Assembly: GCA_029264955.1 (NCBI GenBank)
Contig: JARHYC010000016.1
Location: forward strand, 1-63,491
Reading direction: 5' to 3'
Source of the DNA: Faecalibacterium sp.
GTDB lineage: Bacteria > Bacillota > Clostridia > Oscillospirales > Ruminococcaceae
DNA length: 63,491 bases
Below the pieces are notes generated by a model, which made no database searches, had not been told where the DNA came from, and worked only from the letters and a program-made list of their open reading frames with translations. Below, one piece after another: positions 1-63,491 of the stretch (positions within the stretch are counted from its first letter, which is position 1; each line of letters opens with the position of its first letter). The position numbers and the translations under genes were made by a program.

Positions 1-168
1 ACGGCAAAGCCGACTGCGGAGCCTACGGCAAAGCCGACTGCGGAGCCTACGGCAAAGCCGACTGCGGAGCCTACGGCAAAGCCGACCGCAGAGCCTACGG
101 CAAAGCCGACTGCGGAGCCTACGGCAAAGCCGACCGCAGAGCCTACGGCAAAGCCGACTGCAGAACCT
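1..168 (+). repeat. 24-bp tandem repeat, seven copies, coding TAKPTAEP
   Basis: Copies start at 1, 25, 49, 73, 97, 121 and 145. Three types differ only at a few positions in the second half of the unit (gactgcggagcct, gaccgcagagcct, gactgcagaacct). All changes seen are synonymous, so the array is under protein-level constraint and probably expands or contracts by slippage. Confidence 0.95.
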
Positions 169-345
169 ACTGTAGCACCGGTTGCTCCCACAACTGCACC
201 GACCGCTACACCTACCGCAGCTCCGGCACAGGGTGGTGCAACATCTACCAGAGATTCTACTGGTTTGGGCGGTTGGATGAGCATGGCAGTTCTGAGCGGA
301 TGTGCCGTCATTCTTTGCAAGAAGAAGCGCGACGACGAACGCTAA
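1..345 (+). CDS. Repeat-rich cell-surface protein, 3' end only
   Basis: The frame is open from the first base and stops at 343-345, so the start lies upstream of the window. The visible 114 residues begin with seven copies of the octapeptide TAKPTAEP, encoded by a 24-bp tandem repeat (1-168). A Pro/Thr/Ala linker follows, then a short hydrophobic stretch (about WMSMAVLSGCAVIL) and a basic tail KKKRDDER. This is the layout of a wall-spanning stalk with a C-terminal membrane anchor. A canonical LPXTG or SPKTG box is not visible; the nearest sequence is STRDSTGLGGW, so sortase anchoring is uncertain. The functional domain is outside the window. It lies about 650 bp upstream of the cobalamin riboswitch and, given the intervening IS remnant, is probably not in that operon. 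Confidence 0.8.
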   Translation, partial: TAKPTAEPTAKPTAEPTAKPTAEPTAKPTAEPTAKPTAEPTAKPTAEPTAKPTAEPTVAPVAPTTAPTATPTAAPAQGGATSTRDSTGLGGWMSMAVLSGCAVILCKKKRDDER

Positions 346-508
346 TGCAACTGAAAGCCATCCAAGATCAACATCTGTTAGAGGATATGTTATAAAAGTA
401 TGATTATACTTTCGTATCATATCAACCGGAGATAAACAGTTCCGCAGTATATAATCAAACAACTACTCTGTATTGAACAGTTCCAGTAAAAACAGACAAT
501 GAAAAAAG

Positions 509-544
509 CCCCCTGTTGTAGGAGAATAAGACTACAACAGGGGG
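509..544. repeat. Inverted repeat upstream of the IS3 remnant
   Basis: The arms ccccctgttgtag (509-521) and ctacaacaggggg (532-544) are perfectly complementary with a 10-base spacer. The hairpin lies 7 bp before the OrfA start codon. Read on the minus strand it is followed by TTTTTTC, so it could be a terminator, or part of the original IS end protecting the element from read-through. Confidence 0.7.
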
Positions 545-551
545 TATTGTT

Positions 552-860
552 ATGCCCATGAGGAAATATACACACATCAAGGAAGGCGAACCAGAGTTGT
601 TGGCTGTGCGGCATGCTGGTTATACCCGGAGAAAAAGTGCGTATCACTTTGGTCTGGAGAAAAGTCAAATCAAAAATTGGATGAACCGCTATAACTGTGA
701 GAGGGATTGCCTTCTAGCTGGCCTACAACCCAAGCACCGTGGTCGCCGAGGAAGGAAATGCCTCTCCTGTTGGCATGGCGGAATACCAGTATGAAATCAA
801 TCGACTGGAAATGGAAAATGCGTGCTGCGGGATTTTCTGCAATTCGTGGGAAGAACGTGA
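552..860 (+). pseudogene. Decayed IS3-family OrfA transposase subunit
   Basis: The first frame (ATG 552) encodes an N-terminal helix-turn-helix like IS3 OrfA, including KSQIKNWMNRYN, followed by an RGRRGRK stretch. It then goes out of frame. The expected OrfA continuation is still readable in shifted frames: YQYEINRLEMENA, then LRDFLQFVGRT ending at TGA 858-860, so at least two frameshifts are present. No OrfB (DDE integrase) follows. The element is therefore an inactive remnant. A 13-bp perfect inverted repeat sits just upstream of its start. Confidence 0.75.
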
Positions 861-993
861 GGCAATCCTTAAAATACCATATGTACAAAAAATAATTTAA
901 AGAATCCTTGACAGATGACTGGCTACTGCGATATCATTAAAATAATTGTGAACAGACAGCTATCCACGAAAGTTGTCTGAGACAAGATTATAA

Positions 994-1162
994 ATCATGT
1001 AATGGGTGCATCGCTTTTGGCGATGTTAAATGGGAAACCGGTGCAATTCCGGTACAGTCACTCCTGCTGTAAGGTGGACAATCAAACAAAAATACCATTG
1101 GGCTTACCCGAGAAGGTGTTTGAGCGGATGAAGCTAAGTCAGAAAACCAGCCTGTTACATTG
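994..1162 (+). promoter_or_regulatory. Cobalamin (adenosylcobalamin-type) riboswitch
   Basis: Several conserved blocks of the cobalamin aptamer appear in order: gggtgcatcgc, then aaatgggaaaccggtgcaat (about 1028-1047, the GGGAA-ccGGUGcAA core), the gtcactcctgctgtaa block (about 1056-1071), accattgggc, and a B12-box-like segment aagctaagtcagaaaaccag (1131-1150). A closing helix can be formed by atgtaa near 996 and ttacat near 1156. Terminator-like hairpins follow immediately before the downstream coding region, as expected for transcriptional control. Family knowledge: these aptamers repress B12 uptake and synthesis genes when cobalamin is plentiful. Which corrinoid is sensed cannot be read here. 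Confidence 0.88.
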
Positions 1163-1199
1163 CAAGAGGTTATTCTGGGATGAAGGACGACCTGCCGGA

Positions 1200-1265
1200 A
1201 GCACAGTGTGTAGCTGTGCTTTTTACGGTTGCCTTCTGTTCAAATCCGAACAGAAGGCTTTTTTT
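1200..1265 (+). terminator. Riboswitch expression platform with two tandem hairpins
   Basis: The first hairpin is agcacag/ctgtgct (1200-1206 with 1214-1220) followed by TTTT. The second is gccttctgttc/gaacagaaggc (1231-1241 with 1248-1258) followed by seven T. The second is a textbook intrinsic terminator. They lie between the aptamer and the ribosome binding site at 1293-1300, so ligand-dependent termination would stop the downstream operon. Confidence 0.85.
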
Positions 1266-1306
1266 ATGTCCAGAAAGCTGTAAGTACATTCGAAGAGGAG
1301 TTTTCT

Positions 1307-4300
1307 ATGAAATCAAACGCAGTAAAATGGATGGGGCAACGGGTCTTGGCGTTCTCGTTGGCATTGGTGCTTTTTATGCAGACAGCACCTCTAACTGCCA
1401 TCACCGTAAATGCACAAGAAATTGCAGATGTCCTAGCAGAAACTGAAACATTCGTTGCGGCAACAAATCCAGAAACAAAAGATTCAGAATCTATGGAGAG
1501 GATGACGGGCGCTGAAACTAAAACGAATCCGCGGGATCCACTCACCACAGCACAAGGAGAAACTGTCTCTATCACAAGTGGTGATCAGCTAATAGGCGGC
1601 ATTCCAGCTGGCAGTACCTATGTGCTGGCAAACGACATTGTTATGAGCGGAGACCAGCAGATTGGCCTTGTGGCAGGTGTTCTGGACGGCGCGGGTTATA
1701 CCATTACACTAGTCGGAAAGCCACTGGTCAATGAGCTAACTGGCACCATTCAAAATTTGCTGGTGGACGGCAAGGCAACCTTAGGTATCGGGCAGGGAAC
1801 CATTGCCTGTACCGTAAAGGGCGGGACCATACAGAACTGTGCCTCTCTGGTAACAATTGACCCCGGTTGGGATTCAAATCAGGGAGGACTTGCAGGTAAT
1901 CTGGAAAATGCAAAAATCTACAATAGTTTTTTTGCTGGTGCTGGAAAAGATATGTTTGGACTGGTTGCAAATAACGGAATCTTCTGCTCCGCCAACAATC
2001 CGTCTGCACACTCTCAGGTAAAGAACTGCTACTACACAGAGGGCAATGGCATCGGTAGCGGCTCTGCATGGAACCGAGACGATACCAGCAACGGCAAAAA
2101 ATCGCTCGATGAGATGAAAACGGCTGAATTCGTACAGCTGTTGAATACATCCAATGTGGGCAGTGGCTATATCTGGGCGGCACAAGATGGTGTTTTGCCC
2201 AAGTTGATTCCTGGTGGTAGTACCTTAGAACCTGCTGATAAGGCAGCCTTGAAATCTGCCATCAAAGAAGCGCAGAGTAAAAACGAAGGCGACTACACCA
2301 ACGAGACTTGGGCACCCATGCAGGAAGCATTGCGCGCTGCCATACGGATTGACGAAAAAATTGATGCAACACAAGATGAAGTAAATGCGGCAGAAACTGC
2401 GCTTCAAAATGCTATTGCAGCTTTGAAAGAAAAAGTACGCAATCTTTCCCCGGTGGAATCCCCGAAAGAAGGCATCGCTTTTATCTCCAATCAGGACGAC
2501 CTTGCACGAATTGACGGAAATGATCCAAAGGCTTTTTATCAGCTGACACAGGACATTACAATCAAAGACAATTTCTTGTCGCCCAATTTGGCTGGTGTTT
2601 TGGATGGTAATGGACATACCATTACTATCCGAACAGCAAGCTCGTTGTTCGGAACAATCAACGAAACGGGTGTTGTGCAGAACTTACGAGTAAAGGTAGA
2701 AGGAAACTTTACCAACCGACAAGAATTTGCTCCCTTTGCCGAAAAGCTCAAAGGCGGTATGATTGTCAACTGTATCAGTGAGGTAACGGGTCAGCACTCT
2801 GCTGGATATGTGCACAAAATGGAAGACGGTGTTTTGGTGAACTGCCTCACAATGGGCCATAACCGCCGTGGTGCATTTGTCTATTTTCAGAAATCTACTG
2901 ATCACCAAAATGTCAATGGATATAAAAGCGGCAAGTTCTACAACTGCTACTGGTCCGCTTCAAACTCTGTCGAAAACATCAATCCGGCAGAGAATCTTAT
3001 CCATTCTGAACCAGTAGGGGACGAACGACTGCGCTCAGCAGATTTTATTGCTCAGCTCAACAAGCAGAAGGGTGAATTCGGCGTAACTTGGGGACGAGAT
3101 ATGGATGGCTATCCGTATTTTGGTGCAGATCAGGGCGATGCTATTATTGATGGTAGCAAGAATCGATATGATGTGCAGTTCATGTGGCATGACCAGAACA
3201 TTCTCACAGTAAAAAATGGACTTTTGCAACTTTCGCCCCAGATGACTGGTAGCAATCGCTTTGCCGGCACCTTCCAGTTGAAGGATGTCCCGCAGGACAG
3301 CACCATTACATGGAGCTGTGAAGATCGAACCCAGCAGGAAATTATGCAGCTTGGCGAAAACGGTGATTTGTATGTATTCCATGATGGTGGCGGTGTGGTT
3401 CGTGCCGTGGAGCACAAAGCCGACGGAACCGAAGAACTGGCAGCAGAGATTCGAGTGGTTTCTGCTTCTCGTGAGATTGAGCAGCTGCAGCTATTGCTGG
3501 ATGGCAAGGTAATTCATGATTCCATTACCGTGCAGGGCTCGGCCGTAAACAGTTTGGAAATTCAGGCAAAATATGCAGGTTCCGATGCATTCCAGACAAT
3601 GCCCTCTTATTTGGTTGAGCTGAACGCTGAGAACCCGGAACTGCTCCGAACTGACTACAATACTGCTTCTTTCTATTTCAGAGCACCCGGCACCAGCAAG
3701 TTGACTGTTACTGAGAAAACGGAAAAAGTAAATCCGGTTTCGATTACGATATCCGTTACATCTGCATATGTACCGGTTGAAAAAGTAACGCCTGCAATCA
3801 GTGGTACCGAGAAAATCCACTACCGCAACTCGATGGGAGCGGGTCAATTTATATCAATTCCGCAATTGGTTCAGGTAGAACCCTCTAACGCAAGCTATAA
3901 AAATGATATTATCATAACTTCCAGCAATCCGGAGATTGCACAATACGATGGCAGCGGTTATACCCCCTATAAAAACGGTACGGTGACCTTTACTGCGAAG
4001 CTCAATGATAACGGAAACGTAGTCGAGGGAACAAGCACTGTTACCTTTACTTATACAAACCCGTTGACAGAAGTTACGGCACCCGCTGGAAAAATCACGC
4101 TGGATCAGGGAACCAAGCAAACGCTTCCACTAACTTTTAAGGGGCAACCGGGCAATCTACATGAAGTTACAGAACCGGATTTGATTTGGACCTTTGATAA
4201 ACAAGGTATCGTTTCCATTCAGCGTCCGAATGCTTTGATGCAGATTCGAAATACAGGAGGTCCGGATGACGGCAACTGGGTTGCATCTACTAAGTTTGAG

Positions 4301-7225
4301 GTAAAGGGCTTGCGCCCTGGTACGGTAGTTGCAACAGGAACCCCTGTGGATACTACTGGTGGCGCAAAACCTATCAAGCTGACCATCACAGTAAAAGGCG
4401 ATGGTAGTGTTGCCAATGAATTCGATATTCCTAAATTTATTGAAACAGGTAAAAAGGCGGCAAGCCGATATTTGAATGAAAAAAATACATTCACCTTTGG
4501 AGACGAGTGGAGTATTTATACATTGATGCGCGATGGTCAGACATTACCCAAGCAAAAACTTGACAACTACTATGATGATGTTGTGACCACTGTTCGCGCT
4601 TGGAACGATAATATTTTGGCGACTGAGGTAGAGCGAACCGCAATTGCGCTCAACATTATGGGGAAAGATATTACGAATATCGATGGTGTCAATCTGGTAG
4701 AGCTGATTTGCAACCACCCTAACTTGACAAAACAGGGCGGTAATTCACTTGCTTGGGCATTGATTGCATTGGATATGAACAACACTGCAATTCCTGCTGA
4801 TATGAAATGGTCCCGAGAGCGCATGGTCACAGAACTTCTTGCCTACCAAAATGCAGATGGCGGTTTCGGTTTGGATCAATCCGGAACTTCTGGCATTGAT
4901 ATGACAGCTATGAGTATTCAGGCGCTGGCACGATATCAGAAACGAGATGATGTGGCAACAGCCATTGACAGTGGTATTGCATATCTAGCGAAAGCTGCGG
5001 GGAAAAATCTAAATCTGGGGAATTCTGAATCCATTGCACAGGTTATTATCACACTTGCCGTTCTGAATCGAGATATCGTTGCAGAGCCGGGTTTTGGCGA
5101 TGAGATGGAAAATATCATGTCTGCTTTATCCGAGTACATGATAGAGAACGAAGGTTTCAAGCATGATAAAAACGGAAAAGTTGATAAAATGGCAACAGCG
5201 CAGGCGATGCAGGCACTTTGCGCCTATGAACGCTTCCTGAATGGTGAAAGTAGTTATTGGGATTTGCGGGGGACCGGTCCGATTGATGATCCTGCAGCAA
5301 AAGTCAGCAGCATGATTGCAGCATTGCCGGAGCAGGTGAGTGCAGCAGATGCAGAATTGATACAGCAAGTACGGGATGCATATAATGCGCTTACGGAATC
5401 CCAGAAAAAACGTGTGACGAATTTGGATCGGTTAATTCAGGCAGAAAAGGAATTGGCAGAAGTGCTGGCCGTACAGCAGGTAATCGATGCAATTGATGCT
5501 TTGCCGGAAGAACTTACGCTGGCAGATGCTTATTTGGTAAAGTCTGCACGGGATGTATTCAATCGGTTAACACCTGCGCAGCAGTTGAAGGTCATCAATC
5601 TGAACAAGTTGGAGGTTGCCGAGAAAGCTTTGCAGAAACTGTTGAATGCAGACAGTGTCATGGGTATGATTGAAAATCTGCCTAAAAACGTCACTTTGGC
5701 AGATAGTAACGCCGTACAGGCAGCACGCGCTGCATATGATTTGCTGCCAAAAGAGCAGCAAGCTCTGGTTAAGAATTTAGACAAGCTGGAAAATGCAGAA
5801 GCAAAGCTGGAAGAACTGAATTCTGCACAGCAGATACAGCAGGTGATGGATGCCATCGACGCTTTGCCGGAACATATTACGGTAGAGAATGAAGCAGCGG
5901 TTCAAGCTGTTCGTGATGCGTACAATCGTCTGACTGCAACCCAGCAGGCACAGGTCATCAATGTAAACAAGCTGCTGGCTGCTGAAAAGACAATCGCAGA
6001 CCAGAAAGCTGCAGCACAGGTAGAACGTGCCATTCATGCATTGTCAAATCCTGTAAGTATCGCAGACAAACAAGCTGTACAGGATGCCCGCAGCGCTTAT
6101 GAAAAACTGAGTGCCGATCAAAAAGCTCTGGTAAAGAATCTGGATAAACTGATTCAGGCAGAATCGGAGATTACAGATTTGGATGCAGCACAGCTGGTCA
6201 TGGGGATGATTAAAGATTTACCAATCAACCTTACCATTAAGGATGAACAAATGGTAAAGGCTGCACGCAACGCTTATGAAGCACTTACTGAAAAGCAGCA
6301 GAGTATGGTTTTGAACCTGTATATTCTGGAACGTGCAGAACAGTTTGTAGCAGAAAAGAAAGCTGTTCAGCAAGTAGAGGACGTCATCGATGCTTTGCCG
6401 GAAGTGATTGGAAAAGAACATTCCGAGGCAATCAAGGCTGCTCGTGCGGCATATAACGAACTTTCTCCAGAGTTGAGAGCGTTGATTCGCAACATAGATA
6501 AACTGCTAAACGCCGAAAAAGCATTGAAAAAACTACGCAAACCAGCGGATAAACCCATTAAACATACTAAATGGGAAAGCAATGTGGTTGAAGCTGTTGT
6601 ACAAGACGGTGTTGTTTCCGCAAAGCAATTGGCACAGATTCAGGGTGAAGATTTGATTTTGCGGATTGAAGGTACAATGGCAAGTGGTGAGACATATACT
6701 TTGTCCATCTATGGCAAAGATATTCTGAAAGCAGAAGATTTCTATGTTGGAATGACGCGTGAAGGTCTCTATGAAACAGAGATACACAAGCTGTCGGAGA
6801 ACCCCGAGATTTTCCGCTTCCTGCAGAGCGGTGAATTCGCATACCCTGTGATGGTCGAAATGGAAACCGCCTTGGAAGATGGCGAATATTTGTTGTTGCG
6901 ATATGACCCAGCACAGCAGCGAGCAGTTTTAGTCAGCCGTGTGCAGGCAGAAGACGGCAAGATACAATTTATTATCAAGGAGGGCGGCGAGTATTTCATC
7001 GCAAAGAAAGCCAGCAAAAAAACAATTTCGGAATTGGAAAAGGCAGAAGAAATTTCTGTTGCAGCACAGCCGGAAACCTCGGAGGTAAAACCTGAAACCT
7101 TGCCCGTCCAACAGGAAGAAGAAACGAATAATCCTGTTGCTTGGATTTGGATTCCGCTTCTGCTTTTGGGTGGATGTGGTGTAATTGTAGTGTATCAAAA
7201 GAAGAAGGAGCACAAAGGTGAATAA
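1307..7225 (+). CDS. Giant surface protein with transcobalamin/intrinsic-factor-like alpha-barrel domain
   Basis: 1972 residues. Start ATG 1307 is chosen over an in-frame ATG at 1229 because 1229 lies inside the terminator, while 1307 has AAGAGGAG upstream and begins a clear signal peptide (residues 1-36, ending near VNAQ). Order of parts: two beta-helix/GLUG-like segments (about 90-300 and 390-605, with motifs such as GGLAG and NCYY) split by a FIVAR-like helical module (about 307-376); several Ig-like beta domains (about 640-1030); an alpha/alpha-barrel domain (about 1038-1320) with QNADGGFG and IDMTAMSIQALARY, resembling the prenyltransferase/transcobalamin alpha domain; seven helical repeats of about 58 residues (about 1329-1740); a beta domain; and a C-terminal TM helix plus KKKEHKGE. 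Inferred role: surface capture of cobalamin under riboswitch control, together with the overlapping lipoprotein gene. Binding itself is not proven by sequence. Confidence 0.85.
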   Translation: MKSNAVKWMGQRVLAFSLALVLFMQTAPLTAITVNAQEIADVLAETETFVAATNPETKDSESMERMTGAETKTNPRDPLTTAQGETVSITSGDQLIGGIPAGSTYVLANDIVMSGDQQIGLVAGVLDGAGYTITLVGKPLVNELTGTIQNLLVDGKATLGIGQGTIACTVKGGTIQNCASLVTIDPGWDSNQGGLAGNLENAKIYNSFFAGAGKDMFGLVANNGIFCSANNPSAHSQVKNCYYTEGNGIGSGSAWNRDDTSNGKKSLDEMKTAEFVQLLNTSNVGSGYIWAAQDGVLPKLIPGGSTLEPADKAALKSAIKEAQSKNEGDYTNETWAPMQEALRAAIRIDEKIDATQDEVNAAETALQNAIAALKEKVRNLSPVESPKEGIAFISNQDDLARIDGNDPKAFYQLTQDITIKDNFLSPNLAGVLDGNGHTITIRTASSLFGTINETGVVQNLRVKVEGNFTNRQEFAPFAEKLKGGMIVNCISEVTGQHSAGYVHKMEDGVLVNCLTMGHNRRGAFVYFQKSTDHQNVNGYKSGKFYNCYWSASNSVENINPAENLIHSEPVGDERLRSADFIAQLNKQKGEFGVTWGRDMDGYPYFGADQGDAIIDGSKNRYDVQFMWHDQNILTVKNGLLQLSPQMTGSNRFAGTFQLKDVPQDSTITWSCEDRTQQEIMQLGENGDLYVFHDGGGVVRAVEHKADGTEELAAEIRVVSASREIEQLQLLLDGKVIHDSITVQGSAVNSLEIQAKYAGSDAFQTMPSYLVELNAENPELLRTDYNTASFYFRAPGTSKLTVTEKTEKVNPVSITISVTSAYVPVEKVTPAISGTEKIHYRNSMGAGQFISIPQLVQVEPSNASYKNDIIITSSNPEIAQYDGSGYTPYKNGTVTFTAKLNDNGNVVEGTSTVTFTYTNPLTEVTAPAGKITLDQGTKQTLPLTFKGQPGNLHEVTEPDLIWTFDKQGIVSIQRPNALMQIRNTGGPDDGNWVASTKFEVKGLRPGTVVATGTPVDTTGGAKPIKLTITVKGDGSVANEFDIPKFIETGKKAASRYLNEKNTFTFGDEWSIYTLMRDGQTLPKQKLDNYYDDVVTTVRAWNDNILATEVERTAIALNIMGKDITNIDGVNLVELICNHPNLTKQGGNSLAWALIALDMNNTAIPADMKWSRERMVTELLAYQNADGGFGLDQSGTSGIDMTAMSIQALARYQKRDDVATAIDSGIAYLAKAAGKNLNLGNSESIAQVIITLAVLNRDIVAEPGFGDEMENIMSALSEYMIENEGFKHDKNGKVDKMATAQAMQALCAYERFLNGESSYWDLRGTGPIDDPAAKVSSMIAALPEQVSAADAELIQQVRDAYNALTESQKKRVTNLDRLIQAEKELAEVLAVQQVIDAIDALPEELTLADAYLVKSARDVFNRLTPAQQLKVINLNKLEVAEKALQKLLNADSVMGMIENLPKNVTLADSNAVQAARAAYDLLPKEQQALVKNLDKLENAEAKLEELNSAQQIQQVMDAIDALPEHITVENEAAVQAVRDAYNRLTATQQAQVINVNKLLAAEKTIADQKAAAQVERAIHALSNPVSIADKQAVQDARSAYEKLSADQKALVKNLDKLIQAESEITDLDAAQLVMGMIKDLPINLTIKDEQMVKAARNAYEALTEKQQSMVLNLYILERAEQFVAEKKAVQQVEDVIDALPEVIGKEHSEAIKAARAAYNELSPELRALIRNIDKLLNAEKALKKLRKPADKPIKHTKWESNVVEAVVQDGVVSAKQLAQIQGEDLILRIEGTMASGETYTLSIYGKDILKAEDFYVGMTREGLYETEIHKLSENPEIFRFLQSGEFAYPVMVEMETALEDGEYLLLRYDPAQQRAVLVSRVQAEDGKIQFIIKEGGEYFIAKKASKKTISELEKAEEISVAAQPETSEVKPETLPVQQEEETNNPVAWIWIPLLLLGGCGVIVVYQKKKEHKGE
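5291..6530 (+). repeat. Seven imperfect ~58-residue helical repeats (coding)
   Basis: Within the giant surface protein, units recur with the pattern xVxxxIxALPxxxxxxDxxxVxxARxAYxxLxxxQxxxVxNLxKLxxAExxL. Recognisable cores include RDAYNALTESQ, RAAYDLLPKEQ, RSAYEKLSADQ and RAAYNELSPEL. Predicted as paired helices forming an extended stalk between the alpha-barrel and the membrane anchor. DNA identity between units is low, so the duplication is old. Confidence 0.85.
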
Positions 7226-7958
7226 AGTAATTTCTATACTGCTCTGCCTGACTCTATTATTCAGTCTGGCAGGCTGTGGTACGGGAAAAGTCAATCATAC
7301 TCCAGATCAGCCGAGTCAGCAGTTTGAGCAAGGTGGCAGTGTAATTGCTACCCCTGAAACGGCAGAATCCGTAACTGAATCAGACACCGAGATAGTGGAA
7401 GATGATGCGTTTGACGTTTCCGATGAAATCGGTGAAACGCAGGATTTTTCTAAATATAAAGAAGTACACAAGAAAGTCCCGAGTACATCTTCTGCTGATG
7501 GACAGCGAGAACCTGTAGAGCCAGGAGAAGTTCCCGTTGATCGCAACAATCAGAAAACCTGTTATCTCAGCATTTCCTGCGCTACGATTCTGAACAACAT
7601 GGAAAACTTAGTTGAAGGAAAAGATGTACTGGTGCCGTCCGATGGAATTATTTTGCCTAGAACGGAAGTGACGTTCTATGAGGGTGAATCTGTGTTTGAC
7701 GTTTTACAGCGAGAAACGAAAAATCGCAAAATCCATATGGAATCCAACTTTACGCCTATGTACAACAGTGCATACATTGAGGGTATCGGTAATCTTTATG
7801 AATTTGACTGCGGCAGCGAATCCGGTTGGGAATATCGCGTCAATGGCTGGTTTCCCAATTATGGCGTAAGCCGCTATGTGGTACAGCAGGGCGATGAAGT
7901 AGAATTCCTTTACACCTGTAATATGGGCGTCGATTTGGGTGCTAATGTAATGAATTAA
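7218..7958 (+). CDS. DUF4430 (transcobalamin C-terminal-like) lipoprotein
   Basis: 246 residues, GTG start at 7218 with AAGGAG at 7205-7210; it overlaps the preceding stop by 8 bp, so translation is probably coupled. The N-terminus is a lipoprotein signal with lipobox LAGC (Cys20), placing it on the outer face of the membrane. An acidic low-complexity linker (about 25-105) leads to a C-terminal domain (about 113-235) with the hallmark SGWEYRVNGWFPNYG (202-216) and a final GDEVEFLYTC strand, typical of DUF4430. That family is named transcobalamin-like C-terminal because it is homologous to the beta domain of intrinsic factor and transcobalamin. The matching alpha-type domain is in the upstream gene. 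I infer that the two proteins jointly bind a corrinoid at the cell surface. No ABC or ECF transporter is encoded nearby. Confidence 0.85.
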   Translation: MNKVISILLCLTLLFSLAGCGTGKVNHTPDQPSQQFEQGGSVIATPETAESVTESDTEIVEDDAFDVSDEIGETQDFSKYKEVHKKVPSTSSADGQREPVEPGEVPVDRNNQKTCYLSISCATILNNMENLVEGKDVLVPSDGIILPRTEVTFYEGESVFDVLQRETKNRKIHMESNFTPMYNSAYIEGIGNLYEFDCGSESGWEYRVNGWFPNYGVSRYVVQQGDEVEFLYTCNMGVDLGANVMN

Positions 7959-7993
7959 AATAGAAGACTTAATCGGTTAAGAAGAGTGGTATA

Positions 7994-8097
7994 AAATATC
8001 GGGAGCGACTATGATTGAACTGCCTCCACCTGTTAGACAGTATGATATACTGAGTAACAAGTGGGATACAGTTCGGATTCAATCGCTCCCGATATTT
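7994..8097. terminator. Long inverted-repeat terminator with a MITE-like palindrome in its loop
   Basis: Outer arms aaatatcgggagcga (7994-8008) and tcgctcccgatattt (8083-8097) are perfectly complementary; T-rich sequence follows on the plus strand and A-rich sequence precedes it. It lies between convergent genes, so it likely ends both transcripts. The loop contains a second, imperfect palindrome (8017-8074) whose two ends (gaactg...tgttagacagt and actgagtaac...cagttc) are inverted copies of each other. Confidence 0.75.
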
Positions 8098-8296
8098 TTA
8101 TTTTACTAGCAGTTGCATATTGATTGGAATGCATTCTGTATCGGTCGGTTGGCATCCCTTCCGTTTTTTATAAATGTGGTGTGGCTGCTACCGTTTTAGC
8201 AGCGATTCACACGAGAACAAAATCGAATGATACAATAAATATTTTCTCAGATAAACCAAGATGTTTTATCGTGGCAGATGTATTTCAAAAGACAAA
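8098..8296. other. Intergenic region with no recognised feature
   Basis: About 200 bp between the bidirectional terminator and the stop codon of the convergent glycosidase gene. A 63-codon open frame here has no ribosome binding site and no recognisable protein character. I see nothing else. Confidence 0.5.
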
Positions 8297-10198
8297 TTAT
8301 GCGAGATCAATTTGATAACTATTATCGTGGAAGTTAACAGTAACGATAGTTCCATCGCTGTAAGTAGTACGTTGTTTCTTCCAGTCATGATTTAAAAATT
8401 CGTGACGAACCATTTCGCACTTGGCAATACGTTCCTGGAGTACCGCTACTGTTTGATAACGAGAAATTTCCTCATCCAGGTGTGTTTTGGCGGTATCATC
8501 AAAAGCTCCGTCGCAGTTAGGGTATGCACCGTCTTTGTCCATATACGCGGCACCTCCGTTTAAAAGTGCATAGAGCATATAATCTTCCTGCCCTTCAATA
8601 CGATCCATAAGCCAAGGAAGAATGATACAGTCATGATAGACCAGATTAAAAAGGGGAGTAGGAATACCTTTTCTCGGAGTACCAGGAGCTTGCAGCATGA
8701 AATCGTAAGGACCATAGTGCGCAAAAACAAGATTTTTCATTGCCCAGTCTGTGACTTCTTCAGAGCTAGGCAAAATGTTTTTAGAGAGTAAATAGGAAAA
8801 ACAGGCATTGCGATATTCAAAGCACTCTTTTCTTGTCATTTTATGCCAGGGATGGTTACACTCGTCGCCTTCATTGCAGGTAAATACATCCAAATAGGAA
8901 GCCTCTAAGTGAATGCCATGACGCAATACCTCTTCAAAATTGCGCTTTACATAATATGGTGCTTGGGTAGCGCAGAGTAACGACTGTCTGCCACCGGCCC
9001 ATCGAGACATATCAAAGATAGAGCCGTCCGGTGCATAGCAGGCAAAGTCTTTATCAAAGGTGGGCGCATCAAAATAATAATCCCGATACTGATCGTGCAG
9101 ACCAAGCATGTATCCACAGTCCTGAATGGTATCGGACAATTCTTTCAAGCCCTTCCAACCGCCAGCTTCTTTACAGGCAGGTAGATAATCGGGGTGTTTA
9201 TTGTCATAACCGGGATCACCCCAGCCATCCAGATGCAGATACAGTTTCTGGATACCTTTTTCTTTATAGTGCTTGACCTCTGCTGTACGGAAAGAAAAAG
9301 AAACTAAGTGATCATTCTTTTCCGGTTCCTCCTTGTTATAATAATAAGAACCGGGAGCAATGTGGGTCTTAATACCTTTATGTACAATTGCAGAACCAAT
9401 CAGTTTATCTACCAGAGGCGATTTCGCTGCTTTTTCTGCAAGTGAGGTAAATAGACCTGTTTCCTTTACATATCCGCGGTAGATTTTGCACAGGTCATTG
9501 TAGTCGCAATCACCCAGAAATGTGTATTTCATAACTCGGCGGTAAGCTATTTTCCCCAAACTTGGTAGCCAGCGGACAGACACATGAGAATATGGACCAT
9601 TCGTAGGATGGTCTACTTGATAAGCAGCGTCCCAAGGCTGTTGGCAGATAGCAATATAACCTGCGCTAGGGCGAATCTGACCAAACCAAGGCATATAGGC
9701 AGCGCAGCTACACATCTGGCCATCAAATTGGAGCTTGCTTACTTCATTCTCCCAAGTATTGGGTAATAAAAGTCCTTGCAAAACATTAAGAACACTATAC
9801 CAGCGATCATCAGGTTCTTCAAATTCCATATAACCAGGCCAGTAGATTGCTTTTAGTGAAATACCTTCTTCATTGAGAGGAACAAATTCAAAGAAAACAT
9901 CTCCCGATACCCCCTCAATCCAAATGATTGTTTCAAAGGCAAATGGGCTCTTGATTCCATCTACCATAAAGCCCTGATAAGTTGACCGAATTCCTTTACC
10001 AATACCAGTATTCCAAGCGTGATGTGAGATAGCGACTGCATCTGAAAAGAAAAACTCCTTGTTATCGGTTGTGACAAATCTAGGTCGGTACGATTCAGCC
10101 CAGCGCCAAGTTTGCGCATGTGAAGTTATGGACAAAGCAAAGCTGGCTTCGTCCAGTTGAAGCGTTGTATTTGCATAATTGACAGTTATAACACTCAT
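8297..10198 (-). CDS. GH129/DUF5696-like glycoside hydrolase, cytoplasmic
   Basis: 633 residues. The start (ATG at 10198) is preferred over an in-frame ATG at 10216 because AAGGAG lies between them. There is no signal peptide, so it should act in the cytoplasm. The middle of the protein resembles a TIM-barrel glycosidase: LYLHLDGWGDPG (319-330), LGLHDQYRDYY, then YLDVF with Asp437 and, 43 residues later, Glu480 in PSSEEVTDW. From memory, the GH129 alpha-N-acetylgalactosaminidase NagBb uses Asp435 and Glu478, the same spacing; GH101 is related. I therefore favour an intracellular enzyme on mucin-type glycans. It stands alone, without transporter or sugar-catabolic genes. DUF5696 glycosidase of unknown specificity is the alternative. 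Confidence 0.65.
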   Translation of the reverse strand: MSVITVNYANTTLQLDEASFALSITSHAQTWRWAESYRPRFVTTDNKEFFFSDAVAISHHAWNTGIGKGIRSTYQGFMVDGIKSPFAFETIIWIEGVSGDVFFEFVPLNEEGISLKAIYWPGYMEFEEPDDRWYSVLNVLQGLLLPNTWENEVSKLQFDGQMCSCAAYMPWFGQIRPSAGYIAICQQPWDAAYQVDHPTNGPYSHVSVRWLPSLGKIAYRRVMKYTFLGDCDYNDLCKIYRGYVKETGLFTSLAEKAAKSPLVDKLIGSAIVHKGIKTHIAPGSYYYNKEEPEKNDHLVSFSFRTAEVKHYKEKGIQKLYLHLDGWGDPGYDNKHPDYLPACKEAGGWKGLKELSDTIQDCGYMLGLHDQYRDYYFDAPTFDKDFACYAPDGSIFDMSRWAGGRQSLLCATQAPYYVKRNFEEVLRHGIHLEASYLDVFTCNEGDECNHPWHKMTRKECFEYRNACFSYLLSKNILPSSEEVTDWAMKNLVFAHYGPYDFMLQAPGTPRKGIPTPLFNLVYHDCIILPWLMDRIEGQEDYMLYALLNGGAAYMDKDGAYPNCDGAFDDTAKTHLDEEISRYQTVAVLQERIAKCEMVRHEFLNHDWKKQRTTYSDGTIVTVNFHDNSYQIDLA

Positions 10199-10672
10199 AG
10201 AAAACTCCTTACTCATGTGTCTAAGCCTTAAAACAATGCTACTACAGTTTCATCTATTTCTCAATGTCATGCGGCAAATCTTCTGCCTCAACAAAAATAG
10301 TGCGGGAGAATTCCTTACTAATAAGAACGCCACGCTAAACTTTTTGGCGGGAAAGATGGCTATGGCAAAAGTCTTTGCAAATTCTATTTTGACCGATATT
10401 CTGTCCAGAAAGCGAGAGGTTGCTACAGGAGTTGCGCCGCTTGCTGCATCTGTACTCGAAAAGCGGTTCTGACTCTTTATTACTTCCATTTTCACTCTGG
10501 TAGAGGGCTTAGGCCGTTTGCTTTATAACACAGTGTATCCAAACAACTATTGTTGATCGTTTAAGGAAAAGTGAAGAACAAATATTTGTCATAATGGCTC
10601 CGGTTTTGTTCAGGTGATGACGTCTACGTAGCAACCAGCACGCATGAATAAAAACATCAATTACAGAAAAAA
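10199..10672. other. Intergenic region, no gene supported
   Basis: Several overlapping short open frames exist on both strands (for example 10179-10472 plus and 10250-10495 minus), but none has a convincing ribosome binding site or protein-family motif. The region may hold eroded coding sequence and presumably carries the promoter of the minus-strand glycosidase gene. I could not assign a promoter. Confidence 0.4.
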
Positions 10673-10716
10673 GCAGACATCGCCAAACTCTCAACCTTGA
10701 CGATGTCTGCTTTTTT
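10667..10716 (-). terminator. Terminator of the c-di-AMP receptor gene
   Basis: Arms gcagacatcg (10673-10682) and cgatgtctgc (10701-10710) form a perfect 10-bp stem. A-tract and T-tract flank it on either side, so it can work in both directions. It lies about 110 bp beyond the stop of the minus-strand gene. Confidence 0.85.
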
Positions 10717-10826
10717 GTCAAATCGGTCAGACCAATGCCATATATCAGTAGATTTCGAAGATGATACTTTTATGAAACACATATAACTGGCCGAATCTCT
10801 TTGCAGGGAACGCTATTCTGATTTAA

Positions 10827-11180
10827 TTAGTACCGCTCATACTGTGCAACATCTAAAACGAACAGAACAATACCACCGCACTGCACCGGAATAGTAACAG
10901 GAGAAACAACCAATGGGGGAATGGTAGATTCCATTGGCGTATCCATTTTTAGCGTTTCTTCTGTACGCTTTCCATAGCGGCGCAGGAGTTCCTTTGCTTC
11001 GTCCAAGCGCTCGTGATTCAGACCAATCATGATAGTAGCATTCGGTTTTTTTAGAAAACCACCGCTGGAGTTCAAAACGGTAACATAGAATCCGTGTTCA
11101 TTCAAATCATCAATAATTCTGCGATAGTCATCATTCTGGATAATGGCAATGATCATTTTATCACAAGTTGCATTTTTCAT
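10827..11180 (-). CDS. darA: Cyclic-di-AMP receptor, PII-like (DarA/PstA family)
   Basis: 117 residues, close to the roughly 110 usual for this family. The start at 11180 has AAGGAG ten bases upstream. Seen: a PII-like N-terminus MIIAIIQNDDYRRIIDDL, then NSSGGFLKKPNATIMIG, which matches the family's T-G-G-F-L-x-x-G-N-T-T ligand-loop motif. Family knowledge: it is a trimeric cytosolic protein that binds c-di-AMP at subunit interfaces; its targets are unknown. The gene appears to be monocistronic, with its own downstream terminator. In many Firmicutes it lies next to tmk and holB, which are absent here. The first motif position reads S rather than T. Confidence 0.88.
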   Translation of the reverse strand: MKNATCDKMIIAIIQNDDYRRIIDDLNEHGFYVTVLNSSGGFLKKPNATIMIGLNHERLDEAKELLRRYGKRTEETLKMDTPMESTIPPLVVSPVTIPVQCGGIVLFVLDVAQYERY

Positions 11181-11449
11181 GATGTTTTATCTCCTTCATA
11201 TGACGTTACATTATGCGAATCCCATAATAGATATAAAAATAGGGGAAAATTTTGATGGGGGCACTAAGATTCTGAAAAAGTTAGTGCTGTTTAGCTATCC
11301 TGCGTAGTGAAATTCCATCAAAAGATAAAACCCAATTTTTAATTATTTTACAACGGACGAATCAAAATAGCAATGGTCCAAATCATTTTCTCCACATATA
11401 CAACGAGCAGTGAATCATAGATCTACCATAAAAAATTTGGGAAGGACCA
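11181..11449. other. Intergenic region upstream of darA
   Basis: AT-rich, with a small hairpin gcactaa/ttagtgc (11261-11267 with 11281-11287) that lacks a T-run. The darA promoter should be near 11200-11260 on the minus strand, but no clear -35/-10 pair stands out. Confidence 0.4.
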
Positions 11450-11870
11450 ATGGAAAATTTATATCCGATAAAATGGGTTGAACCAATAGTACTATTTTCT
11501 CGGGGAGAACCTATCCAGCCAATCGAGAATGAAATTCCAGCCTTTCAAAGTGGAAATACTTTCGCTGTAAAAGCAACTTTGTCAGATACTTCCGCCACAC
11601 AAATGTGTTTACTTCTTCGTTCGGGTTAGATTCTAGCGGTTTGCTCTCGGCTCAATCTTTTTGCGGCTTGGTTTATCCTTCAACTCTAAAACAGATGATG
11701 TTTATATTGACAGGGACCCTTTTGAGAGTGAACTCATCCCCCAGGCAGCTAGTTCGACTGATTTTGTTGTCCAGAACCGCTATATAAAAAGCGTTGACAG
11801 TATACTCTTTGAGGAGTGTGCGGAAATTGATCTGACAGACAAGAATGTCTACATAAACGGCTGGCTGTGA
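11450..11870 (+). pseudogene. Possible frameshifted remnant of an unknown gene
   Basis: Three overlapping plus-strand frames read on into each other. Frame one starts at ATG 11450 (MENLYPIKWVEPIVLFSRGE...) and stops at about 11629. A second frame starts after a TAG at 11634-11636 (RFALGSIFLRLGLSF...) and runs to TGA 11868-11870 (...TDKNVYINGWL). Both have a normal residue mix, suggesting one former coding region of about 135 codons broken by a frameshift. I do not recognise the family. The gene immediately upstream of ATG 11450 has GGAAGGA, a plausible ribosome binding site. It could also be chance open frames. Confidence 0.35.
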
Positions 11871-11907
11871 CCACCAATGCCAGCCGTTTGATACATATCT
11901 TATCACC

Positions 11908-12966
11908 TCATCCCTCTTTTTTGCGTAATTTCTGCCTCTTTTGAAACAAGGACCGGATAAAAGCGATTGACAAAATACCTCCAGATAGGGTTATAGTCAT
12001 ATAGCTTCCAAGGCCTCGACTAAGAATCATTGAGCTTTGCAGAAGCGTTCCGGGGAAAATAGTCTTGAAATACTTGAGGAAACTACTTTCGGCTATACCG
12101 ATTCCTCCAGGAAACGGTAGGGCAGCACAGCTGATGTACAGAGTCGATTGGAGTGCAATGATTTGAAACAGAGAAGCCCCACTGAGTCCAAGTGCCTGAT
12201 AGACCCAGAAAGGAGCAGAGTGCATGGCCAGAATGCGAAAAATCGTAACTAGGCAGTTCACAAGAAAATAGTTCTTATTCTGCCGAAACAGTTCAGCGCC
12301 GGTTTGATACTGAGCAATCGCAGTCTCTGCACTTTGTTTGAATGTATCTGCCCGACCTTTTGAAAAGAATGTAAGGAGCCGCACCACAAGTGCTGTCAGC
12401 CTGAATATGAACCGCTGTGAAAACATGGCAAAGAGCAGCAGTATGAGTAGACTTGTATTGAGGGCCAATCCCAACCAGAGGAGCCAGATGAAATTGCCCA
12501 GCAGGCTGTGAATCATGGGACTAAAGGATACATACCCTACAATTCCCAAAAATGTGGTAGAAATCTGATAGCATGCAAGATCCATGACTAATGCTAGGGT
12601 TCCATGTACCACAGAAACGCCTCTTTTGTGCATCAGATATATTTCCATGGGCTGTCCGCCGGTGGCGGCGGGCGTGATTGCACTAAAAAAATTTCCAGCA
12701 AATGTGTAGAGCAGGCACTGCCGAAAGCTTTGCGTCTCACCCAAAAGCCGGAGATTGCGGCGAACTGTCACTGTCTCTGCGCAGAGCATCAGGACTATCA
12801 TAACACCCCCGCACAGCAAAAAAACAAAATTGCTTTGTGCCGCATGGTGAATGACCAGACGAAAGTCAGAGGATGCGAATATAGTTTGGTAGGTAATAAT
12901 ACCAATTAAAACAAACAGTCCTCCGTTAGTGAGCACCTTTTTCAAAAAGTTCAGAAATCGTCTCAA
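11908..12966 (-). CDS. MprF-like lysylphosphatidylglycerol synthase TM-domain protein (UPF0104)
   Basis: 352 residues with about eight hydrophobic segments. The TTG start at 12966 is chosen because GAGGAGGG lies seven bases upstream; the gene overlaps the deacetylase by 41 nt. It carries the signature of the LPG_synthase_TM family: an SAITPAATGGQPMEIYLM loop early on and ALPFPGGIGIAESSFLKYF late. In MprF this domain flips aminoacylated lipids to the outer leaflet; stand-alone copies usually sit beside glycosyltransferases. Here it is the last gene of a cluster with a diacylglycerol glycosyltransferase and a deacetylase, so a role in lipid or glycolipid translocation is likely. The aminoacyl-transferase domain is absent. 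Confidence 0.85.
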   Translation of the reverse strand: MRRFLNFLKKVLTNGGLFVLIGIITYQTIFASSDFRLVIHHAAQSNFVFLLCGGVMIVLMLCAETVTVRRNLRLLGETQSFRQCLLYTFAGNFFSAITPAATGGQPMEIYLMHKRGVSVVHGTLALVMDLACYQISTTFLGIVGYVSFSPMIHSLLGNFIWLLWLGLALNTSLLILLLFAMFSQRFIFRLTALVVRLLTFFSKGRADTFKQSAETAIAQYQTGAELFRQNKNYFLVNCLVTIFRILAMHSAPFWVYQALGLSGASLFQIIALQSTLYISCAALPFPGGIGIAESSFLKYFKTIFPGTLLQSSMILSRGLGSYMTITLSGGILSIAFIRSLFQKRQKLRKKEG

Positions 12967-13633
12967 AAGTATAGCCCTCCTCTTTCCAATAGGGAATCAT
13001 GCTTTCTAACGCGGCAATAGTTCTGAGTGGCGCATTGTCTGCGCCACGACCGTCGTGTAGACAAATCACGGCACTGCGGCGGACCTGTGTGCGCAGTTTT
13101 TGACACAAGTGATTTACCGTGGAATTCTTGGACCAGTCACCAATAATGACTGTCCATAGGACGATATTGAGGCTGTAACGCTTACAAAGCCACAAACCCA
13201 GCGGTGTCACATGCCCCCAGGGTGGGCGGAAATAGATCGGCTTTTCACCCTGCATGGAGAAAAGTTCCATGCTTTTCCGAAAGTCCCAGAACAGATTGAG
13301 GGGGAGTTGCAGGATCTGATTCTTATGTTCCAGAGAGTGAAGGCCTACTGTGTGCCCCTCCAGTTTCATCCGCTGTAAAAGTTCAGGATACTTGTTTGCC
13401 GTGGAAGCCAGAATAAAGAAGGTGGCGTGAACATCATACTTCTTCAGTAAGTCCAGAATCTTTGGCGTATATTGGGGGTTCATGCCGTCATCAAAAGTCA
13501 GGTACAGTACTTTCCCGGCTGAGCAGACTGCATAAAGGGGATTTCTTAGTCGAAAAATGAGTGTTGTGACAGCACCCAAAAGAAGGTGCCCCACATATAC
13601 AGCAAGGATCGAAATACAGATTTTGATGAGCAT
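12926..13633 (-). CDS. Membrane-anchored polysaccharide deacetylase (NodB domain)
   Basis: 235 residues. Start ATG 13633 has GAGGAGG about ten bases upstream. An N-terminal hydrophobic segment (about 3-28) would anchor it with the catalytic domain outside. NodB motifs are all visible: TFDDG (46-50, catalytic base and metal ligand), HSLEH (metal-binding H-x-x-x-H), RPPWG, and LHDG near the C-terminus. Family: CE4 enzymes remove N-acetyl groups from peptidoglycan or other aminosugar polymers, which can give lysozyme resistance. Its first 143 nt overlap the end of the upstream glycosyltransferase, unusually long for a real overlap. The neighbouring genes suggest envelope remodelling. Confidence 0.9.
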   Translation of the reverse strand: MLIKICISILAVYVGHLLLGAVTTLIFRLRNPLYAVCSAGKVLYLTFDDGMNPQYTPKILDLLKKYDVHATFFILASTANKYPELLQRMKLEGHTVGLHSLEHKNQILQLPLNLFWDFRKSMELFSMQGEKPIYFRPPWGHVTPLGLWLCKRYSLNIVLWTVIIGDWSKNSTVNHLCQKLRTQVRRSAVICLHDGRGADNAPLRTIAALESMIPYWKEEGYTFETISELFEKGAH

Positions 13634-14660
13634 GGACTATAAACTCCTCCTCAAAGCACATTCGACTTTCTTCAATTTCATGTCTCAGCCGAACCATGTT
13701 GGTCTGGTAAGCGTGGAAGAGCTCTTCGTTTGCTAAGAGTTGCTTCACTTTCCAATAAGCATTTTCACCTGTGTGAATAACCAGGCCAAGCTGCTTTTTT
13801 TCAATAAAAGCAGCATTTTCCGATTCGTGCTCATAGACAGGATACATTGCAATATAGGGCGTAGCAGCATAGATGCTCTCAAAGAGGGAGATTCCGCCAG
13901 GCTTAGATAGAAGAAAATCAGCCTGTGCCAGATACTGGTCGATGTTATGGACAAATCCCACAGTACGCACCCAAGGATATTTCCGCTGCAGTCGATTATA
14001 AAGCTTCTGGTTGTTTCCGGTAACAACAGTAACCGAGACACCAGGCATTCCTTTTATGTTCTGTAAGAACTCATCCAACCAGGGCATGATTCCCAAGCCG
14101 CCACCCATGATGAGAAGCTGCTTAGTATGGTGTAGAATCGTCTTTTCTGGTAAACAGCGGAATTTTTCCCGCACTGGAATGCCTCGGACATGAATTTTTT
14201 CAGCTACAACATTCAGTTTTGCCAGCTTCTCCGCCACCTCATGGGTGGCGACCCAGTAGCTTGTGGCATAGGGATAAATCCAGCCGGCGTGAACTCCCAG
14301 ATCTGTAATACACACATGGACAGGAATGGAAATCTTCCCTAATTTTCTTCCACAGCCGGACCATGTTGTAATGATCAGATCGGGGTGGAGGAGATCTATC
14401 GATTTCTGAAGGGCAGACGAAGTTTTACGGGACTCATATCGACCTCTGCCAAATTGGTTCAGGAAATTATAAAGCCAGCTGTTTCGGCAGATAACTCGGC
14501 TAAAAAAAGAGTAGATCAGCTTCGCTTGCCGAGGATACAATAACTCCACAATATCGCTGACCACTACCGTATGTCCCTTATGGCGATATTCTTCTGCCAA
14601 TGCCTGGGCAGCAGAACGGTGTCCGCTTCCAAACGCAGAAGTTAAAATCCAAATCATCAT
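13491..14660 (-). CDS. Diacylglycerol glycosyltransferase, MGDG synthase/GT28 family
   Basis: 389 residues from ATG 14660, which has AAGGAG six bases upstream and begins MMIWILTSAFGSGHRSAA; the longer frame to 14729 would overlap the upstream gene without need. The N-terminal GSGHRSAA motif and DLIITTW belong to the MGDG_synth domain, and the C-terminal half has GGGLGIMPW, SKPGGISLFE and YEHESENAAF, typical of the UDP-sugar-binding GT28 fold. Reaction: transfer of glucose or galactose from a UDP-sugar to diacylglycerol at the inner membrane face, as in UgtP/YpfP. The last 45 or so residues are Cys/Ser-rich and out of keeping with the family; they overlap the deacetylase frame, so the natural stop may have been lost. 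Confidence 0.85.
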   Translation of the reverse strand: MMIWILTSAFGSGHRSAAQALAEEYRHKGHTVVVSDIVELLYPRQAKLIYSFFSRVICRNSWLYNFLNQFGRGRYESRKTSSALQKSIDLLHPDLIITTWSGCGRKLGKISIPVHVCITDLGVHAGWIYPYATSYWVATHEVAEKLAKLNVVAEKIHVRGIPVREKFRCLPEKTILHHTKQLLIMGGGLGIMPWLDEFLQNIKGMPGVSVTVVTGNNQKLYNRLQRKYPWVRTVGFVHNIDQYLAQADFLLSKPGGISLFESIYAATPYIAMYPVYEHESENAAFIEKKQLGLVIHTGENAYWKVKQLLANEELFHAYQTNMVRLRHEIEESRMCFEEEFIVHAHQNLYFDPCCICGAPSFGCCHNTHFSTKKSPLCSLLSRESTVPDF

Positions 14661-14670
14661 AAGTTTCTCC

Positions 14671-15210
14671 TTAGGCAGATTGATACTGCCCAATTTTTCC
14701 GATATAAATAGCTTCTGCATAGGGGACATTCAGAAAATCATGAGGCCGGACCAGCGAGGATGGTTTATCCAGAACATCAATTTCCGATTGCTTCAGAACC
14801 TCGGCTACAAATTGAGAACAGAACAGTCTGTTTTCTCGATCCTTTTGGATGCCTCGGTAGCAGTACACGAGACCCAGCAGATTATACTTGCAAGTGGTTT
14901 TCTGATAGTCTAAAATCACCTGACGCAACCGTTGCTTTTTTTTGTAGCTTACCGGTATCCGCAGCAGAATAATATCCGACTCCTTATGCACCGCAAAGAA
15001 ACCGCTGCTTTTACTCTCTACCACAAAACCAGCAATAAACATATTCCAAAGTTCTTTTCTCCCAACAGAGTAAATGGTTTCTAGGCTATCATCTAATGCA
15101 ATGGAGCAGTGATTGTAGGAAACTCCCAGAACTCTCCGGATCGTCATACCCAAAAGTGTGTTTGTTTTTGAAACCATAATATATACAAATTCCTGTGATC
15201 TTGTTTCCAT
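14671..15210 (-). CDS. Permuted papain-like amidase (YiiX/C92 family)
   Basis: 179 residues. The start at 15210 (METRSQEF) is chosen because GGAGG lies seven bases upstream; ORF extension to 15240 would run into a terminator stem. Seen: VSYNHCSIAL (His of the dyad in a circularly permuted NlpC/P60 fold), ENRLFCSQFVAEVL (nucleophile Cys) and RPHDF near the end, as in YaeF/YiiX proteins. Family knowledge: these thiol enzymes are thought to cleave amide or ester bonds in lipids or peptides; the real substrate is not known. There is no signal peptide. Its stop TAA shares bases with the ribosome binding site of the glycosyltransferase, so the two are translationally linked. It may act on the same lipid pool. 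Confidence 0.8.
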   Translation of the reverse strand: METRSQEFVYIMVSKTNTLLGMTIRRVLGVSYNHCSIALDDSLETIYSVGRKELWNMFIAGFVVESKSSGFFAVHKESDIILLRIPVSYKKKQRLRQVILDYQKTTCKYNLLGLVYCYRGIQKDRENRLFCSQFVAEVLKQSEIDVLDKPSSLVRPHDFLNVPYAEAIYIGKIGQYQSA

Positions 15211-15224
15211 GCCCATTCCTCCAG

Positions 15225-15258
15225 ATAAAAAAGCGTGCATTTCTCAAAATGCACGCTT
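15225..15258 (-). terminator. Terminator/attenuator just upstream of the C92 amidase
   Basis: The stem aagcgtgcattt (15231-15242) pairs with aaatgcacgctt (15247-15258) around a 4-base loop. On the minus strand the stem is followed by TTTTTT (15230-15225). It lies only 9 bp before the amidase's ribosome binding site, so it separates the two-component/membrane-protein genes from the lipid genes or attenuates read-through. Confidence 0.85.
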
Positions 15259-15381
15259 TATGGATTGCGAAGGCGAATAATTCAGATTAAAATCAGTATT
15301 CATTCCAGTGTTCGCAACAAAATACTTTCGTGCATCCTTTGCATATAGGGAAATTCTGTCACGTCACAAAGTCTTTCCTGC

Positions 15382-15723
15382 TTACTCCATAAAAAGAAAC
15401 AACCCCATTGCACTGGATACAATGGAAATGGTTACTAGAATATTAGATGCTATATATCTGCTTTCTTTTTTTCCGGCATAGCGGAGCAATAGAGCTGCTG
15501 CTGAAAAAAATCCAAAGATCCAGGCAAGCATTTGCTGCCCTATATAGACCATTGGAATACTGGTGGCATTTAGATAGGAAATAAAAAATGCCCAGCAAGA
15601 CAACGCAAAGAAGATGGTATTTTGAACCTTTCTGTTCCGTATGAAAAAAAGAAGAACCGCTCCGAGAAGCGAAATAACGATGCAAGCTACAAACAGCACA
15701 ACTAAAACGAGCAGTGAATCCAT
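15382..15723 (-). CDS. Small integral membrane protein of unknown function
   Basis: 113 residues with four predicted transmembrane segments (about 4-27, 37-55, 60-80 and 88-110) and short basic loops (RNRKVQ, AGKKESR), i.e. a four-helix membrane protein with positive residues between helices 1-2 and 3-4. I recognise no family. It sits 79 bp downstream of the histidine kinase and 13 bp of spacing is not enough to rule out co-transcription, so it may be a target or accessory of that two-component system. A terminator follows it. Confidence 0.7.
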   Translation of the reverse strand: MDSLLVLVVLFVACIVISLLGAVLLFFIRNRKVQNTIFFALSCWAFFISYLNATSIPMVYIGQQMLAWIFGFFSAAALLLRYAGKKESRYIASNILVTISIVSSAMGLFLFME

Positions 15724-15802
15724 ATGATTTCCCCACGATCTTGAGTTGTTTTAAGAATATCAGATAACTCTAAAGAAAATAGGAAGTAAAATCTAAAGAA
15801 AT

Positions 15803-16825
15803 CTAAATATTGACAGGAATCTGGATGATGATCCGAAAATGGCTTTCTCTGCACTCCTGTTGAACCGTTCCTCTGTACTGAGTAACGATGTGACGAATCG
15901 TTGCAAGCCCCAACTGGTGGCTCTCGGCTACCAGACGGTCTTGCGCAATCGTATTCGACTGTTCCAAAGTCAAGTGTCCCTCCGCTACAGAGAGCCGAAG
16001 AAGAACAGGACTGTGGCTATCGGCGTATTTTTGGATGTTGGACAGAAGATTGTCAAAAATCCGGAAAACCTCTTGAATATCAAAATAGCCGGAGAAGGAA
16101 GAACAGCCCGACCAGTCGATCTGGACGGTGAAGTCCCCGCTGAGAACACTCTCCCAGTCATCAACTACCTGCTGGAGAAGTAGCTGGCCATCCTCAAAGT
16201 ATTCTGTGTGTCGGACGTTGTTCTGAATCAGCTGTTCCATCAGTTCCTTTATTTGCAGTCCCTTGCGGATTGTTAGCTCAATAAAACTATGAATCGCCTC
16301 GTCGGTTCTGTTTTGCGGTGAGGACAATAGCTCTGCATAGGAAAGAACAGATGTAAGGGGAGTGCGGATGTCATGAGCAATAGATCGGATAAACTGTTCC
16401 CGATCTGCTGACAATGTAGCTTCCTTGCGGATTAGTTCCTGCTCCGTCTGGGAAAGAAAGTTGATATTTCGCGCCAGCTCTGTAAATTCGTTGTCGCCCT
16501 CTACTGGAATCCGATAGTCCATACGGTGTGTACGAAGTGCTTCAATTCCGGTAATAATCTGCTGCAGATAGGCCAGCTTTTGCCCCAGCAGAAACAGAAA
16601 AATGCCGACAAAGAAAATAGCCGAGGCGAGTAGACAGATTCCCTGTACCCAAAGTTCCAGCACATTCTCCACATATTCATTTCCTAACTTTCCTGTATGT
16701 TCCAAATATCGGTAAGTTATAGAATACGCTGTATGATTCAAAAAAGAAAACAGAAAAACAGAAATTACAATAGAGACAGCCAGCAGTACCAATATCTCTT
16801 TGGATAATTTATTCTTAGTCAACAT
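15803..16825 (-). CDS. Sensor histidine kinase
   Basis: 340 residues from ATG 16825, which overlaps the response regulator's stop by 11 nt; an upstream in-frame start at 16882 would overlap by 68 nt and lacks the coupling. Two transmembrane helices (about 10-29 and 60-81) flank a short extracellular loop of some 30 residues. Then come a HAMP-like linker (about 82-130), the dimerisation H-box SIAHDIRTPLTSVLSYAELL with phospho-His151, and an ATPase domain with the N-box IFDNLLSNIQKYAD. The glycine boxes are weak. Short-loop kinases of this type often sense envelope stress within the membrane. The partner regulator precedes it and envelope genes follow it. Confidence 0.92.
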   Translation of the reverse strand: MLTKNKLSKEILVLLAVSIVISVFLFSFLNHTAYSITYRYLEHTGKLGNEYVENVLELWVQGICLLASAIFFVGIFLFLLGQKLAYLQQIITGIEALRTHRMDYRIPVEGDNEFTELARNINFLSQTEQELIRKEATLSADREQFIRSIAHDIRTPLTSVLSYAELLSSPQNRTDEAIHSFIELTIRKGLQIKELMEQLIQNNVRHTEYFEDGQLLLQQVVDDWESVLSGDFTVQIDWSGCSSFSGYFDIQEVFRIFDNLLSNIQKYADSHSPVLLRLSVAEGHLTLEQSNTIAQDRLVAESHQLGLATIRHIVTQYRGTVQQECRESHFRIIIQIPVNI

Positions 16826-17510
16826 AATAACCTCTGCCCCAGGCTGTTTTGATATATTTCGGTTGTCTGGAATTATCGCCAAGCTTTTTTCGCAGATTTT
16901 TGATGTGCATCATGACAGCACTGTCACTGACAGCATTTTCATCCCAGACAGAATGATAAATGTTATCCAGTGAGAAAATCTTCTTCCTGTTTTCTACCAA
17001 TAAGACAAGGATTTTATATTCTGTATAGGTCAGATTGATAGGTTCTCCGTTGCGGGACACTGTTTGCCGATTTAGATCAATCGTCAAATCTTCCAGATAG
17101 CACAGATTCGTACGATCCTGCGGCACATTGATTTTGATCCGCCCTCTGCGTAGGAGGGCCTTCACCCGCATCAGCAGTTCCATGTTGGAAAAGGGCTTTA
17201 CCAGATAGTCGTCGGCTCCCACTGAAAAGCCCATTACCTTGTCGGATTCTCCGGAATAGGCTGTCAGATACATTATGGGGGCATCGAAGTTCTTTCGAAT
17301 CTCTGCTCCAGCCATGAAACCATTTAACTCAGGCATATTGACGTCCAAAATATAGAGATCGATATGCTCCCCAGCCAAGGAAAACGCTTCCTTTCCGTTG
17401 CGGGCGGTTATAACCTCATAGCTCGCACTGCTTAGAAGGAGCTGCAGCACTTCTCTGATCTCCTTTTCATCATCTGCCACTAAAATACAAGCCTTTTTAT
17501 TTTGCATCAT
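16815..17510 (-). CDS. OmpR/VanR-type response regulator
   Basis: 231 residues from ATG 17510 (GGAG six bases upstream); the frame is open back to 17543 without a better start. The receiver domain has the acidic pair VADDE, phospho-acceptor Asp56 in ILDVNMPELNG, the conserved Thr in YLTAYSG and Lys in LVKPF. The C-terminal winged helix (about 135-230) ends RGYYVD as in the OmpR family. The closest family feel is VanR. It probably controls its own cluster (amidase, glycosyltransferase, deacetylase, MprF-like protein), and perhaps others; no direct-repeat binding site was identified upstream. Confidence 0.93.
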   Translation of the reverse strand: MMQNKKACILVADDEKEIREVLQLLLSSASYEVITARNGKEAFSLAGEHIDLYILDVNMPELNGFMAGAEIRKNFDAPIMYLTAYSGESDKVMGFSVGADDYLVKPFSNMELLMRVKALLRRGRIKINVPQDRTNLCYLEDLTIDLNRQTVSRNGEPINLTYTEYKILVLLVENRKKIFSLDNIYHSVWDENAVSDSAVMMHIKNLRKKLGDNSRQPKYIKTAWGRGYYVD

Positions 17511-18107
17511 AATACGCTCCGTCGTAGTGTCACATACAAACATATTTTTAGAAAAATCTTTTCATATTACACATCTCGTTTTTAATGCTTTCGTTATGAA
17601 ATTTTGGCCGCAAATTTTATTTAACGCTTTGTTGCATCACCGTTATTATAGCATGATGTATTTGCTTTCTTAAAAGTGAATGTCGGATTTCTTTTCCGCT
17701 GCTATCTCGTGTCTCCTCGGAAGATGGCTTTATTATGTAGGGTTTGTACTTTTTTATTCTATCATGAACATGTTGAAAAAGAAACCTCGTGAGACTTGAC
17801 AACAAAATAGCTTCCGCCGGAGGAGATTTGCCTCCAAGAGAATTATCGCCAAGGCTCTTGCATCTGTGCAGGCCGAGTGTGCCAAAGGGGCTGCTGATAA
17901 TATGTTCTTCTAGGGCCTGTGCAAACCACCAGTTCAACTGGTGGTTTTGATTTTTATAGGACAATGATGCAGTTAGTCTGCCTTTTGCGGTCCCCAGGCT
18001 ACCATTACTTTTTTTGCTTACGCCTTTACATAAAGTAGGCTTCCTTTTTTACACTTTCTTGCATCTAATCCAAATGATATTGATGTTCTAGCCTGCTGGG
18101 TTTTGCT
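17511..18107. other. Intergenic region with palindrome 17923-17947
   Basis: About 600 bp between divergent operons. It contains a near-perfect palindrome, aaaccaccagtt (17923-17934) and aactggtggttt (17936-17947), followed by TTTTTATAGG, resembling the hairpins found at IS200/IS605 ends. A plus-strand stretch ending TAG at about 17913 (reading ...ASKRIIAKALASVQAECAKG...) may be decayed coding sequence. No gene is supported; a 115-codon minus-strand frame (17617-17964) has poor coding character. Confidence 0.45.
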
Positions 18108-18115
18108 CATACAAT
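18108..18115 (+). promoter_or_regulatory. Candidate sigma-E -10 element of the spoIIIA operon
   Basis: The octamer catacaat matches the B. subtilis sigma-E -10 consensus (CATACAHT) and lies 20 bp upstream of the spoIIIAA start. The -35 element is weak, so this is a candidate only. Sigma-E control of spoIIIA in the mother cell is established in model species. Confidence 0.5.
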
Positions 18116-18135
18116 AAACCAAAGAGGTGCTAAAA

Positions 18136-19005
18136 ATGGAATCATATCGCCAAGTTGTAAATTATCTGCCTCATTGGTTACGGCCAATGCTGGATAGTCT
18201 GTCTACGGAACAAGCTGCTTCTGTACAAGAAATTCGCTTACGCAGTAATGGCCCGATTCTATTGGTTACAACAGACAGTGTACTGGCAGTGACACCTGGA
18301 TTTCAGTTGACACAGAATCAACTGGAGGATATTCTTTTTGTTCTATGTGGAGGATCGATTTATGCACATGAAGCAGAAATTGCACAGGGATTTATTGAAT
18401 TAACGGGGGGACATCGTGTAGGAATCGGCGGTAAATATGTCAAAGTGAATTCCGGACAGCTCGTTCTACAAAAAGTGTTGTCTTTAAATATTCGCATTGC
18501 ACGCTTTGATACAGGTACACTTCCACCAGAGCTTATTCAGATTTTGCAAACATCTTTTTCTGCGTTGATGATTGCTGGCGAGCCCGGCAGTGGAAAAACC
18601 ACATTGCTGCGAAGTATGGTTCGTTTTTTTTCTTTGCAAAACACTCTCTGTACCGTTATTGATGAACGCAGCGAAATTTTTCCGCCAGGGGCGTACAATT
18701 CTTCTGGGTGTGATTGTATTCAGGGCCTGAATAAAATCACCGCAATTGAGATGGCGCTACGTACATTAGCGCCTCGTGTTTTATTAGTGGATGAACTGGT
18801 ATCTTTGGAAGAAACCAAGCTGTTAGAAATCGGAGCACATACTGGTGTAAATCTGGTGATTACCATGCATGCTTCCAGTTTGCAAGAACTAGAACAAAAA
18901 GTACAGGTTCAATATTTACTCCGTAAAAAGATTTTGCGACACACCTGTATTTTGTCCGGGCGTACCGCTCCCGGACAAATAAAGGAGGTGCAGACATATT
19001 GTTGA
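18136..19005 (+). CDS. spoIIIAA: Stage III sporulation protein AA, secretion-type ATPase
   Basis: 289 residues from ATG 18136 (AGAGGTG six bases upstream; a GTG at 18127 is inside that site). Walker A is GEPGSGKTTLL (about 148-158); Walker B-like VLLVDEL follows. SpoIIIAA is the mother-cell ATPase of the SpoIIIA-SpoIIQ feeding-tube complex linking mother cell and forespore; it resembles type II/IV secretion ATPases. First gene of the intact eight-gene spoIIIAA-AH operon; it overlaps spoIIIAB by 7 nt. Confidence 0.96.
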   Translation: MESYRQVVNYLPHWLRPMLDSLSTEQAASVQEIRLRSNGPILLVTTDSVLAVTPGFQLTQNQLEDILFVLCGGSIYAHEAEIAQGFIELTGGHRVGIGGKYVKVNSGQLVLQKVLSLNIRIARFDTGTLPPELIQILQTSFSALMIAGEPGSGKTTLLRSMVRFFSLQNTLCTVIDERSEIFPPGAYNSSGCDCIQGLNKITAIEMALRTLAPRVLLVDELVSLEETKLLEIGAHTGVNLVITMHASSLQELEQKVQVQYLLRKKILRHTCILSGRTAPGQIKEVQTYC

Positions 19006-19469
19006 GTCGGTATTGGATTGGCGGTGGCCTATTGGTGTGCTGTGGCTTTTGGTGTGGCAGTGAAGTCGTCCGTCGATGGCATTGTGAGCGCATATCTCTG
19101 GAGGAAACCACTCTGCTTCTGCAACAGATTCTGGATGCGATACAGTATCGCAGACTTCCCACAGATGAAATCTTACGGGAATTGCAACAATGCGGTCATT
19201 ATTCGCTCTTGTCGCTGCATACTTGCCAAGAACTGCAATCTCTATCCCCGCCAGTGTATTTGTCAAAAGAAGAAGCATCACAGTTCTCATATTGTCTTGC
19301 TTCATTGGGGCATCAGGGATTACAGGATCAATGCGGACAACTGCAACGGTATCTGGACTATTTTCAAAAAAGCACTGAGCAAGTTCGAGAAAAAGAACGT
19401 GCAGCCGCAGCTATTTTTCCCAAAATTGGATTTTGTGTAGGCGCAATGGCTGCACTGGCGCTTTTGTAA
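18999..19469 (+). CDS. spoIIIAB: Stage III sporulation protein AB
   Basis: 156 residues, TTG start at 18999 with a strong AAAGGAGGTG ten bases upstream. Hydrophobic helices at the two ends (about 5-22 and 140-155) flank a helical soluble region, as in SpoIIIAB, which resembles the type II secretion protein GspF. The motif LRELQQCGHYSLL and the C-terminal GFCVGAMAALALL fit the family. It works with SpoIIIAA in the engulfment channel. Position and size support the call more than any single motif. Confidence 0.92.
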   Translation: MLSRYWIGGGLLVCCGFWCGSEVVRRWHCERISLEETTLLLQQILDAIQYRRLPTDEILRELQQCGHYSLLSLHTCQELQSLSPPVYLSKEEASQFSYCLASLGHQGLQDQCGQLQRYLDYFQKSTEQVREKERAAAAIFPKIGFCVGAMAALALL

Positions 19470-19494
19470 CAATAAAAGAGTGTAAGGAGTTCCT

Positions 19495-19689
19495 ATGGGA
19501 ATTGAGATGATTTTTAAAATTGCAGCGATTGGAATTATTGTAGCTGTGCTGAATCAGCTTTTGATTCGTTCCGGGCGGGAAGATCAGGCAATGATGACCA
19601 CACTGGCTGGTTTGATCGTGGTGCTAACCATTCTGATCAATGAAATCAGCAAGCTGTTTCACACGATCCAAAACTTGTTTGACCTGTGA
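19495..19689 (+). CDS. spoIIIAC: Stage III sporulation protein AC
   Basis: 64 residues, ATG with TAAGGAG upstream. Two transmembrane helices (about 5-25 and 34-55) around a short loop with GREDQA, the normal form of this very small and well conserved membrane protein. It is a component of the SpoIIIA channel in the outer forespore membrane. It overlaps spoIIIAD by 4 nt. Confidence 0.95.
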   Translation: MGIEMIFKIAAIGIIVAVLNQLLIRSGREDQAMMTTLAGLIVVLTILINEISKLFHTIQNLFDL

Positions 19690-20075
19690 GCATTATATGG
19701 AAACTATGTGCTGCGGTTTTTTTAATCGCTGTTTTGTACGCCACATTGAAGAGTTGGCTGCCCGCCTGGGCCCCTTTAATTGCAGCATCCTGCAGTATGT
19801 TTATTCTGATCCTGCTTTTTTCCGAAGGTGCTTCGCTCTCAATTTTTCAGCGTCTGGCGGCTTTACAGGATTGTGCAGGAACCGGATTTCTTTCTTGCGT
19901 ATACCGAGCCGTTGGCATTCTGCTATTAACCGATCTAGCGCGGGATTTTTGCAAGGATGCAGGGCTTTCTGCAGCCGCCGGGTGCTTGGATTTCGCTGGT
20001 CGGATTCTGGTGCTGATTGCAATCGAGCCAATGCTTTCTATGATTTATCAGGAGATTCAATTTCTCACTGGCTGA
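19686..20075 (+). CDS. spoIIIAD: Stage III sporulation protein AD
   Basis: 129 residues, GTG start overlapping the spoIIIAC stop (GTGA). Four hydrophobic helices with the DLARDFCKDAGLSAAAGCLDFAGRI stretch characteristic of SpoIIIAD, including Asp/Lys residues at a membrane boundary. Membrane component of the channel. Coupled translation with its neighbours ensures balanced synthesis. Confidence 0.95.
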   Translation: MSIIWKLCAAVFLIAVLYATLKSWLPAWAPLIAASCSMFILILLFSEGASLSIFQRLAALQDCAGTGFLSCVYRAVGILLLTDLARDFCKDAGLSAAAGCLDFAGRILVLIAIEPMLSMIYQEIQFLTG

Positions 20076-21142
20076 AATCAATTTTGCTGTTGTTCCTTTG
20101 CATTTTGCTTTTCTGGAGCAGTTGTCACAAAACCACCCTTACCTACGGAATGGAATATCCGCAGCAAGCGCAGGAATATCTGGATGCCTCTCCCATTTCT
20201 CTGCAAGATTTTTTGCAACATCCGATTCAGACGCTGTGGGAAGTACTTACTGGCGAATTCCAAAAGAACTGGCACGCCATATGTATAACGACCAAAAAAC
20301 TGTTTGGGCTTTTGCTATGTGCAGCTGCCTTCAAGTTTCTGATCGCAGACAGTCGCTGGGATACCTTATTGGAATGGATCTTTGCCTGCGCCAGCTTTTT
20401 ATTATCGGAAAGTCTGCTGGTTATGCTTTCCCAATCGGTTGCGGAAAAAAGCATCACCTGGAAGGATTTCCTCTATGGTTTTACACCTGTTTTCTCTGCG
20501 ACTATGATTGCATCCGGTCAGGTTGGTGCGGCAACTATGTGCAACGGATTTTTTCTTACTGCACTTAGTTGCGTCGCCAACGTTTTGCAGAGCTTGATTC
20601 TTCCAATCGCACAGCTTTTTTTGGCCATCACGGCAGCTGGCATTTTCAGTGAAAACCACATGGCAGAAAGTCTTTCCGTGAAACTGGGGAAATTATTAAG
20701 TCGCATCATTTGTTGGATCGGTGCAATTTTTACTGCTCTGATGGGGATACAGCGTGTCTTTACCAGCGCAGCTGACAATGCCGCACTGCAAACAGGGAAG
20801 ACTGTACTATACAGCAGCATACCTATTGTTGGGCAAGCAATATTCTCAGCTGCCGGTGGTATTTTGGCAGGCGTAAAACTACTTCAGAGTGGACTTGCAT
20901 TCTCTGCACTAGCGATGGTGGGGATCGAATGTCTGCCTTTATATGGTCAAACCATGCTGTGCTGGTTCATTTTTATACTTGCCGGGATGTTTGCTTCTTT
21001 ATTGGGTCTACGTCGTTGCGCCGATATGCTCAATGGGATGGCATCCGGTGCTTACGCATTAGCTGCTGTGCTAGCGCTATATTTTGGAATGCTGGCAGTC
21101 GGTATCCTCATGATGCTGGTGTTAGGGGGGAGCAGAGCATGA
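20072..21142 (+). CDS. spoIIIAE: Stage III sporulation protein AE
   Basis: About 356 residues. There is no ATG or GTG near the operon junction: CTG 20072, overlapping the spoIIIAD stop as CTGA, gives an N-terminus KSILLLFLC that looks like the usual SpoIIIAE signal segment, while TTG 20084 is the next option. The frame is open back to 19640 through spoIIIAD, but that is a shadow. The body has a soluble N-terminal part (YGMEYPQQAQEYLDAS) and about eight transmembrane helices with conserved Gly-rich loops (GGILAGVKLLQSGL). Large polytopic membrane subunit of the SpoIIIA complex. The exact start is uncertain. Confidence 0.9.
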   Translation: MKSILLLFLCILLFWSSCHKTTLTYGMEYPQQAQEYLDASPISLQDFLQHPIQTLWEVLTGEFQKNWHAICITTKKLFGLLLCAAAFKFLIADSRWDTLLEWIFACASFLLSESLLVMLSQSVAEKSITWKDFLYGFTPVFSATMIASGQVGAATMCNGFFLTALSCVANVLQSLILPIAQLFLAITAAGIFSENHMAESLSVKLGKLLSRIICWIGAIFTALMGIQRVFTSAADNAALQTGKTVLYSSIPIVGQAIFSAAGGILAGVKLLQSGLAFSALAMVGIECLPLYGQTMLCWFIFILAGMFASLLGLRRCADMLNGMASGAYALAAVLALYFGMLAVGILMMLVLGGSRA

Positions 21143-21603
21143 TGCATTCTTTCAGCGCACTCGTTCGTGCCTACTGTCTTACCTGTATTTTCACTGGTGT
21201 TCTTCAAGAGTTTTTCTCGTCCAGCAGCAGCCGAAAAGTCGTTCAAAGTATCACTGGTATTTATATGATTGCAACGATACTACACTGCTTCACAGGGGTT
21301 TCATTTGAACCACCAACTTCTTCCATAGTGCCTCCACAAATTTCGCAAAATTCCGCCAACGTCCAATATGCCGATGCTCTGCTGGATGAAATTCAGCACA
21401 ATCTAGAAAATGCCTGCGAAAAACGTTTGCAGCAGGCAAATATTTCCGCACAGGCAACAATAGAATTGAATGTGACCGATCAGGGCGATATCACTATTAA
21501 TCAAATCCGGCTGATAGGGGAGCCATCCCCGCAAGCCGAGAAAGTTTTATCGGATTTTTCCGCAAACGAAATTCTGTGGCAGACAGGAGAACCATATGGA
21601 TGA
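21139..21603 (+). CDS. spoIIIAF: Stage III sporulation protein AF
   Basis: 154 residues from ATG 21139 (overlap ATGA with the spoIIIAE stop; GGGGGGAG upstream). One N-terminal membrane region followed by a periplasm-like ring-building domain rich in Gln/Asn (about 65-150), matching SpoIIIAF size and layout. Its terminal codons overlap spoIIIAG by 8 nt. SpoIIIAF contributes to the ring system of the channel. Confidence 0.9.
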   Translation: MMHSFSALVRAYCLTCIFTGVLQEFFSSSSSRKVVQSITGIYMIATILHCFTGVSFEPPTSSIVPPQISQNSANVQYADALLDEIQHNLENACEKRLQQANISAQATIELNVTDQGDITINQIRLIGEPSPQAEKVLSDFSANEILWQTGEPYG

Positions 21604-22105
21604 ATCAAAACAAGAGAAACGAAATCTTTCTCACTTTCTTAACGCTGAAAATCGGCGCTTTCTTTTAATCCCGATTTTGTTGCTTTTTGGCAGTTATCTT
21701 TTACTTAGTGGGAATAGCCCAAACGAAAAAACAAAGGTACCTGAAGCGACTACCACAAGCGGAGATTTTTATGCTTATGAGAAAAAATTAGAACAGCGTT
21801 TGGAAGAACTGCTAAGTGATGTTGATGGTGCTGGAAAGACGCGTGTAATGGTCACATTGGAATCTACCCAAATGAATGTCTACGCAACAGACCAACGAGA
21901 GAGCATGGGTGGAACTGAGAAGACCCACATCCTTTTGGATGATGGCGGCGCTTTGACCGAAACAATACAAACGCCGGAAATCGGCGGTGTAGCTGTTTTA
22001 TGCGAGGGTGGTGATAATGTTAAGGTTTCAGCGCAAATTCACGAAATCTTGTCTTCACTGCTGGGGCTTTCAACCGGAAGAATCAGCGTAACAAAAATGA
22101 GTTAA
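21596..22105 (+). CDS. spoIIIAG: Stage III sporulation protein AG
   Basis: 169 residues with one transmembrane helix (about 25-42) and a C-terminal ring-building domain (about 60-169) including LEELLSDVDGAGKTRVMVTLES, a family hallmark, and IGGVAVLCEGG. In B. subtilis it forms a large ring in the intermembrane space. Start ATG 21596 has AGGAGA upstream. Well-conserved and intact. Confidence 0.95.
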   Translation: MDESKQEKRNLSHFLNAENRRFLLIPILLLFGSYLLLSGNSPNEKTKVPEATTTSGDFYAYEKKLEQRLEELLSDVDGAGKTRVMVTLESTQMNVYATDQRESMGGTEKTHILLDDGGALTETIQTPEIGGVAVLCEGGDNVKVSAQIHEILSSLLGLSTGRISVTKMS

Positions 22106-22119
22106 CAGGAGGAACAACG

Positions 22120-22830
22120 ATGAAAAACACAGGCAAATGGTCACAACGTGCTACCGCACTGGCTCTGGTTGGCGCACTTGGTGTTGCGGTTTATCTTAAC
22201 TGGCAGTATGCATCGCCATTCCATACCAAAGCGGAGTCACCTGAGAATCTAGTGTCGGCGGCAGCTAATACAGATTTCAATGAACAACCTGTCACAGAGA
22301 CTGCCGCTGCTCGACCGGATGACGAAACAGAGACTGAAACAGAAGTCGAAACCAACGCACCGGTGGCCGTACCCGTAATGGATGGACTGGTAACCGAACA
22401 GGAGGCACTGGATTCCGCAGATAAAAATTATGGCGAAGCACAGCTGGTCAGTGTAACGAAGGATAGCGGAAGCAAATTTTTCGAGAGTGCGCGGCTGGAA
22501 CGTACTAAAACGCGGGATGGCGTATTGGACGACTTGGAAAAGCGTTTGAAAAAATCCTCGCTGACCGATGAAGAAAAGGCAGACCTTACCCAGAAGATGA
22601 CAGATCATCTTAATATCGTCACAACAGAAAATGAAGTTGAAACCCTTGTAAAAGCCAAAGGCTTTGCGGATTGCCTGTGCTTTTTGAACGATGGCAAAGC
22701 TGACATGACCGTGATGACAGTTTCCGGTTCTGGACTAAATGCAAAGCAGGTTGCGCAGATTCGTGACATCCTGCTTTCCAAGTGCCCTGAACTGAGTGCA
22801 CAGGATATTACTCTGGTCGAAGTGAAGTAA
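22120..22830 (+). CDS. spoIIIAH: Stage III sporulation protein AH
   Basis: 236 residues, ATG with AGGAGGA upstream. N-terminal transmembrane helix (about 9-28), an acidic Glu/Thr linker (about 65-90), and a C-terminal YscJ/FliF-like ring-building domain (about 120-236) with LVKAKGFADCLCFL and the helix NAKQVAQIRDILLSK. It pairs with forespore SpoIIQ across the septum. Last gene of the spoIIIA operon. Confidence 0.94.
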   Translation: MKNTGKWSQRATALALVGALGVAVYLNWQYASPFHTKAESPENLVSAAANTDFNEQPVTETAAARPDDETETETEVETNAPVAVPVMDGLVTEQEALDSADKNYGEAQLVSVTKDSGSKFFESARLERTKTRDGVLDDLEKRLKKSSLTDEEKADLTQKMTDHLNIVTTENEVETLVKAKGFADCLCFLNDGKADMTVMTVSGSGLNAKQVAQIRDILLSKCPELSAQDITLVEVK

Positions 22831-22834
22831 AGTG

Positions 22835-22863
22835 TTGTATAAAACACAAAACGATGGTATAAT
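22835..22863 (+). promoter_or_regulatory. Sigma-A-like promoter for asp23-nusB
   Basis: TTGTAT (22835-22840), 17-bp spacer, TATAAT (22858-22863). It lies directly after the spoIIIAH stop and about 80 bp before the Asp23 gene, so the housekeeping genes that follow can be expressed independently of sporulation. Confidence 0.75.
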
Positions 22864-22950
22864 ATTACTATCATTTGGTAAAGAAATGCCTTTCTGGCAA
22901 TAAAACGTATGCGAAACCTACCGGGATCGCCGGTTTTAGGAGGTATAGAT

Positions 22951-23316
22951 ATGGACGGAAAGAACGCAGTTTTGGTAGGCAATAGCCTGCAGATTTCTAC
23001 CGATGCTATTTCTAAGATCGCAAAATGTGCGGCAATGGAAATTGATGGAGTTGTGGACATCGCTTGTGGCGGTCACAAAACCGTACGCGGCATTCTGGAG
23101 CGCGTCAGCATCCAGCAACCGGTTGAAGTAGATGTTAAGGACGGTACTGTTCGTCTGATGATGTATGTCATGGTTGCATTTGGCTGCAAAGTTCCCAATG
23201 TTGCAGCTAAGGTTCAGGAAAACGTAAAGAATGCCATCCAGAACATGACCGGTGTTACCGTCAGCCAGGTAAATATTATTGTAGCAGGTATTGCTGTTAA
23301 GCAGCCGGAAGTTTGA
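22951..23316 (+). CDS. Asp23/Gls24 family envelope stress protein
   Basis: 121 residues; start ATG 22951 has GGAGG seven bases upstream, in preference to the in-frame ATG at 22909. Motifs ISKIAKCAAMEIDGVVDI near residue 20 and VAAKVQENVKNAIQNMTGV near the end are those of the YqhY/Asp23 family. YqhY lies beside nusB in many Firmicutes, as here, and has been linked to control of acetyl-CoA carboxylase activity. Probably cytosolic; no transmembrane segment. Confidence 0.93.
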   Translation: MDGKNAVLVGNSLQISTDAISKIAKCAAMEIDGVVDIACGGHKTVRGILERVSIQQPVEVDVKDGTVRLMMYVMVAFGCKVPNVAAKVQENVKNAIQNMTGVTVSQVNIIVAGIAVKQPEV

Positions 23317-23367
23317 TTTTGTGAAAAGATATCCCGGTCAGCGGGATAATTGCGTGAGAGGAAATTT

Positions 23368-23808
23368 ATGGAAAACGTATTGCGCCGCCGTGAAGCTCGT
23401 GAAAATGCATTCCTTGCAGCTTTTTCTGCAACGTTCGGAGATGTATCTCTGACGGAAGTGCTGGAAACTAACCGCGAAACCGAAGAGCACGTTGTTGATG
23501 CTTTCGGTGAACAGCTGTTAAAGCTGTACTACAACCATTCTGCTGAAGTAGATGATCTAATTGCCGAGCGTCTGCGCGGTTGGACAATGAATCGGCTGCC
23601 TCGCGTTACCCTGGCAGTCCTGCGTCTGGGAGTAGCAGAACTGGTCTTTGGTCAGAAAAAAATGCCCAGCGTTGTAATCAATGAAGCTGTTGAGTTGGCA
23701 AAAAAATACGGTGGTGACGAGGATTATCAATTCGTCAATGGCCTGATGGGCAGCGTCGCAAATGATCTGCACTTGGTCGATGACGAGGAGAAAGAAACAC
23801 AGGAATAA
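23368..23808 (+). CDS. nusB: Transcription antitermination factor NusB
   Basis: 146 residues; start ATG 23368 chosen for the GAGAGGAAA upstream. All-helical, with an N-terminal RRREARENAFLAAFS and C-terminal NEAVELAKKYGGDEDYQFVNGLMG, the NusB signature. It binds boxA RNA with NusE in rRNA antitermination. The C-terminal acidic tail (DDEEKETQE) is slightly long. The next gene begins 4 bp after its stop. Confidence 0.95.
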   Translation: MENVLRRREARENAFLAAFSATFGDVSLTEVLETNRETEEHVVDAFGEQLLKLYYNHSAEVDDLIAERLRGWTMNRLPRVTLAVLRLGVAELVFGQKKMPSVVINEAVELAKKYGGDEDYQFVNGLMGSVANDLHLVDDEEKETQE

Positions 23809-23812
23809 ACAA

Positions 23813-24742
23813 ATGTTTACACTTGGAATCGATACCAGCAATTACGCAACCTCCCTAGCGGTCTACAACGACGCCGGGGAGGTTGTTTGTGATAAGAAAC
23901 GCTTTTTACCCGTTAAGCCAGGACAGCTGGGCCTGCGCCAGAGTGAAGCGCTTTTTCATCATACCGAGGCACTTCCCAGTCTGTTGAAGGAGCTCAGTCA
24001 GGAATGTGACCTGACAAAAATTTCTGCTGTAGGCGTTTCTGCAAAGCCCCGCCCCGAAGAGGGCAGTTATATGCCTTGCTTTCTGGCAGGCGTAAATGTA
24101 GCAACATCAATCTCTTTAACAAAGGGAATTCCACTGATTAAAACAACACATCAGCAGGGACACGCCGCTGCAGCGCTTTTTGCAGCGGGCGGCATGGATT
24201 TACTGGAACAAAAGGTTTTGCTGTTCCATATTTCCGGTGGAACTACAGATCTTTTGCTGTGCGATGCGGTCCGCAGCATTCAGCTCTTGGGCACCAGCAG
24301 CGATTTGTACGCCGGTCAGGCAGTGGATCGTCTGGGTGTTAAGCTGGGCTTTGCATTCCCCGCCGGGGTAGAAGTATCCCGTCTTGCTGCGCAATGTGAG
24401 GACCCTATCAAGGGAAAATGCACTGTGCGCGGTCTGAATTGCAGCCTTTCCGGACTGGAAAATCAGTGCAATGCGCTGATTGCGCAGGGAAAGAGCAAAG
24501 AATATGTATGTAAGTACTGTCTGTGCTGTGTAGCTGAAACTGTTGTTCGCATGACGAAGGCAGCAAAGAAAGAATATCCTAATTTGCCTGTAGTCTGTGC
24601 TGGTGGTGTGATGAGTAGCGAAATCATTCGTGATTATGTTCAGAACCATTTACCGGGAACCTATTTCGTGCCGGGTAAATATTCCAGTGACAACGCAATC
24701 GGTGTTTCGATCCTTGCAGCGAGAGAGGCAAAAGAGGGCTGA
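23813..24742 (+). CDS. TsaD/Kae1-like paralogue (peptidase M22 family)
   Basis: 309 residues from ATG 23813. It begins GIDTSNYATSLAVYN, the ASKHA nucleotide-binding start, and has HQQGHAAAAL (metal-ligand H-x-x-x-H) and FHISGGTTDLLL. It is shorter than true TsaD (about 340) and lies in the nusB-xseA neighbourhood where many Clostridia encode a second, divergent Kae1-like protein. It may not make t6A itself; a full tsaB-tsaD-tsaE set would be expected elsewhere. The function of this paralogue group is unknown to me. It is read with xseA, 5 bp apart. Confidence 0.85.
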   Translation: MFTLGIDTSNYATSLAVYNDAGEVVCDKKRFLPVKPGQLGLRQSEALFHHTEALPSLLKELSQECDLTKISAVGVSAKPRPEEGSYMPCFLAGVNVATSISLTKGIPLIKTTHQQGHAAAALFAAGGMDLLEQKVLLFHISGGTTDLLLCDAVRSIQLLGTSSDLYAGQAVDRLGVKLGFAFPAGVEVSRLAAQCEDPIKGKCTVRGLNCSLSGLENQCNALIAQGKSKEYVCKYCLCCVAETVVRMTKAAKKEYPNLPVVCAGGVMSSEIIRDYVQNHLPGTYFVPGKYSSDNAIGVSILAAREAKEG

Positions 24743-24747
24743 TTAAA

Positions 24748-25953
24748 GTGGAGAAGGCATTTACCGTTACTGAGCTAAACCGCTATGTAAAAACGATATT
24801 GGATGCAGACGACGCACTTTTTGATTTGACACTGTGCGGTGAGGTTGCAAATTTTGTCCAAAATGCACGCAGCGGACATTGCTACTTTTCGCTTCGAGAT
24901 GACCAAGCTACTGTAAAGGCAGTCATGTTTCGCAGAGAAGTACAAAGACTTGCATTTCGTCCGGAAGAGGGAATGCGGGTTGTCGTGCGCTGTCGCGCTA
25001 CACTCTATGAACAGGGCGGTACCTTTCAGATCTATGTAACGGATATGTTTCCCGATGGGATTGGCAGCGCACAGTTAGCGCTGGAACAGTTGAAAAAGAA
25101 ACTCTTTGCAGAAGGACTATTTGATCCGGACGCAAAGCAACCGTTGCCCACTCAACCTAAATGTATTGGTTTGGTCACCAGTAAAACTGGCGCCGTCCTG
25201 CAAGACATCCGTAATGTATTAACCCGACGCTGGCCGCTAGTCAAAGTTTTGTTATATTCGGTTTCTGTGCAGGGATTTGAAGCGGCTGAGCAAGTAGCCA
25301 AGGGTATTGATTTTCTGGGTGAACAGCCAAATGTAGATGTTATTATTGTTGCACGAGGTGGTGGCAGTCGAGAAGATCTATGGGTATTCAATGCGGAATG
25401 CATTGCCCGCGCGGCCTTTCGCTGTCCGGTACCATTAATCAGCGCAATCGGACATGAAATCGATACAACCATTCTGGATTATGTGGCAGATCAGCGCGCT
25501 CCAACGCCATCTGCTGCTGCAGAGCTTGCTGTACCAGATCAAGCCAAAATTCGGCAGCAATTATGCAATTTTGGAGAAAATATGCAGCGGATTATGCAAA
25601 ATCGTATTGCATTGTGTTATAATGAGTTTGCTGAATTCGCATTTCACATCTCAGAAAATCCGTGTCAGCAATCGATTGCTGTCCGGCGAGAGGCCGTTGT
25701 GGATGCACGACGAAAACTGTCCCAGCAAATGCAGCAGTTGTACCATCAAAAGCAGAAGGAACTGCTGCATTGCACTGCTTTGACTGATTCTCTCAGCCCT
25801 TATCGCACACTTGCGCGTGGTTATGCGTTATTGCAGGACGATAAGGGACACTGCGTAAAGATTGATCAGATTCACGCAGGGGATACAATTCATGTGGTAG
25901 GACAGGACAAAACACTTCGTTGCTTCGTACAAGACACGGGGGAAAACAAATGA
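24748..25953 (+). CDS. xseA: Exodeoxyribonuclease VII large subunit
   Basis: 401 residues, GTG start (AAAGTG). N-terminal OB fold (about 1-100, FTVTELNRYVKTIL, CYFSLRD), then the catalytic domain with IGLVTSKTGAVLQDI, ARGGGSREDLWVFN and SAIGHEIDTTILDYVADQRAPTPSAAAE, all family hallmarks. It degrades single-stranded DNA with XseB. Its 3' end overlaps xseB by 4 nt. Confidence 0.97.
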   Translation: MEKAFTVTELNRYVKTILDADDALFDLTLCGEVANFVQNARSGHCYFSLRDDQATVKAVMFRREVQRLAFRPEEGMRVVVRCRATLYEQGGTFQIYVTDMFPDGIGSAQLALEQLKKKLFAEGLFDPDAKQPLPTQPKCIGLVTSKTGAVLQDIRNVLTRRWPLVKVLLYSVSVQGFEAAEQVAKGIDFLGEQPNVDVIIVARGGGSREDLWVFNAECIARAAFRCPVPLISAIGHEIDTTILDYVADQRAPTPSAAAELAVPDQAKIRQQLCNFGENMQRIMQNRIALCYNEFAEFAFHISENPCQQSIAVRREAVVDARRKLSQQMQQLYHQKQKELLHCTALTDSLSPYRTLARGYALLQDDKGHCVKIDQIHAGDTIHVVGQDKTLRCFVQDTGENK

Positions 25954-26171
25954 AGAAACCAAAGAATTTTGAAGACGGCATTGCACGTCTGGAACTAATT
26001 CTGGACAAAATCAGTGATGAAACGACACCGTTGAACGAATCATTAAAGTTATATAGTGAAGCAGCCGAACTGATTTCTTACTGTAACGTCATTTTGGATG
26101 CAGCACAGCTGCAAATTGAAGAGATTGACGCGAAGCTGCAAAGTAATACCGTGCAGGAGGATTTGTTATAA
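25950..26171 (+). CDS. xseB: Exodeoxyribonuclease VII small subunit
   Basis: 73 residues. Start ATG 25950 overlaps xseA's stop (ATGA). FEDGIARLELILDKISDETTPLNESLKLYSEA is the conserved helical hairpin of XseB. Its stop shares one base with the ispA start (TAATG). Confidence 0.95.
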   Translation: MKKPKNFEDGIARLELILDKISDETTPLNESLKLYSEAAELISYCNVILDAAQLQIEEIDAKLQSNTVQEDLL

Positions 26172-27058
26172 TGGTACAGAGCTATGAATCTCAGTATCAA
26201 CATTATCTGACACGTGCTGAAAAAGCATTGGACCGTGCTGTTGAACTGTATTTGCCCGACGAATCTGTGGTATGTCAGGCAGCGCGCTACAGCCTTTTAG
26301 GCGGTGGTAAACGTGTTCGCGCTATTTTGGTACTGGCTACTTGTGATATGCTGAATGGCAATATGGATGCCGCCGAGCATTTTTCCGCAGCTGTAGAAAT
26401 GCTGCACTGTTACTCACTCATTCACGATGATTTACCGTGCATGGATAACGACGACTATCGTCGTGGACGCCTTTCCTGTCACAAAAAGTTCGGTGAAACT
26501 ACCGCAACACTGGCGGGCGATGTACTGCTAACCGAAGCATTTGAGGCTATCGCACAATCTGGCGCAGAACCAAAGGTTTGTGCAGATGCAGTAAAGGATT
26601 TGGCAGCAGGCGGCGGTAGCCGCGGTATGATTTTCGGTCAGGAACTGGATATTGCGTGGGAAGAAAAAACACCGGGTCGTGCTGTTCTGGACACCATCCA
26701 TCATTATAAGACCGGCGCACTGATTAATGCAGCCGTTCAAATGGGTGCATCTGCCGCGCAAGCAGATCAAGAAAGTCGCCGGATTTTGGAACAATACGCC
26801 TATGCTTTAGGTCTGGTGTTCCAGATTGTGGACGATGTTCTGGATGTTACCGCTACCAGTGAAACACTGGGAAAGCCTGTTGGCAGTGATGCTGAAAATG
26901 GGAAAGTCACTTTTGCCACTCTGTATGGCGCAGATGGCGCTATGCAGTTAGCTCAGCAAATCAATGAGGCTAATTGCAAGCGTATGGAGCAGTATTTTGA
27001 TTCTAATGCCGCTTTCTTGATTCAGCTGGCGCGCCAATTACTAGACCGAAAAAACTAA
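26171..27058 (+). CDS. ispA: Farnesyl/geranyl diphosphate synthase
   Basis: 295 residues. The first Asp-rich motif is DDLPCMDNDDYRRGR and the second QIVDDVLDV, with GGGKRVRA for the diphosphate site. The residues before the first motif suggest short (C15) products. Supplies farnesyl-PP for undecaprenyl lipid and other isoprenoids; dxs two genes downstream supplies precursors, so this is a small isoprenoid operon segment. Confidence 0.96.
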   Translation: MVQSYESQYQHYLTRAEKALDRAVELYLPDESVVCQAARYSLLGGGKRVRAILVLATCDMLNGNMDAAEHFSAAVEMLHCYSLIHDDLPCMDNDDYRRGRLSCHKKFGETTATLAGDVLLTEAFEAIAQSGAEPKVCADAVKDLAAGGGSRGMIFGQELDIAWEEKTPGRAVLDTIHHYKTGALINAAVQMGASAAQADQESRRILEQYAYALGLVFQIVDDVLDVTATSETLGKPVGSDAENGKVTFATLYGADGAMQLAQQINEANCKRMEQYFDSNAAFLIQLARQLLDRKN

Positions 27059-27088
27059 CTGAATTTTGTTGAAAGGAACGGATTGACA

Positions 27089-27559
27089 ATGCATGTATTT
27101 AACCAGCTTTTGCAATGGAATTTTATTCTGGTTACAGCCATGGTTGCCTGGCTTGTCGCACAAGTCTTGAAGACCATTATTAACTGCATGTTGTGCCGTA
27201 AGGTCGATATTTCTCGCATGTGGGGCGATGGCGGCTGGCCCAGCGCACACAGCGCTACTGTTTGTGCCATGGTTGCCGCAACCGCACGCGTAGCCGGCGC
27301 TAATTCTGCGATTTTTGCGATTGCGGCAGTGGTTGCAATTATCACCATGCATGATGCAATGGGTGTTCGCCGTCAGGCTGGCGAGCAGGCAAAAGTCCTG
27401 AATCAACTGATTCGTGAATGGCTGGAGCAGGGAGCACAAAAACTGCCGATTCTGGGCGACAAACAACTTCAGGAAATGGTTGGTCATACGCCGATTGAAG
27501 TAATCAGCGGCGCAATGGTAGGATTTCTGGTCGGTATTGTGATGCCGATGGCTGTATAA
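27089..27559 (+). CDS. yuiD: Divergent PAP2 family membrane protein (YuiD)
   Basis: 156 residues. ATG 27089 preferred; an in-frame TTG at 27083 is closer to the AAAGGA site and cannot be excluded. GGWPSAHSATVCAMVAA matches the phosphatase loop of the divergent PAP2 (DUF212) family and VRRQAGEQAKVLN the following arm. Several transmembrane helices. Lying between ispA and dxs, it may act on an isoprenyl diphosphate, which is inference. Confidence 0.9.
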   Translation: MHVFNQLLQWNFILVTAMVAWLVAQVLKTIINCMLCRKVDISRMWGDGGWPSAHSATVCAMVAATARVAGANSAIFAIAAVVAIITMHDAMGVRRQAGEQAKVLNQLIREWLEQGAQKLPILGDKQLQEMVGHTPIEVISGAMVGFLVGIVMPMAV

Positions 27560-27578
27560 TGAAACTAGGAGAGAGAGT

Positions 27579-29438
27579 ATGAAAACGCCGCTTTTGGATC
27601 AAATCCATTCACCTGCGGATTTGAAAAAGCTGGATACGGAACAGTTGCCGTTGCTTTGTACAGAGATTCGTGAATTTTTGTTGGAAAGTGTCTCACAAAC
27701 CGGCGGTCATTTGTCTTCCAACTTGGGTGCAATCGAGCTAACGGTTGCACTGCACCGCGTGCTGAATTCCCCACAGGATAAGTTGGTTTTTGATGTCGGT
27801 CATCAATGCTATACACATAAACTGCTGACTGGGCGCAAAGATCAATTCTCTACCCTGCGCCAGTTAGATGGTATTTCTGGATTTCCGAATCCTCGCGAAA
27901 GCGAGCATGATGCCTTTATTGCAGGACATGGCAATACTGCACTTTCCTTGGCAATCGGTATGGCACAGGCAAAGAAATTAAAAAAAGAACCCGGTAAGGC
28001 GATTGCAATTATTGGCGATGGCGCCTTTACTGGTGGCATGGTTTATGAAGGACTGAACAATATTGATACCTTGAACAATCTCGTTGTGATCCTAAATGAC
28101 AACAAGATGTCCATCTCTAAAAATGTTGGTGCCATGGCACGCTACCTGACACAACTGCGAACGGATCCCGCATATTTCCGTGCAAAGGCTAATGTTCAGT
28201 CTTTTCTAGACGCGATTCCTTTCATTGGTACACCTATGCGAGAAGGCTTGCAAGCCATTAAGCAGTGTATCCGACGGTTGATTTATCATTCAACCATGTT
28301 CGAGGAGATGGGATTTCAGTATGTTGGTCCAGTAGATGGTCATAATGTTACTGAGCTGACAGAGCTGTTTTCTCATTTGCAAAGGCAAACCTCCCCGCTT
28401 TTTATCCATGTTGTAACGACAAAGGGGAAGGGATACAGTCCTGCTGAACGGAACCCCGGTGAATTTCACGGCGTTTCGTCTTTTACTCCAGATGGTATGG
28501 ACCCGGATAATTCTCCGGTAGAATCTTTCTCCACTGCGTTCGGACAGCAACTTTGCGAACTAGGTGAGTTGGACAAGCGAATTTGCGCCATTACCGCTGC
28601 GATGAAGTATGGAACCGGCTTGCAGTACTTTTACCGCCAGTTCCCAGAGCGTTTCTTTGATGTTGGTATGGCAGAGCAGCACTCTATTACATTTGCTGCT
28701 GGATTGGCAAGTCAGGGAATGCTTCCGGTTGTGGCGCTGTATTCTACATTCTTACAGCGTGGTTATGACCAGCTGATCCATGATGTAAAACTTTTAGAAC
28801 AGAATGTGTTGATCGCTATTGATCGCGCTGGATTGGTGCCTGGAGATGGTGAAACGCATCAGGGTATTTATGATCCTGCATTTTTAAGTCAGATCGGTAT
28901 TCCTACCTGGTCACCGGCAAATTATTCTGAGCTTGCTTTCTGCATGGAAGAATGCTTGCTACATCGCTTCGGTCCCCGCGCGATTCGATATCCCCGTGGA
29001 GCAGAAACTTCGATTTTGAAGGAACTGCCCTGTACCGGAAATGCATTTGACTGCCTGGAGCATAACAAAAATGCAAAAATTGCACTAGTCAGTTATGGCA
29101 GTGAAACGGAAGATGTACTACTTGCTCAGAGAAAACTGCATGAAGAGGGTATCAACTGTGATTGTTATAAGCTGCTGCAAATTTGGCCTATTGCGGACCA
29201 GCTAGTAGAGACTTTGGCGCAGTATCCGGCTATCCTCTTTGCAGAAGAATGCGTTCGGACTGGTGGTATTGGCGAACACTTACAGGTACGGCTGCAACAG
29301 CATCAATGGAAGGGTTCCTATTTGCATTGCGCAGTAGAGCCGAAAAAGCTCACACATGCTACTGTTCCGCAGCTGAAAAAGATTATGAATTTGGACGCCG
29401 ATCGTTTGGTGGACGCTATAAAGGAGAATCTCTTGTGA
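27579..29438 (+). CDS. dxs: 1-deoxy-D-xylulose-5-phosphate synthase
   Basis: 619 residues. ThDP-binding motif GDGAFTGGMVYEGLNNI...LNDN (about 147-175), SSNLGAIELTVALH, and transketolase-type C-terminal domains with DRAGLVPGDGETHQG. First enzyme of the MEP pathway, condensing pyruvate and glyceraldehyde-3-phosphate. AGGAGAGAG precedes the ATG. Its stop overlaps the tlyA GTG. Confidence 0.97.
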   Translation: MKTPLLDQIHSPADLKKLDTEQLPLLCTEIREFLLESVSQTGGHLSSNLGAIELTVALHRVLNSPQDKLVFDVGHQCYTHKLLTGRKDQFSTLRQLDGISGFPNPRESEHDAFIAGHGNTALSLAIGMAQAKKLKKEPGKAIAIIGDGAFTGGMVYEGLNNIDTLNNLVVILNDNKMSISKNVGAMARYLTQLRTDPAYFRAKANVQSFLDAIPFIGTPMREGLQAIKQCIRRLIYHSTMFEEMGFQYVGPVDGHNVTELTELFSHLQRQTSPLFIHVVTTKGKGYSPAERNPGEFHGVSSFTPDGMDPDNSPVESFSTAFGQQLCELGELDKRICAITAAMKYGTGLQYFYRQFPERFFDVGMAEQHSITFAAGLASQGMLPVVALYSTFLQRGYDQLIHDVKLLEQNVLIAIDRAGLVPGDGETHQGIYDPAFLSQIGIPTWSPANYSELAFCMEECLLHRFGPRAIRYPRGAETSILKELPCTGNAFDCLEHNKNAKIALVSYGSETEDVLLAQRKLHEEGINCDCYKLLQIWPIADQLVETLAQYPAILFAEECVRTGGIGEHLQVRLQQHQWKGSYLHCAVEPKKLTHATVPQLKKIMNLDADRLVDAIKENLL

Positions 29439-30238
29439 AAATTCGTTTGGATCAGTACTTGGTAGACAACGGACTGGTACAAAGCCGCGAGCGCGCAAAA
29501 GCGCTGATTATGGCTGGTGTTGTGTTCGTTGATGAACAGAAGGTCGATAAGGCTGGCGAAAAAATCAATACAGATGCAAAAGTTGAGGTACGCGGTAAGG
29601 ATATTGGTTATGTCAGCCGCGGTGGTTTGAAGCTGGAAAAGGCGATGCAGTCTTTCCCTATTACACCCAATGGAAAAGTTTGTATGGATATCGGTGCTTC
29701 TACAGGTGGTTTTACAGACTGTATGCTCCAGAATGGTGCTAAAAAGGTTTACGCGGTTGATGTTGGCTATGGTCAACTCGCATGGAGCTTGCGTACCGAT
29801 GAACGTGTTATCAATATGGAGCGTACTAATATTCGTCATGTAGAACGTGAAATGCTGGATGACACTATCGAATTTTTCAGTGTTGATGTGTCTTTTATTT
29901 CCCTTAAGCACATTTTCCCGGTTGCACAGCGCATTACCACTGAAAGCGCAGTTGGTGTTTGTTTGGTCAAACCGCAGTTTGAGGCTGGCAAGGAAAAAGT
30001 CGGTAAGCATGGTGTTGTGCGTGAACCTGCAACCCATCGTGAAGTAATTTTGAACGCAATGGTGTTTGCGACAGAAAACGGTTTTACCGTAAAGGGTATT
30101 GATTTCAGTCCTGTAAAGGGTCCTGAAGGAAATATCGAATATTTGATGTATGTTGAAAAGTCTGCTGATCCGCATACTTTGAGCGAGGACGATGTTTTCG
30201 CAGTGGTCAATGCTTCTCACCAGACCCTAGATAAGTAA
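29435..30238 (+). CDS. tlyA: TlyA family rRNA methyltransferase/hemolysin-like
   Basis: 267 residues from GTG 29435 (AAAGGAG upstream; overlaps dxs stop by 4 nt); an ORF extension into dxs is a shadow. N-terminal S4 RNA-binding domain (about 1-62: IRLDQYLVDNGLVQSRERAKALIMAG), then an FtsJ-type SAM methyltransferase with DIGASTGGFTDCML. Known role: 2'-O-methylation of rRNA; it is often fused in the dxs-tlyA-nadK-argR-recN order, as here. Confidence 0.95.
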   Translation: MKIRLDQYLVDNGLVQSRERAKALIMAGVVFVDEQKVDKAGEKINTDAKVEVRGKDIGYVSRGGLKLEKAMQSFPITPNGKVCMDIGASTGGFTDCMLQNGAKKVYAVDVGYGQLAWSLRTDERVINMERTNIRHVEREMLDDTIEFFSVDVSFISLKHIFPVAQRITTESAVGVCLVKPQFEAGKEKVGKHGVVREPATHREVILNAMVFATENGFTVKGIDFSPVKGPEGNIEYLMYVEKSADPHTLSEDDVFAVVNASHQTLDK

Positions 30239-30250
30239 GAGGTTTACCGC

Positions 30251-31105
30251 ATGAAAGTATATGTTGTTCCCAATGTACAGCGGCCCCACACCATCCAAGT
30301 GGCTGCTCGTGCAGCGGAAATTCTTTTGCAGTATGGCTGTATTGTCTATATGGATTTGAGCTGCAAGCAGGAAATTTCTTTGGAGAACGTATTTTTCAAA
30401 AAAGTATCGGTATGCTGCGCACAGGCAGATGTCATCATTACGGTCGGTGGTGATGGCTCCATTCTGCATTCTGCAATGGTCTCGCTACCGTATCACAAGC
30501 CAATTCTGGGTATCAACGTAGGCCGCTGCGGCTTTCTTGCCAGCTGTGAACCAAACCAAATGGGCGAAGTACTGTGTCGAGTTGTTCACGGAGAATATCA
30601 ACTGGATTCCCGCTCTTTATTGCGTGTGACTGTAGTTGAGGATGGAAAAACCGAAGGCTATTACGCATTGAATGATGTGATCGTTCGTAATGGTCGAGTG
30701 CAGCACGCAATTGACGTTGCGATTAGTTGTGATGATATTCCTGTACAAAAATATCGCGGAGATGGTGTAATCGTTGCTACACCTACGGGCTCCACGGCGT
30801 ATTCGATGTCTGCTGGTGGGCCGATTTTGGATGCACAATTAAATGCACTGGTACTAACACCAATTTGTCCCCATAGTCTGCAATCTTCTGCTATGGTATT
30901 TTCTGCAGACCGTAGACTGCAAATCTCATTGGATTCTAACTATCCGGAGGAGGTTCTTGTAACCTGTGATGGTCATGCCAGCTTCACGCTGCATGAGGGC
31001 GCAAGAGTAAATGTTACACTTTCAGATAAGCATATCGACTTGATCAGCTTCAGTAATGCAGAGCAGTTTCAGGCGATCGATAAGAAATTAAGAAATCGTG
31101 ACTGA
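30251..31105 (+). CDS. nadK: NAD kinase
   Basis: 284 residues. Phosphate-binding GGDGS (66-70) and the second motif TPTGSTAYSMSAGGP are both intact. Phosphorylates NAD to NADP using ATP or polyphosphate. Start ATG has AGAGG upstream. The neighbouring order tlyA-nadK-argR-recN is the normal Firmicutes arrangement. Confidence 0.97.
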   Translation: MKVYVVPNVQRPHTIQVAARAAEILLQYGCIVYMDLSCKQEISLENVFFKKVSVCCAQADVIITVGGDGSILHSAMVSLPYHKPILGINVGRCGFLASCEPNQMGEVLCRVVHGEYQLDSRSLLRVTVVEDGKTEGYYALNDVIVRNGRVQHAIDVAISCDDIPVQKYRGDGVIVATPTGSTAYSMSAGGPILDAQLNALVLTPICPHSLQSSAMVFSADRRLQISLDSNYPEEVLVTCDGHASFTLHEGARVNVTLSDKHIDLISFSNAEQFQAIDKKLRNRD

Positions 31106-31120
31106 TGCAGGGAGGTTGTT

Positions 31121-31612
31121 ATGAAACAAGAAAAGAAAAGTAAGCAGACTCGCCAACAAGCGATTCTGAAATTTATTCAGCAATATCCCATTAAGCGGCA
31201 AGAAGAGCTGATCGAGCATTTACGCTCTGACGGCTTTGATGTAACACAAGCCACTATTTCCCGGGATATTCGGGAATTGAATCTGGTGAAAATTTCAGAT
31301 ACAGACGGCCGCTACCGCTATTCTGTCAGTCATGCTGCGGATTCCACACCGAAAGACAGCCGTGCCATAGAGCGATTTGAAACTATCTTCCGAGAATCTG
31401 CACTAAAAGTAGATTATGCAGGGCATATTGTATTGGTAAAATGTGATACCGGCATGGCAAATGCGGCTTGCGGTTTGTTTGATTCGCTGCACTGGAATAA
31501 CGTAGTCGGCACACTGTCCGGTGATGACACCTTTTTCATTCTGACAAAAACCGAGCGCGATGCGCACACAATTTCTACCGAACTGGCACGCTATATCGTG
31601 CATCATGCGTAA
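31121..31612 (+). CDS. argR: Arginine repressor ArgR
   Basis: 163 residues. Winged helix at the N-terminus (TRQQAILKFIQQYPI, TQATISRDIRELNL) and the C-terminal hexamerisation/arginine-binding domain with GTLSGDDTFFILTKT. GGGAGG lies upstream. Represses arginine synthesis and activates catabolism in response to arginine. Also the classic companion of recN (ahrC-recN). Confidence 0.96.
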   Translation: MKQEKKSKQTRQQAILKFIQQYPIKRQEELIEHLRSDGFDVTQATISRDIRELNLVKISDTDGRYRYSVSHAADSTPKDSRAIERFETIFRESALKVDYAGHIVLVKCDTGMANAACGLFDSLHWNNVVGTLSGDDTFFILTKTERDAHTISTELARYIVHHA

Positions 31613-31624
31613 GAGGTAACCGCC

Positions 31625-33292
31625 ATGTTGACAAGTCTTCAAATTGAGAATGTGGCTGTTATTGAAAAGGCTGAAGTTCGCTTTTCGGATGGACTGAATG
31701 TATTAACAGGCGAAACCGGTGCAGGTAAATCTATTTTGATTGACTCCATCAATGCCATTCTGGGCAATCGTGCTTCGAAGGATTTAATCCGCACTGGTGC
31801 GGAAAAAGCTGTTATTCGTGCGGCATTTGAATCTGTACCGCCCTCTATCTTGGATAAATTGGAGCAAGCCGGCTATGAGCGTGATCATGAATTGCTGCTG
31901 GTGCGTGAGATTCATCATTCAGGAAAAACAATCTGCCGTATCAATGGAATGCCTGCAACTGCTTCTGTGATGCGCGAGCTTTGCACTGGGTTGGTCAATA
32001 TTCATGGGCAACACGATTCTGTTGGGTTGACTAATCCTGCAACACACTTGCAGTTGATTGATGCATATGCACAGAATAATGATCTTTATCAGGACTATTA
32101 TCAGACATATCATCAGCTGGTACAGGTTAAACATCAGCTGGATGCTCTGATAATGGATGAAAAGGAAAAGCAACGCAGAATCGATTTACTGCAATATCAG
32201 TTGGACGAAATTGATGCTGCCGAGTTAAAATCCGATGAAGAAGAAGTCTTACAGGCGCGGCGTCAGGTACTGGCAAATGCGGAAACGATTCGCAAAAGTA
32301 TTCTGCGTGTATATGGTTTGCTGTCAGGTGGCGATGAACAATCCGGTGTAGTGGATTATTTGGGCGAAGCCAGCAACATTTTGCAGTCTGCTGCCAATCT
32401 TGATCTTTCTTTGGCACAGGATGCCGAGCATTTGACAGAATGGTACTACAACTTGCAGGAAATGGCCGCCGATATGGCTGGTCGTGTAGAAGAATACGAT
32501 TCTGACGAAAATGCCTTGAATGAAATCGAAGAGCGTTTGGATTTATTGTATCGCCTTAAGCAAAAATATGGTCAAACCATTGCAGATGTGATGGCTTATG
32601 CTGAAAAAATTCGTGAAGAATTGCACAACATTCAATCTTCGGATCAGCGCAAGGAGGAATTGGAGGCACAAAAGCATCGCTTGTATCAACTCGCTCGAGA
32701 AAAAGCAGAAAAGTTGACATTAAGCCGCTTAAAAGCTTTTGAACAACTGAATCCTAAGATTCAGTCTGCACTGGAATTTTTGAATATGCCCGGTGTACGG
32801 CTTTCTCTGCAGCACGGCCGTGGTCCATTGGCTAGTCGCGGTCAGGATACGCTGGAATTTTATATTGCCACAAACCAGGGGGAAGCACCCAAACCCATGG
32901 CAAAAATTGCTTCCGGTGGCGAATTGAGCCGTATTATGCTGGCAATCAAGAGCACTATGGCGGATCGTGACCAGATTCCTACTGTCATTTATGACGAAAT
33001 CGATACTGGTGTTTCCGGTATGGCTGCAGGACGTATTGGCGAAACCTTGCGCCACAGCGCAAAAGATCATCAAATTTTATGCGTCACCCATACGGCGCAA
33101 ATTGCCGCTATGGCAAATCACCAATTCCTGATTCGCAAAGAGGTAGAAGATAACCGTACCTTTACCCGTATTCTGCCTTTGGACGAAGATGGTCGTACAC
33201 GGACCATCGCACAGCTGATCTCCGGTGATCATGTTACGGATTTGAGCCTTGCAAACGCGAAAGAGATGTTGGAACACGCTGCTGCCCTATAA
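31625..33292 (+). CDS. recN: DNA repair protein RecN
   Basis: 555 residues. Walker A GETGAGKS (29-36), ABC signature SGGELSRIMLAIKS, Walker B VIYDEIDTGVSG, long coiled coils between (about 150-390). SMC-like ATPase that gathers DNA ends at double-strand breaks. Last gene of the long housekeeping operon; a new promoter follows at 33306. Confidence 0.97.
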   Translation: MLTSLQIENVAVIEKAEVRFSDGLNVLTGETGAGKSILIDSINAILGNRASKDLIRTGAEKAVIRAAFESVPPSILDKLEQAGYERDHELLLVREIHHSGKTICRINGMPATASVMRELCTGLVNIHGQHDSVGLTNPATHLQLIDAYAQNNDLYQDYYQTYHQLVQVKHQLDALIMDEKEKQRRIDLLQYQLDEIDAAELKSDEEEVLQARRQVLANAETIRKSILRVYGLLSGGDEQSGVVDYLGEASNILQSAANLDLSLAQDAEHLTEWYYNLQEMAADMAGRVEEYDSDENALNEIEERLDLLYRLKQKYGQTIADVMAYAEKIREELHNIQSSDQRKEELEAQKHRLYQLAREKAEKLTLSRLKAFEQLNPKIQSALEFLNMPGVRLSLQHGRGPLASRGQDTLEFYIATNQGEAPKPMAKIASGGELSRIMLAIKSTMADRDQIPTVIYDEIDTGVSGMAAGRIGETLRHSAKDHQILCVTHTAQIAAMANHQFLIRKEVEDNRTFTRILPLDEDGRTRTIAQLISGDHVTDLSLANAKEMLEHAAAL

Positions 33293-33305
33293 GTTGCGCT
33301 TTTTC

Positions 33306-33334
33306 TTGACAAATCTTTTTTTGTTCCGTATAAT
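33306..33334 (+). promoter_or_regulatory. Sigma-A promoter of tyrS
   Basis: TTGACA (33306-33311), 17-bp spacer, TATAAT (33329-33334): a perfect consensus promoter immediately after recN, with transcription expected to start near 33341. Confidence 0.92.
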
Positions 33335-33341
33335 GAGTCAC

Positions 33342-33612
33342 ATAGAAAAGCTATGACGGGAACAAGTACCCTGAATAAACTACACACAGAGAGGCTTCGG
33401 TTGGTGAAAGAAGCTGTGTCGTCTTCAGGCGAATACATCCCCGAGCTGCAAGGTTGAACTCAATCTGAAAGTAGACCGCGCCGCATGCGAGCGTTACAAA
33501 CGCAGAGTGTTTTTTGCACTCGTGAGGCTACATTTGTGAGAATGTAGTAAACAGAGGTGGTACCGCGATTTTTCCGCCCTCTGCCATTTGATTGGCAGGG
33601 GGCGTTTTCTTT
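33342..33612 (+). promoter_or_regulatory. Tyrosine T-box leader with terminator
   Basis: Long leader upstream of tyrS. The T-box sequence gaggtggtaccgcg is at 33554-33567. A plausible specifier codon TAC (Tyr) lies at 33434-33436 in GCGAATACATCC. A terminator stem cgccctctgcc / ggcagggggcg (33575-33585 with about 33593-33604) followed by TTTTCTTTT competes with the antiterminator. Uncharged tRNA-Tyr would stabilise read-through into tyrS. The same tRNA type is not in the cluster at 37366. Confidence 0.95.
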
Positions 33613-33645
33613 TGCCCCTTGCAACATTTTTGGAGGTATATAGAA

Positions 33646-34866
33646 ATGACCCTGTATGATGAACTGGTAGCTCGTGGTCTGATCGCTCAGGTCACCAACG
33701 AAGAAGAAATCAAGAACATGATCAACAATGGCAAAGCCACTTTCTACATTGGCTTCGATCCCACGGCAGACAGCCTGCATGTTGGTCACTTTATGGCTCT
33801 GTGCCTGATGAAGCGTTTGCAGATGGCTGGTAACAAGCCTATTGCTCTGATTGGCGGTGGTACGGCTATGGTCGGTGACCCTTCTGGTCGTACCGATATG
33901 CGCCAGATGATGACGCCCGAGACCATTCAGCACAACTGTGATTGCTTCCGCAAGCAGATGAGCCGTTTTATTGAATTTGGCGAGGGTAAAGCTCAGATGG
34001 TCAACAATGCTGACTGGCTGATGGGCTTGAATTATATCCAACTGCTGCGCGACGTAGGTGCACACTTCTCTGTTAACCGTATGCTGACTGCTGAATGCTA
34101 CAAGCAGCGTATGGAAAAGGGTCTGTCCTTCCTGGAATTCAACTACATGATCATGCAGAGCTACGACTTCTACTACCTGTTCCAGAACTATGGCTGCAAT
34201 ATGCAGTTTGGCGGCGATGATCAGTGGTCTAACATGCTGGGCGGCACTGAATTGATTCGCCGTAAGCTGGGCAAGGACGCTCACGCTATGACCATCACGC
34301 TGCTGCTGAACAGTGAGGGTAAGAAGATGGGCAAGACTCAGTCTGGCGCTGTCTGGCTGGATCCTAACAAGACTTCTCCTTTCGAATTCTATCAGTACTG
34401 GCGCAATGTTGCAGACGCAGATGTACTGAAGTGCATTCGTATGTTGACTTTCCTTCCTCTGGAACAGATTGACGAGATGGATACCTGGAAGGGTGAACAG
34501 CTGAACAAGGCTAAGGAAATCCTGGCTTATGAGCTAACCGAACTGGTTCACGGTAAGGAGGAAGCTGAAAAGGCACAGACCACCGCTCGCGCACTGTTCA
34601 GCGGTGTTGTTGATACCGAGAATATGCCTTCTACCCAGCTAAGTGAGGACGATCTGCAGGATGGTCAGATCGGTATTCTGACGCTGATGGTCAAGGCTGG
34701 TCTGGCAGCTTCTAATGGTGAAGCACGCCGTCTTGTCCAGCAGGGTGGTGTTCTGGTTGATAGCGAAAAGGTTACCGATGCAAAGGCGGCATTCACTACA
34801 GAACAGCTAAAGACTGGCTTGGTTATCAAGAAGGGTAAGAAGATTTACCACAAAGTCACTTTGTAA
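33646..34866 (+). CDS. tyrS: Tyrosyl-tRNA synthetase
   Basis: 406 residues from ATG 33646 (GGAGG nine bases upstream; the in-frame ATG at 33592 lies in the terminator). Class I signatures HVGH (45-48) and KMGKT; tyrosine-binding DPTADSLHVGH and NRMLTAECYKQR; C-terminal S4 domain (LAASNGEARRLVQQGGVLV). Controlled by the T-box leader. Codon use is strongly biased toward GCT/CTG/AAG types, as for a highly expressed gene. Confidence 0.97.
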   Translation: MTLYDELVARGLIAQVTNEEEIKNMINNGKATFYIGFDPTADSLHVGHFMALCLMKRLQMAGNKPIALIGGGTAMVGDPSGRTDMRQMMTPETIQHNCDCFRKQMSRFIEFGEGKAQMVNNADWLMGLNYIQLLRDVGAHFSVNRMLTAECYKQRMEKGLSFLEFNYMIMQSYDFYYLFQNYGCNMQFGGDDQWSNMLGGTELIRRKLGKDAHAMTITLLLNSEGKKMGKTQSGAVWLDPNKTSPFEFYQYWRNVADADVLKCIRMLTFLPLEQIDEMDTWKGEQLNKAKEILAYELTELVHGKEEAEKAQTTARALFSGVVDTENMPSTQLSEDDLQDGQIGILTLMVKAGLAASNGEARRLVQQGGVLVDSEKVTDAKAAFTTEQLKTGLVIKKGKKIYHKVTL

Positions 34867-34951
34867 GATTGGATAGTGTGGTTAGCAAAGCTGTACCTCA
34901 GCAGCTGCCGCATTATCACACCTCACAAATCCGTATACCATTTCAATATAA

Positions 34952-35000
34952 AGCATACCTGAGGGGAGTATTATCTCCACTTGGATATGCTTTTCTTTTA
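34952..35000 (+). terminator. Terminator after tyrS
   Basis: Imperfect stem agcatacctgag...ggatatgct, with inner ggag/ctcc pairing, followed by TTTTCTTTTA. It lies about 85 bp after the tyrS stop. Confidence 0.65.
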
Positions 35001-35023
35001 TATGTATATATGCGCCGCAAACT

Positions 35024-35290
35024 ATAAAAATCTTTTGCGAAAACAAAATATTTCCGCCTGGCAGCTAATTGCCTTCAGAAAAAGATTTGGCAGAGCGTAT
35101 GAAAGTAAGTCGTATGATATTACGGAAGGCTCTGGTGCTTTTGCGAGAAGATAACCAAATTACCAATAAAGACCGGTGTCGGCAATTTTGTCAAAGATAG
35201 TACGGTTGATATTCCTTATTCTGGAATGGAAACGCTCAGCATCCGATTTGTAAATACTGTGCAAAAGATTAAACTGCATAGAAATTGCTT
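35024..35290 (+). pseudogene. GntR-family regulator remnant
   Basis: Reading in one frame from about 35040 gives ENKIFPPGS, a stop, then LPSEKDLAERMKVSR and LRKALVLLREDNQIT: the winged-helix N-terminus of a GntR (HutC/FadR-like) regulator. The stop TAA stands where CAA or AAA is expected. After a one-base shift it continues KTGVGNFVKDSTVDIPYSGMETLSI and ends. So both a nonsense change and a frameshift are present. It lies just upstream of the uridine phosphorylase gene and may once have regulated it. A UTRA ligand domain can no longer be followed. Confidence 0.7.
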
Positions 35291-35548
35291 TTCGCATTGA
35301 GCCCATCTACTTATCTTCCATGCCGATGAAACATTATTCTCTATAGTATCCTATAGAGAGTACAACCCATTATCCGCAACTGATTGGGTATCACTCACAT
35401 ATAGTGGAATCCTACAAGTTCAGTAGAGAAAGCTTATGAATTCCGTCCATTGAAAAGAAGTGTTGTGTCGTTATAATATTGATATACTAGTACAAGTAAT
35501 TATTAGACGTGTATAAAGTTTATGATTGATAATAAAGGAGTTTGTCGT
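35291..35548 (+). other. Upstream region of uridine phosphorylase
   Basis: About 260 bp. It holds a perfect inverted repeat, tctctatag (35338-35346) and ctatagaga (35351-35359). A possible promoter is near 35470-35500 (ttataatattgatatac), but -35 is unclear. Two short overlapping start codons occur before the chosen udp start. Confidence 0.45.
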
Positions 35549-36325
35549 ATGCAGAATTATTCAGGTGAAGTTGGTTTACAATATCATTTGCAGATCCGTA
35601 AAGGTGACGTTGGCCGTTACGTACTGCTTCCTGGTGATCCGAAACGCTGTGCTAAGATTGCAGCACACTTCGACAACGCAAAGCTGGTTGCAGATAGTAG
35701 AGAGTATGTCACATACACAGGCTATCTGGACGGCGAAAAAGTAAGCGTAACATCAACTGGCATCGGTGGTCCCTCTGCATCTATTGCAATGGAAGAACTG
35801 GTTCAATGCGGCGCTGATACTTTTATTCGAGTGGGAACCTGCGGCGGAATGGATATGGACGTAAAGGGCGGCGACATCGTTGTTGCTACCGGCGCTATCC
35901 GTATGGAAGGAACCAGTAAGGAATACGCTCCTATTGAATTCCCGGCGGTTGCCGATTTAGATGTCACTAACGCTCTGGTTGCGTCTGGTAGGGAGCTTGG
36001 CTATACTTGCCATACCGGTGTAGTAGAGTGCAAAGATGCTTTCTATGGTCAACACGAACCTGAACGTATGCCTGTCAGTTACGAGCTACTGAATAAATGG
36101 GAAGCTTGGAAGCGCTTGGGATGCAAGGCTTCTGAAATGGAGTCCGCTGCACTCTTTATTGTAGCAAGTCATCTGCGGGTTCGCTGTGGTTCCGATTTCC
36201 TAGTAGTGGGCAATCAGGAACGCCAGGCTGCCGGTCTGGATAACCCCATCGTTCATGATACCGAGGCAGCCATCAAAGTAGCTGTTGCTGCATTACGCAA
36301 ACTGATTCAGGCAGATAAAAAATAA
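35549..36325 (+). CDS. udp: Uridine phosphorylase
   Basis: 258 residues from ATG 35549 (AAAGGAG eight bases upstream; the earlier ATG at 35522 has none). Seen: [47 protein letters not shown] and [11 protein letters not shown], the NP-I phosphorylase motifs; overall it follows E. coli Udp (spacing of EFPAVAD, EMESA) rather than purine phosphorylases. Converts uridine plus phosphate to uracil and ribose-1-phosphate in the cytoplasm. Next to a transaldolase-like gene and an eroded GntR gene, so a pentose/nucleoside salvage unit. Confidence 0.9.
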
Positions 36326-36430
36326 TACTATAACAATTTCTGCTGGAGTAGATTTGAACGGTGTACAACAATCCACTCTTTTCTGAATATGGTTTTATAA
36401 AAGGCTGTTTGATGAAAGGGGATAAACAAC

Positions 36431-37093
36431 ATGAAGCTTTTTATTGATACTGCAAATATCGATGAAATCCGTATTGCAAACGATATGGGTATCATTGCCG
36501 GTGTTACAACTAATCCAAGTTTAATTGCGAAGGAGGGACGCTCATACAAACAAGTCCTAGCCGAAATCTCCTCTATTATGGCAGGCCCTGTTAACGGTGA
36601 AGTTCAATCTGCGCATGATGCATCCGCTATGATTGCAGAAGGACGCGAAATCTATAATTTAGATCCTAAACACATTGTTGTGAAAATTCCTATGTCTGCA
36701 GAAGGGTTGAAGGCAATCAAAACGCTTTCCGCTGAGGGGATTCCAACGAACTGTACCTTGATTTTTTCTGCCAATCAGGCACTTTTAGCCGCTAGAGCCG
36801 GTGCTTCCTATGTTTCTCCATTTCTAGGGCGTTTGGACGACATCGGTCAACCTGGCGTTGAGCTAATCCAGACTATCGCCGATATTTTTGCGAATCATCC
36901 GGATTTGCATGCACAAATTATCGCTGCATCCATACGGAACCCTACTCATGTTACAGCATGTGCCTTGGCAGGAGCTGATATTGCTACCGTCCCCTATAAA
37001 GTAATCCATCAGATGATAAATCATCCACTTACGGAGTTGGGTATTCAAAAATTTGAATCGGATTATAATAAAGTATTTGGAGCAGAACTCTAA
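36431..37093 (+). CDS. fsa: Small transaldolase / fructose-6-phosphate aldolase-like
   Basis: 220 residues, the size of the short single-domain transaldolases. Schiff-base lysine lies in [15 protein letters not shown]; further motifs are [28 protein letters not shown] and [13 protein letters not shown]. Reaction: transfer of dihydroxyacetone between sugar phosphates, or aldol cleavage of fructose-6-phosphate; sequence cannot separate the two. GGGG ribosome site upstream. It may handle ribose-5-phosphate arising from nucleoside breakdown next door. A strong terminator follows. Confidence 0.9.
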
Positions 37094-37127
37094 CATCTGT
37101 AAGAAGCTATTTTGCATTTAATATTAT

Positions 37128-37165
37128 AAAAAAGACGCAGTAACTTGTTTTACTGCGTCTTTTTT
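37128..37165 (+). terminator. Terminator after the transaldolase gene
   Basis: Stem aaaaaagacgcagtaa (37128-37143) pairs with ttactgcgtctttttt (37150-37165); strong, with T-run. Confidence 0.93.
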
Positions 37166-37278
37166 ATAAAACGGAGGAAATAAAATGAAAGGGGAAACAG
37201 AAACGGACGGTATATCGTAAATGTAAAGGTTAAAAAACAAAAAGTTTGCTTTTTGTCAAAAGTTTTTTCAAAAAAGTG

Positions 37279-37307
37279 TTGACAAAGATAACCAATGCAT
37301 ATATAAT
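37279..37307 (+). promoter_or_regulatory. Consensus promoter of the tRNA cluster
   Basis: TTGACA (37279-37284), 17-bp spacer, TATAAT (37302-37307), about 60 bp before the first tRNA. Confidence 0.9.
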
Positions 37308-37365
37308 ATTCAATGTCGCCGGTCGTGGGTAAAACAAACAATACGAGGCGACAAGAATGGAATGT

Positions 37366-37441
37366 GCGGCCGTAGCTCATCTGGTAGAGCGCCACCTTGC
37401 CAAGGTGGAGGTAGCGAGTTCGAGCCTCGTCGGCCGCTCCA
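37366..37441 (+). tRNA. tRNA-Gly (anticodon GCC), copy 1
   Basis: Acceptor gcggccg pairs with cggccgc; anticodon loop TTGCCAA gives GCC; T-loop GTTCGAGC; discriminator T; CCA encoded (37439-37441). Identical to the copy at 37716. Confidence 0.97.
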
Positions 37442-37446
37442 TTTGT

Positions 37447-37522
37447 GGAAGTTTAGCTCAGCTGGGAGAGCATCTGCCTTACAAGCAGAGGGTCAGCGGT
37501 TCGAGCCCGTTAACTTCCACCA
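37447..37522 (+). tRNA. tRNA-Val (anticodon TAC)
   Basis: Acceptor ggaagtt pairs with aacttcc; anticodon loop CTTACAA gives TAC; T-arm GTTCGAGC; discriminator A, CCA encoded (37520-37522). Confidence 0.97.
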
Positions 37523-37525
37523 TGT

Positions 37526-37602
37526 GGCCCGGTAGTTCAGTTGGTTAGAACGCTAGCCTGTCACGCTAGAGGTCGACAGTTCGAGCCTGTTCCGGGTCGC
37601 CA
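37526..37602 (+). tRNA. tRNA-Asp (anticodon GTC)
   Basis: Acceptor ggcccgg pairs with ccgggtc (one G-T pair); anticodon loop CTGTCAC gives GTC; discriminator G; CCA encoded. Confidence 0.97.
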
Positions 37603-37605
37603 TTT

Positions 37606-37681
37606 GCCTCTGTAGCTCAGTAGGTAGAGCAGGGGACTGAAAATCCCCGTGTCATTGGTTCGATTCCGATCGGAGGCACCA
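37606..37681 (+). tRNA. tRNA-Phe (anticodon GAA)
   Basis: Acceptor gcctctg pairs with cggaggc (G-T allowed); anticodon loop CTGAAAA gives GAA; discriminator A; CCA encoded. Confidence 0.97.
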
Positions 37682-37715
37682 TTTGTATGTTGGCATAATC
37701 GATTATGCCAATTAT

Positions 37716-37791
37716 GCGGCCGTAGCTCATCTGGTAGAGCGCCACCTTGCCAAGGTGGAGGTAGCGAGTTCGAGCCTCGTCGGCCGCTCCA
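37716..37791 (+). tRNA. tRNA-Gly (anticodon GCC), copy 2
   Basis: Base-for-base the same as the tRNA-Gly at 37366, including CCA. It is preceded by a 20-bp perfect palindrome (37691-37710). Confidence 0.97.
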
Positions 37792-37824
37792 AAAAACAGT
37801 CGGTTATAAAATGCCGACTTATAT

Positions 37825-37899
37825 GGTGACGTGGCCAAGTGGTAAGGCAAGGGTCTGCAAAACCCTCATCCACCAGTTCAAATCTGGTCGTCACCTCCA
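37825..37899 (+). tRNA. tRNA-Cys (anticodon GCA)
   Basis: Acceptor ggtgacg pairs with cgtcacc; anticodon loop CTGCAAA gives GCA; discriminator T; CCA encoded. Last tRNA of the cluster. Confidence 0.96.
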
Positions 37900-37900
37900 A

Positions 37901-37931
37901 AAACCCACAGGTTTTCCTGTGGGTTTTTTCT
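37901..37931 (+). terminator. Terminator of the tRNA cluster
   Basis: Stem aaacccacagg / cctgtgggttt (37901-37911 with 37916-37926) followed by TTTTTC, directly after tRNA-Cys. Confidence 0.93.
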
Positions 37932-37992
37932 TTGTCCGGATTGTGATATACTTATTCTGTTATCCTTATAGAAAAGGACGGTGTTTTTCAAA

Positions 37993-39384
37993 GTGAAGGA
38001 TCCTAAATTAAAAACAGTTTATGTCTGTACCAATTGTGGTGAAACCAGCCCTCGCTGGATGGGAAAGTGCCCTAGTTGTGGCAGTTGGAATACAATGATC
38101 GAAGATGTAATCGCTTCAGAACCAAAACCAAGTGGAAAAAATGCTTCTACACGGCAGGAGGGCATTACCAATCTAACTGCACAGCGTCTTTCCGATATCA
38201 GCTCTACTGAAGAAAAAAGTCGTATCCTTACCGGAATCTCTGAATTAGATCGCGTTTTGGGTGGTGGTATCGTATTAGGTGGTGTAATTCTGCTAAGCGG
38301 TGAACCTGGTGTAGGTAAATCAACTATGCTGCTTCAACTGTGCGGCGCTGTGAGCCGTAATTACAGTGTTTTATATGTAACCGGAGAAGAATCCATACGG
38401 CAGGTAAAACTACGCGCAGCACGTCTAAACGTGCCGCAGGAGAACGTTTATCTAATTGCCGAGAATGATGTGGACGAAATTTGTGGTTTGATTGAGAAGA
38501 CAAAGCCCGGTTTGGTGATCATTGACTCTATTCAGACGATGCGCTGTGCAGATGTTTCTTCCAGCTCGGGCACGGTCAGCCAGGTTAAGGAAAGCACTGC
38601 ACGTTTCTTGGAGGTTGCAAAAAAACAGGAGATTCCCACATTTATTGTAGGTCATGTCAATAAAGACGGCGGCATCGCCGGTCCTAAAGTGATGGAGCAC
38701 ATCGTAGATACCGTACTTTATTTCGAGGGCGACAAGATGCTACCATATCGTATCCTGCGTGCAGCCAAAAACCGTTATGGATCTACTAACGAAATTGGTA
38801 TGTTTGATATGACAGGCAGGGGACTTACCGAAATTGAAAATCCCTCTATGCAGCTATTGGAAGGTCGCCCGTTGGGTGTATCAGGAAACTGTGTTGCCTG
38901 TACCATGGAAGGCACTCGTCCCATTTTGAGTGAGATTCAGGCTCTGGTCACAAAAACCAGCTTTCCTACACCTCGACGCGCTTGCAGCGGATATGACTAT
39001 AACCGTATGAATTTGTTGCTTGCTGTTTTGGAAAAGCGTGCTGGCTATTTCTTTGGAAATCTGGATGTTTATATCAATATTGTCGGCGGATTGAGTTTGC
39101 ACGAAACTTCCTGTGATTTGCCAGTATGCTTGAGTCTGGTTTCTTCACTGACTGATCAACCGATTGGCGACAAAGTAATTGCGATTGGCGAAGTTGGTTT
39201 AGGTGGCGAAATTCGCAGTGTTCCCAATTTGGAATACCGTTTAAAAGAGGCGGAACGAATTGGATTTGAAAAAGCAATCGTACCACGTTATGGTATGCAA
39301 CAGTTGGATACATCAGTGTATCCTAAATTAAAATTAATTGGTGTTTCTTCAATTCAAGATGCACTGCACGCTATCCAGGGCTAA
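37993..39384 (+). CDS. radA: DNA repair protein RadA
   Basis: 463 residues if started at GTG 37993; the frame is open from GTG 37981 but that is only two bases from the AAGGA site. N-terminal C4 zinc finger (Cys12, 15, 26, 29; CTNCGETSPRWMGKC), RecA-like ATPase with Walker A GEPGVGKST and KNRYG motif, C-terminal Lon-protease-like domain. Helps branch migration in recombination. Follows the tRNA cluster with only 93 bp spacing. Confidence 0.95.
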   Translation: MKDPKLKTVYVCTNCGETSPRWMGKCPSCGSWNTMIEDVIASEPKPSGKNASTRQEGITNLTAQRLSDISSTEEKSRILTGISELDRVLGGGIVLGGVILLSGEPGVGKSTMLLQLCGAVSRNYSVLYVTGEESIRQVKLRAARLNVPQENVYLIAENDVDEICGLIEKTKPGLVIIDSIQTMRCADVSSSSGTVSQVKESTARFLEVAKKQEIPTFIVGHVNKDGGIAGPKVMEHIVDTVLYFEGDKMLPYRILRAAKNRYGSTNEIGMFDMTGRGLTEIENPSMQLLEGRPLGVSGNCVACTMEGTRPILSEIQALVTKTSFPTPRRACSGYDYNRMNLLLAVLEKRAGYFFGNLDVYINIVGGLSLHETSCDLPVCLSLVSSLTDQPIGDKVIAIGEVGLGGEIRSVPNLEYRLKEAERIGFEKAIVPRYGMQQLDTSVYPKLKLIGVSSIQDALHAIQG

Positions 39385-39611
39385 ATCTGATACCAATTTG
39401 ATAAATCTTCATAAAAGGAGAGCGTGGTTTCTCATAATATGGTATTTCGCTTAATTACGGTTAAGCGAAATATAGGGGACATAATTCCTTTTTTTCCATT
39501 TTCTATTATGTGCACACACATCTAGTTACAAGAGATTTTCCGCACAACCACATTCTTATAGTATAGTAATCACAATTTGCATTCTTACTATTTTTGATTT
39601 TGGAGCGTTTT
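39385..39611 (+). other. Intergenic region with 12-bp hairpin
   Basis: Contains the perfect inverted repeat tatttcgcttaa (39443-39454) and ttaagcgaaata (39461-39472) around a 6-base loop, with no T-run. The xerC-like promoter probably lies near 39540-39580. No other feature seen. Confidence 0.6.
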
Positions 39612-40688
39612 ATGAGTGCTTACTTCAATTCCATTTCTCCAAACTTGGACGTCACACATCCCGACGTTTGCCAGTTTGTCAATAACTATTTGCATTACGT
39701 TGCTGTTATTAAAGGTCATTCTTTGCAGACCGCGTATAACTACTATATTGATCTAAAGGAATTCTTTGGTTACGCTGCCGTTCTTCATCATTTGTGCAGC
39801 TTTGACGAAATGTCTCAGTTTAACCAAACAATCCTGGATCTGGATTTCATCAAAAGTATCACTTCACAAGATATTTATGAATTCCTGTTTATGCTACAAC
39901 AGAAAAAGAACTGCAAGGCATCTACTCGAAATCGCAAGTTAAGTGCATTGCGTGGTTTTTTTCATTACATGACGCTTACCGTCAATTTATTGAAAAATGA
40001 TCCGACATCCAGTGTCTCTAATGCGAAAAAGGCACAGGTTCTGCCAAAATTTCTGTCTGAAGAAGAATCTATCCAATTACTAAGCAATATTCAGAGTGAT
40101 TTTTATGAGCGCGACTTTTGCATCATCACACTGTTTTTGAACTGTGGTATGCGTTTGCAAGAACTGGTACGAATCAATCTTTCTGATATTCGGGATGCTA
40201 CCATCTTACTGCACGGTAAAGGCAATAAAGAACGAAATGCTTATTTAACGCCAGCCTGTGTAGATGCATTGACGCATTACTTGCGTGTACGACAAACCAT
40301 GACCAACATTCCTGCATCTGATCAGGATGCCTTATTTGTCAGTAAACGTACCGGTCGCAGGCTTTCTCCACGCCGCGTGCAACAAATTGTAGAAGCCAGT
40401 TTACAGATGGCCGGTCTTTCTGGAAAAGGATACTCTACACATAAACTACGTCATACAGCAGCAACATTAATGTATCGCAGCGGCGAAGTAGATGTCCTAG
40501 AATTAAAAGAACTGCTAGGACACGCCAATGTGTCTACTACACAAATTTACACCCATGTAGATACCACTCAACTTCATCATGCAGTCAATGCGTCTCCCCT
40601 ATCTCAGGTCAAATATATGGAGCCTCCCAAAACTGATATTCTGAATACCAATGATCCAATTAACATAGATGAACCCGATTTAGAATAA
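39612..40688 (+). CDS. Tyrosine recombinase, XerC/XerD-like
   Basis: 358 residues from ATG 39612 (GGAGCG upstream), longer than the usual 300 because of an N-terminal extension and a Pro/Asn-rich C-tail. Catalytic set visible: Arg181 (NCGMRLQELVR), Lys in HGKGNKER (about 203), His277 and Arg280 (HKLRH), His304 (LLGHANVSTT) and Tyr313. Probably resolves chromosome dimers, or acts as a general integrase; next to SpoIIM-like as xerD is in several Firmicutes. No phage or island genes surround it, so a housekeeping role is favoured. Confidence 0.88.
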   Translation: MSAYFNSISPNLDVTHPDVCQFVNNYLHYVAVIKGHSLQTAYNYYIDLKEFFGYAAVLHHLCSFDEMSQFNQTILDLDFIKSITSQDIYEFLFMLQQKKNCKASTRNRKLSALRGFFHYMTLTVNLLKNDPTSSVSNAKKAQVLPKFLSEEESIQLLSNIQSDFYERDFCIITLFLNCGMRLQELVRINLSDIRDATILLHGKGNKERNAYLTPACVDALTHYLRVRQTMTNIPASDQDALFVSKRTGRRLSPRRVQQIVEASLQMAGLSGKGYSTHKLRHTAATLMYRSGEVDVLELKELLGHANVSTTQIYTHVDTTQLHHAVNASPLSQVKYMEPPKTDILNTNDPINIDEPDLE

Positions 40689-41456
40689 TAACGCCATAAT
40701 AGGTTGTGCGACTGTAGATACCAGTCCGCAGCACACAATTTGTATCGAACAAAATACCAAATATTGATCCATCAGTGCTTTTCCATTTCCACGGCGCACC
40801 GGTGGAACTTCTTTTTTCTGCAATGAATTGAGTAGTTGTGCAGAGACGCGTCCTCCTGCATCAGATAAGCGACACAACAAACATACCAGAATGATCGCAT
40901 AGAGTCCTGGAACTGCCGCAAAAAATAACCAACCACGCCAACCATACATCATAAACAGTTGTAAGCAGAGTACTCCGATCCCTACACCATAAAGGAATAA
41001 AACCGCTTTGCTGAATAGTTTTCCAAAGGTACAAAAACCTAGCATAAATAAAATGGTAAGCAGCAATATAGCCGTCAAAAACAGTGTACTAAACAACTGG
41101 ATCGGTGTATTGGAAAAAACATCCAGCCAATTTTCACCACAGCGAAGAATAATTTGCCGCTGTGACTTCTTACAAAGGCGTAAAAATATGCCAGATAAAC
41201 CCATTCCGACCAAAAACAATAAAATTCTGGATGATATGTTGTGTCCTTTATGTGCCAATCTCTTTATTGGAAGATTGTCGACAACTTCTTTGCATTGAAA
41301 GTTCTCATTATGTCCAATTTGAGACGTTTTAGATGTATTTTGCTGCTCACCGTTATCATCTTTGTCTGAGATTGAAAAATCAAGCACAGGGCTTTGCTGC
41401 GGCTGTGACGTATCGTTTTGCGTTGAATTTGCCTGATTAGGTTGATAAATCCACAT
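40680..41456 (-). CDS. SpoIIM-like membrane protein
   Basis: 258 residues: a Gln/Asn-rich soluble N-terminal 65 residues, then about five transmembrane helices. The segment LTILFMLGFCTFGKLFSKAVLFLYGVGIG... followed by MYGWRGWLFFAAVPGLYAIIL resembles the core of SpoIIM (LLG...P...F.RG...G). SpoIIM serves septal peptidoglycan degradation in engulfment. The gene meets the recombinase gene tail to tail, overlapping 9 nt. The long N-terminal extension is unusual, so the call is moderate; the location beside a Xer gene supports it. Confidence 0.6.
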   Translation of the reverse strand: MWIYQPNQANSTQNDTSQPQQSPVLDFSISDKDDNGEQQNTSKTSQIGHNENFQCKEVVDNLPIKRLAHKGHNISSRILLFLVGMGLSGIFLRLCKKSQRQIILRCGENWLDVFSNTPIQLFSTLFLTAILLLTILFMLGFCTFGKLFSKAVLFLYGVGIGVLCLQLFMMYGWRGWLFFAAVPGLYAIILVCLLCRLSDAGGRVSAQLLNSLQKKEVPPVRRGNGKALMDQYLVFCSIQIVCCGLVSTVAQPIMALLF

Positions 41457-41459
41457 GTT

Positions 41460-41870
41460 TTAATGTACCTTCTTTCTCTTTGCTGTTTTCATGCCTAAAA
41501 TTCCACCCATCAGACCGCACACTAGTAATAATACAATCCGGAGTACCAGAAAAGCCGAAAACTCTAGTGATCCAAAGATTGTACTTCCCAACAGCGGTAA
41601 TACTCCGTATACAAAAAAGCTAATTGCAACACACGGTAATACACCATGATGCAGAATCTTAACTGCAATCCAGCTTGCGCTGAATGTTCCAAATGCCAGT
41701 GCAAATACCGCCATTTGGTTTGCGGCACTTCCGCTGCAGTTTCCCCTGACCATCACCTGTGCGAAAATCGCTGCGCCGGCAAAAAAGCAGCAAAAGCTTC
41801 CCACTAGTGCCGCAGCTGTGGCTTTCCATACAGATAGAGTCTGCTGATCCATCTTATTTTTATCAGACAT
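41460..41870 (-). CDS. TIGR04086 family membrane protein
   Basis: 136 residues from ATG 41870 (GGAGGTG upstream, lying in a hairpin). Four hydrophobic segments; ATAAALVGSFCCFFAGAAIF at the start and VCGLMGGILGMKTAKRKK at the end fit the TIGR04086/YrzE group. Function is unknown. This family is commonly found next to yajC, which is the next gene upstream here. Confidence 0.8.
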   Translation of the reverse strand: MSDKNKMDQQTLSVWKATAAALVGSFCCFFAGAAIFAQVMVRGNCSGSAANQMAVFALAFGTFSASWIAVKILHHGVLPCVAISFFVYGVLPLLGSTIFGSLEFSAFLVLRIVLLLVCGLMGGILGMKTAKRKKVH

Positions 41871-41914
41871 AAAAAACACCTCCCCACACACCAAAGGTAT
41901 GCGGGGAGGTGTTT
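41871..41914 (-). terminator. yajC terminator overlapping the next gene's ribosome binding site
   Basis: Stem aaacacctcccc / ggggaggtgttt (41874-41885 with 41903-41914). On the minus strand it is followed by a T-run. The 3' arm includes GGAGGTG, the ribosome binding site of the TIGR04086 gene, so the hairpin would both attenuate transcription and hide that site. Confidence 0.85.
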
Positions 41915-41932
41915 AATTATCCTAAGATAAAA

Positions 41933-42247
41933 TTATTTCTTTGCACCATCCATGTTCAACTTTTCGACAGCACCAATTGCGCTCTTAACAAAGCGGATCT
42001 TAACGCGATCGCTGCCGGACTCCAGAACAAAAGTATCGTCCTTAATAGCAACAACACGACCAACAATGCCACCGATGGTGGTCACCTGATCGCCAATCTC
42101 CAGGCTACTACGCATAGCAGCATCTTTTTTTTCCTGCTTCTTCTGGGGACGATAAATCATGAAGTACAGCATCGCCAGCATGATACCCATGGTCAGGAAT
42201 AAAGAAACTGCGCCGCCAGCCGTACCAGCACTCAAAAAGAAATTCAT
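41933..42247 (-). CDS. yajC: Preprotein translocase subunit YajC
   Basis: 104 residues. One N-terminal transmembrane helix, then MIYRPQKKQEKK and SLEIGDQVTTIGGIVGRVVAIKDDTF, the YajC hallmark. Accessory subunit of SecDF. Position between tgt/queA and sec-related genes is typical. Confidence 0.96.
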   Translation of the reverse strand: MNFFLSAGTAGGAVSLFLTMGIMLAMLYFMIYRPQKKQEKKDAAMRSSLEIGDQVTTIGGIVGRVVAIKDDTFVLESGSDRVKIRFVKSAIGAVEKLNMDGAKK

Positions 42248-42324
42248 AATAGGAAGCTCCTCTCAGTTAAATAATTCTTGTTAATTATAGCAAACCTCAA
42301 CAGAATTCGCAAGTCAATCCAAAA

Positions 42325-44582
<2,258 letters not shown>

Positions 44583-44755
44583 AGCTTTATCTAAACCTTT
44601 CTTACCTTAACAGACGGTTTTCTGATGACAACATGAAATGTATAACAATATCATATTATATGGCATATGCACTTTGTTTGCAATAGAAATGCGCCGCATT
44701 CAGCGGAAAAGTGCTACTTCTTATAAGAATTTTGGACTCAAGTGGAGGTACATCT

Positions 44756-45838
44756 ATGAAACCACAGTACAAGGTAGGTATTATCGGTGCTACTGGAATG
44801 GTCGGTCAGCGCTTTGTTACATTATTGGCGCGTCATCCATGGTTTCGTTTAACCGTTCTTGCTGCATCAGCAAAAAGCGCCGGAAAAACCTATGAAGAAG
44901 TCGTAGGATCTCGCTGGGCTATGCCTGAGCCCATTCCTACATCCGTACGAGAAATATCGGTCATGGATGCTGCGCAAGTAGATGAAATTGCGCGGCAAGT
45001 TGATTTTGTATTCTGTGCGGTCAATCTGCCCAAAGAAAACATTCGTGCGCTAGAGGATGCTTATGCCCAAGCTGAATGTCCGGTTATCTCCAATAACAGT
45101 GCCCACCGTTTTACACCCGACGTACCCATGGTTGTGCCGGAAATCAATGCAAACCATATCAATATCATTCCTGCACAAAAGCGCCGCCGGGGTACCAAAC
45201 GAGGATTCGTTGCCGTTAAATCAAATTGCAGTTTGCAAAGCTATGTCCCTGCCCTCCATCCTCTTATGGAGAAGTTTAGTGTCAGCAAAGTTCTGGTATG
45301 CACCTATCAGGCAATTTCCGGCGCTGGTAAAACCTTTTCGATGATGCCGGAAATCGTGGATAACGTAATTCCTTATATTGGCGGCGAAGAAGAAAAAAGT
45401 GAAAAAGAGCCGCTGAAGCTCTGGGGACATATCGAAGGCAATCATATTGTCTGTACAGACAAGCCAATTATTACCGCACAATGTTTCCGTGTGCCTGTAT
45501 CGGATGGTCATACTGCAGCTGTGTTCTGTAGCTTTGATAAAAAGCCTTCCATTGCTGATATCAAATCTGCCTGGGCAGAATTCAAAAGTCCTGCGCAAAC
45601 ATTGTATTTGCCTAGTGCCCCGACGCAGTTTCTACATTATTTCGAAGAGCCTGACCGTCCCCAAGTTAAACTGGACCGCATGCTGGAAAATGGAATGGCT
45701 ATTTCTATTGGGCGTCTTCGTAAGGATAGTATATTCGATTACAAATTCGTTTGCTGTAGTCATAATACCCTGCGTGGCGCAGCTGGTGGAGGTGTTCTTT
45801 TGGCAGAACTACTTGCAGCAAAGGGATACTTGGACTGA
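44756..45838 (+). CDS. asd: Aspartate-semialdehyde dehydrogenase
   Basis: 360 residues from ATG 44756 (GGAGG seven bases upstream). NADP-binding GIIGATGMVGQRFV, active-site Cys in SNCSLQS, and PVSDGHTAAVFC. It is the longer type, seen in archaea, fungi and many Clostridia. Supplies aspartate semialdehyde for lysine/DAP and threonine; dapA follows 37 bp downstream. Confidence 0.95.
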   Translation: MKPQYKVGIIGATGMVGQRFVTLLARHPWFRLTVLAASAKSAGKTYEEVVGSRWAMPEPIPTSVREISVMDAAQVDEIARQVDFVFCAVNLPKENIRALEDAYAQAECPVISNNSAHRFTPDVPMVVPEINANHINIIPAQKRRRGTKRGFVAVKSNCSLQSYVPALHPLMEKFSVSKVLVCTYQAISGAGKTFSMMPEIVDNVIPYIGGEEEKSEKEPLKLWGHIEGNHIVCTDKPIITAQCFRVPVSDGHTAAVFCSFDKKPSIADIKSAWAEFKSPAQTLYLPSAPTQFLHYFEEPDRPQVKLDRMLENGMAISIGRLRKDSIFDYKFVCCSHNTLRGAAGGGVLLAELLAAKGYLD

Positions 45839-45875
45839 TTGTGTTTCTCACTTTTATAAAGGAGACTGATGAACC

Positions 45876-46763
45876 ATGAAAAAACCTGTATTTGTTGGAT
45901 CTGCTGTAGCACTTGTAACCCCCATGCATGCAGATAGTTCTGTTAACTTCGCCGAGTTGGGACGATTGATTGAAGATCAAATTGCTAATAGCACCGATGC
46001 TATTCTCATTTGCGGTACTACCGGAGAGAGTGCTACTATGACAGACGATGAACGTCTTGCCTGTATCGACTATACCGTAAAAGCAGTTCGCCGCCGGGTT
46101 CCGGTTATTGCAGGTACCGGCTCCAACAACACAAAACACAGTATTTTTTTAAGTAAACGTGCTGCCGACTTAGGAGTTGACGCTTTACTTTTGGTAACGC
46201 CATACTATAATAAAACTAATCAGTCTGGATTGATCGCTCATTTCACTGCAATCGCCGATGCGGCAAGCGTTCCAATCATTCTATATAATGTGCCATCCCG
46301 TACAGGCGTTAACCTATTGCCTGAAACTGTTTTTGCCTTAAGTAAGCATCCACGCATTATAGGAATCAAAGAGGCTTCAGGAGATATCGCGCAGTGTGCA
46401 CGCATCGCCTCGTTATGTGGGGATGACATAGTTTTATACTCTGGTAATGATGATCAGGTTGTGCCCCTGCTGTCCCTGGGCGGGAAAGGTGTTATCAGCG
46501 TAGTATCTAATATCACACCGCAAAAGATGCACGACTGCTGTAAGGCATGGTTTGATGGAAATTTCGAAAAGGCCCGCGCTATTCAACTAGAGTTACTCCC
46601 ATTATGTAATGCCTTGTTCTGCGATGTAAACCCCATTCCCGTAAAGTATGCAATGGCTTTACAAGGCTGGCGTGTTGGTCCTTGTCGGCTCCCTTTGATT
46701 GCGCCCGCAATAGAACAGAAAAAACAGATTTGTACCACGATGCACCAGTATCATTTCATTTGA
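45876..46763 (+). CDS. dapA: 4-hydroxy-tetrahydrodipicolinate synthase
   Basis: 295 residues. GTTGESATM, NVPSRTGVN (Tyr in LYNVPSRT) and the Schiff-base Lys in IGIKEAS are conserved. Joins pyruvate and aspartate semialdehyde on the way to diaminopimelate for peptidoglycan and dipicolinate for spores. AAGGAG upstream; operon with asd. Confidence 0.96.
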   Translation: MKKPVFVGSAVALVTPMHADSSVNFAELGRLIEDQIANSTDAILICGTTGESATMTDDERLACIDYTVKAVRRRVPVIAGTGSNNTKHSIFLSKRAADLGVDALLLVTPYYNKTNQSGLIAHFTAIADAASVPIILYNVPSRTGVNLLPETVFALSKHPRIIGIKEASGDIAQCARIASLCGDDIVLYSGNDDQVVPLLSLGGKGVISVVSNITPQKMHDCCKAWFDGNFEKARAIQLELLPLCNALFCDVNPIPVKYAMALQGWRVGPCRLPLIAPAIEQKKQICTTMHQYHFI

Positions 46764-46873
46764 TATAAAGCTGGTGCTTCCCTCTGGGTGAATCATGTGC
46801 TCTCAATCAGAATATCGGAAATCTCATGATCCGAGATAGAAACGGTTAAAGAAAAAGGAAGGTTGATTTGATT

Positions 46874-48157
46874 ATGGCAGATGGAAAACACGTCCGAAAG
46901 CGCCACAAAAAAAAGCATAGTCATTCCTTACGGCATGTTCTCTTCTTTGCAGCATTAGTCGCTATGGGTGGATTGATGTGGGGAGCACACATCCGCAACA
47001 ATCTGCCACAAAGCTCCACACCTACGGTAGCTGATTCCCCTAATCCTGCGCCGACGGTTACACCAAGTTCTACGCCGGAACCGACACCCATCGTAGAAAC
47101 AGTTCGTTTTTCCGCTTCTGGAGATAATTTGATCCATAAACCAATTTATGAACAAGCAAAGCGACGTGCGGAAAACGATCACTCCGATGACACTTATGAC
47201 TTTTCATATGCTTACACAAACTTGTCTGACTTCTTTGCTCAGTTCGACGTAAATTGGATCAATCAGGAATCTCTGGTAAACGATGCACTCCCACCGTCCA
47301 CCTATCCTACGTTTTCTACGCCGGGTGAATGTGCAAAAGCATTGTATGACATCGGATTCCGTGTATTTGCCTTATCTAATAACCATACCTACGATCAAGG
47401 TTCAAAAGGTATCTCCGCTACACTGCAATTTTGGGACTCCATGCCAAAAGACGTTATCACAACCGGTCTTTGGAGAGGTACTGAAGATTATGAGCGCATT
47501 CCAATACAGGAAATGAACGGAATTAAGATTGCCTATCTTGCTTATACTGAGCACACCAATGGTATAAGCATCACTCCATCCAAGCTAGAAGCCAATGTAA
47601 TCTATACCAATGAAACAGAAACTATACACAAACAAATCGAACACGCACGTTCGCTCGCTGACATAGTCGTTGTTGGTGTACATTGGGGTATCGAATATAA
47701 CCATCATGCCACAGAAAACCAACAGGCTCTAGCACAGCAGCTTGCCGACTGGGGAGCAGATGTAATTATTGGTACGCATCCCCATGTATTACAGGATGCT
47801 CAATGGTTGACGACTACGGATGGGCGTCTGGCCTTCGTTGCTTATTCTCTGGGAAATTTCATTAGCACGCAAGACCGAACGCCCCGTGCTGTAGGTGGTA
47901 TTCTTACACTGGATATGGTCAAAACTACTGATGTTGATGGCAACGTTTCTGTTTGTATCCAGGAACCCAAAATTCATCCTGTTATTACTCACTACGATGC
48001 TGGACGCGCTAATGTCCGCAATTATTTGTATCGCGACTATACGCCAGAACTGGCAGCGAAGCATGGTATGAATGCCTACGATAGTACCTTTAACTATAAT
48101 CAACTGCGTAAGATTGCCGAAGATTCCGTTTCTTCTGAATTTCTAACACTAGACTGA
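46874..48157 (+). CDS. CapA-family (PgsA-like) polysaccharide/poly-glutamate synthesis protein
   Basis: 427 residues; ATG 46874 chosen, AAGGAAGG upstream. A lysine-rich N-terminus and one transmembrane helix (about 22-42), a Pro/Thr linker (about 55-78), then the calcineurin-like PGA_cap domain: FSASGDNLIHKPI, SNNHTYDQG, GVHWGIEYNHHATENQ and GTHPHVLQ, with metal-ligand Asp/His/Asn residues. Family members help make poly-gamma-glutamate or are of unknown function. It lies 110 bp after dapA, with a terminator beyond, so it may be its own unit. Confidence 0.88.
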   Translation: MADGKHVRKRHKKKHSHSLRHVLFFAALVAMGGLMWGAHIRNNLPQSSTPTVADSPNPAPTVTPSSTPEPTPIVETVRFSASGDNLIHKPIYEQAKRRAENDHSDDTYDFSYAYTNLSDFFAQFDVNWINQESLVNDALPPSTYPTFSTPGECAKALYDIGFRVFALSNNHTYDQGSKGISATLQFWDSMPKDVITTGLWRGTEDYERIPIQEMNGIKIAYLAYTEHTNGISITPSKLEANVIYTNETETIHKQIEHARSLADIVVVGVHWGIEYNHHATENQQALAQQLADWGADVIIGTHPHVLQDAQWLTTTDGRLAFVAYSLGNFISTQDRTPRAVGGILTLDMVKTTDVDGNVSVCIQEPKIHPVITHYDAGRANVRNYLYRDYTPELAAKHGMNAYDSTFNYNQLRKIAEDSVSSEFLTLD

Positions 48158-48204
48158 TCGTAAGCAGTCAATAGGTAACCACCTAAAGAGATAACGTACT
48201 TGAC

Positions 48205-48246
48205 AGAAAAGGGCAGGCCCTCGGTGAAGAGGGTCTGCCCTTTTCT
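48205..48246 (+). terminator. Terminator after the CapA-family gene
   Basis: Stem agaaaagggcag...ccctc / gaggg...ctgcccttttct (48205-48246). Its T-run (TTTTCT) is part of the stem end. Strong, probably bidirectional. Confidence 0.9.
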
Positions 48247-48252
48247 ACATGA

Positions 48253-48727
48253 TTATTCTTTTGCACGAAACTGGCTCTGAATAAAATCGCTCCAGGGAAG
48301 AAGCTGGTCTACAGATGCGGGATTTTGGTCGATCTCCATTGCAGGCAAACTCTCCAGCAGGATTTTCAGATAATCTCTGAGATTCAGGTTGTTTGCCTTG
48401 GCGGTTTCGATCAGACTGTACACAACAGCACTAGCCTTCGCTCCCTTCACACTGGTACTGAACCTCCAGTTTTTGCGTCCGACAACAAAGAGCTGGACGG
48501 CATTTTCAGCCCAGTTATGCGACAGCTGTTTTCAGCTTGCCGCCCAATGGCCGCTCGTTCAGATTTTCCAGCCAGCGCCAATAAGCCCTAAGGATAGGTT
48601 CCGACGCCGCACTCGTGTGGTGGGAACTTGCCCGGATGGTAATTCGGCCCTGATGTACGTTTGTGTCGGATTGCGCCATGTTGCCGATACCCAGTTGGAC
48701 AACAAGAAATACATGAATATGAAGCAC
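48253..48727 (-). pseudogene. IS66-family transposase (TnpC) C-terminal remnant
   Basis: Two minus-strand pieces in different frames. The left-hand piece (48727-48515) has AYWRWLENL, as in the region preceding the final catalytic part of IS66 TnpC. The right-hand piece reads NWAENAVQLFVVGRKNWRFS, then VKGAKASAVVYSLIETAKANNLN and LLPWS before the stop at 48253-48255. About 30 codons are missing at the joint. No TnpA or TnpB. It separates the housekeeping block from the capsule locus. Confidence 0.8.
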
Positions 48728-48953
48728 TTAGGCCTACAAGAACGTCTCTGTTGCTGGTTGATCTCGTCTACTCAGAGGTCTACCAACCAATTTGCACATA
48801 ACTCTTGACAGTACCATCAATGGCAGCGTCGCAAGGTACATTTCATATGGTACATCCCTTGACATGATCACAACTTAGCTCTTTCTTATGACAAGACACT
48901 TGTCGTGGGCTATCAGAATGAACTGCTCCATATAAAACATGCTATAGTCATGA
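48728..48953. other. Intergenic region, nothing recognised
   Basis: About 225 bp between the IS66 remnant and cpsD; no gene, terminator or repeat that I can support. Confidence 0.4.
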
Positions 48954-49643
48954 TTATTTACTATATTCTCCATATTGTTCGGAATAATTCTTTGCATAGC
49001 TATAATAATGATCTGCTTTACGATCAACTTTGTTTAGCACTGCACCCAATACCGGACATTTTGTACTATTGAGCTTCTGTAAAACTTCCTGCGCTAATCG
49101 ATATTTAATAATAGCCGATTCAATTAGCAGGATTGCTCCATCACATTTCTGTGCCACGATAGCCGCATCGGTGACCAATCCCAAAGGAGCTGCGTCCACC
49201 ATCACATAATCGTATTCCTCACGTGCTTTTTTCAGCAATTCATCCGTACGCTGTGAAGACAACAGTTCTGACGGATTGGGTGGAATCGCACCTGCCGGAA
49301 TAATGTGCATCTGTTCATTTTGTGTTTGATAAATTACTTGTTCCATCGTACTCTGGCCCGCCAAATAGTGAGTCAATCCCGCTGTAATCTGACCTGCTTG
49401 CACATTGTTTTTAATCTCAGATTTACGCAAATCCGTATCAATCAGCAATACCTTTTTTCCAAGCTCAGCCAGCGAAAATGAAATTTGGCGAACCGTCGTG
49501 GACTTTCCCTCATTTGCCAAGCAGCTGGTAAACAAAATAACTCGTTTATCATCACCACAAAGCTGGATATTCGTACGCAAACTTTTAATTTCTTCCTCAA
49601 TATCATAAGGAAGCTCTTTGGTTTTTAAGATAAGTTGCTGCAT
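48954..49643 (-). CDS. cpsD: Bacterial tyrosine kinase CpsD/CapB
   Basis: 229 residues. Walker A in SCLANEGKSTT (about 40-50), Walker A' LLIDTDLRKS (66-75), Walker B-like YVMVDAAPLG. The C-terminus carries the tyrosine cluster YYSYAKNY...YGEY that is autophosphorylated. It needs a membrane activator, CpsC, encoded at 53090. Controls polymer length and export in capsule systems. Last gene of the locus. Confidence 0.95.
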   Translation of the reverse strand: MQQLILKTKELPYDIEEEIKSLRTNIQLCGDDKRVILFTSCLANEGKSTTVRQISFSLAELGKKVLLIDTDLRKSEIKNNVQAGQITAGLTHYLAGQSTMEQVIYQTQNEQMHIIPAGAIPPNPSELLSSQRTDELLKKAREEYDYVMVDAAPLGLVTDAAIVAQKCDGAILLIESAIIKYRLAQEVLQKLNSTKCPVLGAVLNKVDRKADHYYSYAKNYSEQYGEYSK

Positions 49644-49665
49644 GTTTTGTACTCCTTCTTCGCTC

Positions 49666-50406
49666 TTATTCAGCTAGAATAATCCCTTTTTTCAGTGCTG
49701 TTGGATTTTTGAACAACAAACGATTTAACTGTTCTTTAGGAACTTTTCGCTGCAAAAATTGGGCGCACTCCCCTAGATTTGGTACACGCCAATCCGCATG
49801 ATGTGCATCTGATCCAATCAGATGCACTTGCTCTCTTTTTAGGATTTTTTTACAAAAGAATTTTCGTTTCCATCCTTCTTTTCCCAATATTGCATTGCTA
49901 TTCATTTGTGTCCAGGCACCCGCTTGGATGAGTTGTTCGACCAATATCGGCTCTTGCAATAAGCAATCATATCGTTCAATATGTGCAATAATCGGAACGA
50001 GTCCGATTGCCTTTACTGCCGCAAGATAGCGGAACATATCTTCCGGACGGTGCCGGCTCGAAAACTCAATCAATATATGTACTCCATCTGCCAGCGGACG
50101 AATCTCTTCCTTCTGTAGCAGCTGCTTTAAACCTTCATCACAGTGATATTCTCTGCTCAAAAAAAGCTTCATGTGCATTTTCGCCGCTATATCTTCTAGC
50201 TGGGCAAACTTCTCATCTACTTTTTTCTGCGGTGTTTCAAACATACCTTGCCGCAGATGTGGGGTACAATAAACGGTTTCTACACCCTGATTTTTCTGTA
50301 TCTGAAGCATTGCCTGCGCTTCTGCTAAATTTTGTGCTCCATCGTCCACATACGGGAGAATATGGCAATGCACATCAGTCAATCCAGAAATAGGCACACT
50401 AATCAT
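49666..50406 (-). CDS. cpsB: Capsule tyrosine phosphatase CpsB/YwqE (PHP type)
   Basis: 246 residues. TDVHCHILPYVDDGA is the metal-binding start of the PHP domain; further His/Asp ligands in YCTPHLR, HIERYD and SDAHH. Manganese-dependent; removes phosphate from CpsD tyrosines, opposing the kinase. It lies 22 bp upstream of cpsD. Confidence 0.94.
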   Translation of the reverse strand: MISVPISGLTDVHCHILPYVDDGAQNLAEAQAMLQIQKNQGVETVYCTPHLRQGMFETPQKKVDEKFAQLEDIAAKMHMKLFLSREYHCDEGLKQLLQKEEIRPLADGVHILIEFSSRHRPEDMFRYLAAVKAIGLVPIIAHIERYDCLLQEPILVEQLIQAGAWTQMNSNAILGKEGWKRKFFCKKILKREQVHLIGSDAHHADWRVPNLGECAQFLQRKVPKEQLNRLLFKNPTALKKGIILAE

Positions 50407-50455
50407 GAAATCGTACCGCCTTTTCTATCTAAACTTCCGCTTTTATTTCCATGAA

Positions 50456-50491
50456 AAGCGTCTCTTACGCAATGTGACGAAAGAGACGCTT
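50456..50491 (-). terminator. Terminator between the SPKTG gene and cpsB
   Basis: Stem aagcgtctctt / aagagacgctt (50456-50466 with 50481-50491). T-run TTTTC on the minus side. It may partly uncouple cpsB-cpsD from upstream transcription. Confidence 0.8.
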
Positions 50492-50555
50492 GGGGCTTAG
50501 GGGCCATTACCTACCAAAAAATGATTTCGTAACTACCTTTTACAAGGAAAAGTAA

Positions 50556-51176
50556 TTACTTTTTCTTACGAGACACAAAACCTGCACCTGCACCTGCAGT
50601 TGCCAAGGCAACCCATGCCAAGGTGACCATACCTGCATCACCTGTCTTCGGTGATTCAGCATTGTTGCTTCCCGGGTTTGCGGTAGTCTCTTTTGCTGCC
50701 GTGTAGACCAAAGCAACAGGAGACAAGCTACTAAAGTGGCCCTGAACAGTACCAGCTGCAGTATTCAGAGAACCTGCAACCGTAACATCTTCCCATTCCT
50801 TACCATTCCAGTGCATAACACGGACATCGCCAGTCACGCCAGAACCGATATTGAATGTAACGTCAACAGAGCTACCTGCAGGTACTGCAACTGTATTGCC
50901 TGCATCATCCTGCAAGGATACATCCATAAAGCTGATTTTCTCAGCATTCGGAATCTTTTCGCTAGCTACCTTACGTGCGCTTTCCTTGAGCTCTGCTGCA
51001 ACTGCATCCGCCTTGGTGTTCGTTACAACATGAACCTTTACACCGTTCACTTCAACAGTCTCCGTAACGGGCTTCTGTGCTGCTACTTCAGTAACACTAC
51101 CAGCTGCGAATGCGGAAACACAAGCGAAACTGACTACAACCAAAGCCATCAGCAAGGAAATAACTTTCTTTTTCAT
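50556..51176 (-). CDS. Sortase-anchored surface protein, SPKTG type
   Basis: 206 residues. Signal peptide (about 1-25, ending AFAA), a mid-part of about 140 residues with beta-rich look, containing VTGDVRVMHWNGKEWEDVTVAG (Ig-like), then SPKTG (175-179), a hydrophobic helix and the basic tail SRKKK. This is a complete cell-wall sorting signal. It lies just downstream of LCP and sortase B. C. difficile SrtB is known to use (S/P)PXTG, so this is a probable substrate of the adjacent sortase. RBS AGGAGG. Adhesin or polysaccharide partner; function unknown. Confidence 0.85.
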   Translation of the reverse strand: MKKKVISLLMALVVVSFACVSAFAAGSVTEVAAQKPVTETVEVNGVKVHVVTNTKADAVAAELKESARKVASEKIPNAEKISFMDVSLQDDAGNTVAVPAGSSVDVTFNIGSGVTGDVRVMHWNGKEWEDVTVAGSLNTAAGTVQGHFSSLSPVALVYTAAKETTANPGSNNAESPKTGDAGMVTLAWVALATAGAGAGFVSRKKK

Positions 51177-51246
51177 ACATTAACCTCCTACCAATAGGAT
51201 CATCTATGCTTAACAGCGTGCCCCTTTACGCCGCTAAACCAAACTA

Positions 51247-52263
51247 TTATTCTGCTGGCTGATAGAATATTTTTATCACCAGTTCACGCAAAGCATTCTC
51301 ATCGATGTAATATTCATCATGATTTTCACCTTCGCGCGTTTCTCCCGGCAGAATTTCAATGGTATCTAAAAATTCATACTGAGAAAGCTCATTTAATGTT
51401 TGTGCATCCACATCGCTTTCTAAATAAGGTTGCGCAACTTTATTCACTACATTCAGTGTCGCATCATCGATGCTATGAACCTTATCTGTTAAGGCACGTA
51501 ACACTTGTATATGCCGTTGTATACGATGATCATTGCTGCCTGTTACATTCGTATCACGGTAACGAATGTATCGGTACGCTTGTTCACCATTCATTGTAAT
51601 TGTTTTGCCTTTTTTGAAATCTGGATCAATGTGCGTGTAGTCCTCTTTCAGTTCCAGCGTTATACCACCCGCAGCGTCCACAATTTTCGAAATACCATCC
51701 ATCGTTAAAGCTGCTGTACCATGTAATGGTACACCGTATAACAGTTCAGAAATATTATTTTTCATCAACCAATTTCCACGCCGCATAGAGTTCGTAACTG
51801 AATACTGCAATGCGATCTGCTGTGGTGTCGAATACAGATACACATCGTCTTCACCGTAAATATCAATATCTGTAATGGTATCACGAGAAATCTCCAGTAC
51901 CTGTATCGTTTTATTCTTCGGATTCATCACCAGCACTGCAATCGCATCTGCACGTCCCCCTGGTTCTTTACCCAAATCGGTTGATTCAATTTCCTGCGCG
52001 CTTTTGTCGATGCCCAAAAGTAAAATATTCTTCAGCTCTTTATTTTGCGTATAGGTAACGCCGTTCCATTCAATCGTATTTTCATCGAACCCTAAGTCAT
52101 CCTGCACTACATCAGATACATCTGCTCCTTCTGCACGACTAACACTATTCTTGTCCACCACTTGTGCAGCAAATATACCAACGATTACAGCAATAACTAA
52201 AATGAATACTGTAATGAAAAGCCAAAGTTTTCCATTAAAATCAAATTTTCTGTTTTTATTCAT
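51247..52263 (-). CDS. LytR-CpsA-Psr (LCP) family ligase
   Basis: 338 residues from ATG 52263 (overlaps the sortase stop by 8 nt). N-terminal transmembrane helix, then the LCP domain: ILLLGIDKS, GRADAIAVLVMN, ISRDTITDI and GEQAYRYIRYRDTN with the conserved Arg/Asp residues that bind polyprenyl phosphates. Attaches undecaprenyl-linked polymers, such as capsule or teichoic acid, to peptidoglycan on the outer face. Confidence 0.93.
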   Translation of the reverse strand: MNKNRKFDFNGKLWLFITVFILVIAVIVGIFAAQVVDKNSVSRAEGADVSDVVQDDLGFDENTIEWNGVTYTQNKELKNILLLGIDKSAQEIESTDLGKEPGGRADAIAVLVMNPKNKTIQVLEISRDTITDIDIYGEDDVYLYSTPQQIALQYSVTNSMRRGNWLMKNNISELLYGVPLHGTAALTMDGISKIVDAAGGITLELKEDYTHIDPDFKKGKTITMNGEQAYRYIRYRDTNVTGSNDHRIQRHIQVLRALTDKVHSIDDATLNVVNKVAQPYLESDVDAQTLNELSQYEFLDTIEILPGETREGENHDEYYIDENALRELVIKIFYQPAE

Positions 52264-53035
52264 CACCGATATACACTGCCTCAATTAAATAACGGTTGTT
52301 GGGTTTTCCACCAATACAAGTACTCAAAGTCAAGATCTGACTATCCGCAGTAACTTTCACATCATTCACCACATGGCTGTTAATATCATGCGAATCCTGA
52401 ATGGATTGGATAAAGAGCTCCCGGTTTCCTTCCAGCTCGAACGCTTGATAAGTGTTTAGGATGTGAATACTCGGATAAACAACAGCTGCAAAAATTCGGT
52501 ATACCCGTTTTTGATCTGCCGTGTAAACAACAATATCACGTTTTCCTTCCCAATATCCGGGATCACGATATCGTTTCAGATTCCCGAACATCGTTCCATT
52601 TTTCATGTTGTGACCATAAATCACAGTATTAAAATCTGAAAAGTCTTTTGCATTCACACTCTCTGTATATAGTGCGCCAGGCAACCCCTGTTTGCCTTCT
52701 ACCGAATGATCCAAATAGTAACTATCGTCCGTCGGATGTTGCAGGATGGGATATCCCTTTTCACTGCAGGGCAATTCAATCCATGCATAGATATCCGGAT
52801 TCTGTTGCTGCAGTGCCTTAAAATCGATGGGAATTTCTACAGGCTTTTCTGTTGCTTGTGGTACTTCCGTACTAACAGGTTCTACAATACTATTATCCGC
52901 TCCAGAAGCAATGTTCTGCATTTTCTCATTGGCATGATTTGCCTGGTACAAACGCATATAGTAATAGCTTAAATAGCACACACATACCGCAACAACGGAG
53001 ATACATGCTATAAGCCAAGCCTTCTTATGCTTCAC
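52256..53035 (-). CDS. srtB: Class B sortase
   Basis: 259 residues if translated from GTG 53035 (GGGAG seven bases upstream); an in-frame ATG at 53056 lacks a site. N-terminal signal anchor, Pro/Thr linker, then the sortase barrel with catalytic His142 (YGHNM), Cys240 (TLSTC) and Arg248 (NNRYL). The long segment between the first strands, PIDFKALQQQNPDIYAWIELP, marks class B. Probably anchors the SPKTG protein encoded two genes downstream. Confidence 0.93.
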   Translation of the reverse strand: MKHKKAWLIACISVVAVCVCYLSYYYMRLYQANHANEKMQNIASGADNSIVEPVSTEVPQATEKPVEIPIDFKALQQQNPDIYAWIELPCSEKGYPILQHPTDDSYYLDHSVEGKQGLPGALYTESVNAKDFSDFNTVIYGHNMKNGTMFGNLKRYRDPGYWEGKRDIVVYTADQKRVYRIFAAVVYPSIHILNTYQAFELEGNRELFIQSIQDSHDINSHVVNDVKVTADSQILTLSTCIGGKPNNRYLIEAVYIGDE

Positions 53036-53089
53036 TCGGTCACTCCCATTCCGCATCCATAATACTAAAACAACACATCTGTCTCTGCA

Positions 53090-53920
53090 TTACTTTTTAT
53101 GTCCACCGTGATGGTGCGGTACAGAAATATGTCGACTAGCACTTTGCTGTTGATTGTTGCTATTGGATTTATGAATAGCTTCTTTAGGTATTCCTTTTTT
53201 CTTAGCTTTTTTTCTGTTAGCTGCGTCATATTCCAGAGGAATAGAAGCCAGTGTATTGATGCCCAGATATTTCTCTACATCTGCTGCATTCTTGATCGTA
53301 TCATCCATCATGAATCGAATGACAATTACACCCACGCTGAGAACCAAACCCATCATTCCGCCCAAAATCGTATTCTTTGATGTACTGGGAGATGCAGGAT
53401 ATTTCGGAACTACAGCCTGTTCCACAATAGAGGGAGCATCAGTAGCCATTACTTCTGCTACACGAGTGCTCAAGGACTGAGCCATCGCATTACTGATATC
53501 AGCAGCTAACTGGGGATCTGCATTGGTTGCTGTGATCTTTAAAATACGACTGTTACTCAAATTTTCAACACGGATGGAACCAGCCACAGCTTCATATGTG
53601 GTATCCAGATTCAACTTTTTAATTACACGCTCAATAACTGGACGGCTCGTTCCCAAAATTTGAAAGTCAGATGCTAACTGTGCACCAATCTGTAAGTCTG
53701 CCAAAGATGTAACACTCGTAGTCTGTGTAAAGACATAAATTTGTGAAGATGCATTATACATCGGCGTAATGAGCATCTTTGTTGCTGTTGCTGCCATAAC
53801 AGCACACAAGAGTACACATACAATCACTGCAACAATATGCCGCCGAATTGCGTAAAGCAGTTCCATCAAATCAATCTCTGTTTCCACTTGATTGAATTTC
53901 TTTTTCTCTTGTTTTTCCAT
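53090..53920 (-). CDS. cpsC: Capsule chain-length regulator/kinase activator (CpsC/Wzz-like)
   Basis: 276 residues from ATG 53920. EIDLMELLYAIRRHIVAVIVC precedes TM1 (about 27-47), an extracellular Wzz domain (about 48-180) ends PKYPASPSTSKNTILGG, and TM2 (about 186-206) follows. The cytoplasmic tail is Lys/Ser/Gln- and His-rich (HISVPHHHGGHKK), unusual for CpsC. Activates CpsD and sets polymer length. Promoter just upstream. Confidence 0.9.
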   Translation of the reverse strand: MEKQEKKKFNQVETEIDLMELLYAIRRHIVAVIVCVLLCAVMAATATKMLITPMYNASSQIYVFTQTTSVTSLADLQIGAQLASDFQILGTSRPVIERVIKKLNLDTTYEAVAGSIRVENLSNSRILKITATNADPQLAADISNAMAQSLSTRVAEVMATDAPSIVEQAVVPKYPASPSTSKNTILGGMMGLVLSVGVIVIRFMMDDTIKNAADVEKYLGINTLASIPLEYDAANRKKAKKKGIPKEAIHKSNSNNQQQSASRHISVPHHHGGHKK

Positions 53921-53981
53921 GAAATTTCTTATGCTCCTGTTCTTCGCCTTAGGTAAATACAAATGCCTACATATTTTCTTA

Positions 53982-54010
53982 AGAATAAACGAACTGATAT
54001 ATCCTGTCAA
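53982..54010 (-). promoter_or_regulatory. Sigma-A-type promoter of cpsC-srtB-LCP
   Basis: On the minus strand, TTGACA (54010-54005), 17-bp spacer, TATTCT (53987-53982), about 60 bp before the cpsC start. Confidence 0.75.
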
Positions 54011-54291
54011 GATTATCTTTCATATCAATCGGAGTCTACTATTCCTTTACAATTCCGCAGGAATCTCTCTTTTGAGCGGCTTGAATCAGTGATTGTCTCT
54101 CACCTAAATCGCACATGCCTTATTGTATTAAAGACTTCATCAAAATTAATTTTCTTCTGTGTAAAGTAGTTTTATTCCTTGAAGGCTTTGTCAAACCCAT
54201 CTACCTTGATATGATTTTTTCCCTCTAATCAGCTCAACAAACGGAAAAGCGTACACACTTTTCCATACTTCTATTTGTTTGCTATATCGTC
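54011..54291 (-). other. Intergenic region between capE-like gene and cpsC
   Basis: About 280 bp, AT-rich; no gene or clear terminator. It separates polymer-assembly genes from glycan-synthesis genes. Confidence 0.45.
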
Positions 54292-55341
54292 TTACTTAAC
54301 CACCTCCACAGCCTTCAACTCATCCTGTACATAGTCAGTAGTAAGAATTTTCTTCACAGTTCCTTCTACATCCAAGCGCTGCGTGTTGTGACTGGTATAG
54401 GCCTCGTCCGCCATAGTATGTACAGCACCATTTACCACAAACTTATCATAGTTCAGATCACGGCTATCTGCCGCTACTCGATAGTAGTTACCCATATCCT
54501 CGCTGCGTAGGCACTCCTCTCTCGTCATAAGAGTCTCATACAGTTTCTCCCCATGACGGGTACCGATAATATTAGTGCCCGTGTCACCGAATAACTGCTG
54601 CACAGCTTTTGCCAAATCGCCAATGGTAGAAGCATCCGCCTTCTGAATGAATAAGTCTCCCGGATTAGCATGCTCAAACGCAAACTTAACCAAATCAACA
54701 GCCTCGTCCAGATTCATCAAGAAGCGAGTCATCTCTGGATCAGTGATAGTGATGGGCTTACCAGCCTTGATTTGGTCGATGAACAGAGGAATGACAGAAC
54801 CTCGGCTGCACATAACATTACCATAACGAGTGCAGCTGATAACAGTGTCACCATGCTCAGCTGCAAGACGAGCATTGGCATAGATGACATGCTCCATCAT
54901 AGCCTTAGAAATGCCCATTGCGTTGATTGGATAAGCCGCCTTATCTGTAGATAGGCAGACAACACGCTTAACCTTATTTGCAATTGCTGCGTGCAGCATA
55001 TTGTCGGTACCCATGACATTGGTCTGCACCGCCTGCATAGGGAAGAATTCACAAGAAGGCACCTGTTTCAAAGCCGCTGCATGAAAAATGTAATCAACAC
55101 CGGGCATAGCATCAGCAATGGACTGTGCGTTACGCACATCACCTATGTAGAATTTCACCTTGTTTGCATATTCGGGAAATCGAGCTTGTAAGTCATGACG
55201 CATGTCATCCTGCTTTTTCTCATCGCGGGAGAAAATACGAATCTCACCAATATCTGTGGTGAGAAAATGTTTAAGTACTGTATTGCCAAAAGAACCAGTA
55301 CCACCGGTAATCATAAGCGTTGCTCCCGAAAATTCAGACAT
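54292..55341 (-). CDS. capE: UDP-GlcNAc 4,6-dehydratase (CapE/PseB-like)
   Basis: 349 residues. NAD-binding TGGTGSFGN (12-20); INAMGISKAMME, in which the usual Tyr-x-x-x-Lys has Met in place of Tyr, as in inverting 4,6-dehydratases (PseB, CapE, FlaA1); GDVRN and TRYGNVMCSRGSVIP. Product would be a 4-keto-6-deoxy aminosugar, from which FucNAc or similar is made. CapF- and CapG-like partners are not in this window and may lie beyond it. AAGGAG upstream. Confidence 0.9.
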   Translation of the reverse strand: MSEFSGATLMITGGTGSFGNTVLKHFLTTDIGEIRIFSRDEKKQDDMRHDLQARFPEYANKVKFYIGDVRNAQSIADAMPGVDYIFHAAALKQVPSCEFFPMQAVQTNVMGTDNMLHAAIANKVKRVVCLSTDKAAYPINAMGISKAMMEHVIYANARLAAEHGDTVISCTRYGNVMCSRGSVIPLFIDQIKAGKPITITDPEMTRFLMNLDEAVDLVKFAFEHANPGDLFIQKADASTIGDLAKAVQQLFGDTGTNIIGTRHGEKLYETLMTREECLRSEDMGNYYRVAADSRDLNYDKFVVNGAVHTMADEAYTSHNTQRLDVEGTVKKILTTDYVQDELKAVEVVK

Positions 55342-55482
55342 AATTATTTCTCCTTTTCATATTTCATTTATTTGTTTTAATCTGTATAGTGCTAATTTCA
55401 GATGTTTTTAACAGACACATTTCTCTTATACAAATACAACTTCATAATTTTTTCTTCACATCGATCCGTTTCACTATATTAT

Positions 55483-56898
55483 TTACCCATCATTTTTTCT
55501 GCTTCGAACTATTTTCACAGTGTATCGCACTAAATCTCTGTTCCAAATTATGAAAGCAATAATAGACATACTTCCCAGTATCCATAATGGAATTGTATCA
55601 AGATAGGAAATATATATACTTATCACTATACAAGTAATAGCGCTAACAAGCTGTTTATTTATTGGTTTCAAACGAACTCGCTTTTTAATTCCATATGCTT
55701 GAATCACCACAACAATAATATAACTAACTGCAGTTGCAATTGCAGCACCAATTGTTCCCCAAGCATTAATCATTGCAAAGTTTAAAATAACATTTAATAC
55801 TGCTCCGATTAAAGTAGCCATTAACAAATGTGTTGTATTTTTTTCTGCAATGTAAAAAGCTCCCCAAAACACACCGATTGCACCTGCAAAAAAAGCAGCA
55901 ATCAACGGCGGAGAATATACCCACGCTCTTTGGTATTCTAGTCCAACATAAATACTGAGCACCGTACGATTGACCAACAATAATCCTAATGTGGCCAACC
56001 CCATCAAGAAAATGAGATAACGATACATATTATCATAAAATTCACTGCTATCATTGTTTTCGTGCTCGTTTATTGCAGACATTTGCCACGATTGCATAAT
56101 AATTGTAGCGACAACATTCAATAATGTTGGTAATTTATATGCTACTGCATACAAACCATTTTCTGCATTACCACACATTGAACTCACAAAAAAGCGATCA
56201 GATGTATTGATCACATTCCATAATAGCGCATTTGGAATTAGTACAATACTAAACTTCAGCATCTCTGATGCTAATTTTTTATCCCAGAGTTTAATAGTAC
56301 ACTCTTTTCTCAGTTTACCTAATAGCATTGCCATACCAGATGTTATGACTGGTGATAAAAGCATGGATAGCTTATATCCTGCCACCCCCCAACGCAGTAC
56401 TACAATAAACAATATATTTAGTGATGCAACAAAGAACGCCGAAAGGAATCCCAAAAACGAATATAATTTTATATTTTCTTTTCCTCGAATATAGCAAAGT
56501 ATAATCGTCATGTATTCCTGTAATATACAATAAAAGTAAAGGAAACCTGAATTTTTCTCTATCACTGGAACTAGGCTAAAAATTGGCATCAACAATCCAA
56601 ATAGCAAAGATGATATTAAAAATATTCGTAAGCCTATTGACAATATCAGTTTGTGGTTTGCTCCTTTATCTAGGCAAAACCGCATAATTCCTTCATGTAT
56701 TCCAACCGCAACAAAAGGAGAAACCATTCCTGCAACAGACAACAGCAAATCTATTTCACCATATTCTTCTGGTAGCAATATATTTGTATAGAAAGGAACC
56801 ATTAGAAATCCAATTAGTTTTGTCCCCATACTACCAAATAAAAAAGCGATGACATTTGAAAAAAAGTACTTATACCTCTTTTTATCTTCTGTATTCAT
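55483..56898 (-). CDS. Polysaccharide flippase Wzx
   Basis: 471 residues, ATG 56898 (GGAGG upstream). About 14 hydrophobic segments, starting GSMGTKLIGFLMVPFYTN and with LLPEEYGEIDLL, the usual pattern of MATE-like oligosaccharide flippases. Moves undecaprenyl-PP-linked repeat units outward. AT-rich codons. Overlaps the preceding gene by 17 nt. Confidence 0.92.
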   Translation of the reverse strand: MNTEDKKRYKYFFSNVIAFLFGSMGTKLIGFLMVPFYTNILLPEEYGEIDLLLSVAGMVSPFVAVGIHEGIMRFCLDKGANHKLILSIGLRIFLISSLLFGLLMPIFSLVPVIEKNSGFLYFYCILQEYMTIILCYIRGKENIKLYSFLGFLSAFFVASLNILFIVVLRWGVAGYKLSMLLSPVITSGMAMLLGKLRKECTIKLWDKKLASEMLKFSIVLIPNALLWNVINTSDRFFVSSMCGNAENGLYAVAYKLPTLLNVVATIIMQSWQMSAINEHENNDSSEFYDNMYRYLIFLMGLATLGLLLVNRTVLSIYVGLEYQRAWVYSPPLIAAFFAGAIGVFWGAFYIAEKNTTHLLMATLIGAVLNVILNFAMINAWGTIGAAIATAVSYIIVVVIQAYGIKKRVRLKPINKQLVSAITCIVISIYISYLDTIPLWILGSMSIIAFIIWNRDLVRYTVKIVRSRKNDG

Positions 56899-58171
56899 TA
56901 TTTCCTCCACTCTTTGCTATTTTTCTATACACCTCCAACGTCGTTTGTTTTACTCTAATCGAATCAAATCTTTTTAAAGCTGTTTGCTTTGCATTTGCGC
57001 CAAAGTTCTGGGCACGTACATCATTCTCAAAAAGATCACATATATAGTACGCTAGCATATATGGCTCATCAAAAGGATACAAATATCCATCTATTTTATC
57101 TCGCAACATGTCTTGTACACCGCCAACACAAGATGCGACACATGGAACTCCTAAAAGCATTGCTTCTCCAAGCGAATTCGGCGAATTCTCAATACTAGAG
57201 GGTAACACAAACACATTACACTGCATATACTGACTCAGCATACCTTGTGCATTCAGCATACCTGTATATGTTACCTTTTCTGTAGGAATTTGCAAATTTC
57301 GGATTAATTTTTGAAGGTATCGTGAATATGTGGTTTGTTTGATTTTTTTTATTGCCGAATCGCAAGTTAAGATGTCTTGACCTGCAACTACAATTTCAGC
57401 ATCTGGATACTTTTTTAACACAATCGGAAATGCTTCTAATAGCATATGGAAGCCTTTCAATGGATACGTTCCCTGGCTGACAAAAATACGATGCCGTTTT
57501 GTCTTTGATAAATCCCACTTGTGCTGAAAGAAAATAGGATTCAAAATTTCTCCACAATAAATATATTCAACCTTAGGATTTATTTGTTTCACACAGGCAT
57601 AGTCCCATGTCGTTCGCCCTGTTACATACTTCAATTCTGAAATCATCTTTTTTTCGAATTGTCCAAAACGCAAAAAGTTATTTCTTTCTTTTAGTGGACC
57701 TCCGCGCCTGATAATATCCCCAAGCGTCTTTCTACTAAATTCACACGAATCTACCCCACCGAAATAATGTTTTGCGCAATAACTAACCATACCTGTAATG
57801 GATGCTACTGTTTTATCCTTTCCTGCTAATTCAAGTAATCGAAGATCATGCTCCCGTTCAGTTCCCATGATATGAACTACATCTGGATTAATAATTTGCA
57901 GCATCCTTCTCAAATCTTCACACATTTGTTCATTACACGAGTTTAATCCAGGTACCCTGATTGGTAACGAACAATAAGACACTTCATTCAATTCTTTAAT
58001 TTCTAAGCTTTGGGCAAAATCTGCATAGAACGCTACAAATAATTCAATCTCATGAGAACCTTTCAGCTCGTTGACTAGATTTTCTACCCATCCACCTCCG
58101 TAGACACCGCTATTGCGATTAAAGCATAGCATCCCCTCAGATGTGGGAGACCCCATTATCAGTACTCGCAT
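56882..58171 (-). CDS. Glycosyltransferase family 4
   Basis: 429 residues; AGGAG upstream. N-terminal half GSPTSEGMLCFNRNSGVYGGGWVENLV, C-terminal GT-B motifs RIFVSQGTYPLKGFHMLLEAFP and SSIENSPNSLGEAMLLGVPCVAS (the E-x7-E). Adds one sugar of the capsule repeat on the cytoplasmic side. Donor and linkage not readable. Confidence 0.9.
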   Translation of the reverse strand: MRVLIMGSPTSEGMLCFNRNSGVYGGGWVENLVNELKGSHEIELFVAFYADFAQSLEIKELNEVSYCSLPIRVPGLNSCNEQMCEDLRRMLQIINPDVVHIMGTEREHDLRLLELAGKDKTVASITGMVSYCAKHYFGGVDSCEFSRKTLGDIIRRGGPLKERNNFLRFGQFEKKMISELKYVTGRTTWDYACVKQINPKVEYIYCGEILNPIFFQHKWDLSKTKRHRIFVSQGTYPLKGFHMLLEAFPIVLKKYPDAEIVVAGQDILTCDSAIKKIKQTTYSRYLQKLIRNLQIPTEKVTYTGMLNAQGMLSQYMQCNVFVLPSSIENSPNSLGEAMLLGVPCVASCVGGVQDMLRDKIDGYLYPFDEPYMLAYYICDLFENDVRAQNFGANAKQTALKRFDSIRVKQTTLEVYRKIAKSGGNNEYRR

Positions 58172-58172
58172 T

Positions 58173-59117
58173 TTATCTCCTTAGAATCTCTTGATCAATT
58201 TTATCTAGTATTTCATCATTTACTGTCATATCAAACTTTCTTGCAAACAGTTCTTTTCTTGCTTTAAGCATATCAAAGTTATCCACAGTTAGGATAAAGG
58301 GATGTCCTGTAGCTTGGTGCGTATCATCAAAAAAATAAGCATACGTCATACAGTTTTGCAAGATCTCGTATGGATTATTGACTGTAACAAGCTCTTTCAA
58401 AGTTGATCGCATTGTCATGGTCTGAAAAAAGCTTTCCTCTGGCGTGTTCTTTAACTTAAAAGCTTTTACAATATCTGTATTTGCATCAACCTCGCTGATG
58501 CAAAGCTCCACAACTTGCTTGGGAAGAATCCACCATGCTGAACCTCCATAAAGGTCACAGCCGATCTTCGTTAATCGTTTATATGGTGATTTCATAACAA
58601 ATGTAACTATAACTTGCACAGCATATATTGGTAACAACAGAATTTTTCTTAGTTTTTTATTTTTTGTAATCTTTTCAACTTTTCGATAATAGCAGTTAAA
58701 ACGTATCCACTTAAATCCAGAATAAACCCAATTATCTTTTCTTAAGGGCGTGCAATCAATCAAAGGCGTCGGATATTGCTCTTTTAGATATTGTTTGATA
58801 TAAGATACTGGTTTTATTAAGTAGTCTTGTCCACTTAACAGTATAAAATAATCATACTGTTCCACCATGTAAGCTTTTTTTAGCAATGCTATTGTTATCT
58901 CGCACAAGCTCCATGTATCTAAAAAGCCAGAAATTCTTTGATCTAGAACCGTTACATATGGCGATGACTTCTTAATAGCCTCCAATTCTTTTTGCGATAT
59001 ATTCCATTTTTTATCCAAATGGACATATACATCAATCTCATCGTCTTTCAATGCACGAATTAAACGAACTAATTGATTGGCATTCTTATGTGCCATAACT
59101 AATGCTGCAAGTCTCAT
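58173..59117 (-). CDS. GT14-type beta-1,6-N-acetylglucosaminyltransferase-like
   Basis: 314 residues. Begins AALVMAHKNANQLVRLIRALKD...YVHLDKKW, then YDYFILLSGQDYLIKP and GSAWWILPKQVVELC: the fold and spacing of GT14 core-2/I-branching enzymes. Bacterial members make branches in surface glycans. It would add a sugar, perhaps GlcNAc. Two bases from the next gene. Confidence 0.85.
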   Translation of the reverse strand: MRLAALVMAHKNANQLVRLIRALKDDEIDVYVHLDKKWNISQKELEAIKKSSPYVTVLDQRISGFLDTWSLCEITIALLKKAYMVEQYDYFILLSGQDYLIKPVSYIKQYLKEQYPTPLIDCTPLRKDNWVYSGFKWIRFNCYYRKVEKITKNKKLRKILLLPIYAVQVIVTFVMKSPYKRLTKIGCDLYGGSAWWILPKQVVELCISEVDANTDIVKAFKLKNTPEESFFQTMTMRSTLKELVTVNNPYEILQNCMTYAYFFDDTHQATGHPFILTVDNFDMLKARKELFARKFDMTVNDEILDKIDQEILRR

Positions 59118-59120
59118 TAA

Positions 59121-60317
59121 TCATTCCTCACACCAAAATCTTACCGGATAATAAATCCATCCATAAAAAGTTATTGTATTAAAAAAGACACGCCAAAATA
59201 TGGTTTCTGTGCTTGCTGATAAAATCATAATAAAAAACAACAAGAGATATTTTCTTGCCATAACTTTAGATCCCAACCAATATCCCCTCAAATGGATCAC
59301 AGTAAAGGGAATACCCAAGCACAAAAAACTATGAAGTATGGAATTCCATAATGACTGATTATGGTTTACCCATCTTTGAAAAGACATTCCAAAGAGATAA
59401 GGAAATCCTCTATCTGGAAAAAGGAGATATTTTGCCTTATTTAAAGATAACCTATCAATAAATCCTAAATTATCGCCAAATTCTCGTGTAACTTTTGATA
59501 TAAGTCCTTGTAACAATCCAGTACTGTTTCCAATAAAGATTACCGTGCAAACCGCAACTGGAACAATAATCCACTTATGCTTCAAACTTTTTATCCACAC
59601 ACTGAAGAATGTCAGCAGGATAATTCCCATTAGAAAAATTCCTGTTGTTGAAACTGTAGTAATAATTGTTATTACCAGAATCATGAAGTGTAAGCTAAAT
59701 TTCTTTTGTCTTTTTTGCTGCTCTTCTTCCAGTAAAAAGAATAGTCCAATATTCAAAAACATTTGATAGCATCCCGGTTCCCAACAGATACCTGAATTTC
59801 TAGATGCCAATACTAGTGATCCGTATCCTTTTGCTGACATGAATACGTATATTCCAGCATTATAATAGTCTACTGAAGCACTACCAATTGTCAGCGGAAA
59901 AAGTTTTACTATACCCGGCGCCAATAATCCAAGCATAAAGAAAACGATTGAAACTGCCGCAAAAAACGAAATGATTTTGATATATTTCTCCTTAAAATTC
60001 TCTATTGGAATGACCGCCGCACAAAACATGCCTATTGATAGCTGCATCACAATTGCAACATACGTTGTGATACTGTCTGCCTGCATTAGAGGAACCAGTA
60101 TTATAAAAAAAGACATCAAAAACCACGCTCTAAAAGATCGGTATCTTAATGTATAGTGATACTTTCCCATACAAAGGCAAACCCCAAGTGTAATCAGAAA
60201 AAGTACTGTAATTTGCAGACTATAATTGGTATAGCTAAATGCGCCTCCTGTGATATAGTAAAGTGCTATAATCAGAAAATATTCTATTATGTTTTGTCTT
60301 TCCTTACAATTTATCAT
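59121..60317 (-). CDS. O-antigen/capsule polymerase Wzy
   Basis: 398 residues, about ten transmembrane helices with a large external loop in the middle containing SRNSGICWEPGCYQMFL, a motif seen in Wzy/EpsG-like polymerases. Little sequence conservation is normal. Joins repeat units on the outer face of the membrane. Overlaps the glycosyltransferase gene by 14 nt. Confidence 0.8.
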   Translation of the reverse strand: MINCKERQNIIEYFLIIALYYITGGAFSYTNYSLQITVLFLITLGVCLCMGKYHYTLRYRSFRAWFLMSFFIILVPLMQADSITTYVAIVMQLSIGMFCAAVIPIENFKEKYIKIISFFAAVSIVFFMLGLLAPGIVKLFPLTIGSASVDYYNAGIYVFMSAKGYGSLVLASRNSGICWEPGCYQMFLNIGLFFLLEEEQQKRQKKFSLHFMILVITIITTVSTTGIFLMGIILLTFFSVWIKSLKHKWIIVPVAVCTVIFIGNSTGLLQGLISKVTREFGDNLGFIDRLSLNKAKYLLFPDRGFPYLFGMSFQRWVNHNQSLWNSILHSFLCLGIPFTVIHLRGYWLGSKVMARKYLLLFFIMILSASTETIFWRVFFNTITFYGWIYYPVRFWCEE

Positions 60318-61503
60318 TTATCCTCCCAGATTTGCTATCTTTAAGATAATTGGTAAAAAAATCAACAATTTTTTTACCGTGACAATTCCACGATTTTTTA
60401 TCCAAAACAGTTTTTCTAGCTTTAGAAGCTTTTTCGTAATAAAATCCAGGATTTTCTATCAAAATTCGGTATATTTCTTTTGCCCAATCTTCTGGTGACT
60501 CAGATTTTGAGAAATTAACATAATTTTCGTACTCTTTTGGGATTCCTTCGAGCTTATTTGATAACACTGGAACTCCTGCGCAAATATACTCTAACACTTT
60601 TGACGGAAAGGTATATTTTGTCGTAAAATCGTCTGCACAGCGGGGACAAATTAGTAAATCTGCCTGTTGCTGAATTTGAAGCATTTCATCGTTACTAACA
60701 CGTCCATGATAACAGATATTGTGGCAATCATGAACTACGTTCTGTACAAGGGTGCGCAGTGGACCATCTCCATAAATATGCAATTTTATAGATTCCTCTT
60801 TAAATCGCTTCATTGCCTCTAGAATTAGTTCTATTCCTGAAAGTTGATTCAATGTACCTGAAAACACAATATCTTTTGTTTGCTTATTTTGTTTCACTAC
60901 TGTTTTCTTCATATAGTCGTTTGGATCACAACCAGCCTCAATAGTAATATGTGGTTTTCCTGGGGCAAAATCTCTTGTAATGCTTTCTGTTAAAGTAATT
61001 AATACGTCAAACTTATCTATAAGTTTTTGCTGCAGTTTATCTTCTATTGTATGAAGAACACTTTTTTTCCTTTGCAAAGGCAAATCAGCCACAATCGAAG
61101 CACATTTTGCTTTTTTTAGTTTTGACATCCATAAAACTGGTAATGCGAACATGCTCATCGTATTGTATACTACGATAACTAAGTCATCATCTGTCTTTAT
61201 TTTCCATAAATTTCTGAGCAGATTTGCAAAGATAGACAATTGCTTAATTCCCAAAACATTTATATATGGAAGCGTCCTTATTTCAACATCTTCGTCGTAA
61301 TATGTTTTTGTATTTACAAACAACGGCTTATCATTGCCTTTCCACATGCCATAGGGCTCTACTGAAATAACTTCAGTGGGGACTTCTGCATGGATGAAGC
61401 CCTTCACAAAGCCCATTTGCATTTTGTTGCCTGCCACAGATGCATCTGGTAAACTTTTTAATGTCTCGCGATCCACAAGACTCCCGACAAAAACTATTTT
61501 CAT
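60304..61503 (-). CDS. Glycosyltransferase family 4
   Basis: 399 residues; AAGGTG upstream. N-terminal FVGSLVDRETLKSLPDASVAGNKMQ, C-terminal TTKYTFPSKVLEYICAGVPVLSNKLEG with the GT4 glutamates. Likely adds one residue of the repeat. Acceptor unknown. Confidence 0.88.
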   Translation of the reverse strand: MKIVFVGSLVDRETLKSLPDASVAGNKMQMGFVKGFIHAEVPTEVISVEPYGMWKGNDKPLFVNTKTYYDEDVEIRTLPYINVLGIKQLSIFANLLRNLWKIKTDDDLVIVVYNTMSMFALPVLWMSKLKKAKCASIVADLPLQRKKSVLHTIEDKLQQKLIDKFDVLITLTESITRDFAPGKPHITIEAGCDPNDYMKKTVVKQNKQTKDIVFSGTLNQLSGIELILEAMKRFKEESIKLHIYGDGPLRTLVQNVVHDCHNICYHGRVSNDEMLQIQQQADLLICPRCADDFTTKYTFPSKVLEYICAGVPVLSNKLEGIPKEYENYVNFSKSESPEDWAKEIYRILIENPGFYYEKASKARKTVLDKKSWNCHGKKIVDFFTNYLKDSKSGRINDKL

Positions 61504-61509
61504 CTGCTT

Positions 61510-62667
61510 TCACCTTAACCATGGACACTTTATATTTCTATCCGCTGTCTCATTACCAATAGCCAAATTCAGTATATCTACAAAATATTTTCCAACTACT
61601 TCTTCACTAACTTGAGTCTGAAACTTTTTTGCCGATTCCTTCCATTCTTCCCGAACACTATTGTTTTCGATTGCTTCCAATAATATCTGCCTAAGTTCGT
61701 CAACATTACCCGCTTTAACAACAACTCCAGCATGACTTCGTTCGATCAACTCCTGACTTCCTGCTTGATCGGTTGTAATACAGCCAATCCCTGCCTTTAT
61801 TGCCTGATAAGGTGTCATGTTCCATCCATCGTATAAGCTAGGTGCCACACAAAAATCATACTCACTCATTTTATCAATTGCTTCATTTGATAGCCACGTT
61901 CCACAATAGTTGATATTTTCTGTTTTTTTGCACCACTCAATTACTTCCTCTGCCTGCGCGCCGTATCCGCCAACAAAGTCAATTGTCCATTTAGTAGACG
62001 TTATTATGTCTTCTAGAGCATCCATCAAAATCCTAACACCTTTGGTTGCATATTCAAATCGTCCCAAATATAAAATCCGAACATCGCTAACACTTTTTTC
62101 GTTCCGTGAAACGGCGCATTCAGCTAGTGGTAAATACATAAATGGAAATATTCGATTTTCTTTCCATCCATAGGATGCGTATACCTTTTTTGCACCCACC
62201 CCCATTGTTAAAACAGCTTGAAACATTGTGCCGTATTTTAAATTGTAATACCTGTACAAAATGGGATACAGAAATCCTTTTATGGCTTTTTTAAGCTTTC
62301 GCCCATATAAGGATGGTGATTCCATAATCAAAATGCAGCTATTTTTCGAGCGACCTTCCTTTTTAAGTTGATCAAGGAAAATTCTGTGCTTACCGCGTAT
62401 TCCTGAAAATATATGTATTGCATCTTCTTGGAGAAGTTGTGTGATTAACTTCTGTTGCTCCTGTAATTCTTCCGGACCTGTTACAAATGTAATTTTGTCA
62501 GTTAAGTCCGCTTTCCATGCACACTTCTTTCGATCTGCCTCCAGCTTATTTGCACTAACAATAAATACTTCGTTCTGCCATTGTTTTGCAATATAATGCA
62601 GCAAACCAGACTCAACATCCACTGGTACGTCACGCCACCACACTAGTTTTTTATCGGTAACACTCAT
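61510..62667 (-). CDS. Glycosyltransferase family 4
   Basis: 385 residues from ATG 62667 (GGAG seven bases upstream; the frame is open to 62712). Starts VWWRDVPVDVESGLLHYIAK; GT-B C-terminal motifs RILYLGRFEYATKGVRILMDAL and SLYDGWNMTPYQAIKAG. Catalytic E-x7-E form is altered, so substrate prediction is not possible. Confidence 0.85.
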   Translation of the reverse strand: MSVTDKKLVWWRDVPVDVESGLLHYIAKQWQNEVFIVSANKLEADRKKCAWKADLTDKITFVTGPEELQEQQKLITQLLQEDAIHIFSGIRGKHRIFLDQLKKEGRSKNSCILIMESPSLYGRKLKKAIKGFLYPILYRYYNLKYGTMFQAVLTMGVGAKKVYASYGWKENRIFPFMYLPLAECAVSRNEKSVSDVRILYLGRFEYATKGVRILMDALEDIITSTKWTIDFVGGYGAQAEEVIEWCKKTENINYCGTWLSNEAIDKMSEYDFCVAPSLYDGWNMTPYQAIKAGIGCITTDQAGSQELIERSHAGVVVKAGNVDELRQILLEAIENNSVREEWKESAKKFQTQVSEEVVGKYFVDILNLAIGNETADRNIKCPWLR

Positions 62668-62727
62668 ACTTTGTCTCCGTCTTGTATCCATCTTGTTCAG
62701 CCCTTGAAACATAAAATGTTATCCGCT

Positions 62728-63491
62728 CTACATTTCAAATATTTTTCGATAACCAGTTTCTTTTTTGCTTTCTTCTATTTTTTCATTTGCAATTTGAATA
62801 CACCGCTTCTGTAATTTCTCTCTCATTGAATAATCCATATTGGCCAGCTCATCAATAGCCTTGGAAAATTCGCTCAAATCAGAGAGCTGTAAAATATACC
62901 CCGCATGCTTGCTAGAAATTGTTTGCCACGGAGTCTGATCGCTAATAACCGGAATACACCCTGCTGACAGCGCTTCAAAAATAACATGTCCATAATTTTC
63001 TCCTAAAGTTGGAAACAGGAACACGTCATAATCCAAGAGTTTCTCCGGGACTTTTTCGGACGGAATATCTCCTTCATAAGTCCACGTTATATTTTGAGGT
63101 AGTTTACTCAACTCTTTTTCGCACTGAATCCAATATCCCTTATCTGTCTGAGGACCACAAACTGCAAACTCAACTTTTGCGTTTACCTGCTGAAGCGCAT
63201 GTGCGGCACCAATTAAGTTTTTCATGGGACTGACTCGAGACAAAAACACAACACGCAATGCACTGTGAGGCATATATTTTCTCTGTTCTCCAACGGTTTT
63301 ATTTCGCGGCAAATCTTCTGCAATTATACAATTAGATTTTTTCCCTATCACCTTTTTCAAATCCAATTCTTCCAAAGCAGACGTAACTGACCATGTAACA
63401 CCTTTAAACAATCCCAGCATCTTAAACGCGTAAATGAACAGCTTCTTTTTCAGTGCCTTCTGAGCAAGGGCTCCTTGAGAAAAGGTCCCCA
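62728..63491 (-). CDS. Glycosyltransferase family 4, partial at the window edge
   Basis: The frame is open past 63420 to the window end: before the internal Met the sequence reads GTFSQGALAQKALKKKLFIYAFK, typical of GT4 proteins, so the 5' end lies outside. C-terminal motifs VVFLSRVSPMKNLIGAAHAL and TLGENYGHVIFEALSAGCIPVIS with both GT4 Glu residues are intact. About 254 residues are present. Confidence 0.9.
   Translation of the reverse strand, partial: GTFSQGALAQKALKKKLFIYAFKMLGLFKGVTWSVTSALEELDLKKVIGKKSNCIIAEDLPRNKTVGEQRKYMPHSALRVVFLSRVSPMKNLIGAAHALQQVNAKVEFAVCGPQTDKGYWIQCEKELSKLPQNITWTYEGDIPSEKVPEKLLDYDVFLFPTLGENYGHVIFEALSAGCIPVISDQTPWQTISSKHAGYILQLSDLSEFSKAIDELANMDYSMREKLQKRCIQIANEKIEESKKETGYRKIFEM

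Follow-up and report, generated by a model that had tools for sequence, protein, structure and literature searches.

A transcobalamin-like clade of the SLBB beta-grasp superfamily was defined in Gram-positive bacteria by Burroughs, Balaji, Iyer and Aravind in 2007 (PMC1796856), with a beta-grasp fold that carries a beta-hairpin inserted after the helix. The available passages of that study describe fusions to toroid, FIVAR and beta-propeller domains, second SLBB proteins in the operons, and CbiO/CbiQ neighbours; key B12 synthesis enzymes were usually lacking, B12 scavenging was proposed, and the toroid-SLBB form was suggested to have been laterally transferred to animals. For the human carrier, the available text of PMC5599065 describes separately expressed alpha and beta domains that assemble upon cobalamin addition. 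On the import side, CbrT of Lactobacillus delbrueckii reportedly binds both cobalamin and cobinamide and transports them (PMC5997447). Extracellular B12 capture in Gram-positive bacteria is poorly known. In our searches of open-access literature we found no experimental study of bacterial toroid/DUF4430 proteins and nothing that joins transcobalamin, cobalamin riboswitches and Firmicutes, and none of the DUF4430 reports retrieved concerns bacterial B12 uptake as judged by their titles and the starts of their abstracts. Bacterial transcobalamin-like proteins are likewise not treated in the available part of PMC2667541. RUMGNA_00854 of Ruminococcus gnavus (PDB 3u7z) is described as a "putative metal binding protein"; no functional study of it was found, and the two papers listed for it concern methods.

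The locus described here lies in a window of 63,491 nucleotides (the whole stretch of Faecalibacterium sp. DNA that was analysed) and consists of a cobalamin riboswitch followed by two overlapping genes, one for a large surface protein with a predicted alpha/alpha toroid and one for a DUF4430 lipoprotein (Table 1). Its likeness to the 2007 clade extends to the kind of beta domain, the toroid and FIVAR fusions, the second SLBB protein in the operon and the CbiO/CbiQ neighbours; in the window itself, however, a profile search found no DUF4430 match within the toroid protein, and the ECF genes lie elsewhere. A B12-capture role for the protein family was predicted in that work, and the idea is not wholly new. 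The available text of PMC1796856, which predates the work on CbrT, does not contain the words riboswitch, lipoprotein or split. Relative to it we add control by riboswitches, set against mirror positions, the relationship between the S component and CbrT, a comparison of split and fused forms, a small unit of DUF4430 protein and S component, and a structural ranking.

Compared with animal transcobalamin, intrinsic factor and haptocorrin, the locus shares a predicted alpha/alpha toroid, the beta-grasp domain with hairpin insert and a proposed ligand sandwich, but it is bacterial, lies behind a riboswitch and is built from two chains rather than one, held by a membrane and a lipid anchor. A homologous S component links it to ECF-CbrT, whereas the loci studied here have their own T and fused A subunits together with extracellular capture proteins, and CbrT shares one module with other S components (PMC5997447, available text). 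BtuG and BtuH of Bacteroides are likewise surface lipoproteins that capture B12 for a transporter; as described in the available parts of PMC8941943 and PMC6977713, BtuG is a beta-propeller and the B12 domain of BtuH has low structural similarity to known structures. We consider it likely that the two genes encode a surface unit, repressed by cobalamin, that captures B12 and related corrinoids and would hand its ligand to a CbrT-like ECF transporter.

Table 1. Features of the riboswitch and gene pair, in window coordinates.
Feature	Position	Strand	Basis
Sigma-70-like promoter candidate (TTGACA, 18 nt, TATCAT)	908..937	+	11/12 consensus bases
Cobalamin riboswitch aptamer (RF00174)	987..1169	+	110.9 bits against gathering score 31.5, E 6.4e-27
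Hairpin separating aptamer from terminator	1195..1228	+	Minimum-free-energy fold of 1150-1275
Intrinsic terminator: 11-bp stem (1231-1258), then seven T	1231..1265	+	Terminator scan, sequence
Large surface protein, 1972 aa	1307..7225	+	Open reading frame
Signal-peptide-like segment, large protein	1307..1414	+	Hydropathy peak at residues 13-34; cleavage site inferred
FIVAR-like domain, residues 311-373	2237..2425	+	E 6.3e-6, 27.2 bits, just under cut-off 29.2
Alpha/alpha toroid, proposed cobalamin-binding alpha domain, residues ~1031-1330	4397..5296	+	Sequence search and structure model
Helical-looking repeats of ~60 residues, possible stalk, residues ~1331-1745	5297..6541	+	Repeat motif; extent and role by eye
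C-terminal membrane anchor, large protein, residues 1942-1965	7130..7201	+	Hydropathy
DUF4430 lipoprotein, 246 aa, start GTG	7218..7958	+	Open reading frame, Pfam, sequence
Lipobox LAGC, Cys20	7266..7277	+	Sequence
DUF4430, transcobalamin-like beta domain, residues 156-233	7683..7916	+	Pfam and structure model

The first-pass annotation had placed a riboswitch with terminators directly before the gene pair. The riboswitch is matched by RF00174 over the full length of the model (1-189, covariance-model score above the gathering threshold); it starts at 987, seven bases ahead of the 994 given there. The terminator was also recovered, as a stem followed by seven T, and both strands of 880-1330 together hold three terminator-like sites against a shuffle mean of 0.3; the folding of 1150-1275 has a z of -5.6. 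Promoter-type sites in the region numbered 2 against 0.9 in shuffles, so that the promoter candidate is weak.

The first reading frame is open already from TTG 1229, and judged from the sequence the ATG at 1307, preceded by GAGGAG, is the likelier start of the large protein. Its annotated signal peptide and membrane anchor correspond to hydrophobic segments at residues 13-34 and 1942-1965, the latter followed by a KKK tail, and the alpha/alpha-barrel that had been assigned to residues about 1038-1320 reappears as a toroid at ~1031-1316 by sequence and model. By sequence, the toroid matches a squalene-cyclase C-domain protein at 1.4e-5, and the Pfam toroid family scores 12.8 bits on the large protein, far under its cut-off of 26.5. 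The 8-nt overlap of the two genes (7218-7225) holds, as does the DUF4430 domain of the second protein, which PF14478 matches at E 2.9e-15 and 56.9 bits against a cut-off of 23.8. The LAGC motif with Cys20, which we take to be a lipobox, agrees with the annotated one; together with a Spore_III_AE gene in the window it suggests that the cell is Gram-positive.

Routes to transcobalamin by sequence failed: a phmmer comparison of the lipoprotein with solved structures gave chance-level matches only, the DUF4430 profile did not reach transcobalamin up to E 10, and the toroid profile reached bovine transcobalamin at E 0.56 only. Structure models were needed. In the DUF4430 model the helix of the beta-grasp fold spans 67-77, and strands 82-87 and 92-98 come next as the hairpin insert that marks the SLBB clade; its top structural matches are all beta domains of the TC/IF/HC carriers, specific to that type. 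The toroid model matches the transcobalamin alpha domain, yet non-specifically, and is closest in sequence and fold to squalene and drimenyl cyclases. The structural match to transcobalamin that had been proposed as a check was thus found, specific for the beta part and non-specific for the alpha part, and the proposal is not refuted by it. Identity to the animal carriers in the structural alignments is 12-19%. Our DUF4430 alignment has invariant glycines, which may correspond to the two that are conserved in the superfamily. The two proteins look like separately made halves of intrinsic factor and transcobalamin and very probably serve B12 capture outside the cell.

The association of DUF4430 with cobalamin riboswitches extends across the family. 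Of 119 genomes of the same family, 58 carry DUF4430 matches, 72 in all, and 80 carry riboswitch matches, 136 in all. DUF4430 lies within 10 kb downstream of a same-strand riboswitch in 34/72 cases, stemming from 30 genomes, and within 1.5 kb in 17/72; these counts become 31 and 14 with the 125 riboswitch matches that remain when the 11 below the gathering score are removed. Riboswitches at mirror positions and on the opposite strand within 10 kb of DUF4430 numbered 0 and 0, and a chance riboswitch neighbour was set aside on these controls. For the remaining 38/72 no riboswitch match was found within 10 kb upstream, and some of these cases may be due to strict filtering, to contigs that end too early or to aptamers of another class; in the relative L056, for instance, an AdoCbl-II aptamer scores 36.8 bits (threshold 36.5), and L058 has a sub-threshold aptamer. 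In a class sample of 245 genomes, 20/149 of the DUF4430 matches listed stand no more than 10 kb downstream of a riboswitch that is also listed, and the controls among those listed are 1 at the mirror position and 0 on the opposite strand; none of the 149 comes from the family of the window, and the window's own genome was excluded from both lists. In that genome, each of the two cobalamin riboswitch matches precedes one of the two DUF4430 matches. G081, the only further member of the genus among the sampled genomes, yielded a riboswitch and no DUF4430 match, so that the capture unit is not universal even within the genus. That DUF4430 stands behind a cobalamin riboswitch in 34/72 cases makes such a role likely for many members of this family of "unknown function", a well-supported and directly testable assignment that calls for no new principle.

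To compare gene neighbourhoods, 20 loci (L039-L058) were hand-picked from the stronger DUF4430 matches, and a second set comprised 20 others. Of the first 20, 14 have a riboswitch listed ahead of them and 6 have none. In the first set, an EcfT frame occurs in the same stretch in 20/20 loci (12 of these hits are independent of the EcfT profile, which was built from 8 of the loci), and a recognisable EcfS in 18/20, the fetched stretches of L040 and L047 ending near its expected place. A toroid frame lies near DUF4430 in 17/20, by a profile that was built from 20 loci and the window and whose hits there are circular, with L006, L049, L076, L078, L079 and L083 not used in it. In one common arrangement the riboswitch is followed by the toroid protein, the DUF4430 protein and then EcfT, the double ATPase and the S component; the ECF genes lead in L042, L043 and L044. 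No toroid was seen in the fetched stretch of L050, and in L039 (2170-4809, +) and L045 (3855-6494, -) a beta-propeller-like surface protein replaces the toroid protein, with PQQ_2 over the Pfam cut-off in L045 only. By fold type alone, these two proteins recall the B12-binding beta-propeller BtuG.

Whereas the window divides alpha and beta domains between two genes, toroid and DUF4430 share a single chain in L044, L056, L057, L058, L076, L078, L079 and L083, with no separate DUF4430 frame detected in the stretch, and in L006, L007 and L055 they do so alongside a separate DUF4430 frame. The domain order is that of transcobalamin, with an N-terminal toroid and a C-terminal DUF4430, in L006, L007, L044, L056, L057 and L058; in L055 a weak DUF4430 match stands ahead of the toroid. 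One 626-aa frame in L043 (3374-5254, +) joins most of an S component (7.3e-51) to a C-terminal DUF4430 (1.2e-54), and may be a true receptor-transporter fusion or a sequence error, the related L042 having two frames.

The host genome (1.88 Mb, 99.6% complete) carries its ECF genes not in the capture operon but on another contig (C14:14827-18326), as EcfT and a fused ATPase-ATPase-S protein. Our S-component profile matches C14:14827-15543 at 5.3e-70, which places a CbrT-homologous S component in the genome; no cobalamin riboswitch was found ahead of these genes up to E 1. The sole B12-binding-domain match is the methionine synthase MetH, with S-methyl_trans, Pterin_bind and two B12-binding domains, and a search for one gene of corrin synthesis, CbiD, gave no match. 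Because MetH and ECF genes are present and CbiD is unmatched, the organism uses B12 and probably imports it. C14 also encodes, at a distance of about 3.5 kb from the ECF genes, an importer whose parts look like a binding protein, a FecCD permease and an ATPase (L062, 1-2958, -; named by eye), a possible alternative recipient of B12.

The annotated reading of a split transcobalamin-like unit thus gains support from family-wide riboswitch control, from single-chain relatives and from CbrT-homologous ECF genes in neighbourhoods and in the window's own genome. Building on the riboswitch and terminator sequence, the predicted folds, the anchor sequences, the regulon statistic, the single-chain relatives and the transporter and MetH genes, we infer that B12 represses the unit, that it binds corrinoids, that the two chains touch each other and that the ligand is handed to the ECF transporter on C14. 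When intracellular cobalamin is scarce, the riboswitch would permit read-through of the terminator and both genes would be made; the membrane-anchored large protein would present the toroid, and the lipoprotein would keep its transcobalamin-type beta domain at the membrane. Toroid and beta domain could then enclose a single cobalamin between them, in the manner of the two domains of single-chain transcobalamin, after which the ligand would pass to the CbrT-like S component encoded on C14 and, once imported, supply MetH. Separate chains are plausible because the human domains are described as assembling with cobalamin (PMC5599065, available text). On balance we favour, with some reserve, a two-chain transcobalamin whose membrane-anchored alpha and lipid-anchored beta parts close on cobalamin at a Gram-positive surface and pass it on to an ECF transporter of the CbrT type. 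Such a pair would be a split version of the module that may have given rise to the animal carriers. If true, it couples an extracellular receptor to an ECF transporter. The unit is a candidate receptor for ECF-type B12 import that can be put to the test. It is also relevant to the bacterial origin that has been proposed for intrinsic factor and transcobalamin, and it provides a natural split of the proposed sandwich binding site that might be reassembled in vitro.

The strongest rival, given that small DUF4430 proteins occur without a toroid, holds that the DUF4430 lipoprotein alone is the corrinoid receptor that feeds the S component, and that the toroid protein is a B12-regulated adhesin or scaffold without ligand contact. 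In 13 of 15 hand-picked weak-score loci, mostly chosen for a close riboswitch, a small DUF4430 protein adjoins an S component of ~170 aa; this compact two-gene unit (L064-L068, L070-L075, L081 and L082) is often behind a cobalamin riboswitch. Of 12 loci, the 10 from L064 to L073 all showed an aptamer and L080 and L081 did not, a count that is no independent test because L064-L075 were chosen for a close upstream riboswitch. The S components of both forms, from toroid loci and from small-DUF4430 loci, match CbrT, with the profile that finds the S component on C14 reaching 6FNP at 1.8e-19, and cbrS beside cbrT in Lactobacillus, a name used in the available text of PMC5997447, may be the same small unit. 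The second DUF4430 gene of the window's own genome (L005, contig C13, 11169-11597, -) encodes a stand-alone 142-aa lipoprotein behind a riboswitch whose aptamer is classed as AdoCbl by a score of 50.6 bits (threshold 50); next to this gene no S component was detected. Moreover, human TC-beta was crystallised with cobalamin by itself (PMC5599065, available text), and the fold match of the toroid is the non-specific one. Against this, the toroid stays near DUF4430 in most of the picked loci, and in the eight loci that have no other DUF4430 frame the two share a chain in the arrangement of animal transcobalamin, so that we think a receptor made of the lipoprotein alone unlikely.

It is less probable still that cobalamin is only the regulatory signal and that the unit captures something else, be it a different tetrapyrrole, a precursor of corrinoids or a complex of cobalt. 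EcfT does match the CbiQ cobalt-transport family, and a different ligand was allowed in the reply to a reviewer of PMC1796856 (available text), but the best solved relative of the S component is CbrT, the reported cobalamin and cobinamide binder, and the closest folds of the beta domain are those of cobalamin carriers.

The cyclase motif is DxDD. A reading of the toroid as an enzyme domain, whether a degenerate terpene-cyclase-like one or another, with the pair as a surface processing unit that stands behind the riboswitch by chance, is highly improbable despite the toroid's closest matches in sequence and fold being cyclases: the signal-like segment and anchors point outside the cell, D-x-D-hydrophobic-T occupies the DxDD position in most alignment rows, and the riboswitch association is far above the mirror controls; on the signal segment and the altered motif we set a terpene cyclase aside.

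Around the unit, window positions 1-345 (+), just upstream, hold the end of another surface protein, whose sequence contains a PT repeat and, by eye, a hydrophobic segment at the C-terminus, and a short transposase-fragment-like frame (552-794, +; by eye, no Pfam hit) lies between it and the riboswitch. A DUF5696 protein with weak GH101 and GH129 glycosidase matches adjoins the unit downstream (8300-10216, -), and further along the window carries a T-box leader (33344-33584, +; 123.6 bits) and a cluster of six tRNA genes (37366-37896, +).
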